Shown here: positions 1 through 36,234 of the stretch, in pieces
Position numbering within the stretch: the stretch's first letter is position 1
How the letters are laid out: the number at the start of each line of letters is the position of its first letter
DNA from: Bacteroidota bacterium
Lineage (GTDB): Bacteria > Bacteroidota > Bacteroidia > Flavobacteriales_F > PHOS-HE28
Length of the DNA stretch: 36,234 nt
Reading direction: 5' to 3'
NCBI GenBank assembly: GCA_014584605.1
Contig: JACTMO010000016.1
Location: 1-36,234, forward strand
Notes under the pieces: generated by a model
What the model saw: the letters and a program-made list of their open reading frames with translations, nothing else
The model's database searches: none
Told to the model about the DNA's origin: nothing
Made by a program: the position numbers and the translations under genes

Positions 1-3000
1 CTCCAAGGCATCCACTTCAGGCACGGTAAGCTGCGCCATGGTGCGGCCGCTGCCGCCTACTTGCTGCACGAAGGCGATCAGGTCCAGCATGCGCTGGCGT
101 TCGATCACCTCGGCATCCCGCAGTTCATGCTCCACAGGGATGTTGTTCACCACGGTGAACGCGGCTGCGAAGTGGCCCTTCTGCAGGTGGGTGAGGGCCT
201 CACTGTAGCGTGCCGCCGGTGTCCGCACCTGTTGCCAGGTCCAGCGCAGGCTGTCCGTGGGGTCGTGGATGGTGTCGTTCCGGAAGTCATCCACCAGCGC
301 ATGGGCGTGCTGGGTCATGGCGGCATGGCTGTACGCCATGGTGCCGAGCAGGGTGCTGCGGTAGTTCAGCTCATCCCAACTGGCGTACACCATGTTCAGC
401 AGGTACGCGGGCAGGGGATGGCCGCTCTCTTCCTGCATCCAAGGAACGAAGCCTTCCTGTTTGGTGGCATCGGGGTTCGCCACCAGTACCTCGGTCACCA
501 TGGCCGCGGGCATCACGTTGCGCATCACCATCTCCTTCAGGGCCGTGGTGCTCACGAAGGGGCTGAGCGCCATGAGGTGGTCGCGCAGTTGCCAGGCGTC
601 CTGCGGCCAGGTGCCCATGATCTCCAGCACCACCTCGTCGGTGCTGCCGCCGTCCAACAGTTGGTCGTACAGGTAGCGGGTGTTGCCGTAGGCCAGCTTC
701 TCCGCCTGCAGATCGTTCTTCACTTCCTGCGCCTCGGTGAAGGAGCGCACGCCGCGCGGTCGGTAGCTGCGCGCCGGACAGGGGTCACCGGGAGCAGGGG
801 GGAGCTGCTGCTTGGCCACATAGCCCAAGGTGTAGCAGAGCGGTTCGTCGGTGGCGGTCTGCCCGTAGAAGTAGTTGAGCAGGGCGTAGGTGCTGGTTCG
901 CTCGTAATCCCATTCGTCCACCCCGCAGCTCTGGTCGAACACGTTGGCGCCGGGCCGGGTGGGCACACCGTTCAGCAGGGGCGGGTGGCCTTGGAAGGTG
1001 CGGATGGAATGGAGCCCTTGTGGACCGGGATCGGAGGTCACCTTCCTATCCCAGAGGTTCACTTGGTTCCCGACGTTGGTATTGCACAACAGCTGCAGCC
1101 CCAGGAAGTCGCTTTGCCCACCGCTGGTCTCGGCGCAGATGCCTTCGCCGATGAACGCTCGCTCCAGGCCGGTGGCCGTGTTGCGCCGCACCACATCGTT
1201 GTGGGCGCCGCTGTAGCCGATCACGATGCCCTCGGTCTCGGTATGGTTGCCGGCTTGCACCAGGCTGTTGTCCTCCGCGATGAAGCCGTGGCTGCGGTAG
1301 GAGTAGAGACCGCGATGACGGTCATCCCAGCCAAATTCGAGAGGCAGATTCGTCAGGTCCGTCACCACGCTATTCCCCAGTTCGAAGTCGCTGCGCGTAA
1401 CGCGGTAGCCCACCACGCCGCTGGCGTACACCCCGCACACGTTGGCGCTGAAGGCGGCGCGGTCCACCACGAAGGCGCGGCTGGTGAGGCTGGTGAGGGC
1501 GTGGATGCCGTGGTCGAGGCCGGTGAAGGTGCTGGGGCTGTAGCTGCCGGCGGGGCACTCCTGGCCCAAGGGCACGGCCACGTTGCACTTCTCGCGCACC
1601 TCGTAGTGGGCATCGAGGCTGTAGATGCCGTAACCGCGTTCGTGGCTGAAGGTCTCGGTGCTGCGGGCATTGGTGAAGGTGCAGCCGGAGAAGAGCAGCC
1701 CGTCCACCTGCCACAGGCTGGCGTGGTGGCGGAAGTCGAGGGCCACGGGGTAGTTGGCATCGATGCTGAAGGAGCAGTCGGTGAAGCGGCCGCGGTTGCG
1801 CACAGCCAGGCCGGTGCCGGGCTGCGTGCCCTGGTAGGGCAGGTAGCGCAACGCCGTGCGGCAGTTGCGGAAACTGGTGTTGGCGCACACCACCACCCCG
1901 CCACTGCGGAAGCCGTTGATGCCGCCGCCGATGCGCTCGGCGGTGAGGATGCCGTCCACCGCATTGTACAGCCGGCAGTCGTGCAGCACCAGCTCGCCCT
2001 GGTGGGTGGGGTGCGAACCCCCGAACTGGTGCTGGGTAATGGTGCCGTGCACCTCGATGCCCTTCCATTGCCCTTCGGGGCACGCGCTGGTGAAGGTGCA
2101 ATTGGTGCAGGTGAGGCTGGCGCCGGGTTCGATCACCAGGGCCGCGTCGGGGCTGAAGGCGAAGGTGAGGTCCTGGGCGGTGATGTGGGCGCCGGTGGGG
2201 ATGCGGAGCTCCTGGCAGATCCGGACGATGGGTTTGTCGCAGAACGGATTGTCGCTGGATGTCCAGTTGCTCTGCCCGGTGGTCGCCGAGAAGGCCACGG
2301 TGCAGGTCATGGCCTGGCGTTCGGCACAACAGCTCACATCCGTCATCAGGTCCAGGGAGGCATCCGCATGGCCTTGTGCCTGCAGCAGATGGTATCGGTC
2401 CTGTCCGTTGTTCCAGGCCAGGGAAGGATCCGCGCACAGGCTCGCGTCGTCGAGCGTGATGGCCTGCGGCAGCCAGGTCGCCGTGTTGGGGTCGTCCGGA
2501 CCGACCAGTGCACTGAGCCACGCATTTCCTTGCGCATCCGTGCCGGCCAGATACAAGGCTTCGCCGAGGCCATCCGGGGCGGGGCCGAGCTCCAGTTCGG
2601 TGTCCACCGAAGGCAGCAGCCCGATGCTGGGGAAGGAGCTGACCGTGAGCGTGGTCCAGTCGAAGGTGCCCAGGTGGTGAAGGCCATCCCAGAATTGCTG
2701 GCCATGATCCGCCAAGCTGCGGCACCAGTACACCAATTCACCATTGCTGGCGAATTCAATGCCTCCTGCACCGGGGTAGGTGACCGTGGTCCCGAGGTTC
2801 GTGGGCGGCGCTGGTTCATTGATGAGCAGGTCGCCGATGGGGACGTTCTCGTAGAAGGTTCGCGGGACATTGGGCAGGCTGGCGTCGTAGGCGGCCACAT
2901 GCACCAGGAACGCGTTGTAGTCCGGCGGCGGTGGCAGCGTTTGGTCACTGAACAAGGTGATGCTCATGGCCACGCGGATGGTACTGCCCACCGCCACCGC

Positions 3001-3894
3001 CTCCAGTTCACCTTTGGCCGTGCGAGGGCGCAAGGTCGGGTTGAGCACGGCACCGGCCAGGTCCACCGGTTGGCTGCCGCGCAGCACCACACCGCTCGGC
3101 GTCAGTTCGTAGCGTGCCAGCACCTCGCCGTTGCTGGCGAAGAGGAAGGTGCGGTCCTCGGCCTCACAACGCACGGCATCCATGTGCAAACAGCGTTCGT
3201 TGGCGCCCCATTGGTCGTTGAAGGGCGAGCCCAGGTCCACCGCAATGTCGCTCACGATGGGCCAGTTCTGCACCAGGTCGTAGCCCTCGTTGTCCAGGTC
3301 CGTGTCGTTCAGCACCCGCCCGCGCCGTTCCGGATCACCCGGAAAGCGCGGGTTCTGCATGGTCATATCCAGCACGGAAACATGAAGGACCGGATCTGCC
3401 GACGAACCGGTGACGGACATGGTGTGGAACAGGTACCACTGGCCGCAACGACCGGGAACAGGCGCTACCACGAGTTCCGAACTGCCGGGCAGGAGGCACC
3501 CCGGCGTGAAACCGCAGCCGAGGTCCCCGCCGGCCATGATGCGATAGCCCTTGCCGTCGTACAGGTCGCCGTTCACGGCAAAGAACAGGGGGCACCCCAG
3601 ATCGTCCATTTGCATGTAGGACGAAGTGGTGGCGAGGCTTCCCGTGTACTGGTCGGGACCCGCGTTCGGGTCGTTCGGCTGGGGAAGCAAAAAGGTCGAT
3701 GCGGGTTCATTGGGAGCAAGGACCACGACCTCTTGTCCTTGGATCCAGCTCGTTCGTTGCCCTCGAACGATGCAGGGGTAGGTCATCAGCTCAAAAAGGA
3801 AGAGAAATACCCCCCCCCTTGTGAATAAGGTGTTGAAACCTGCACGGAGCAGGTCAGTGCAGGGCCGGAGGGTCGAGGCGATCGATCGGATCAT
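1..3894 (-). CDS. Large secreted beta-helix protein, 3' end outside window
   Basis: The frame stays open for 1298 codons from an ATG at 3894 to the left edge, so the C-terminus is missing. An N-terminal hydrophobic stretch (about residues 28-42, containing VFLFLFEL) looks like a signal peptide ending near VRGQ. Residues about 60-500 resemble the beta-rich chronicle domains of Bacteroidota surface proteins. Residues about 560-960 contain short turns rich in N, G and C (for example NCTFTSACPEG, CSFSIDANYP, GCTFTNARS), typical of a right-handed parallel beta-helix. The last part visible is helical (LLNMVYASWDELNYRS). Proteins of this build in this phylum usually end in a T9SS sorting domain, but that end cannot be seen here. 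The ligand or role is unknown. Codon 26 lies in a 9-G tract, see the separate entry. Confidence 0.8.
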   Translation of the reverse strand, partial: MIRSIASTLRPCTDLLRAGFNTLFTRGGVFLFLFELMTYPCIVRGQRTSWIQGQEVVVLAPNEPASTFLLPQPNDPNAGPDQYTGSLATTSSYMQMDDLGCPLFFAVNGDLYDGKGYRIMAGGDLGCGFTPGCLLPGSSELVVAPVPGRCGQWYLFHTMSVTGSSADPVLHVSVLDMTMQNPRFPGDPERRGRVLNDTDLDNEGYDLVQNWPIVSDIAVDLGSPFNDQWGANERCLHMDAVRCEAEDRTFLFASNGEVLARYELTPSGVVLRGSQPVDLAGAVLNPTLRPRTAKGELEAVAVGSTIRVAMSITLFSDQTLPPPPDYNAFLVHVAAYDASLPNVPRTFYENVPIGDLLINEPAPPTNLGTTVTYPGAGGIEFASNGELVYWCRSLADHGQQFWDGLHHLGTFDWTTLTVSSFPSIGLLPSVDTELELGPAPDGLGEALYLAGTDAQGNAWLSALVGPDDPNTATWLPQAITLDDASLCADPSLAWNNGQDRYHLLQAQGHADASLDLMTDVSCCAERQAMTCTVAFSATTGQSNWTSSDNPFCDKPIVRICQELRIPTGAHITAQDLTFAFSPDAALVIEPGASLTCTNCTFTSACPEGQWKGIEVHGTITQHQFGGSHPTHQGELVLHDCRLYNAVDGILTAERIGGGINGFRSGGVVVCANTSFRNCRTALRYLPYQGTQPGTGLAVRNRGRFTDCSFSIDANYPVALDFRHHASLWQVDGLLFSGCTFTNARSTETFSHERGYGIYSLDAHYEVREKCNVAVPLGQECPAGSYSPSTFTGLDHGIHALTSLTSRAFVVDRAAFSANVCGVYASGVVGYRVTRSDFELGNSVVTDLTNLPLEFGWDDRHRGLYSYRSHGFIAEDNSLVQAGNHTETEGIVIGYSGAHNDVVRRNTATGLERAFIGEGICAETSGGQSDFLGLQLLCNTNVGNQVNLWDRKVTSDPGPQGLHSIRTFQGHPPLLNGVPTRPGANVFDQSCGVDEWDYERTSTYALLNYFYGQTATDEPLCYTLGYVAKQQLPPAPGDPCPARSYRPRGVRSFTEAQEVKNDLQAEKLAYGNTRYLYDQLLDGGSTDEVVLEIMGTWPQDAWQLRDHLMALSPFVSTTALKEMVMRNVMPAAMVTEVLVANPDATKQEGFVPWMQEESGHPLPAYLLNMVYASWDELNYRSTLLGTMAYSHAAMTQHAHALVDDFRNDTIHDPTDSLRWTWQQVRTPAARYSEALTHLQKGHFAAAFTVVNNIPVEHELRDAEVIERQRMLDLIAFVQQVGGSGRTMAQLTVPEVDALE
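3810..3818 (-). repeat. 9-G homopolymer inside the start of the beta-helix gene
   Basis: Nine consecutive C on the plus strand read as nine G in the gene, encoding Arg-Gly-Gly-Val just before the hydrophobic signal segment. In the sequence as given the frame is open. Loss or gain of one G leads to a stop within about ten codons, so length change would switch the gene off. It may also be a sequencing or assembly weak point. Confidence 0.6.
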
Positions 3895-3946
3895 GGCGTT
3901 CGGGTTTGGGTGCGTGAACGGGATCGAAATGCGCGGAAGAACCGAT

Positions 3947-3954
3947 CGAAGATA
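3947..3954 (-). promoter_or_regulatory. -7 box (TATCTTCG) of the beta-helix gene
   Basis: The minus strand reads TATCTTCG, one change from the Bacteroidota consensus TAnnTTTG. It lies 52 nt upstream of the ATG at 3894, giving a leader of about 45 nt. No well-spaced TTG element is seen. Confidence 0.45.
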
Positions 3955-4073
3955 GCCATGTCGGTCAATCGGTGAACGATCGTTCCGCCGATCTTCCGGT
4001 TTGGTATACCGGTCCGAAGCGGCACCCCACGTGCTCAGGCGATCGGGTCGCACGGGTGCCTGCCCGGCCTCCC

Positions 4074-4103
4074 TTGCCCACTTCACAGCGCCTGCTACCT
4101 TCG
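4074..4103 (+). promoter_or_regulatory. Promoter of the DUF898-M48 operon
   Basis: TTG at 4074-4076, a 19-nt spacer and TACCTTCG at 4096-4103 match the two-part Bacteroidota promoter. The ATG of the DUF898 gene follows 20 nt later. The same TTG-N19-TACCTTCG layout precedes gdhA. Confidence 0.55.
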
Positions 4104-4123
4104 GTCACCAACCCCGCTTGCGC

Positions 4124-5086
4124 ATGGAGCTTCTCACCCCCCAGCACCGCCTGGCCTTCAAAGGCAAGGGCGGCGACCTCTTCGCCGTGCTCATCGTCAA
4201 CTGGCTGCTCACCATGGTCACCCTGGGCCTGTACTACCCGTGGGCCAAGGTGCGCCGGTTGAAGTACAGCTACGAGCACACCGAACTGGACGGGCATCCG
4301 TTCCACTTCCACGGCACGGGGCGCGAGATGTTCATCGGGTTCATCAAGGCCGTGGGCCTGCTGGTGCTGCTCTACGGCGCCTTCTTCGGCCTGGCCATGC
4401 TGCAGGAGGTCTGGGCCAGCGTGCTCGGCTTCCTGGTGCTCTTCGGCGGGCTGCTGCTGCTGCTGCCGCTGATCATCCACGGCACCTACCGCTACCGCAT
4501 GAGCCGCAGCAGCTGGCGGGGCATCCACTTCGGGTACCGCGGCGACCGCAACGAGCTGTACCGCATCTGCCTGCGCGACGGCCTGCTCACGATGGTCACC
4601 CTGGGCATCTACGGCAGCTGGTTCACCATCAACCTGCGCAACTACGTGATGAGCCATGTGCGCTGGGGCAGCTCGCAGTTCGCCTACAAGGGCGACGGGC
4701 TCGACTTCTTCCTGATGAACCTGAAGGGCTACTTCCTTACGCTGTTCACCTTGGGCATCTACGGGTTCTGGTGGCAGAAGGACCTGTTCCACTACTACGT
4801 GGACCACCTGAGCTGGACGTTCAGTGATGGCAGGCGCCTGCAGTTCAAGGGCACGGCCACGGGCGGGGGCTTCTTCGGCCTCATCGTCACCAACGTGCTG
4901 CTGGTGATCTTCACCTTCGGCATCGGCTACGCCTGGGCCGAGGTGCGCACCATGCGCTACATCCTGGCCCACATCGCGATGGTGGGCGATGCGGACCTGA
5001 ACAACGTGGCCCAGACCGAACAGGAGCACAAGGGCGCACTGGCCGAGGAGCTGGGCGACCTGATGGACATCGGGATCTTCCTGTGA
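4124..5086 (+). CDS. DUF898 (YjgN-like) polytopic membrane protein
   Basis: The 320-residue product has several hydrophobic membrane segments alternating with the DUF898 signature: repeats of the type GxxLDFF or GDLFAVLIVNWLLTMVTLGLYYPW followed by short basic loops (AKVRRLKYS). Three such units are visible near residues 15-45, 150-190 and 205-245, plus a C-terminal one ending in GIGYAWAEVR. The ATG at 4124 is chosen because it begins directly at the conserved part (MELLTPQHRL) and sits 20 nt behind a promoter box; longer in-frame starts would lie inside the promoter. The stop overlaps the next start (GTGA at 5083-5086). The function of DUF898 proteins is not established; the coupled M48 protease suggests a joint role in the envelope. 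Confidence 0.85.
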   Translation: MELLTPQHRLAFKGKGGDLFAVLIVNWLLTMVTLGLYYPWAKVRRLKYSYEHTELDGHPFHFHGTGREMFIGFIKAVGLLVLLYGAFFGLAMLQEVWASVLGFLVLFGGLLLLLPLIIHGTYRYRMSRSSWRGIHFGYRGDRNELYRICLRDGLLTMVTLGIYGSWFTINLRNYVMSHVRWGSSQFAYKGDGLDFFLMNLKGYFLTLFTLGIYGFWWQKDLFHYYVDHLSWTFSDGRRLQFKGTATGGGFFGLIVTNVLLVIFTFGIGYAWAEVRTMRYILAHIAMVGDADLNNVAQTEQEHKGALAEELGDLMDIGIFL

Positions 5087-6165
5087 GCGAAGGGGTGGAG
5101 GCCGTCCTGTACGACGGCGTGAGCAGCAGGCCGATCGAGGCGCGGGTGAGCGTGCGCGAGCCCAACGCGCTGGTGGTGGAGCACGGGAACGAGCGCTTCA
5201 CCTGGCCGCTGGAGCACACGGGCCTGCAGTGGGAGCGCACGCGCGACACGCTGCGCATCAGTTTCGGTGAATTCCCCCGGCGGGTGCTCATCGTGCGCGA
5301 CCCGCTCTTCATCCGCAGCTTCGTGCTGCGCATGCGCTACACGGGCCGCCAGGGGGTGTACGACCGCCTGCTGGGCGTGGCGCGCAGCGGGCCGGTGCTC
5401 TTCTTCCTGGGCGTGGCCGTGCTGCTGGTGGCCAGCTACGTGTGGCTGCTGCCCTGGGCGGCGGAAGGCGTGGCCATGCTGATGCCGCGTTCCGTGGACC
5501 AGCAGCTGGGCGCGGCCGCCTGGGGCACCATGGCCCCCACCCTCGACGAGGACACCGCGCGCAGCCGCACCCTGCAACGCTTCGGCGATGCGCTGCAGCT
5601 CAGCCCCGACCATCCGCTCACCTTCCACGTGGTGCGCGACGACCAGGTGAACGCCTTCGCGCTGCCCGGCGGCCACATCGTGGTGTTCACCGGCATCCTG
5701 GAGCGCATGGACCGGCCGGAGGAGCTGGCGGCCTTGCTGGCGCACGAGGGCACGCACGTGCAGGAACGCCACAGCACACGCATGCTGATGCGGCAGCTGG
5801 CCAGCTACGTCTTCCTCAGCCTCATCATCGGCGACGCCAGCGCCATCGCGGCCGTGGTGGCCGAGCACGCGGACAACGTGCGCAACCTGTCATATTCGCG
5901 CGGGCTGGAAACGGACGCCGACCGGCATGGCATGGAGCGCATGCACGCCCGCGGGGTGGACCCGGAGGGCATGGTGGGCCTGCTGAAGCTGCTGCAGGAG
6001 GAGGCGGTGGACCTGCCGGCGGCCATGGAGTTCCTCAGCAGCCACCCGCTCACCGAGGACCGCATCGCCGAGGCCGAGGACCAGGCGCAGCGCCTGGGGC
6101 CGGTCGCGGCAGCACGCCCGCCGTTGAACACGCTGTTCACGGCCTTGAAGCAGGAACGGCCCTGA
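5083..6165 (+). CDS. M48 family membrane-linked zinc metallopeptidase
   Basis: The 360-residue protein starts with GTG, overlapping the DUF898 stop by 4 nt, so the two are translationally coupled. An N-terminal region of about 95 residues is followed by a membrane segment (about residues 103-125, VLFFLGVAVLLVASYVWLL). The M48 catalytic site HEGTH is at residues 221-225 and the third zinc ligand is probably E276 in SRGLETDAD, matching the usual HExxH plus ExxxD arrangement. The peptidase part probably faces the periplasm. The C-terminus has the SSHPLTEDRIAEAE pattern common in BepA/LoiP/Oma1-like M48 proteins, which act in envelope quality control. The substrate is unknown. Confidence 0.9.
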   Translation: MSEGVEAVLYDGVSSRPIEARVSVREPNALVVEHGNERFTWPLEHTGLQWERTRDTLRISFGEFPRRVLIVRDPLFIRSFVLRMRYTGRQGVYDRLLGVARSGPVLFFLGVAVLLVASYVWLLPWAAEGVAMLMPRSVDQQLGAAAWGTMAPTLDEDTARSRTLQRFGDALQLSPDHPLTFHVVRDDQVNAFALPGGHIVVFTGILERMDRPEELAALLAHEGTHVQERHSTRMLMRQLASYVFLSLIIGDASAIAAVVAEHADNVRNLSYSRGLETDADRHGMERMHARGVDPEGMVGLLKLLQEEAVDLPAAMEFLSSHPLTEDRIAEAEDQAQRLGPVAAARPPLNTLFTALKQERP

Positions 6166-6198
6166 CGGCACGGTGCACCCGGTAGGCCGGGCCTGGCC

Positions 6199-6216
6199 CC
6201 GCGTTACCGAACGCGG
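6199..6216 (+). terminator. Hairpin downstream of the M48 gene
   Basis: A perfect 7-bp stem (6199-6205 with 6210-6216) closes on a 4-nt loop, 33 nt after the M48 stop. There is no T run directly behind it. Confidence 0.3.
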
Positions 6217-6241
6217 TCATACCAGTTGGACATTCACCAGC

Positions 6242-6265
6242 GGCCGAGATGCGCGGCCATTTTTT
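6242..6265 (+). terminator. Rho-independent terminator of the DUF898-M48 operon
   Basis: GGCCG (6242-6246) pairs with CGGCC (6254-6258) around a 7-nt loop, followed by A and six T. It lies between the M48 gene and the convergent peroxiredoxin gene. The remainder of 6166-6417 shows no gene. Confidence 0.5.
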
Positions 6266-6417
6266 CACAGGCCGATACGAGGGACCTGGTGCAAGGCTGA
6301 AGGCGTGGACCTCAGGGAGCGCAGCTACCGAGGGCCGGGCCTACGGAACAGGCCTCTCGGAGAAGGCATGGGGAAGAACAGCCCGCAGATCGGCCGGTAT
6401 TGGATGTCCCGATGGTA

Positions 6418-7005
6418 TCAGTTCAGAGTGGCGGCGCCTTTCACCCAGTTACAGGGGGTGAGGGCCCCGGTCTGCAAGGCGTCCAGCACGCGCAGCACCT
6501 CGTCCACATTGCGGCCCACGTTGAGGTCGTAGGCGCTCATCCAGCGCACGATGCCCTGGGGGTCGATGATGTAGGTGACGCGGTAGGCCACCTTCTCCTC
6601 GGGCGTCAGAATGCCCAGGTCCTCGGCCAGGCTCTTGCTGGTGTCGGCCAGCATGGGGAAGCGCAGGTCGTGCAGGCCGGGATGGGCCTTGCGCCAGGCC
6701 AGGTGCACGTGTTCGCTGTCGGTGCTCGCGCCGATCAGGCGGGCCATGCGCTCTTCGAACGCCGGGGCCGCCTCATTGAAGGCCTCGATCTCCGTGGGGC
6801 ACACGAAGGTGAAGTCCTTCGGCCACCAGAACATCACGGTCCAGGAACCCTTGCCGTTCACCAGTTCCGCGCTGGAGAGCTCGCTGAACTCGGCGCCGGG
6901 CCGGGTGCTCACCACGCACTTCTTGCGGAAGGCGGGAAAACGGCTGCCGATGCTGAGCATGCGGGGGGTGGTGGTCTCGACGAGGGTCCGGATGTCCTGG
7001 CTCAT
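6418..7005 (-). CDS. Peroxiredoxin, AhpC/Prx type
   Basis: The 195-residue thiol peroxidase reduces hydrogen peroxide and organic peroxides. The peroxidatic cysteine is C69 in FTFVCPTE, and the likely resolving cysteine is C185 in TPCNWVKG, giving a typical 2-Cys layout. The WPKDFTF and later RVTYIIDPQGIVRW segments are family hallmarks. The ATG at 7005 (MSQDIRTL) is chosen because a perfect promoter box ends 22 nt before it; the frame continues upstream through that box. No partner reductase (AhpF) is adjacent. It is convergent with the M48 gene. Confidence 0.93.
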   Translation of the reverse strand: MSQDIRTLVETTTPRMLSIGSRFPAFRKKCVVSTRPGAEFSELSSAELVNGKGSWTVMFWWPKDFTFVCPTEIEAFNEAAPAFEERMARLIGASTDSEHVHLAWRKAHPGLHDLRFPMLADTSKSLAEDLGILTPEEKVAYRVTYIIDPQGIVRWMSAYDLNVGRNVDEVLRVLDALQTGALTPCNWVKGAATLN

Positions 7006-7027
7006 GGTGGGGTGCTTTTTCGGGCCG

Positions 7028-7056
7028 CAAAGGTACGGCTTCCGCAGGGGTTTCAA
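7028..7056 (-). promoter_or_regulatory. Promoter of the peroxiredoxin gene
   Basis: On the minus strand TTG (7056-7054), an 18-nt spacer and TACCTTTG (7035-7028) match the Bacteroidota consensus exactly at the -7 box. The start codon follows 22 nt later. Confidence 0.6.
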
Positions 7057-7095
7057 GCCCGCGACCCCGGGCAGGTCGGCATCGGCGAGGGCGAT

Positions 7096-7572
7096 TCAGT
7101 AGCGCGTGCGCTGGGGCATGGCCTTCCACAGCGCGAACACCGCCTGGGCCTCCGCGCGGGCGCCTTGCTCCATCGCGTAACGGCGCCGGTCCGGCGGCAG
7201 CGGGAGCTCCTCGTAGATCAGGCTGTCGTCGAAGCCTGCATCGGCGGCGTCCTCGCGCGTGGCGGCGTACACGATGCGGGCGGGCCGCGCCCAATACAGC
7301 GCGCCCAGGCACATGGGGCAGGGCTCGCAGCTGGTGTACACCGTACAGCCCTCCAGCTGGAAGGAGCCGAGCCTGGCGCACGCCGCGCGGATGGCCACCA
7401 CCTCGGCATGGGCGGTGGGGTCGTTGGTGCTGGTCACGCGGTTGTTGCCCGCGCCCACCACCAGGCCATCCTTCACGATCACGCAGCCGAAGGGCCCGCC
7501 GTCGCCGCGTTCCATGCCTTCGCGCGCCAGGGCGATGGCCTGCCGAAGGAAACGTTGGTCCTGCTGGTCCAT
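7096..7572 (-). CDS. Nucleoside/guanine deaminase, cytidine-deaminase fold
   Basis: The 158-residue zinc deaminase carries the two family motifs: HAE with zinc ligand H55 and proton shuttle E57, and SCEPCPMC with zinc ligands C85 and C88. GGPFGCVIV and the ending PQRTRY resemble guanine deaminase (GuaD) and related free nucleoside deaminases more than the tRNA enzyme TadA. Substrate is inferred only. The ATG at 7572 (MDQQDQRF) is chosen over the ATG at 7602 because a -7 box (TAACTTGC) lies between them, 5 nt before 7572. Confidence 0.88.
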   Translation of the reverse strand: MDQQDQRFLRQAIALAREGMERGDGGPFGCVIVKDGLVVGAGNNRVTSTNDPTAHAEVVAIRAACARLGSFQLEGCTVYTSCEPCPMCLGALYWARPARIVYAATREDAADAGFDDSLIYEELPLPPDRRRYAMEQGARAEAQAVFALWKAMPQRTRY

Positions 7573-7577
7573 CGCGT

Positions 7578-7585
7578 GCAAGTTA
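7578..7585 (-). promoter_or_regulatory. -7 box (TAACTTGC) of the deaminase gene
   Basis: The box ends 5 nt before the ATG at 7572, identical in sequence and nearly in spacing to the box before polA (17993-18000). A start site about 5-7 nt downstream would give an almost leaderless mRNA. Confidence 0.4.
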
Positions 7586-7701
7586 TCCCGAAGGCACGGC
7601 ATCGCCTTGCCCTCCGGACGTTCTGCTCACCGACCCCCGGAATGCCGCAGGGGCGCGTCCGGACGTGGCGGGTGCGCGGCCTGTGAGGGATGGGAGCATG
7701 C

Positions 7702-7788
7702 AGCCCGGGTCCCGAGGCACTATAGAGTCGGCGGGTCAAAGCTTTGACCCACCGACTCTATGGTTGCAAGTAGCCCGAACCCCGAGGC
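7702..7788. repeat. Intergenic palindrome flanked by direct repeats
   Basis: A 40-nt palindrome (7722-7741 against 7742-7761, one mismatch, no spacer, centre AAAGCTTT) is flanked by two 17-nt direct repeats at 7702-7718 and 7772-7788 that differ at three central positions. It fills the gap between the deaminase and homogentisate dioxygenase genes and resembles a small mobile intergenic repeat. Confidence 0.5.
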
Positions 7789-7809
7789 TCAGCGAGGAGG
7801 AGGACTACT

Positions 7810-7868
7810 GGCCCGGGTCAAGCCCGGGCCAAACTCCAAGCCCGACCCCGGTTGCATTTGAACCGGGG
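7810..7868. terminator. Two hairpins downstream of homogentisate dioxygenase
   Basis: An 8-bp stem (7810-7817 with 7823-7830, loop TCAAG) and a second 8-bp stem (7846-7853 with 7861-7868, loop GCATTTG) lie 38-95 nt past the stop of the minus-strand gene. Neither has a strong T run, so they could be terminators or parts of the repeat cluster. Confidence 0.35.
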
Positions 7869-7904
7869 GCATGCCCACCCTTGGACTCCGCTACGGGTGG
7901 CAAC

Positions 7905-9062
7905 TCACTCCAGCCAGCTCTTCCAGTACTTCCCGTCGTCGATCTTCAGGGCCTCCTCGGTCACCATCAGGGGTCGGAAGGTGTCCACCATCACGGCGAG
8001 CTCGTTCGTTGCTTTCTGGCCGATGCTGCGCTCCATGGCGCCGGGGTGCGGACCGTGGGGGATGCCGGCGGGGTGCAGACTGATGTGGCCCGGGCCGATG
8101 TCGTTGCGGCTCATGAACTCACCGTCCACGTAATAGAGCACCTCGTCCGCGTCGATGTTGCTGTGGTTGTACGGCGCGGGGATGGCCTGGGGGTGGTAGT
8201 CGTACAGGCGCGGCACGAAGCTGCAGATCACCATGGCGTCTGTCTCGAAGGTCTGGTGGATGGGCGGCGGCAGGTGGACCCGGCCCGTGATCGGCTCGAA
8301 ATCGTGGATGCTGAAGGCGTAGGGGTAGTTGTAGCCGTCCCAGCCCACCACGTCGAAGGGGTGCGTGGCGTACACCAGCTCGTGCAGCAGGTCCTGCTTC
8401 TTCACCTTGATGGTGAAGCTACCCTTCCTGTCGATGGTCTCCAGTTTCTTCGGGCGGCGGATGTCGCGCTCGCAGTAGGGGCTGTGCTCCAGCAATTGCC
8501 CGAACCAGTTGCGGTAGCGCTTGGGCGTGTACACCGGCCGACGGCTCTCCACGATGAAGAGGCGGTTGTCCGTGTCCTTGAACTCCATGGTGTGGATCAT
8601 CCCGCGGGGGATCACCAGGTAGTCGCCGTACTTGAAATCGATGCTGCCCAGGAGAGTGCGGAGCGTGCCGCTGCCCTTGTGGATGAAGATCACTTCATCG
8701 CAATCGGTGTTCTTGTAGAAGTAGTCCACGCGTCTGGCCTGGGGCGCGGCGAGCACGATGGCCACATCGCCGTTCACCAGGATGGGCTTGCGCGCGGCCA
8801 GGTGGTCCTTCTCCGGCTTGACGTTGAAACCGTGCAGCCGCAGGGAACGCATGTTCTTGGCCACCGCGATCCTGGGCGTGAGGTCCCTGGGCTTGCCGAT
8901 GGACTTCACCTGGGTGGGGCGGTGGATGTGGTAGAGCAGGGAGCTCATGCCATCGAAACCGATGGTGCCGAAGAGCTGCTCGTAGAAGATGCGGTCCTTG
9001 CCGTTCTTGAAGACGGTGTGCCGCTTGTGCGGGATCTTGCCGAGGCTGTGGTAGATGGGCAT
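7905..9062 (-). CDS. hmgA: Homogentisate 1,2-dioxygenase
   Basis: The 385-residue enzyme opens the ring of homogentisate to maleylacetoacetate, a step of tyrosine and phenylalanine breakdown, using a mononuclear iron. Recognisable blocks are FYEQLFGTIGFDGMSSLLYH near the start, the cupin segment KYGDYLVIPRGMIHTMEF, and the iron-site region with PYNHSNIDADEVLYY and GIPHGPHPG, which supplies conserved His and acidic residues. The length fits the shorter bacterial form. It begins 5 nt after the trhO stop, so the two are probably co-transcribed. The other pathway genes (maleylacetoacetate isomerase, fumarylacetoacetase) are not in the window. Confidence 0.92.
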   Translation of the reverse strand: MPIYHSLGKIPHKRHTVFKNGKDRIFYEQLFGTIGFDGMSSLLYHIHRPTQVKSIGKPRDLTPRIAVAKNMRSLRLHGFNVKPEKDHLAARKPILVNGDVAIVLAAPQARRVDYFYKNTDCDEVIFIHKGSGTLRTLLGSIDFKYGDYLVIPRGMIHTMEFKDTDNRLFIVESRRPVYTPKRYRNWFGQLLEHSPYCERDIRRPKKLETIDRKGSFTIKVKKQDLLHELVYATHPFDVVGWDGYNYPYAFSIHDFEPITGRVHLPPPIHQTFETDAMVICSFVPRLYDYHPQAIPAPYNHSNIDADEVLYYVDGEFMSRNDIGPGHISLHPAGIPHGPHPGAMERSIGQKATNELAVMVDTFRPLMVTEEALKIDDGKYWKSWLE

Positions 9063-9067
9063 GGATG

Positions 9068-10249
9068 TCAGTTATTGTTTGGGCCGCGCGCTTCGAGCCA
9101 CGAGCTGCGAGCTTGGCCACGTCGCCGTTCGGCCCGTGGCCAAGCTCGCAGCTCGTGGCCAGCGGCCAACCGTTCTTCCTCTTTCGCAATGCGTGCGCGA
9201 AGCGCCGCAGGATCATTGATCGCCTTGGTCCTGGTGCTGCGGGTGCTGCGGCCCTTGCGCCAGGCGCGTCGAACCTCCATGGGCTGTTGGTGGACCTCCC
9301 GGCAGGAAGGGGAGCAGCAATGGTCGTATTTCGCGGCACACGCTTCGCACTGCACCAGCAACACGTTGCAGGTGGCCTCCCGGCAGTTGGTGATGCGGTC
9401 GCTCGGTGTTCCGCACTGCATGCACGTGCTCACCACATCGTCCGTGATGCGCTCCGCGAGGCGTTCATCGAATACGAAGTTCCGGCCCTTGTACTTGCTC
9501 TGCAGCCCTTCGGCCTTGATCTGACGCGCGTAGTCGATGATGCCGCCGTGCAGCTGGCTCACGCGGGAGAATCCTTCGTGTTTCAGCCACGCGCTGGCCT
9601 TCTCGCAACGGATGCCGCCGGTGCAGTACAACAGAATTTCCGGTTCCGCAGAGGGTCGACCCAGTGGGTCGGCGCTACGACGTTCCAACATCCCCACCAC
9701 CTCCTCGATGGCACCGCGGAAGGTGTCGGCCTTGGGCAGGTAGGCCCCCTCGAAATGCCCGATCAGGCATTCGTAGTTGTTGCGCATGTCGATCACCAGC
9801 GCGCCTTCCTCCATCTTCCGGTGGAAGGTGGCGGCATCCAGGTGTTCGCCCACGTTGGTCACGTCGAACGCATCATCGACCAGTCCATCGGCGACGATCT
9901 TGCGCTTCACCGTGATCGCAAGCTTGAGGAAGCTGCGGCCATCGTCCTCGACCGCGATCTTCCACGGCATGTCCTTGAATTCCGCACGTGCATCCAAGGC
10001 CGTGCGGAACGCATCCAGGTTCGCCGTGGGCACGCTCACCTGGGCGTTGATGCCCTCCGGTGCCACATAGGTGCGCCCCAGCACGCCCAGGGCCTCCCAT
10101 TCGCGGTAGAGCGCGTGGCGCAGGGCCCCCACGTCAAGCAGGCGTACATACCGGTAGAAGGAGAGCGTGGTACGGGGCACCCCTTCGTGTTCAAGCCTGG
10201 CCCGGAGGACATCCGGTCCCAACAGGTTGCGCAGGCGATGGACTTCCAC
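9068..10249 (-). CDS. trhO: tRNA uridine 5-hydroxylase TrhO (YceA), with repeat-derived inserts
   Basis: The 393-residue rhodanese-family enzyme hydroxylates U34 of tRNAs in the prephenate-independent route to 5-hydroxyuridine. An N-terminal acylphosphatase-like part (EGINAQVSVP) precedes the rhodanese domain with catalytic C209 in YCTGGIRCEKAS, then a cysteine-rich C-terminal region (CMQCG, CEACAAKYDHCC). It starts with GTG at 10249; an in-frame TAG lies just upstream and a -7 box ends 4 nt before. Two oddities: residues about 190-203 before the active site are longer than in E. coli YceA and coincide with a DNA palindrome, and the last 32 residues are encoded by a 25-bp inverted repeat. The catalytic residues look intact. 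Confidence 0.9.
   Translation of the reverse strand: MEVHRLRNLLGPDVLRARLEHEGVPRTTLSFYRYVRLLDVGALRHALYREWEALGVLGRTYVAPEGINAQVSVPTANLDAFRTALDARAEFKDMPWKIAVEDDGRSFLKLAITVKRKIVADGLVDDAFDVTNVGEHLDAATFHRKMEEGALVIDMRNNYECLIGHFEGAYLPKADTFRGAIEEVVGMLERRSADPLGRPSAEPEILLYCTGGIRCEKASAWLKHEGFSRVSQLHGGIIDYARQIKAEGLQSKYKGRNFVFDERLAERITDDVVSTCMQCGTPSDRITNCREATCNVLLVQCEACAAKYDHCCSPSCREVHQQPMEVRRAWRKGRSTRSTRTKAINDPAALRARIAKEEERLAAGHELRAWPRAERRRGQARSSWLEARGPNNN
9097..9159. repeat. 25-bp perfect inverted repeat forming the trhO 3' end
   Basis: 9097-9121 is the exact reverse complement of 9135-9159, with a 13-nt loop. It lies wholly inside the trhO frame and encodes a basic, low-complexity tail containing ARSSWLEARG. 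Its AGCT/GAGCTTGGCC-rich units resemble the repeat cluster at 35812-35880. Confidence 0.6.
9655..9673. repeat. Short palindrome inside trhO
   Basis: A near-perfect palindrome (9-bp arms with one G-T pair around a single central base) encodes part of RRSADPLGRPSAEP, a stretch without counterpart in E. coli YceA as I remember that protein. Confidence 0.4.
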
Positions 10250-10253
10250 GATG

Positions 10254-10261
10254 CGAAGCTA
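10254..10261 (-). promoter_or_regulatory. -7 box (TAGCTTCG) of trhO-hmgA
   Basis: The minus strand box ends 4 nt before the GTG start of trhO. It is back to back with the tdh box 30 nt away, forming a divergent promoter region. Confidence 0.5.
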
Positions 10262-10291
10262 AGGCAGGTCCAACGGCTTGCCCGCCGCGCA

Positions 10292-10299
10292 TAGTTTTG
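10292..10299 (+). promoter_or_regulatory. -7 box (TAGTTTTG) of the threonine dehydrogenase gene
   Basis: An exact match to TAnnTTTG, ending 5 nt before the ATG at 10305. A TTG at 10278-10280 is only 11 nt upstream, closer than usual. Confidence 0.55.
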
Positions 10300-10304
10300 G
10301 CCCC

Positions 10305-11249
10305 ATGTCCAGGAAGATCCTCGTCATCGGCTCCTCGGGCCAGATCGGCACCGAGCTCGTGGAAGGTCTGCGATCGCGCTTCGGCGCGGAGAGCGTGGTG
10401 GCCAGCGACATCAAGGAGCCCCAGGTGAAGCAGGAGGGCCCGTTCGTGCTCGTGAACGCCATGGACCGGCGCGGCATCGAGCGGATCATCGACAAGCATG
10501 GCATCACCGAGGTCTACCTGCTCGCCGCCCTGTTGAGCGCCACGGCCGAGAAGGACCCCGCCTTTGCCTGGAAGCTGAACATGGAGAGCCTGCTGATCGT
10601 CCTTGAACTGGCGCGTGAGGGGAGGCTGAAGAAGGTGTACTGGCCCAGCAGCATCGCGGTCTTCGGCCCCACCACGCCGAAGGACATGACGCCGCAGCGC
10701 ACGGTGACGGAGCCCACCACCGTGTACGGCATCAGCAAGCTGGCCGGCGAGGGCTGGTGCCAGTACTACCACCAGCGCTACGGCGTGGACGTGCGCAGCA
10801 TCCGCTACCCGGGCCTCATCGGTTGGAAGAGCGCGCCCGGCGGCGGCACCACGGACTATGCGGTGCACATCTTCCATGAAGCGATCAAGCAAAACGCCTA
10901 CACCAGCTTCCTTGGCCCGGAGAGCACCCTGCCGATGATGTACATGCCCGACGCCATCCGGGCCACCATCGACCTGATGGAAGCCCCTGCGGAACGGATC
11001 AAGGTGCGCACCAGCTACAACCTGGCCGGCATGAGCTTCGATCCCGCACAGATCGCCGCGGAGGTGGCCCGGCACTTCCCGGGGTTCAGGATGAGCTACG
11101 CCCCCGACCAGCGCCAGGCCTACGCCGATTCGTGGCCGAACAGCATCGACGACAGCGCGGCACGGACCGACTGGGGTTGGAAGCCGCAATACGACCTGCG
11201 CGCCATGGTGGACGACATGGTGCTGAACCTGCGCGGCAGGCAGGGCTGA
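10305..11249 (+). CDS. tdh: L-threonine 3-dehydrogenase, NAD-dependent epimerase type
   Basis: The 314-residue short-chain enzyme oxidises L-threonine to 2-amino-3-ketobutyrate with NAD. It has the Rossmann glycine motif GSSGQIG at residues 9-15, the conserved serine in WPSSIAVFGP and the catalytic Y141 and K145 in YGISK. The segment PGGGTTDYAVHIFHEAI and MYMPDAIRATIDLM are signatures of the epimerase-like TDH found in Bacteroidota and animals, distinct from the zinc MDR-type Tdh of E. coli. The start at 10305 follows a perfect promoter box by 5 nt. The usual partner, 2-amino-3-ketobutyrate CoA ligase, is not next to it. Confidence 0.92.
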   Translation: MSRKILVIGSSGQIGTELVEGLRSRFGAESVVASDIKEPQVKQEGPFVLVNAMDRRGIERIIDKHGITEVYLLAALLSATAEKDPAFAWKLNMESLLIVLELAREGRLKKVYWPSSIAVFGPTTPKDMTPQRTVTEPTTVYGISKLAGEGWCQYYHQRYGVDVRSIRYPGLIGWKSAPGGGTTDYAVHIFHEAIKQNAYTSFLGPESTLPMMYMPDAIRATIDLMEAPAERIKVRTSYNLAGMSFDPAQIAAEVARHFPGFRMSYAPDQRQAYADSWPNSIDDSAARTDWGWKPQYDLRAMVDDMVLNLRGRQG

Positions 11250-11263
11250 CGCGACGGTTGAAA

Positions 11264-11278
11264 CCCCGGGTGCCGGGG
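11264..11278 (+). terminator. Small GC hairpin after tdh
   Basis: CCCCGG pairs with CCGGGG around GTG, 15 nt after the tdh stop. No T run follows, so termination is uncertain. Confidence 0.3.
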
Positions 11279-11312
11279 ATGCGTAAAGCGGGCGTCCCGA
11301 AAAGCCCCCGCC

Positions 11313-12206
11313 ATGCTCCGTGCGCTGTTCCTCGGTGTTCTCCTGACCTGTGGGCTCCACCAGGTCTGGGGCCGGGCACAGACCACCGAACAACCGGCCG
11401 GCGGGATGAACCAGCTGGACGCGCAGGGCCGACGCACCGGGCACTGGCGGCTGGTGGCTCCCCAGGAGGGGCGCTCCGGCTATGCCGACGGCCAGCTGAT
11501 CGAGGAAGGCAGCTACCTCAACGGCAAGCGTACCGGCAGCTGGTCGCGCTACTGGCCCAACGGCAAGGTGATGAGCGAGATCACCTACCACCTGGGCCGG
11601 CCCAAGGGACCGTACAAGACCTATTTCCCCAGCGGCCGGCCCGAAGAGCAGGGCAACTGGGACCTGGACCGCAACACCGGGACCTTCAAACGCTGGCACC
11701 CCAACGGTGAACCGGCCCAGGAGTTCGTGTTCGATCAGTACGGCACGCGCGACGGCCAGCAGAAGTACTACCACGAGAACGGGCAACTGGCCGTGGCGGT
11801 GAACATCGTGCAGGGCAAGGAGGACGGCACCCTCAAGCGCTACTACGCCAACGGCGACCTGCAGCAGGTGGCCGAGTTCAACGGCGGGGTGATCAACGCG
11901 GCCAACAGCCGCTACATCAAGCCGGTGCATCGGGAGACGGTCGTGGCCCCCGAGCCGGGCGGCAAGGCGGCGCCCGCCGTCAGCGCCGAGGAGCGGCCCA
12001 ATGCGGTCACCTTCCGCGAGAACGGCTACAACACTTTGTACGACAGGCAGTTGAGGCTGTCCCAGGTGGGCTTCTTCAAGAACGGCCGTCTCTTCGATGG
12101 CAAGCGCTACCGCTACGACAAGGACGGCAGGCTGGTGCGCATCGAGGTGTACCAGGACGGCCGCTACGCCGGCGACAGCGTGATCACCGACGAGGACCTG
12201 CAGTAG
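11313..12206 (+). CDS. Exported YwqK/MORN-repeat protein
   Basis: The 297-residue product begins with a signal peptide (MLRALFLGVLLTCG, cleavage near WGRAQ). Residues about 40-190 hold tandem 20-25-residue repeats of the form G-x-W-x-x-Y-x-x-N-G-x-x, for example GSWSRYWPNGKVMSE, GTFKRWHPNGEPAQE and GTLKRYYANGDLQQ, the MORN-like variant found in proteins labelled YwqK. A last unit with KNGRLFDGKRYRYD closes the protein. In Bacteroidota such proteins are common and exported; the antitoxin label attached to the family has no support here because no toxin gene is adjacent. The role is unknown. Confidence 0.85.
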   Translation: MLRALFLGVLLTCGLHQVWGRAQTTEQPAGGMNQLDAQGRRTGHWRLVAPQEGRSGYADGQLIEEGSYLNGKRTGSWSRYWPNGKVMSEITYHLGRPKGPYKTYFPSGRPEEQGNWDLDRNTGTFKRWHPNGEPAQEFVFDQYGTRDGQQKYYHENGQLAVAVNIVQGKEDGTLKRYYANGDLQQVAEFNGGVINAANSRYIKPVHRETVVAPEPGGKAAPAVSAEERPNAVTFRENGYNTLYDRQLRLSQVGFFKNGRLFDGKRYRYDKDGRLVRIEVYQDGRYAGDSVITDEDLQ

Positions 12207-12224
12207 GGCGCCGGTGGGGGTGGC

Positions 12225-12232
12225 TACCTTCG
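12225..12232 (+). promoter_or_regulatory. -7 box (TACCTTCG) of cysS
   Basis: The box ends 17 nt before the ATG at 12250 and argues against the upstream ATG at 12214, which would lie before it. Confidence 0.45.
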
Positions 12233-12249
12233 TCCCCGCTCCGCCCACC

Positions 12250-13731
12250 ATGTCCACCGCCAAGAAGGGACCCTTCTTCCTCACCAACACGCTCACGCGC
12301 CGCAAGGAGGAGTTCGTGCCGCTGCGCCCGCCCCATGTGGGCCTTTATGTGTGCGGCCCCACCGTGTACAGCGACGTGCACCTGGGCAACGTGCGCAGTT
12401 TCCTCACCTTCGACGTGCTCTACCGCTGGCTCACCTTCGTGGGCTACAAGGTGCGCTACGTGCGCAACATCACCGATGTGGGCCACCTGACGGGCGACGT
12501 GGACGAAGGGGAGGACAAGATCGCCCGGCGCGCGAGGCTGGAGCAGCTGGAGCCCATGGAGATCGTGCAGAAGTACACCAACGGCTTCCACGACGTGATG
12601 CGGCTGTTCAACATCCTGCCGCCCAGCATCGAGCCCACCGCCACCGGCCATCTCATCGAGCAGATCGCGATGGTGCAACGCATCTTGGCCAGCGGCTTTG
12701 GCTACGAGGCCAACGGCAGCGTGTATTTCGACGTGCCCGGGTTCGCAACGAAGCACCCGTACGGCGAGCTCAGTGGCCGGAAGATCGACGAACTGCTGGC
12801 CAACACGCGCGACACCGAGGGCATGGAGGAGAAGCGCAGTCCGCTCGACTTCGCCATCTGGAAGAAGGCGGACCCCTCGCACCTGATGAAGTGGCCCAGC
12901 CCCTGGGGCGAGGGCTTCCCCGGCTGGCACCTGGAGTGCAGCGCGATGAGCACCAAGTACCTGGGCGGCACCTTCGACATCCACGGTGGCGGCATGGACC
13001 TGAAGTTCCCGCACCACGAATGCGAGGTCGCGCAGAGCGTGGCGGCCGATGGCCATGCGCCCGTGCGCTACTGGATGCACGGCAACATGCTCACCGTGAA
13101 CGGCCGCAAGATGGCCAAGAGCGAAGGCAACGGCTTCACGCCGGAGGAACTGCTGACCGGCGACCACAAGCTGCTGGAGAAGGGCTACAGCGCCATGACG
13201 GTGCGCTTCTTCATGCTGCAGTGCCACTACGCCAGCACGCTCGACTTCAGCAACGCCGCCATGCAGGCCTCGGAAAAGGGCCTGGAGCGCCTGGAGAAGG
13301 CGATGGCCCTGCTGCCCGGGCTCAAGCCGGGCGATGCCGACGGGGCGGACATCGAAGCGCTGGAGCACCGTTGCCATGCGGCCATGAACGACGACCTCAA
13401 CACGCCGGTGCTCATCGCCGAGCTGTTCGAGGCCGTGCGCCTCATCAATTCGGTGAACGACAGCAAGCTGAAGCTCACCGCCGGGGCCCTGGAGCGGCTG
13501 CGTTCGCTCATGCAGGCCATGGTGCGCGACGTGCTCGGCTTCCGCGCGGAGGCGGGCGCCGGCGGCGATGACCGCATGCTGGACGCCCTGGTGCAGGAGT
13601 TCATCCACCTGCGTGCCGAGGCCAAGGCGCGCAAGGACTTCGCCACCGGCGATGCCATTCGTGACCGGCTCGGGGCCATCGGCATCGCCCTCAAGGACAG
13701 CAAGGAGGGGACCACATGGGAACGCACATGA
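12250..13731 (+). CDS. cysS: Cysteinyl-tRNA synthetase
   Basis: The 493-residue class I synthetase charges tRNA-Cys. The HIGH-type motif is HLGN at residues 44-47, and the KMSKS loop reads KMAKS at 287-291, a change that is seen in functional relatives. Expected zinc ligands are present: C35 in YVCGP, C230 in HLECSAM, and H255 and E259 in HHECE. The C-terminal DALR-like helical region ends with the family pattern [19 protein letters not shown]. Length is normal for CysS (about 460-500). The M28 peptidase gene overlaps its last codons. Confidence 0.96.
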
Positions 13732-14726
13732 GCACCGGGATGCGCCTGGCCTTGGCCGGCCTTGTGCTGGTGGCGCAGGCCTGCACACCCGACGGTCCGC
13801 CGAGGCAGGATCCGCCGAAGGTCGTGGCACGGCCCCTGCCGCCGCCCTTCAGCGCCGACAGTGCGTACGCCTTCGTGCAACGCCAGGTGGACTTCGGCCC
13901 CCGGGTGCCGGGCACACCGGCGCATGCGGCCTGTGCCGACTGGATCGTGGCGCGTCTGAAGGCCTCGGGGGCCACGGTGACCGAGCAGCACGGCCGGGTC
14001 ACCGCCTTCAACGGCAACCCGCTGCCGCTGCGCAACATCATCGGCAGCTGGCGCCCCGAGGCCCGGGACCGCATCCTGCTGCTGGCGCACTACGACACGC
14101 GGCCCTTCGCCGACCAGGACGAGGAGCGCCGCAACGAACCGATCCCGGGCGCCAATGATGGTGGGAGCGGGGTGGGCATCCTGTTGGAGATCGCACGCCA
14201 CCTGGCCGGGGCTGCGGACACGGCCCTGCTGGGGGTGGACATGCTCTTCACCGACGTGGAGGACTACGGCGAGCCCACCGGTGCCATGACCGCCGAAGGC
14301 AACAACATCGACACCTGGGCGCTGGGCAGCCGGTACTGGGCCATGAACCCGCACGTCCCGGGATATACCGCGCGCTTCGGCGTGCTGCTGGACATGTGCG
14401 GGGCGAAGGGCGCACGCTTCTATCAGGAGTCGATCAGCATGCAGTACGCGCCGCAGGTGGTGCAGAAGCTCTGGCGCGCGGCCGCCGCGCTGGGCCATGG
14501 CGAACGGTTCGTGTCCGAAACGCGGCATTTCGTGGGCACGGACGACCATCTGCCCATCAACGAGCTGCTGCGCATCCCCACGGCGGACATCATCGAGCAC
14601 CACGAGGGCACGCGGGCCTTCCACCCCAGCTGGCACACGCACGCCGACAACATGGACGTGATCGACCGGGCCACGCTGCAGGCCGTGGGCGCCACGGTGA
14701 TGGAGGTGCTGTGGAAGGAACGGTGA
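13716..14726 (+). CDS. M28 family peptidase / glutaminyl cyclase-like lipoprotein
   Basis: The 336-residue protein has an N-terminal hydrophobic segment ending in LVAQAC, a possible but imperfect lipobox. The metallopeptidase core shows AHYDTRP (about 125-131), the zinc-binding GANDGGSGV, DVEDYGEP and a C-terminal THADNMDVI with the last histidine ligand. This pattern fits M28 aminopeptidases and the closely related bacterial glutaminyl-peptide cyclotransferases; the sequence alone does not decide. The ATG at 13716 follows AAGGAGG (13702-13708) by 7 nt; a second ATG at 13728 overlaps the cysS stop as ATGA and gives 332 residues. Either way it is coupled to cysS. Confidence 0.85.
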   Translation: MGTHMSTGMRLALAGLVLVAQACTPDGPPRQDPPKVVARPLPPPFSADSAYAFVQRQVDFGPRVPGTPAHAACADWIVARLKASGATVTEQHGRVTAFNGNPLPLRNIIGSWRPEARDRILLLAHYDTRPFADQDEERRNEPIPGANDGGSGVGILLEIARHLAGAADTALLGVDMLFTDVEDYGEPTGAMTAEGNNIDTWALGSRYWAMNPHVPGYTARFGVLLDMCGAKGARFYQESISMQYAPQVVQKLWRAAAALGHGERFVSETRHFVGTDDHLPINELLRIPTADIIEHHEGTRAFHPSWHTHADNMDVIDRATLQAVGATVMEVLWKER

Positions 14727-14793
14727 GGCGACGGGCGTTACCGACCTGACGGCCGGCCCGTCGGACCTCCGCTGCGGTGCTGCACCGGTCCTG

Positions 14794-14808
14794 GCCCCGT
14801 TCCGGGGC
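14794..14808. terminator. Hairpin between convergent genes
   Basis: GCCCCG pairs with CGGGGC around TTC in the 89-nt gap between the M28 gene and the convergent FG-GAP gene. It could end transcription from either side. Confidence 0.35.
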
Positions 14809-14815
14809 GTCGTGC

Positions 14816-16816
14816 TCAGCGCTTCACGAAGCGCTCCTGCAGCAGCGCACCTTCCAGTTCCACCTGCACCACATACACGCCCGGGGCGATACCGGCGAGG
14901 TCCACCACGGGCTCGCGGAGCACGGTGCGCAGCACGGGTTGCCCGGCGGCGTTCAGCACGGTGGCCGTGGCATGGCGCAGCGGAGCCCCGCTGCTCAGGT
15001 ACAGCGCGGCCTCGGCGGGGTTGGGGTAGGCGCTCAGGGTGGCCGGTGCCGGTGTTCCGCCAAGGCCCGTCGAAAGCCCTTCGATCACGTGTACCGTGCC
15101 GTTGATGGCCGGTGCGCTGACCACATCCACGATGCCGCTCGGCCAGTACACGGTCACCAGGTCCACCTGGCTGTCCTGTCCCAGCCCGAAGTGGGCGTTC
15201 AGCGTGCTCATGTATTCGAAGCCGTCCCCGCTGCGGATGTCGCGGATCTGCGTTCCGGCCGGGGTCAGGACCTCCACGCGCGCCCCGATGCCGTTGGTGT
15301 TGCTCACCGTGCCCTCCAGCGTCACCTTCAGCCAGTTGTTGCCCGATAGTGCGTTCATGTACGCGGTGCCGTAGTTCACGATGTCCAGATAGCCGTCGTT
15401 GTCCAGGTCGCCCACGGGTCCATTGGTGGGGGTCACGATGTGCGGGCTGAAGGTCAGGTCGCCGTTGTTGCGCATCAGCTTGCCGCCGCCCAGCACGTCC
15501 AGCCATCCGTCGTTGTCGAAGTCGTGCGTGATCCACTCGATGCTCATGCCGGAGAGCACGTCGAAGCCGGAGCCCACGGTCATGTTGGTGAAGGTGCCGC
15601 CGTCGTTGCGCATCAGCTTGTGGCCACCGTTGGTGAAGGAGCTTGCGCCCTGCATCACGTCCATGTCCCCGTCGTTGTCGTAGTCGCCCCAGGCCGAGCT
15701 CCAGCTCTGCTGGTTGTCCGCGAGGTTCATCTGCGCGGCCACTTCGGTCCAGGTGCCGTCCCCGTTGTTGCGGTGCAGCTGATCGATGTTCGCAGGCCCC
15801 AGGCCGCCGCGGCATTTGGCGATGAAGAGGTCCACATCGTGGTCGTTGTCGTAGTCCACCCAGATGCTGCCGTAGTTGCCCCCGTCCGGTGTGTCGCCCA
15901 GCCCCCCCTGGTAGTAGGTGAGATTGCCCTGCCCGTCGTTGAGGTAGTACACGTTGGGCTCCACGTCGTGGCAGATGAAGGCGTCCAGATGGCCATCGTT
16001 GTTGATGTCCACGTAGTTGGACCGCTGGCAGAAGATCCACTCGGGCTGGGAGTTCTCCGTGTAGGCGGTACCGTTGGCGTTGGCCATCATGAAGGTGACC
16101 CCGTCGCCGGCATAGAGCAGGTCGTTCTGCCCGTTCCCGTCCAGGTCGCCGGCCGCAAGGCTCCATCCCGGGCTGTGGTCGGCCGTGGTGGTGCTGTACA
16201 CCGACTGCACCAGTCCACCGCCCGTTTGCTGGTGGTCGATCGTGATCTGGGTGCTGGTCGCCCGCACCACATCGTCCAGGTGATCGCCGTTCATGTCCAC
16301 GGCCGCCAGGCTGCTGCCGTTGCCGGAGGACAGGATGAGGGGGGTGAAGCTGAACAGCGGGACCACCAGGGGCGATTCGGTCAGGGAGAAGGAGAAGCCG
16401 CTGGAGCTCCAGCGGTTGTCGAAGGCGATCAGGTACGTGGTCCCGGCGGCCACGTTGAAGTTGACGAGTGCCGTGTTGTTGATCCCCGAGTCGTCGTCGC
16501 CGATCAGGCAGGCCAGCGCCCCGCACCCGCCCACGTACACATGCACCCGGCTGTCCGTGAGCGGGCCCACCGCGGTGTTGATCGTGACGGTGTAGGCGGC
16601 GGTGGGCGTGTAGCTGTACCACTCGCCGGCAGTGGCGCCGCCGCCGTTCTGGGCGCACACCGGGGCGGGCACCTGGCTGCCGTCCACGGAGGGCACCGTG
16701 TAGATGCCGGCCGTGATCGGCACGGCGGTGGCGCAGGTGTTCTGGGCGGTGGATGGCAGGGCCCACAGCAGGGCGGCCGAGAGGGGAAGGAGCGGTTTCA
16801 TGGGCATGCGGTTCAT
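14816..16816 (-). CDS. FG-GAP/VCBS and ASPIC-UnbV protein with T9SS sorting domain
   Basis: The 666-residue secreted protein has a signal peptide (MKPLLPLSAALLWALPSTAQ), a beta-rich domain to about residue 170, then at least seven FG-GAP/VCBS calcium-type repeats (DMNGDHLDDV, DLDGNGQNDLL, DINNDGHLDAF, DYDNDHDVDLF, DYDNDGDMDVM, DFDNDGWLDVL, DLDNDGYLDIV) that build a beta-propeller. An ASPIC/UnbV (CRTAC1-like) domain follows around NNWLKVTLEGTVSNTNGIG. The C-terminus is a type A T9SS domain (AYPNPAEAALYL to GVYVVQVE). The ATG at 16816 overlaps the cytochrome stop as ATGA; ATGs at 16807 and 16801 are possible. It probably ends up on the cell surface or outside, with unknown ligand. Confidence 0.9.
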   Translation of the reverse strand: MNRMPMKPLLPLSAALLWALPSTAQNTCATAVPITAGIYTVPSVDGSQVPAPVCAQNGGGATAGEWYSYTPTAAYTVTINTAVGPLTDSRVHVYVGGCGALACLIGDDDSGINNTALVNFNVAAGTTYLIAFDNRWSSSGFSFSLTESPLVVPLFSFTPLILSSGNGSSLAAVDMNGDHLDDVVRATSTQITIDHQQTGGGLVQSVYSTTTADHSPGWSLAAGDLDGNGQNDLLYAGDGVTFMMANANGTAYTENSQPEWIFCQRSNYVDINNDGHLDAFICHDVEPNVYYLNDGQGNLTYYQGGLGDTPDGGNYGSIWVDYDNDHDVDLFIAKCRGGLGPANIDQLHRNNGDGTWTEVAAQMNLADNQQSWSSAWGDYDNDGDMDVMQGASSFTNGGHKLMRNDGGTFTNMTVGSGFDVLSGMSIEWITHDFDNDGWLDVLGGGKLMRNNGDLTFSPHIVTPTNGPVGDLDNDGYLDIVNYGTAYMNALSGNNWLKVTLEGTVSNTNGIGARVEVLTPAGTQIRDIRSGDGFEYMSTLNAHFGLGQDSQVDLVTVYWPSGIVDVVSAPAINGTVHVIEGLSTGLGGTPAPATLSAYPNPAEAALYLSSGAPLRHATATVLNAAGQPVLRTVLREPVVDLAGIAPGVYVVQVELEGALLQERFVKR

Positions 16817-17919
16817 GGGCAGGGAGGTCCGAGCGAGTTGATCCATTCGTCGATCAGTGCGAGACCTTCGCGGTGTACGATCGTGCGCCCCAGCAGCGGC
16901 ATGCGCACGGAGGCGTCGGTGGCGCCCAGGCGCAGGTGCATCATGGAACGTGCCGTGTCGCCGGCGGCCACGATGTGCGTCATCGCCGGGTCGATGGGGT
17001 CGTCCGGCAGCACACAGACGCCGAGGTTCACCGGGTCGTACGTGTCCTGGTAGGCCAGCCGAAGGGGGCGGTAGTCGCAATGGCGCTGGTCCGAGTGGCA
17101 GTGGGCGCACTGCATGTCCAGATAGCCGCGCACGCGGTCCACCACCGGAAGGGTGACGTCCTTCCAGTCGGGTGTCGCGCCGATCGCGGGCGGCAGACCC
17201 GGGGCCAGATAGCCTTCCTGCACCCACCGGTCCAACTGGTTCATGGTGCCGTCCGCATAGGCCATGTCCGCGTTGAGGTTGCGCGGTATGGGCCCGATGG
17301 GCAGCGGGTCGGTGTTCACCTTGTGGCAGGTGAAGCACTCGGAGGCCGACGGGATGCGATAGGTGGTGCTCATGGCCCCGTGCTCGACATCGGTCCAGCT
17401 GATGGGCAGATAGCCACCGCCCATATCCAGATGGGCTTCGGTCTGGTCGGGGTTCCAGATGTAGTTGGCGAACTCCCAGGCGCCGTTGCGGCGGAACATC
17501 ATCCGGGTCTCGATGATCCGGCGTGCGCCGTCCGGCGCCACGTTGTCGTACCAGATGTTCTTCAGCAGCACGGCGCCCTCCTCGAATTCCAGGGGCACAT
17601 GGTCGCCTGCGTACTGGGCCCGGGTGCCGACGGGCATCCATACGAAGCGGCTCTTGAGGGCGTAGTCGGTGAACAGCGTGTTGATGGGCGTGAAGGGAAG
17701 GACGCCGGAGTTGGGCTTCAGCTGGTCGAGGGGGCCGGTGAAGAAGCGGTAGGCGCTCAGGGTGGGGTAGGGCACGTCCGCCAGGTCGAAGAGGACCTGC
17801 GCATCGGTGGTTGCCGACGCGGGCTCCAGCACCTCGTGCGAACAGGCCACCCACGTGGCCGCACCTGCGCAGGCCAGGACGAGGACGGACGGAGCGCGTA
17901 GGCGTAGCGGCGTACGCAT
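16813..17919 (-). CDS. SO2930-family diheme c-type cytochrome
   Basis: The 368-residue exported protein carries two CxxCH heme-binding sites (CFTCH and CAHCH) and the long conserved blocks of the TIGR03806/SO2930 family: FTDYALKSRFVWMP, LETRMMF-like IIETRMMFRR, GPIPRNLN, YLDMQCAHCHS and IDEWINS. The N-terminus is hydrophobic with a cysteine at VACSH, which may be lipidated, though the lipobox is not classical. The start at 17919 (MRTPLRLR) is chosen because a -7 box ends 3 nt before it; an ATG at 17949 would lie upstream of the box. The biochemical role of the family is not established; electron transfer in the periplasm or outer membrane is the natural inference. Its stop overlaps the FG-GAP gene start. 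Confidence 0.88.
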   Translation of the reverse strand: MRTPLRLRAPSVLVLACAGAATWVACSHEVLEPASATTDAQVLFDLADVPYPTLSAYRFFTGPLDQLKPNSGVLPFTPINTLFTDYALKSRFVWMPVGTRAQYAGDHVPLEFEEGAVLLKNIWYDNVAPDGARRIIETRMMFRRNGAWEFANYIWNPDQTEAHLDMGGGYLPISWTDVEHGAMSTTYRIPSASECFTCHKVNTDPLPIGPIPRNLNADMAYADGTMNQLDRWVQEGYLAPGLPPAIGATPDWKDVTLPVVDRVRGYLDMQCAHCHSDQRHCDYRPLRLAYQDTYDPVNLGVCVLPDDPIDPAMTHIVAAGDTARSMMHLRLGATDASVRMPLLGRTIVHREGLALIDEWINSLGPPCP

Positions 17920-17922
17920 GAC

Positions 17923-17930
17923 CGAATATA
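17923..17930 (-). promoter_or_regulatory. -7 box (TATATTCG) of the cytochrome operon
   Basis: The box ends 3 nt before the ATG at 17919 and faces away from the polA box 63 nt to the right, so the 85-nt gap carries divergent promoters. Confidence 0.45.
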
Positions 17931-17992
17931 GACGTTCCATCCCCTCCATGCGACGCCTGGACGCTGCGCGGTATCGTGATCCCGGCCCGGCC

Positions 17993-18000
17993 TAACTTGC
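17993..18000 (+). promoter_or_regulatory. -7 box (TAACTTGC) of polA
   Basis: The box ends 4 nt before the ATG at 18005, so the polA mRNA would have little or no leader if this is the only promoter. Confidence 0.45.
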
Positions 18001-18004
18001 CCGC

Positions 18005-20866
18005 ATGTCCGACGCCCCCACGTCCGAGGCCGTTTCCGCCGAGGCCGACAAGCGCCTCTTCCTGCTCGATGCCTTCGCCCTCATCTACCGGGCCTATTTC
18101 AGCTTCATCCGGGCGCCCCGGGTGAACAGCAAGGGCTTCAACACCAGCGCATCCTTCGGCTTCACCACCACCCTGCTGGACCTGATCAAGCGGGAGCGGC
18201 CCACGCACATCGCCGTGGTCTTCGATACGGCGGCACCCACCGAAAGGCACGAGGTGCTGCTGGACTACAAGGCCAACCGCGAGGAGATGCCCGATGACAT
18301 CCGCAGCAATGTGCCCTACATCCGGCGGATCATCGAGGCCTTGAACATCCCGGTGCTCGAAAGCGACGGCTATGAGGCCGATGACGTGATCGGCACCCTG
18401 GCCCGGAAGGCCGAGGCGCAGGGGTACACCACCTACATGGTGACCCCCGACAAGGACTTCGGCCAGCTGGTCACCGACCGGATCATCATGTACAAGCCCG
18501 GTCGCGGCGGCGACCCGCCCGAGATGCTGGGCCCCAAGGAGGTGTGCCAGCGCTGGGGCCTGGAGCGCACCGAGCAGGTCAAGGACATCCTGGGCCTCAT
18601 GGGCGATGCGGTGGACAACATTCCGGGCATCCCGGGCATCGGTGAGAAGACCGCCATCAAGCTCGTGCAGCAGTTCGGCAGCCTCGAAGGTGTGCTGGAC
18701 AACGCCGACAAGCTCAAAGGCAAGCAGAAGGAGAACGTGATCGCGTTCGCCGACCAGGGGCGCCTGAGCAAGCAGCTGGCCACCATCAATGTGAACGCCC
18801 CGGTGGAGCTGGACCATGATGCCCTGCGCCTGGACCCGCCCGACAAGGACAAGGTGCTGGAGGTGTTCGGTGAGCTGGAGTTCAAGACCCTGGCCGTGCG
18901 GGTGCTCGCCCCCGAGGACCCGGGAGGGGCCGGCGCGGCGCGGCCATCGGCACCCCGCAAGGCCGGTCCGGCCCCTGCACAGGCGGACCTCTTCGCGGAG
19001 CTTGGCGGCGGTGCCGACGGGCCGGCGCTCGCGGCATCCGCCACGATCGACACCGTGCCGCACCGCTATTTCCTGGCCGGCACCGACGAGGACCTTTATA
19101 TGCTTGCGGCCCGGCTGCGGAAGCAGGCCCGCTTCTGTTTCGATACCGAGACCACCGGTACGGACGAGCGCACCGACGAGCTGGTGGGTCTGGCCTTCAG
19201 CTGGAAAGCCCACGAAGGTCACTATGTGCCCGTGCCCGCCGACCCGGCCGAGGCGCGCCGCATCGTGAACATCTTCAAGCCCGTGCTGGAGGATGGGAAC
19301 ATCGGCAAGGTGGCGCAGAACGCCAAGTTCGACATCCGCATCCTGGCGCGCTACGGCGTGGATCTCCAGGGGCCGCTCTTCGACACCATGGTGGCGCACT
19401 TCCTGTTGAAACCGGACCAGCAGAAGCACGGCATGGACCACCTCAGCGAGGTCTATCTGGGCTATCGGCCGGTGCCCATCACCGCGCTCATCGGGGAGAA
19501 AGGCCGCGGCCGGGTCCAGCGCAGCATGCGCGAGGTGGACGTGGAACTGGTGAAGGAGTACGCGGCCGAGGATGCCGACATCACCTGGCAGCTCGCGGGC
19601 CGGCTGGAGCCTTTGCTGGAGCAGGACGCGGTGATGAAGCTCTTCACCGAGGTGGAGATGCCGCTGGTGCAGGTGCTGGCCGACATGGAGACCGAGGGCA
19701 TCCGCATCGACATTCCGGCCCTCAGGCAGTTCAGCGAGGAGCTGGGGGCGGACCTTGTGCGGTTGCAGGACGAGATCCACCGGGCCTGCGGGCTGAGCTT
19801 CAACATCGACAGCCCCAAGCAGCTGGGCGATGTGCTCTTCGAGACCTTGAAGCTCGGCGGCGACAAGGTGAAGAAGACCGCCAAGACAGGACAGTACCAG
19901 ACCAGTGAGGACATCCTGCAGGAGTTGAGCGGCGCGCATCCGGCCATCCCGCTCATCCTGGACTACCGCAGCCTGCGCAAGCTGAAGGGCACTTATGTGG
20001 ACACGCTGCCGGTGGCCGCCGACCCGGTGACGCACCGGGTGCACACCAGCTACCTGCAGACCGTGGCCGCCACGGGACGTCTGGCCAGCAACGAACCCAA
20101 CCTGCAGAACATCCCCATCCGCACCGAGAAGGGGCGCGAGATCCGCAAGGCGTTCGTGCCCCGCGATGCCGACCATCTGCTGCTCAGCGCCGACTACAGC
20201 CAGATCGAACTGCGCATCATCGCCCACATGAGCGGCGACCGCAACATGCAGGAGGCCTTCCGGCAGGGGCTGGACATCCACGCGGCCACGGCGGCCAAGG
20301 TGTTCAACGTGGACATCGCCGCAGTGACCCGCGAGCAGCGCGGCCGGGCCAAGGCGGTCAACTTCGGCATCGCCTACGGCCAGGGTGCCTTCGGGCTCGC
20401 GCAGAACCTGGGCATCCCGCGCACCGAGGCGAAGCGGATCATCGACGACTATTTCGCCCAGTTCCCCGGGGTGCGGAACTACATGGACGAGATGATCGGC
20501 TTCTGCCGCGCCAACGGGTACATCAAGACCCTCATGGGCCGCCGACGCTATCTGCCGGACATCACCAGCGCCAACAACACCGTGCGGGCCCAGGCCGAGC
20601 GCATCGCCATCAACGCGCCCATGCAGGGCAGTGCCGCGGACATCATCAAGGTGGCCATGGTCGCCATCCACCGGGGCATCAAGCAGCAGGGCCTGCGCAG
20701 CCGGCTGCTGCTGCAGGTGCACGATGAACTGGTGCTCGATGTGCATACGGCCGAACGGGAGGCCGTTCAGGCGCTGGTGCGGTCGTGCATGGAAGGAGCC
20801 ATGGCCCTGGACGTACCGCTGGTTGTTGACATGGGCGTGGGGAAAAACTGGCTGGAAGCGCACTGA
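18005..20866 (+). CDS. polA: DNA polymerase I
   Basis: The 953-residue repair and Okazaki-fragment polymerase has all three domains. The N-terminal 5'-3' exonuclease (about 13-300) shows DYKANREEMP, ESDGYEADDVIGT and the helix-hairpin-helix GIPGIGEKTA. The 3'-5' proofreading domain appears active: D380 and E382 in FDTETTG, NAKFDIRIL and the YAAED element. The polymerase domain has motif A with D730 in DYSQIELRI, motif B RGRAKAVNFGIAYG and motif C with D907 in QVHDELVLDV. An alanine- and proline-rich linker (about 303-335) joins the first two domains. It is followed after 43 nt by a lipoprotein gene. Confidence 0.98.
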   Translation: MSDAPTSEAVSAEADKRLFLLDAFALIYRAYFSFIRAPRVNSKGFNTSASFGFTTTLLDLIKRERPTHIAVVFDTAAPTERHEVLLDYKANREEMPDDIRSNVPYIRRIIEALNIPVLESDGYEADDVIGTLARKAEAQGYTTYMVTPDKDFGQLVTDRIIMYKPGRGGDPPEMLGPKEVCQRWGLERTEQVKDILGLMGDAVDNIPGIPGIGEKTAIKLVQQFGSLEGVLDNADKLKGKQKENVIAFADQGRLSKQLATINVNAPVELDHDALRLDPPDKDKVLEVFGELEFKTLAVRVLAPEDPGGAGAARPSAPRKAGPAPAQADLFAELGGGADGPALAASATIDTVPHRYFLAGTDEDLYMLAARLRKQARFCFDTETTGTDERTDELVGLAFSWKAHEGHYVPVPADPAEARRIVNIFKPVLEDGNIGKVAQNAKFDIRILARYGVDLQGPLFDTMVAHFLLKPDQQKHGMDHLSEVYLGYRPVPITALIGEKGRGRVQRSMREVDVELVKEYAAEDADITWQLAGRLEPLLEQDAVMKLFTEVEMPLVQVLADMETEGIRIDIPALRQFSEELGADLVRLQDEIHRACGLSFNIDSPKQLGDVLFETLKLGGDKVKKTAKTGQYQTSEDILQELSGAHPAIPLILDYRSLRKLKGTYVDTLPVAADPVTHRVHTSYLQTVAATGRLASNEPNLQNIPIRTEKGREIRKAFVPRDADHLLLSADYSQIELRIIAHMSGDRNMQEAFRQGLDIHAATAAKVFNVDIAAVTREQRGRAKAVNFGIAYGQGAFGLAQNLGIPRTEAKRIIDDYFAQFPGVRNYMDEMIGFCRANGYIKTLMGRRRYLPDITSANNTVRAQAERIAINAPMQGSAADIIKVAMVAIHRGIKQQGLRSRLLLQVHDELVLDVHTAEREAVQALVRSCMEGAMALDVPLVVDMGVGKNWLEAH

Positions 20867-20909
20867 GCCGCGATCGGCCGGGCCGGACCTTTACCGCAGA
20901 CTGTACCCC

Positions 20910-21809
20910 ATGATGCATACCTCCCGGACCATGTGGCCTCTGGCGGCCGTATTGGCCGTGCTGGTCGCCTGCGGCGGCGGCGACAGCGGCCAACAGGACA
21001 CCCTGAACGTGCCCGACGCCACCGACTCCGCCGCACAGGCCGACCGCGTGCGCAAGACCCGCAACATCTTCTACAACATCCCGTCCCCCATGGAGACGGC
21101 GGCGTTGCTCAAGAAGGCCGGCGCCGAGTACGACAAGGCCATCCTCAACGACGTGAAGAACGTGGACCGCTACACCGCGGCCAGCAAGCAGGCGCTGAAC
21201 CTGGGCATCTACGGCGCCGACCTGAGCTACACCAGCGTCAACAACCAGACCCAGGAGAGCATGTTCTACACCAGCTGCGCCAAGAAGCTGGCCGACCGCC
21301 TGGGGGTGAGCAATGCCTTCAACGACACCACCCTGGAGCGGATGGAGAAGCACATGAACGACCGCGATTCGCTGCTGGGCATCATCAGCGAGACCTTCTG
21401 GAACGTGGATGCGTACCTCAAGGAGAACGAGCGGGACAACATCAGTGCGTTGATGATCGCCGGCGGCTGGGTGGAAGGCCTGTACATCGCCACCCAGGTG
21501 GCCAGGACCAAGGCCAGCCCGGAGCTGCGCCAGCGCATTGCCGAACAGCGGCTCAGCCTGAGCGACCTGCTGGGCCTGATGGACACCTATGCAGGCACCG
21601 ACGAGGCCCTCACCGGCGCCAAGGCCGACCTGAAGGCCCTGGCCGAGCTGTTCGGTCCGCCCCCCGCGGCGGCCGCGGCCGCGCAGGTGACCCAGGAGAA
21701 CGGGGTGGCCGTGATCGGCGGTGGCCAGCCGGCGGTGGCCCTCACCGACGATCAGCTGAAGGCGATCACCGAGAAGACCGCCGCCATCCGCAACGCCTAC
21801 ATCAATTGA
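20910..21809 (+). CDS. Uncharacterised lipoprotein
   Basis: The 299-residue product begins with a clear lipoprotein signal (AAVLAVLVACGGGD, lipobox LVAC). The mature part is mainly helical and charged, with repeated blocks such as LLKKAGAEYDKAILND, LNLGIYGADLSYTSVN and AGGWVEGLYIATQVA, and ends in an alanine/proline-rich stretch before a short helix (LTDDQLKAITEKTAAIRN). I recognise it only as a type of helical Bacteroidota lipoprotein without assigned function. Starts are a double ATG at 20910 and 20913. It is 43 nt behind polA and 8 nt ahead of the next gene, so a short operon is likely. Confidence 0.8.
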   Translation: MMHTSRTMWPLAAVLAVLVACGGGDSGQQDTLNVPDATDSAAQADRVRKTRNIFYNIPSPMETAALLKKAGAEYDKAILNDVKNVDRYTAASKQALNLGIYGADLSYTSVNNQTQESMFYTSCAKKLADRLGVSNAFNDTTLERMEKHMNDRDSLLGIISETFWNVDAYLKENERDNISALMIAGGWVEGLYIATQVARTKASPELRQRIAEQRLSLSDLLGLMDTYAGTDEALTGAKADLKALAELFGPPPAAAAAAQVTQENGVAVIGGGQPAVALTDDQLKAITEKTAAIRNAYIN

Positions 21810-21817
21810 GCCCCGCC

Positions 21818-22261
21818 ATGACCGCCATGCGAACCATCCTCGCCCACGCAGCCCTGGTCGGTGTGCTCCTGCTGACCACGGTGACCGCCCAGGCCCAATG
21901 CCGCAGCTTCGCCAAGAACAAGTGCGTGCCCGAACTGGCCCCCTACAAGTTCAACGAGACCTTCAATGCCGCCCAGCTCGCCCCGGGTGAGGAAGCCGAG
22001 GTCAACCTGACGTTCTACAGCGGCCAGGAGTACCGGGTGATGGTGTGCACGCACCCCATCCTCGGCGAGGTGAACTGGAAGCTGGTGGACGCCTCCAACA
22101 AGATCGTGTTCGAGAGCCTGGCCGACGAACCCAAGCACCATTTCGACCTGCGCATGGCCTCCACCCAGCAGATGAAGGTGTTGGTGTGGGTGCCGGGCAA
22201 GGCCCGCACGGACATGGTGCACGTGGGCTGTGTGGCGGTCCTGGTGGGCTTCAAGGAATGA
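21818..22261 (+). CDS. Small exported protein of unknown function
   Basis: The 147-residue product has a signal peptide (LAHAALVGVLLLTTVTAQAQ). The mature part of about 120 residues carries three early or mid cysteines (QCRSF, NKCVP, VMVCTH) and a fourth near the end (VGCVAV), a beta-rich pattern (EVNLTFYSGQEYRVMV, MKVLVWVPG) and no membrane anchor. It may be a small periplasmic beta-sandwich stabilised by disulfides. The start is 8 nt after the lipoprotein stop, so the two probably work together. A second ATG 12 nt downstream could also serve. A strong hairpin ends the unit. Confidence 0.75.
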   Translation: MTAMRTILAHAALVGVLLLTTVTAQAQCRSFAKNKCVPELAPYKFNETFNAAQLAPGEEAEVNLTFYSGQEYRVMVCTHPILGEVNWKLVDASNKIVFESLADEPKHHFDLRMASTQQMKVLVWVPGKARTDMVHVGCVAVLVGFKE

Positions 22262-22267
22262 TCCCGT

Positions 22268-22324
22268 AGCCCCGGAAGGCGCGAAGGCCCGGTCATCGAC
22301 CGGGCCTTCGCGCCTTCCGGGGCT
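22268..22324. terminator. 27-bp perfect hairpin between convergent genes
   Basis: 22268-22294 is the exact reverse complement of 22298-22324, with a 3-nt loop. It starts 6 nt after one stop and ends 9 nt before the stop of the convergent M43 gene, so it probably ends transcription from both sides. There is no T run. Confidence 0.6.
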
Positions 22325-22333
22325 GAAGCCTGC

Positions 22334-24433
22334 TCACTCCTTGGTGAAGCGGGTGAGCTGCATGCGGCCGTTCTGGTGCACCACGGCCAGGTACACGCCG
22401 CGCGAAAGGCCTTCCACCGGCAGGGCCACCCGGTTGGGGCCGGCGGGCAGCTGATGTTCGGGCAGCCTGGCCACCAGCCTGCCCACGGGGTCCAGCAGCT
22501 CCACCCGCACGGCACCGCCCTCACGCAGCTCCATCATCAGGCTGGCGTCGGCGCCGGCCGGATCGGGCACCACCAGCAGACCTCCATCCCCAACGGTCAG
22601 CGTTTCGGCCAGGCCCACCGGCCCGCCGTTCACGTTGATATGGTCGATGAACACGTTGTTACCCCCATCGCTCTCGAAGCGGAACTTGAAGCGGAAGTCG
22701 CCCACATGGTACGCGTTGCTGATGTTGTCCACCACCGACTCGGCCCACTGGCCGTCGCCGTTGGGCGTGAAGGGTGCCGTTTGCAGCGGGGCCGTGCTGA
22801 GCCCGCCTGTGGCGTAGAGGATGTCCCGCATGCTCCAGGATGCACCGCAGTCCTTGCTCACGAACAGCTTGAGCACGTCGTTGTTCTGGGTGTTCCGCTG
22901 GGCGAAGGCATAGCGGTAGGAGATCACGATGTCCGTGGCGTTGCTCATGTCCCAGGTGTTGCTCACCAGCTCGTCCACCTGCCCGGCCTCGCTCACGTAA
23001 TTGTTCAACCGCACGCTCTTGGCGCTCTGGAAGCCGGCGGTGACCACCAGCTGGAAACTGCCGTTAGCCCCCAGATCGTTCACCGCCCAATCGGTGTTCG
23101 GGAGGCTGTTGGCGGCCTCGAACCCTTCGCTGAACGGCACGGCCAGGCCGGTGGCGGGCATCACCATCACATAGTCGTTCACCTGGGTGTTCACCTGGTC
23201 GTTGCCATTGCCAGCCACCAGGGTCACCGGGTAGAGCCCCGGGGTGGAATAGGTCACCATGGGGTTCTGGTCGGTGCTGGAGGCCGGTGTGCCGCCCGGG
23301 AAGGTCCACTCCCAGGTGGTGGCCCCGTGGTAGCTCACGTCCGTGAACTGCACGCTGCCCCCGGCGCACACCTCGCGCAGATCGCTGGTGAAGGCGGCCG
23401 CGCAGAGCACGTTCACGCCGGTGGTGCCGGTGGCCGCCAGGTTGGTCGGCTGCCAGAGCTGGTTGCGCTGGGCGGTGCCCGAGTTCAGGGCCGCGTGCAT
23501 CCGGGTCTTCTGGCCCTCGGTGAACATCTTCGAGCAGTAGGAGTACTCCATGTAGTTCTCCACGTTGTCCAGCGCGCTGTTGCAGGAGGCCCCGGAGAGG
23601 TTGCAGCTGGTCCATCCCACGGTGTTGGGCGTGTCCGCCACGTTATCGTCCTCGTTGCAATTGCTGGCCAGGCCCGGTTCGTTGGTGGGTCCCCAGCAAT
23701 GGCGCAGGTTGATCCAGTGGCCCACTTCATGGGTGAGGGTGCGGGACCGGCCGGGGCTGCTGGTGCCGATGCTTCCCGTGTAGTTGTGCAGCAGCACGAT
23801 GCCATCCGCAGCGGCGCTCCAGGCGTTGTTCACCATGCCCGGGGTCAGCGTGTAGCCGGCCGCCCCATCGGCGTAGGCGCACACCCAGACGTTCAGGTAC
23901 TTGTTGCGCGGCCATTGGATCAGGTCCTTCATCGTCTGCGTGCCGTCGTTGGTCAGGATGCTCTGCACGCGGTTGATGCCGCTGGTGCAGTTGCCGTCCG
24001 GGTCCAGCTGGGCCAGGCGGAAGGTGATGCCCACCTCGGCCACGATGCCCAGGAACTCGGGACGCACGTTGTCCCAGTCGTCGTTGAGCTTGTTGAAGTC
24101 ATCGTTCAGCACGCGGATGGCGTCATGCACCTGTGCGTCGCTGATGTTCTCCGGCCCGTTGTTGTGGATGATGTGGAAGACCACCGGCAGCACGTAGTTG
24201 TTGCCGCCGCGATCCGCCTCGCCCATCTGGGTGTATTGCTGGGTGAAGGCCTCCAGCGCGGCTTCATCCTCCGCAATGCGCTGCAGCCGCTGCGGGTCGT
24301 TGCGGTGCAGGGGGGCCAGATGCTCCAGGCCGTGGGTGCTGCAGTGGAAGGGCACCTCGTCCTGGGCGACGATGGGGCCGAAGGGGAGCAGGACCGTCAG
24401 GAGCAACGGTCCAAGGAAGGGGTTGATCTTCAT
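22334..24433 (-). CDS. Secreted M43 metalloprotease with PKD domain and T9SS tail
   Basis: The 699-residue protease has a signal peptide (MKINPFLGPLLLTVLL, cleavage near IVAQ). A propeptide region precedes the M43 (pappalysin-type) catalytic domain, with zinc ligands H235, H239 and H245 and catalytic E236 in HEVGHWINLRH, and a downstream ENYMEYSYC Met-turn. A PKD domain follows (about 365-445, TWEWTFPGGTPASS), then a jellyroll of the choice-of-anchor J kind (about 450-610) and a C-terminal domain (RVELLDPVGRLVARL to GVYLAVVHQNG) of the T9SS type A form. The ATG at 24433 begins the signal peptide; earlier in-frame starts add an unlikely basic stretch. It likely degrades proteins outside the cell. 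Confidence 0.92.
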   Translation of the reverse strand: MKINPFLGPLLLTVLLPFGPIVAQDEVPFHCSTHGLEHLAPLHRNDPQRLQRIAEDEAALEAFTQQYTQMGEADRGGNNYVLPVVFHIIHNNGPENISDAQVHDAIRVLNDDFNKLNDDWDNVRPEFLGIVAEVGITFRLAQLDPDGNCTSGINRVQSILTNDGTQTMKDLIQWPRNKYLNVWVCAYADGAAGYTLTPGMVNNAWSAAADGIVLLHNYTGSIGTSSPGRSRTLTHEVGHWINLRHCWGPTNEPGLASNCNEDDNVADTPNTVGWTSCNLSGASCNSALDNVENYMEYSYCSKMFTEGQKTRMHAALNSGTAQRNQLWQPTNLAATGTTGVNVLCAAAFTSDLREVCAGGSVQFTDVSYHGATTWEWTFPGGTPASSTDQNPMVTYSTPGLYPVTLVAGNGNDQVNTQVNDYVMVMPATGLAVPFSEGFEAANSLPNTDWAVNDLGANGSFQLVVTAGFQSAKSVRLNNYVSEAGQVDELVSNTWDMSNATDIVISYRYAFAQRNTQNNDVLKLFVSKDCGASWSMRDILYATGGLSTAPLQTAPFTPNGDGQWAESVVDNISNAYHVGDFRFKFRFESDGGNNVFIDHINVNGGPVGLAETLTVGDGGLLVVPDPAGADASLMMELREGGAVRVELLDPVGRLVARLPEHQLPAGPNRVALPVEGLSRGVYLAVVHQNGRMQLTRFTKE

Positions 24434-24442
24434 AAGCGGGTG

Positions 24443-24470
24443 CCGCCCGGGAAGGGCGGGGCGCAAAATA
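24443..24470 (-). promoter_or_regulatory. Possible promoter and leader hairpin of the M43 gene
   Basis: On the minus strand TATTTTG (24470-24464) resembles a -7 box missing one T. Between it and the ATG a 6-bp stem (24443-24448 with 24454-24459) could form in the leader. Confidence 0.25.
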
Positions 24471-24606
24471 CTTGGACCGGCCATGCCAACGGTCGGTCAC
24501 CGGCTCCGCATTTCGTCCCGATCCTTGGGATCCGACCGGTGCCGTGCGGGGCCTGGACGGGCCGGCCGCTGCGGTGGGGAAGCCTTCCGTCGTCAATAAC
24601 CCTGCC

Positions 24607-27305
<2,699 letters not shown>

Positions 27306-27361
27306 GCCCCGCCCCACAGCGCCGGTGGGCGGACGGGGTTTGTGGAGATCCGACGACATGC

Positions 27362-27381
27362 GCCGCCCGGGCCGGGGCGGC
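27362..27381 (+). terminator. GC hairpin after gdhA
   Basis: GCCGCCC (27362-27368) pairs with GGGCGGC (27375-27381) around a 6-nt loop, 56 nt after the gdhA stop. No T run follows. Confidence 0.35.
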
Positions 27382-27409
27382 AAGATCCCAAGCCGATCGA
27401 CCACGGGGC

Positions 27410-27441
27410 TTGGAGCGCAAGGCCCATCGGGGCCACCTTTG
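27410..27441 (+). promoter_or_regulatory. Possible promoter of the Asp-box protein gene
   Basis: TTG at 27410-27412 and CACCTTTG at 27434-27441 (first base deviates from TAnnTTTG) are separated by 21 nt. The ATG at 27458 follows 16 nt later. Confidence 0.35.
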
Positions 27442-27457
27442 GCCCAAACCGCTCCCC

Positions 27458-30400
27458 ATGCGCAGCCCATCGGTCCTCCTGCTCCTGTTCCCCGTTGCCC
27501 TGTGCGCCCAGCCCCAACAAGGGGCACCACAGCTCCGGACGGAACTGCCGCAATGGGTGCAGCTCATGTACGCACCCGATCCCGATCCCGGGGCCGTGCA
27601 GCAGGCCTACGAGGCGTACTACGCCACGCATCCGTTCGAGAAGAACGGACACACTCAGTACTACAAGCGTTGGAAGCGTCGGCTGGGACATGACCTGCTG
27701 CCTCTCGACCCGTCGCAGCGCGCTGCCTACGACCAGGACCTGCGCAGGTACCTGGACGCCTCCGATGCCCTCCGGAATGAACGCACGGCCAACTGGAGCT
27801 GCATCGGCCCCTTCGACTGGGACCACGGCGCTGCGGCCAAGAGCTACGCCTGCGGGGCCGCCCACGTCTACACCGTGGAGCAGAGCACGTCCAACGGGAA
27901 CCTGCTCTATGCGGGCACGGCCAGTGCCGGCGTGTGGAAGAGCACCGACAAGGGGCTAAGCTGGACCAACGTGACCAAGGGCATGGTGATCGGCTCGGTG
28001 GTCAGCGTGGAGCTCGACCACATCGTGCAGAACACGGCCTACTTCGGCGCCTCGGGCGACCTGTGGAAGACCACCGACGGGGGCACCACGTGGACGAGCG
28101 TCGGCGACGCGGCGTTCCAGGCCGCCGACCACGACATCAACGACATCGTGCTGCACCCCATCAACAACCAGGTCCTGTTCGTGTGCAGCAGCCAGGGCCT
28201 GTACCGCAGCACCAACGGCGGCACCAGCTTCACCCAGGTGCAGACCGGCAGCTGGCAGGAGCTGGAGCTCAAGCCCGGCGACCCCAACACGGTGTACGCC
28301 ATCAAACAGGTCAGCAACCGGACCGAGTTCTGGCGCAGCACCAACAGCGGGGTCAGCTTCACCCAGGTGGGCACCAACTGGCCCCTGCCCACCAGCCCCG
28401 ACGAGCAGGAACGCACCGAGATCGCCGTGAGCACCGCCGCGCCCAACACGGTGTATGCCCTCTGCACCGGCGTGGCCGACGGGGGCAGCGGGCTGTACGG
28501 CGTTTACAAGAGCACCGACAATGGCAGCACCTGGAGCTTTCAGTGCTGCGGCACGGGGCCCGGCGGGGTGCCCTCGCCCACCAACCTCAACCTCATGGGC
28601 TGGGACGATGCCGGCCAGGACGACGGTGGGCAGTACTACTACGACCTGGCCCTGGCCTGCGATCCGACCAACGCCAACAAGCTGCAGGTGGGGGCGGTGA
28701 ACCGCTGGGTGAGCACCGACGGCGGCCTCAGCTTCACCTGCCCGGCCAAATGGAGCCACAGCAACAAGGTGGATTACGTGCATGCCGACATCCACGACAT
28801 CCACTACTACGGCGCCGACCTGTGGGTGGCCTGCGATGGGGGGATCTTCCACAGCACCGACGGCGGAGCCACCTTCACCCGGCGCATGAACGGCATCGCC
28901 GGCACCGATTTCTGGGGCTTCGGGCAGGGCGGGTGGACCGGCGCGCAGGTGATGCTCGGCGGCACCTACCACAACGGCACCCTGCTGAAGGACAACAACG
29001 TGTACCTGGGCGGATGGGTGAGCACCGACGGTGGCGACAACTACCGGGGCTTTGTGCATCCGCAGTACGATCGCCGCGCGCTGAGCGATGACGGGTACAA
29101 GGTGCTCAGCGGCGATCGCACGGTGGACAACAACAACGGCCCCTGGTCGCGCCAGCCCAACGCCAGCTACATCACCGGCGAGAGCAGCGAAGTGGCCTGG
29201 CACCCCAACCTGGTGAACAGCGCCTTCGTGGGCGAGGGCAACAGCCTGTGGCGCACCGATGACAACGGCGGCTCCTTCGTGCAGGTCCACGACTTCGGGG
29301 CCACGGTCACCGCCATCGAGGTGTCCTTCAGCGACCCCAACACGATCTATGTCTGCACCTATCCGGGCTGGTGGGACGTGAAGAAGGTCTGGCGCAGCAC
29401 CGACGGCGGCGCCAACTGGACGGACATCACCCCGAGCAGCGCCCAGTTGAACGCCAACACCTGGGTGCCCTACGACATCGCCGTGAGCGGTGCCGATCCC
29501 CAGACGGTGTGGCTGGTGCGCACCTCGCAGTACGGCAACTCGCCCGCCCTCGACGGCTTCGTGGTGTACCGCAGCACCAACGGCGGGAGCTCATGGACCA
29601 ACATCACCGATGCCAACCTCAACGGCGAATGGCCCACCAACATCGCCCACCAGCTGGGCACCGACGGGGGCCTGTACATCGGTACGCGCCGTGCGGTGTA
29701 CTTCCGCCGGGATGCAGCCCCCACCTGGACCCTCTGGAACGCGGGGCTTCCCGTCCGCACCTTCAGCACCCGCCTGCTGATCAACTACCGCGAGGGCAAG
29801 TTGCGCAACGGCACCGACCGCAGCGTGTGGGAGAGCGCCGTGGAGGTCCCCGGCCAGCCGCTGGCCAACTTCTGCGCCGACCGGCGTACGGCCACCTGCC
29901 TGGCGCCCGACATCCAGTTCTGGGACAACAGCGCACTCCACGGCAGCGGCGCCACCTGGAACTGGAGCTTCCCCGGCGGCTCGCCCGCCACGAGCAGCGT
30001 GCGCGCGCCGGTGGTCACCTACAGCACCCCGGGCAGCTACGACGTCACCCTCACCGTCACCGATGTGAACGGCACGAGCACGCGCACCATCCCGGGCTTC
30101 ATCACCGTGCCGACGGGCGGGGTCGCCACGCCGGTGCTCGCCAACGGCGAGGACCAGCTAACGGTGCCCGCGGGCTGGCTGCTGGAGAACCCGGACGGCC
30201 TGGAGACCTGGGCCAACATGGCGCTCAACGTTGGGGCCGACGGCAACCCCACGCGGGCCTGGCGCATGGACAACTACATCTACAACGCACCTGGTCAGCA
30301 GGACCGGCTGGTGAGCCCGGTGATCACGCTGGCCGGTAGCGCGGGCACACGACTGTTGTTCCACCACGCGTACAAACAGTACGGTGCCGGGTACGACGAC

Positions 30401-31387
30401 GGCCTGCGGGTGGAGATCAGCACCGATTGCGGGCAGGGCTGGACCACGCTCTACTACCAGGTGGGCGCGGCCCTGGCCACCACCACCACCGGCACCAGTC
30501 CCTGGGCCCCGACCGCCGCCGGCCATTGGAGCCTGCACGACCTCGACCTAAGCGCCTACGACGGCCAGCAGGTGGTGCTGCGGTTCACCGCGGTGAACGA
30601 TTACGGCGACCGGCTCTACCTGGACAACCTCGCCATCCTCAACGGAGGCTTGCGCGTGGCCGTGAAGCTCATGCTCGAAGGACCCTACGACCCGAACACA
30701 GGACGCATGCGCGACCTGCTGCGCACCAACGGGCTCATCCCATCGACCGAACCGTACACGGCGCTGGGCTTCACCCAGGCGGCCGACGGCGGGGGCGAGG
30801 TCCTGCAGCCAGGGATCACCGGTGTGTCCGGGGACAATGCCGTGGTGGACTGGGTGCTGGTGGAATTGCGCGATGCGGTGGCTCCGGCCACCATCGTGGC
30901 CACCCGCCCGGCCCTGGTGCAGCGCGATGGCGACGTGGTGGCCGAGGACGGCGCCTCACCCGTGGCCTTGCTGGCCCCGCCCGGCAGCTACCACCTGGCG
31001 GTACGCCACCGCAACCACCTGGGCGTGATGTCGGCCGCTCCCCTCACCCTGTCCAACGGGACCACCGCGCTGGACCTCACCCTCGCGGGCACGCCCACCT
31101 GGGGCAGTGCGGCACGGAAGCCGGTGAACGGGGTGCAGGTGCTCTGGACCGGCAACGCCCTCCCCGACGCCATGCTGCGCTATGCCGGGGGGAACAACGA
31201 CCGCGACCCCATCCTGGTGGCCGTGGGCGGAGCAGTGCCGACGGCCACCCTGGCCGGCTACCGGGTGGAGGACACCAACCTGGACGGCTGGGTGAAATAC
31301 GCCGGCAGTGCCAACGACCGCGACCTGCTCCTGGTGAACATCGGCGGTGCGGTGCCCACGGGAACGCGGGCCCAGCAGTTGCCGTAG
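27458..31387 (+). CDS. Giant secreted Asp-box propeller protein with EF-loop C-terminal module
   Basis: The 1309-residue protein begins with a signal peptide (MRSPSVLLLLFPVALCAQ). Residues about 130-800 contain roughly eleven Asp-box (BNR) turns of the form S-T-D-x-G-x-x-W, for example STDKGLSWT, TTDGGTTWT, STNGGTSFT, STDGGANWT, giving a sialidase/sortilin-like propeller fold; no sialidase catalytic set was identified. A PKD domain (about 815-885) and a jellyroll of about 170 residues follow. The last 240 residues form a separate module (LEGPYDPNTGRMRD, VRHRNHLGVMSA), ending in two related units with NDRD (starting near residues 1242 and 1281), the second containing DTNLDGWVKY, an EF-hand-like loop. 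The ending RAQQLP is not a type A T9SS tail. It may bind surface glycans or matrix; function is not known. Confidence 0.88.
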   Translation: MRSPSVLLLLFPVALCAQPQQGAPQLRTELPQWVQLMYAPDPDPGAVQQAYEAYYATHPFEKNGHTQYYKRWKRRLGHDLLPLDPSQRAAYDQDLRRYLDASDALRNERTANWSCIGPFDWDHGAAAKSYACGAAHVYTVEQSTSNGNLLYAGTASAGVWKSTDKGLSWTNVTKGMVIGSVVSVELDHIVQNTAYFGASGDLWKTTDGGTTWTSVGDAAFQAADHDINDIVLHPINNQVLFVCSSQGLYRSTNGGTSFTQVQTGSWQELELKPGDPNTVYAIKQVSNRTEFWRSTNSGVSFTQVGTNWPLPTSPDEQERTEIAVSTAAPNTVYALCTGVADGGSGLYGVYKSTDNGSTWSFQCCGTGPGGVPSPTNLNLMGWDDAGQDDGGQYYYDLALACDPTNANKLQVGAVNRWVSTDGGLSFTCPAKWSHSNKVDYVHADIHDIHYYGADLWVACDGGIFHSTDGGATFTRRMNGIAGTDFWGFGQGGWTGAQVMLGGTYHNGTLLKDNNVYLGGWVSTDGGDNYRGFVHPQYDRRALSDDGYKVLSGDRTVDNNNGPWSRQPNASYITGESSEVAWHPNLVNSAFVGEGNSLWRTDDNGGSFVQVHDFGATVTAIEVSFSDPNTIYVCTYPGWWDVKKVWRSTDGGANWTDITPSSAQLNANTWVPYDIAVSGADPQTVWLVRTSQYGNSPALDGFVVYRSTNGGSSWTNITDANLNGEWPTNIAHQLGTDGGLYIGTRRAVYFRRDAAPTWTLWNAGLPVRTFSTRLLINYREGKLRNGTDRSVWESAVEVPGQPLANFCADRRTATCLAPDIQFWDNSALHGSGATWNWSFPGGSPATSSVRAPVVTYSTPGSYDVTLTVTDVNGTSTRTIPGFITVPTGGVATPVLANGEDQLTVPAGWLLENPDGLETWANMALNVGADGNPTRAWRMDNYIYNAPGQQDRLVSPVITLAGSAGTRLLFHHAYKQYGAGYDDGLRVEISTDCGQGWTTLYYQVGAALATTTTGTSPWAPTAAGHWSLHDLDLSAYDGQQVVLRFTAVNDYGDRLYLDNLAILNGGLRVAVKLMLEGPYDPNTGRMRDLLRTNGLIPSTEPYTALGFTQAADGGGEVLQPGITGVSGDNAVVDWVLVELRDAVAPATIVATRPALVQRDGDVVAEDGASPVALLAPPGSYHLAVRHRNHLGVMSAAPLTLSNGTTALDLTLAGTPTWGSAARKPVNGVQVLWTGNALPDAMLRYAGGNNDRDPILVAVGGAVPTATLAGYRVEDTNLDGWVKYAGSANDRDLLLVNIGGAVPTGTRAQQLP

Positions 31388-31394
31388 GCGGGGG

Positions 31395-31805
31395 TCAGCA
31401 GAACTCCTCGTACGCCATCCGCAGGTTGTCCGCGATCATCTCGGCACTGCGGCCCTCGATGTGGTGGCGCTCCAGGAAGTGCACCAGCTTGCCGTCCTTC
31501 AACAAGGCCATGCTCGGGCTGCTGGGCGGATAGGGCAGGAAGTGCTTGCGGGCCTGCATCGTGGCCTCGCCGTCCACCCCGGCGAACACGGTGACGAGCC
31601 GCGCAGGGCGTTTGGCGCCGTTCAGGCTCAGCTTCACACCGGGGCGCGCAGCACCTGCGGCGCAGCCGCACACGCTGTTCACCACGCACAGCACGGTGCC
31701 AGGGCCGGTCAGGGCCTTGTCCACTTGCTCAGGGGTCTTGAGTTCCTCGAAGCCGACACTGGTGAGGTCGGTCTTCATGGGGGCTACGAGTTCGGGAGGG
31801 TACAT
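31395..31805 (-). CDS. Bacilliredoxin (BrxA/BrxB, YphP/YqiW family)
   Basis: The 136-residue protein has the family active site CGC in NSVCGCAAGAARPGV. Members reduce mixed disulfides between proteins and low-molecular-weight thiols in Firmicutes; related proteins are widespread in Bacteroidota, where the thiol partner is not established. Other conserved parts are MYPPELVAPMKTDL at the start, PPSSPSMALLKDG and the ending MAYEEFC. The ATG at 31805 begins the conserved block; a longer frame would run through the promoter. It is convergent with the Asp-box gene, 7 nt between stops. Confidence 0.92.
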   Translation of the reverse strand: MYPPELVAPMKTDLTSVGFEELKTPEQVDKALTGPGTVLCVVNSVCGCAAGAARPGVKLSLNGAKRPARLVTVFAGVDGEATMQARKHFLPYPPSSPSMALLKDGKLVHFLERHHIEGRSAEMIADNLRMAYEEFC

Positions 31806-31816
31806 GGTCGTTCGGG

Positions 31817-31846
31817 TTGGACGTGCCGCCTGCGGAGCCACATTTG
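31817..31846 (+). promoter_or_regulatory. Promoter of the DUF1801 gene
   Basis: TTG (31817-31819), a 19-nt spacer and CACATTTG (31839-31846, one change from TAnnTTTG) precede the ATG at 31894 by 47 nt. Confidence 0.4.
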
Positions 31847-31865
31847 CGGTCCCCCGACGGCGGTA

Positions 31866-31873
31866 CAAAAGTA
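31866..31873 (-). promoter_or_regulatory. -7 box (TACTTTTG) of the bacilliredoxin gene
   Basis: The minus strand reads an exact TAnnTTTG match, 60 nt before the ATG at 31805. It lies downstream of the DUF1801 promoter, so the two transcripts would overlap at their 5' ends by about 20 nt. Confidence 0.5.
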
Positions 31874-31893
31874 ACGGGTCCGTCAAGGGGCGC

Positions 31894-32325
31894 ATGCCCA
31901 CCTCCCACACCGTGCCCTCCACCACCCGCATCCAGGGTTGGTTCGAGGGGCTGCCCGCTCCGTGGCAGGAACAGGCCCTGCGCCTGCGCGACCTGCTGCT
32001 GGAGGCCTCTCCCCAGATGGTGGAGACCTGGAAGTACGGCATCCCCTTCTATGAACACCGGCGCTGGATGTGCTACCTGAGCCTGCAGAAGAAAGGCCTC
32101 GTGCTCGGCTTCGTGGAGGGCGTGCATCTGGGCGACCCCGAGGGCCTCTTCGCCCCCACGGACCACGCGCAGATCCGGCACTACCTGCCGCCGCCCGCCC
32201 CGGCCCCGCTGCCCGAGGGCGCCCTGCGCCGCCTGATCCAGCAGGCCGTCGACCTCAACGAGCGCTTGGTGCAGGAGAAGCTGGGCAAGGCCCGGCGGAA
32301 GCGGCGCACACGGGGCGGGCGCTGA
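31894..32325 (+). CDS. DUF1801 domain protein
   Basis: The 143-residue protein has the DUF1801 (YdhG-like) pattern: an N-terminal helix (LRLRDLLLEASPQMVETWKYGIPFY), a central beta part (WMCYLSLQKKGLVLGFVEG) and a C-terminal helix (LRRLIQQAVDLNERLVQEKL) ending in a strongly basic tail (KARRKRRTRGG). The start at 31894 lies behind a promoter-like pair; upstream frame extension overlaps the bacilliredoxin gene on the other strand. Function of the family is not known. Confidence 0.85.
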   Translation: MPTSHTVPSTTRIQGWFEGLPAPWQEQALRLRDLLLEASPQMVETWKYGIPFYEHRRWMCYLSLQKKGLVLGFVEGVHLGDPEGLFAPTDHAQIRHYLPPPAPAPLPEGALRRLIQQAVDLNERLVQEKLGKARRKRRTRGGR

Positions 32326-32382
32326 GGGCGGAGCAGGATGGGCACGACCTGTCCCGCCTCAGCGGAATGGGCACATGCACCA

Positions 32383-32413
32383 AGGGCCGCCCCGCGTAAC
32401 GCGAAGCGGCCCT
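32383..32413. terminator. Bidirectional hairpin between convergent genes
   Basis: AGGGCCGC (32383-32390) pairs with GCGGCCCT (32406-32413), with an inner CGCG-TAA-CGCG stem. It sits in the 109-nt gap between the DUF1801 and S74 gene stops. Confidence 0.5.
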
Positions 32414-32434
32414 CGGCAAGGATCCAGCACAACG

Positions 32435-34444
32435 CTACCGCCCCACCTTCACGGCCTTCTTCACCACGAAGCTGTCGTTGAGGAACAGCGTCACATGGTA
32501 GGTGCCGGGCGCGATATCCGTGGTGGTCCAGTCGTGGGTGTAGGCACCGGCCTCCCGCACGGCCTCCTCCAGCACCTCCAACCGCTTGCCGCCGACATCG
32601 CTCACCTCCAGCCGCGTGCGGCCCGGCGTGGCCACCGTGTACCGCAGCTGCGTGTGGTCCGCCACCGGGTTGGGTACGATGAACAGGTCGGTGCGCAGGG
32701 CCTCTCCCGCACCTGCTCCGGGGCTCATGGAGCGCTGATCCGTGCTGCCGTGGGCGGCGCAACACGAAGCGAGGTCCTGCTGTAGGGCGCTGATCTGGGC
32801 CTGCTGCGCATCATTCGCGGTCTTCAGTTCCTGGATGGCACCGATGAGGTACGGGATGATCCCCTCGTAATTCACTGTCAGAAGGTCGGCCGATGCCGAG
32901 ATCACGTTGCCAGCGGAGTCTGTCACCTCAGGTCGATGCGCTTCGCGCACCAGATGAGGCAGCACCTGTTGAAGATCTTGCGCCAACACACCGGCTTGAT
33001 ACCCGGCCGGCAGGTTCATCTCGGGGTGATCTTGAACTGCGAATTCATAGGACTTGGGGGCTAGCTGCTGCACCACGTCCAAGCAGCCGTCCAGTGGTTC
33101 GATGTTCTGCTTGAGGCCGGCATCCGAGGTCACCCATGGGCCCAAGGACAGATATCCATACCCATCGAACCAGCCGGCCCAACCAGGCCCACCGGACATG
33201 TCATTCACCGCCACACCCCAAACACCAATGGGGTCCTGCGTGATGTACTCACCATCCGCATGGAAAAAGCCCGACACGACGCTGCCCCCTTGGGCGCCAG
33301 TGCCGGTCAACGACACCATACCCCAGTTCCGCTCGGCACCATCCACCGCTGAACGAACACCGAAATTCTCTGATGCCTCGTCCACATTGATGGCATCGAC
33401 CGCCACTTTCGTTGCGCTCACAAAGCTCATCTGAGAACGGATGCCGATCTCCGTTCCGAAACCATTGTCATAGGTCTTGAGCACATCAAGCTTCGCCTGC
33501 GGATCGATCATCCCGATGCCCACCATGTTGGTGGCATCCGGGCAACCGGTCGGGGCACTGGGCAGGTGGGCGGTAACGATATCGTCGAACCCGTTGTTCT
33601 CCCAGTCGCAATCACCGCCCCAAACACTGAGCGTGCGCCAATGGACCCGACCATCAACAGGATCCACCACCAGCACGTTCTCTAAGGTTGTGCTCTCATA
33701 GTCCGTTCCGCTCCCGATCGGCGGAGTGGTCATGAAGTTCCGCAGGCGGATGGTGCGATCGAGGATATCTAAACGTTCGACCGGGTCAAGACCCGCGCCC
33801 TGCCAGTGGCCCAGGCCGAAAAAGACCTCGTTGCAGGACGTGGCTGGCGTGAAGCGCCCTGCCTCCAACCCATCGACCCCAGCAGCCAGAGTTGTGCCCA
33901 CATTGTTCCGCGTGAAGATGAACCGCAGTTGATCGGGACCGTCCGGTTCGCCGAACAGGCCGTTGTCCGACCAGGCCAGGGTCAAATGGTTCCTGTCGCC
34001 GGCCTCAGCCTTAAGGCCCAGATAGGCCTGATCAGACAAGTAAGTGATGTAGGTGCCTTGTTTCATCCAGGGCCGCCATCCACTGTCCTGGTTACCCCCT
34101 CCATCCAGGTGCAACATGGCCTGGGGCTTGTCCACCAGCGAATTCGAAAAGGGTCCGATGCCCAGGAAGCCACTGAGGTTCAACCCTGTGTAGCTGTTCA
34201 CAGATTGCCCGGTCAGCGTTGGCGACAAGGTGACACGCTGGATCGCATCGGTGTACCACTCGATCGGCTGGTTCAGATCATGCCGAACCATCAGCGGGAA
34301 ATTGTTGGTCCCCGTGTTATCCCAACCCAGAAAATCGGTTGCGATACCAGCATTGCCAAGTACCGTGGACTGACCGACCACCTTCCCGGTAGTCAGCAGT
34401 AATGCACCCAGGATCAGGTGCTGTAAGAAATTCTTCGTTCTCAT
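32435..34444 (-). CDS. Secreted protein with S74 self-cleaving chaperone and T9SS domain
   Basis: The 669-residue protein has a signal peptide (LGALLLTTGKVVGQ), a long beta-rich passenger to about residue 435, then a peptidase S74 (tail-spike intramolecular chaperone) domain. The S74 site reads TSDAGLKQNI with S440, D441 and K445, matching the serine-lysine arrangement that cuts just before the serine. GVLAQDLQQVLP and LTVNYEGIIPYLIGAIQELK are the usual later blocks. A coiled coil (DAQQAQISALQQDL) and a type A T9SS domain (VPNPVADHTQLRYTV to GTYHVTLFLN) follow. S74 passengers normally form trimers. The start at 34444 opens the signal peptide and is preceded by a hairpin. It is downstream of another T9SS cargo gene, with 46 nt between. 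Confidence 0.9.
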   Translation of the reverse strand: MRTKNFLQHLILGALLLTTGKVVGQSTVLGNAGIATDFLGWDNTGTNNFPLMVRHDLNQPIEWYTDAIQRVTLSPTLTGQSVNSYTGLNLSGFLGIGPFSNSLVDKPQAMLHLDGGGNQDSGWRPWMKQGTYITYLSDQAYLGLKAEAGDRNHLTLAWSDNGLFGEPDGPDQLRFIFTRNNVGTTLAAGVDGLEAGRFTPATSCNEVFFGLGHWQGAGLDPVERLDILDRTIRLRNFMTTPPIGSGTDYESTTLENVLVVDPVDGRVHWRTLSVWGGDCDWENNGFDDIVTAHLPSAPTGCPDATNMVGIGMIDPQAKLDVLKTYDNGFGTEIGIRSQMSFVSATKVAVDAINVDEASENFGVRSAVDGAERNWGMVSLTGTGAQGGSVVSGFFHADGEYITQDPIGVWGVAVNDMSGGPGWAGWFDGYGYLSLGPWVTSDAGLKQNIEPLDGCLDVVQQLAPKSYEFAVQDHPEMNLPAGYQAGVLAQDLQQVLPHLVREAHRPEVTDSAGNVISASADLLTVNYEGIIPYLIGAIQELKTANDAQQAQISALQQDLASCCAAHGSTDQRSMSPGAGAGEALRTDLFIVPNPVADHTQLRYTVATPGRTRLEVSDVGGKRLEVLEEAVREAGAYTHDWTTTDIAPGTYHVTLFLNDSFVVKKAVKVGR

Positions 34445-34476
34445 GTCCTTTCGTGTTATTGGTTCACTGAAAGGAC
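34445..34476 (-). promoter_or_regulatory. Hairpin covering the ribosome-binding region of the S74 gene
   Basis: GTCCTTTC and GAAAGGAC (34445-34452 against 34469-34476) pair perfectly around a 16-nt loop. On the minus strand the arm GAAAGGAC touches the ATG directly, so a stem would hide the purine-rich sequence ahead of the start. Confidence 0.45.
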
Positions 34477-34490
34477 CAGAACGATGCTCG

Positions 34491-35519
34491 CTATTCGGCC
34501 AATACGAACTTGTGCGTTTCCACCCGGCTGCGATGCGCCATGCGCAGCACGTAGGTACCTCGCGCCCAAGACCCCACCTCCAGCACCCAGCGATCGCTGG
34601 TGACCCGGCCCTGCCAAAGCAACCGACCCACAAAATCCAACACCTGTGCTTCAGCCCCCGCCCGTTGGCCCACGACCAGGTGGTCTTGCGCAGGATTAGG
34701 GAACAATGCCGGGCCTGCGGCCTGCGCCTCACCCACCCCTTGTCCTAGATCGCAACCATCCGGGCTGGCTGAGACACAGACTGCATCCACCAGAGTGTAT
34801 GCCCGGGGCAACCAGTACCAAGGAATGCCCTCTGGAGAAAACTGCAGCGTATCCGTCAAGGCATTGCTGAAGAACTGCCCGATCATCACGTACTGGTAGG
34901 CACTGTCGGCCACGAAGCTGCCGCTCACCAAGGTCCAACCCACCGTATCCGCGAGGATCTGCGGATACAGAACGTGCGCATGGTCGGGCGGCACCGGGTA
35001 GGGATCACCCCAAACCCACGGGCGGTCCTGCATGCTAAAGAGCATGCCCACCTTGTCGTTGGCCAACCAGATCTGCGGATACTGGGCATTGCCGCCGAAG
35101 GCCGCATTTGCCCGGAAGCTGCAGTAGTAGGTCTGCCCCACCACCAAGGGTTCCAGCAAAGGAGCCATGATCCATTCGCGATACTCGGATGAACCATTCT
35201 GATGGTAGGTGAGCATGCCTGCGCACGAGGAGCCCTCGAAAGGGTACTGGAAGGTGATGAAATTCATGGGCAAGCCGAAGGCACTACCATACGGCAAGCA
35301 GCCCTGCAAATGATCAGGGGTTCCATTGGCGCTATGCCAATGGAGCGGGCCATCCACTCCAAAGCCAGCTTCCGAGCAGGAGTCCGCCACTTCGAACCCC
35401 GAGTTGGGCACCAGGTTCTGGGCCTGCGCGGTGGAGGTGATGGAGCACAGCACCATTGCCACGGCCATGGTCGGCACCTTGCTACCCGCGGGGAACAGTG
35501 TGTTGGCGGAGTTCATCAT
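34491..35519 (-). CDS. T9SS type A cargo protein with N-terminal carbohydrate-binding-like domain
   Basis: The 342-residue protein has a signal peptide (hydrophobic MAVAMVLCSITSTAQAQ) followed by NLVPNSGFEVADSC, the usual opening of Bacteroidota surface proteins whose first domain is a CBM-like jellyroll (to about residue 245, with VVGQTYYCSFRANAAFGG and TLVSGSFVADSAYQYVMIG). The C-terminus is a type A T9SS sorting domain (PALFPNPAQDHLVV to GTYVLRMAHR). The double ATG at 35519 and 35516 is used; an in-frame ATG at 35546 is also possible and is preceded by a purine-rich stretch. Neither choice is certain. The gene probably forms an operon with the S74 gene. Confidence 0.8.
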   Translation of the reverse strand: MMNSANTLFPAGSKVPTMAVAMVLCSITSTAQAQNLVPNSGFEVADSCSEAGFGVDGPLHWHSANGTPDHLQGCLPYGSAFGLPMNFITFQYPFEGSSCAGMLTYHQNGSSEYREWIMAPLLEPLVVGQTYYCSFRANAAFGGNAQYPQIWLANDKVGMLFSMQDRPWVWGDPYPVPPDHAHVLYPQILADTVGWTLVSGSFVADSAYQYVMIGQFFSNALTDTLQFSPEGIPWYWLPRAYTLVDAVCVSASPDGCDLGQGVGEAQAAGPALFPNPAQDHLVVGQRAGAEAQVLDFVGRLLWQGRVTSDRWVLEVGSWARGTYVLRMAHRSRVETHKFVLAE

Positions 35520-35664
35520 CGTCAAGTTCGTATCGGCCGGGAGCATCGCTCCGGCCCGCCTCCTGGTTCTTCGGGTTGTCCGCGGCCATGGCGCCTTCCG
35601 CGTGCCCGCCCATAAGACCGCCTGGGCGGCGGGGGCGCTGCCCGGCGCTGCCGGGGAGGCTCCA

Positions 35665-35672
35665 TATCTTCG
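35665..35672 (+). promoter_or_regulatory. -7 box (TATCTTCG) ahead of the small RNA candidate
   Basis: TATCTTCG has the same form as the box ahead of the beta-helix gene at 3954-3947. No protein gene follows on this strand, only the hairpin-terminator unit. Confidence 0.4.
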
Positions 35673-35763
35673 CGCTGCTCTGTTTCGTTCACCTTTTAGC
35701 GAGGGTTAGGTGGAACATGAGTAACCGAGGCCCCTGGTGTTGCAAGCGCCGGGGGCTTCTTTC
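35673..35763 (+). ncRNA. Candidate small RNA with two hairpins and terminator
   Basis: Downstream of the box, stem 1 pairs GTTCACCT (35687-35694) with AGGTGGAAC (35708-35716, one bulged G) around a 13-nt loop. Stem 2 pairs ten bases (35730-35739 with 35747-35756, two G-U pairs, loop TTGCAAG) and is followed by TTCTTTC, a Rho-independent terminator. The whole unit is about 90 nt. A 26-codon frame (MSNRGPWCCKRRG...) overlaps stem 2 and is not convincing. It could instead be a leader of something outside the window. I recognise no known RNA family. Confidence 0.45.
35730..35763 (+). terminator. Rho-independent terminator of the small RNA candidate
   Basis: The 10-bp GC-rich stem with a 7-nt loop and a pyrimidine-rich TTCTTTC tail works on the plus strand only. 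Confidence 0.55.
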
Positions 35764-35784
35764 ATTCGGGCTGGCTGTCCTGAG

Positions 35785-35798
35785 TCTACCTTGGTAGA
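35785..35798. repeat. Short inverted repeat
   Basis: TCTACC and GGTAGA flank a TT loop, between the small RNA terminator and the repeat cluster. Confidence 0.3.
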
Positions 35799-35810
35799 TT
35801 CCCGTTCGGC

Positions 35811-35881
35811 CGGCTTGTCGGCTTGTCGGCTTCCAGCTTCAAGCTTCCAGCCGCAGGCTGCCAGCTTCCGGCCACAAGCCG
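35811..35881. repeat. Intergenic repeat cluster (GGCTTGTC / AGCTTCC units)
   Basis: Tandem units GGCTTGTC (35812-35819, 35820-35827) run into several AGCTTCC-like units, and the block is bounded by an 8-bp inverted repeat (CGGCTTGT at 35811, ACAAGCCG ending 35881). The unit type resembles the inverted repeat at the trhO 3' end. No gene was found here. Confidence 0.45.
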
Positions 35882-36234
35882 TCCACTTGCAGCGCACGCC
35901 ACCAGTGGCGATCCGTGTGGTCCACGTTCACTTGGGGTATGCTTCACGGCAGGCATGGCAGGTCGAAAATAGTCGACGACGAGCCAGGTGGTGCTGCTGG
36001 TTGAAAAAATCATGTGGGCTTCACGCCGCAGGGCAATTGCGTTCCCCACCGCTCAGGGGAGACTGCCACGGCGCCCTGCGCACCACCCACCACGCATGCG
36101 CCTCGCAGTGACGGTGCGGAGGTGATCGTGATCTGGACCCATTGCTGTCCGGTTAAAAGTCGAACAAAATCAACTGGTTCGGGATGTTGGCTGGTTCTAC
36201 TGCTGATCGATCCTTCTGGAAGGCCTGCTGGATG
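35882..36234. other. Gene-free right edge, possible mobile-element end
   Basis: No convincing protein, RNA or promoter is seen in these 353 bases. Base composition from about 36120 on is lower in GC than elsewhere. The stretch around CTGTCCGGTTAAAAGTCG (36146-36163) looks like the terminal repeat of some Bacteroidota insertion sequences in my memory, but no transposase is in view. Confidence 0.2.

Follow-up and report, generated by a model that had tools for sequence, protein, structure and literature searches.

The window analysed here, a stretch of 36,234 nucleotides, comes from a Bacteroidota bacterium of the order Flavobacteriales whose genome, a 3.7-Mb assembly, carries ten Peptidase_S74 domains. 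One of these domains lies in a gene for a 669-residue protein, composed of a Sec-type signal peptide, a passenger of about 415 residues, the S74 domain itself, a helix ending in a pair of cysteines, a flexible linker and a type A sorting domain (hereafter the tail) of the type IX secretion system (T9SS); a second gene, whose product also has such a tail, lies immediately upstream (Table 1). The start codon was chosen on the basis of the signal peptide, MRTKNFL(K/Q)HLILGALLLT, which is conserved in the homologues L012, L073 and L079. For the passenger, AlphaFold2 gave a model with a mean pLDDT of 61, for which Foldseek returned no match below an E of 0.39, and the profile search of the PDB returned no match for this region.

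Table 1. Features of the S74 fibre gene and its neighbour in the window.
Feature	Position	Strand	Remarks and basis
S74 fibre gene	32435..34444	-	669 aa from translation; ATG at 34444
Sec-type signal peptide, ~residues 1-25	34370..34444	-	judged by eye; matching N-terminal pattern in most complete homologues
N-terminal passenger module, ~residues 26-320	33485..34369	-	conserved in family
Variable fibre part, ~residues 321-439, with MVGIGMIDPQAKLDV	33128..33484	-	sequence comparison
Ser440, predicted nucleophile; predicted cut T439/S440	33125..33127	-	profile match and conservation
Lys445, predicted general base	33110..33112	-	residue position and conservation
S74 head, residues 440-530	32855..33127	-	profile and predicted fold
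Coiled-coil helix, P531 to C562	32759..32854	-	model and register
Cys561-Cys562, predicted inter-chain disulphide ring of trimer	32759..32764	-	conservation and register
Flexible linker, residues 563-586	32687..32758	-	low pLDDT in model
T9SS type A sorting domain, residues 587-669	32438..32686	-	profiles (below cut-off) and fold
Partner gene, 351 aa, own T9SS type A tail	34491..35546	-	46 nt upstream of S74 gene, same strand

The S74 domain is recognised by the Pfam model Peptidase_S74 over residues 440–499 (E 1.7e-12; 47.8 bits, cut-off 22), and the family profile, when compared with the PDB, finds phage S74 structures as well as the eukaryotic protein MyRF. Ser440 and Lys445 are present in the translation, as the first-pass annotation had stated, and their spacing of five is that of S911/K916 in endoNF and S587/K592 in MyRF (PMC8326128). 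The tail is C-terminal to the predicted cut, and cleavage before Ser440 would leave a piece of 230 residues, again as had been claimed. A monomer model of residues 404–669 (pLDDT 83, low in the scissile stretch) comprises the alpha/beta body of S74 and a 39-residue helix up to the cysteine pair, followed by a linker modelled as disordered and by a tail of seven strands. The closest solved fold of the S74 part is the intramolecular chaperone (ICA) of MyRF (7dc3; Foldseek 7.3e-6; VIA Z 10.0 over 130 residues), with the endoNF chaperone (3gw6) as the other top structural match; both structures come from self-cutting proteins, and the model thus has the S74 fold with its terminal trimerising helix. 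The oxyanion arginine which phage proteins carry at position -14 (T5 R1250, K1F R897) corresponds to Phe426 here, and arginine is rare at this position in the family, with no majority. This substitution counts against cleavage, although MyRF cuts without a phage-type arginine (PMC8326128), and hence the residue does not define S74 domains as a whole.

The tail of the window protein scores below the cut-offs of both relevant profiles: TIGR04183 matches residues 589–666 with an E of 2.5e-4 and 20.9 bits, below the curated 23, and Por_Secre_tail (PF18962) reaches 14.4 bits against a cut-off of 27. Its assignment as a T9SS type A tail is supported by the motif LFIVPNP, by tails of paralogues, which exceed the cut-off of the type A profile (C16 with 23.1 and C44 with 26.9 bits), and by its predicted fold, a seven-stranded Ig-like sandwich resembling the C-terminal domains (CTDs) of PorU (6za2, VIA Z 9.8) and mirolase (8qb1, VIA Z 9.0) and matched by Foldseek to the T9SS-bound CTD of RemA (8gl6). 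Ig-like folds match widely, so that the predicted fold supports this assignment without proving it. The genome encodes a T9SS, including SprA (2565 bits) and PorU (1195 bits), and yields 143 TIGR04183 matches. As expected of T9SS cargo, the protein has a Sec signal peptide, judged by eye, and its genome has SprA and PorU.

The S74 domains compared here come from 45 genomes, representing 45 species in a single genus, of which 42 gave a match, and from 296 genomes of the phylum, of which 88 did. Across the phylum, most S74 proteins lack a T9SS tail. The survey for further proteins of this kind, which the first-pass annotation had proposed, found a tail behind S74 in 94 of 204 distinct domains, 82 from this genus and 12 from other families, and the arrangement is therefore more than a chance event. 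Serine and lysine are both kept in all 82 tailed proteins of the genus and in 11 of the 12 from elsewhere, the sole exception being L160, in which both are lost (EDARLR). The L160 locus consists of two adjacent S74–tail genes, one of which retains Ser-Lys, while its neighbour with EDARLR is still tailed. Among the 82 tailed genus proteins the serine is written with TCN codons in 65 and with AGY codons in 17; its presence in both codon families indicates that the residue itself is kept, and not merely the codon. The first profile had been seeded with SDxxLK sequences and was therefore subject to ascertainment bias, for which reason the domains were recounted with a dyad-blind profile (A3) that begins after the dyad. 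It recovered 128 distinct S74 bodies, with SxxxxK in 124; in the four exceptions serine is replaced by cysteine (L029, L255) or proline (L175), or the sequence is cut by the contig end. L029 and L255 are related S74 domains (CDENLK and CDESLK), in which cysteine is a possible alternative nucleophile. Loss of the active site is thus rejected by two methods, one of them with a profile from which the dyad was absent, and nothing supports the earlier suggestion that cleavage is lost; nor was the pair found to be unconserved among relatives, an outcome which the first-pass annotation had named as evidence against its proposal.

The S74 tree requires at least 11 changes of the tail label, at least four of them on well-supported branches, and S74–tail fusions are accordingly read from this tree as having been gained and lost more than once. 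Several loci depart from the common organisation. One (L128; G000:C36:8144-11852) has three tandem untailed S74 genes, each with a signal peptide. At L006/L129 (G000:C47), the frame of the S74 gene is broken and the tail lies in another frame. In L085, L090, L099 and L103 the open frame begins inside the passenger. These broken frames, that of C47 included, may be read as assembly error, decay or switching. In the literature searched, no paper describing S74 combined with a T9SS tail was found; an apparent co-occurrence of the two terms in text was due to chance, the one case checked being a sample label. The arrangement is built from known parts.

Between the S74 head and the tail, a Cys-Cys pair at the position of residues 561–562 is present in 78 of 82 tailed proteins of the genus and in two of 12 tailed proteins elsewhere. 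It occurs in two of 22 untailed genus proteins and in none of 81 untailed proteins outside the genus, and the pair was for this reason rejected as a mark of all S74 domains. The untailed genus set includes L006 and L022, which look truncated or frameshifted, and L098, which runs into an assembly gap; its two cases with a Cys-Cys pair were not counted as counter-examples. The link between the cysteines and the tail could reflect shared descent (four usable pairs, sign test p 0.5). The distance from the proline that starts the helix to the cysteines is 23 (n = 30), 30 (n = 30), 37 (n = 6) or 44 (n = 3) residues, and coil length consequently varies by whole heptads only, with 69 of 69 values equal modulo 7. 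The core positions -4, -8 and -11 from the pair are occupied by Leu, Ile, Val, Met or Phe in 97–100% of cases, and the first cysteine is itself the next core position of the register. By parsimony, coil length has changed at least 23 times on a tree which was built from S74 heads only and in which many forks are weak; for each of the common length classes, at least 6–7 changes are forced by well-supported branches. The heptad register agrees with a coiled coil and is no proof of a trimer. The simplest reading would be a parallel trimeric coiled coil, placed between S74 and three tails and sealed by disulphides that join the chains in a ring. This disulphide-staple reading leans on the heptad register together with general knowledge; a literature search returned no paper on disulphide-capped trimeric coiled coils.

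Inside any one genome the tail hardly varies, in contrast to the S74 heads. Among S74 paralogues of the same genome, 70 pairs give a median identity of 89% for tails and 43% for heads, whereas between genomes the values are 48% for tails and 41% for heads; heads below 50% identity are joined to tails above 80% in 42 of the 70 same-genome pairs, from 17 genomes. DNA identity rises from 40–60% to 85–95% around the end of the coil, and in its own genome the tail DNA of the window gene has long matches only to other S74 loci (84–94%). The region 32438–32800 of the window and its paralogues (G000, G041, G032, G008, G023, G037 and others) may be cases of concerted evolution or cassette exchange. Comparison of the window gene with L138 from another genome shows a mosaic of three blocks, in which nucleotides 110–963, encoding the N-terminal module, are 89% identical and the middle and S74 parts strongly divergent. 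The varying unit, as judged by these comparisons, is the fibre tip together with the S74 head, and the tail is presumably homogenised within each genome by gene conversion. As the tail remains constant while heads diverge, the evolution of the S74 head is tied to that of its client and not to that of the export signal.

Of the tailed S74 genes in the genus for which the available sequence was long enough, 43 of 51 have a relative of the partner gene upstream; the same holds for two of eight untailed ones in the genus and for three of 41 outside it (tailed 1/6, untailed 2/35). Apart from the T9SS tail, no known family was found for the 351-residue partner.

Several known systems share parts of this organisation. 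The S74 subgroup of the MAT fibres of Bdellovibrio bacteriovorus (Bd3182; PMC10769870) likewise consists of secreted cellular fibres with a signal peptide, a beta-rich shaft and the motif SDxxxK. MAT fibres are further characterised by a conserved beta-rich domain of about 130 residues behind the signal peptide. Bd3182 has been demonstrated to cut itself at its serine, and the substitution S782A abolishes localisation (PMC10769870); unlike the window protein, it is terminated by S74, has no T9SS tail and has no reported closing Cys-Cys. The ICA of MyRF (7dc3; PMC8326128) shares with the window domain its closest fold, the spacing of the dyad, C-terminal trimer helices and the lack of the phage arginine, but it is part of a eukaryotic membrane transcription factor with an N-terminal DNA-binding domain. 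The chaperones of phage endosialidase and T5 pb1 (3gw6; PMC4690869) are also C-terminal S74 domains with Ser/Lys on trimeric fibres; they differ in having long tentacles and a -14 arginine contributed by the neighbouring chain, and the chaperone is discarded and bears no export tail. Gingipains RgpA and Kgp (PMC5562754, PMC10319874) have a terminal type A tail, and the pieces severed from the tail-bearing chain stay together; here, however, the protease itself cuts, at several sites and at the cell surface, and there is no S74 clamp.

Taken as a mechanism, the window protein would belong to a multi-copy family of trimeric fibres that leave the cytoplasm by the Sec route. Three chains would enter the periplasm, where, by analogy with S74 homologues, the S74 coiled coil would nucleate the trimer; the terminal Cys-Cys would, to judge from register and conservation, lock the three bases by disulphides, and S74 would act as a folding clamp on the fibre. 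The three tails of the base would bring the trimer to SprA/PorV and PorU, for which the genome has the machinery genes, Ser440 and Lys445 would cut between T439 and S440, and the fibre would not part from its S74 base before export, either because the cut is late or because an early-cut fibre stays clasped. On balance, though by no wide measure, we favour such a trimer, stapled and competent to cleave, from which the fibre separates no earlier than export. Dyad and tail are both kept in dozens of relatives, which implies that export and cutting must be coordinated and argues against cutting that would leave the fibre behind in the periplasm. Passage of a folded trimer would be compatible with what is known of the T9SS, since its cargo is held to acquire its fold in the periplasm, ahead of export (PMC10202324), and to pass in the folded state through a pore about 7 nm wide (PMC7463736, PMC10202324). 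The puzzle raised by the first-pass annotation, that the cut would free the passenger from the very domain that directs its export, is real; its choice between a cut timed after export and a lost cleavage was incomplete, as a periplasmic cut with a clamped fibre fits the sequence data equally well.

In the case of such an early cut, the trimer would fold and cut itself in the periplasm, S74 would keep its grip on the fibre, and the S74–tail piece would serve as a non-covalent carrier through SprA, resembling a chaperone-usher relay made of one chain. This is possible, if somewhat improbable. Besides the periplasmic folding of T9SS substrates, it has in its favour the width of the pore relative to a fibre of about 4 nm, as in Bd3182 (PMC10769870), the cut pieces of gingipains, which remain together non-covalently (PMC10319874), and the staple, which would keep the base closed during pulling. 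Retention after an early cut is made less easy by the phage and MyRF examples, in which the cut parts separate: the chaperones of T5 and other phage proteins depart readily, and the ICA of MyRF, which the window domain resembles most, scarcely touches its stalk. Alternatively, and equally tentatively, the chain or trimer may be exported whole and cut outside, so that the fibre is freed from a base held on PorV/PorU or A-LPS. The joint retention of dyad and tail suits this course, and because the site of cleavage precedes both base and tail in the chain, PorU would not be needed to free the fibre if cutting were late; to our knowledge, however, there is no factor that delays S74 folding in the periplasm. 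In addition, S74 cutting is normally spontaneous upon trimer formation (PMC8326128).

The dyad might instead be kept for structure, the protein staying whole as a fibre that is anchored at the surface and has S74 as its base. Its invariant S, D(+1) and K could be so explained, as we know of no catalytic role for the aspartate, and a stapled base looks made to stay. This, too, is possible, if somewhat improbable: within the genus the serine is replaced only by cysteine (L029, L255), and elsewhere it is lost together with the lysine (L160), which is the pattern of a nucleophile and its base, and both MyRF and Bd3182 carry the same motif and cut. A degenerate prophage tail fibre with a tail-like C-terminus arising by chance was rejected as extremely improbable. 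Although S74 matches phage tail-fibre families (PHROG), the gene has a signal peptide, a partner gene and a T9SS fold, S74 genes occur in 42 of 45 genomes of the genus with their order repeated in many genomes, and no phage structural genes were seen near the window S74 gene.

With rather low confidence, the stapled trimer may be described more specifically as a secretion-coupled release device, in which the three tails of the disulphide-stapled S74 base form the export handle, the cut frees the trimeric fibre after it has crossed the outer membrane, and a variable fibre-plus-clamp module is recombined onto a constant, genome-specific tail. What is new here is the coil closed by Cys-Cys, the constant tail set against divergent heads, and the partner gene with its own T9SS tail. 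The family provides a natural, multi-copy test case for whether the T9SS can export a folded, covalently linked homotrimer. It also addresses a second question on this system, whether folding is completed on the near or the far side of the outer membrane: since the S74 cut would act as an internal timer, triggered when the trimer forms, the location of the cut piece would tell where folding took place. The combination of a constant export tail with fibre-plus-clamp modules that vary looks like a means by which surface or released fibres are diversified.
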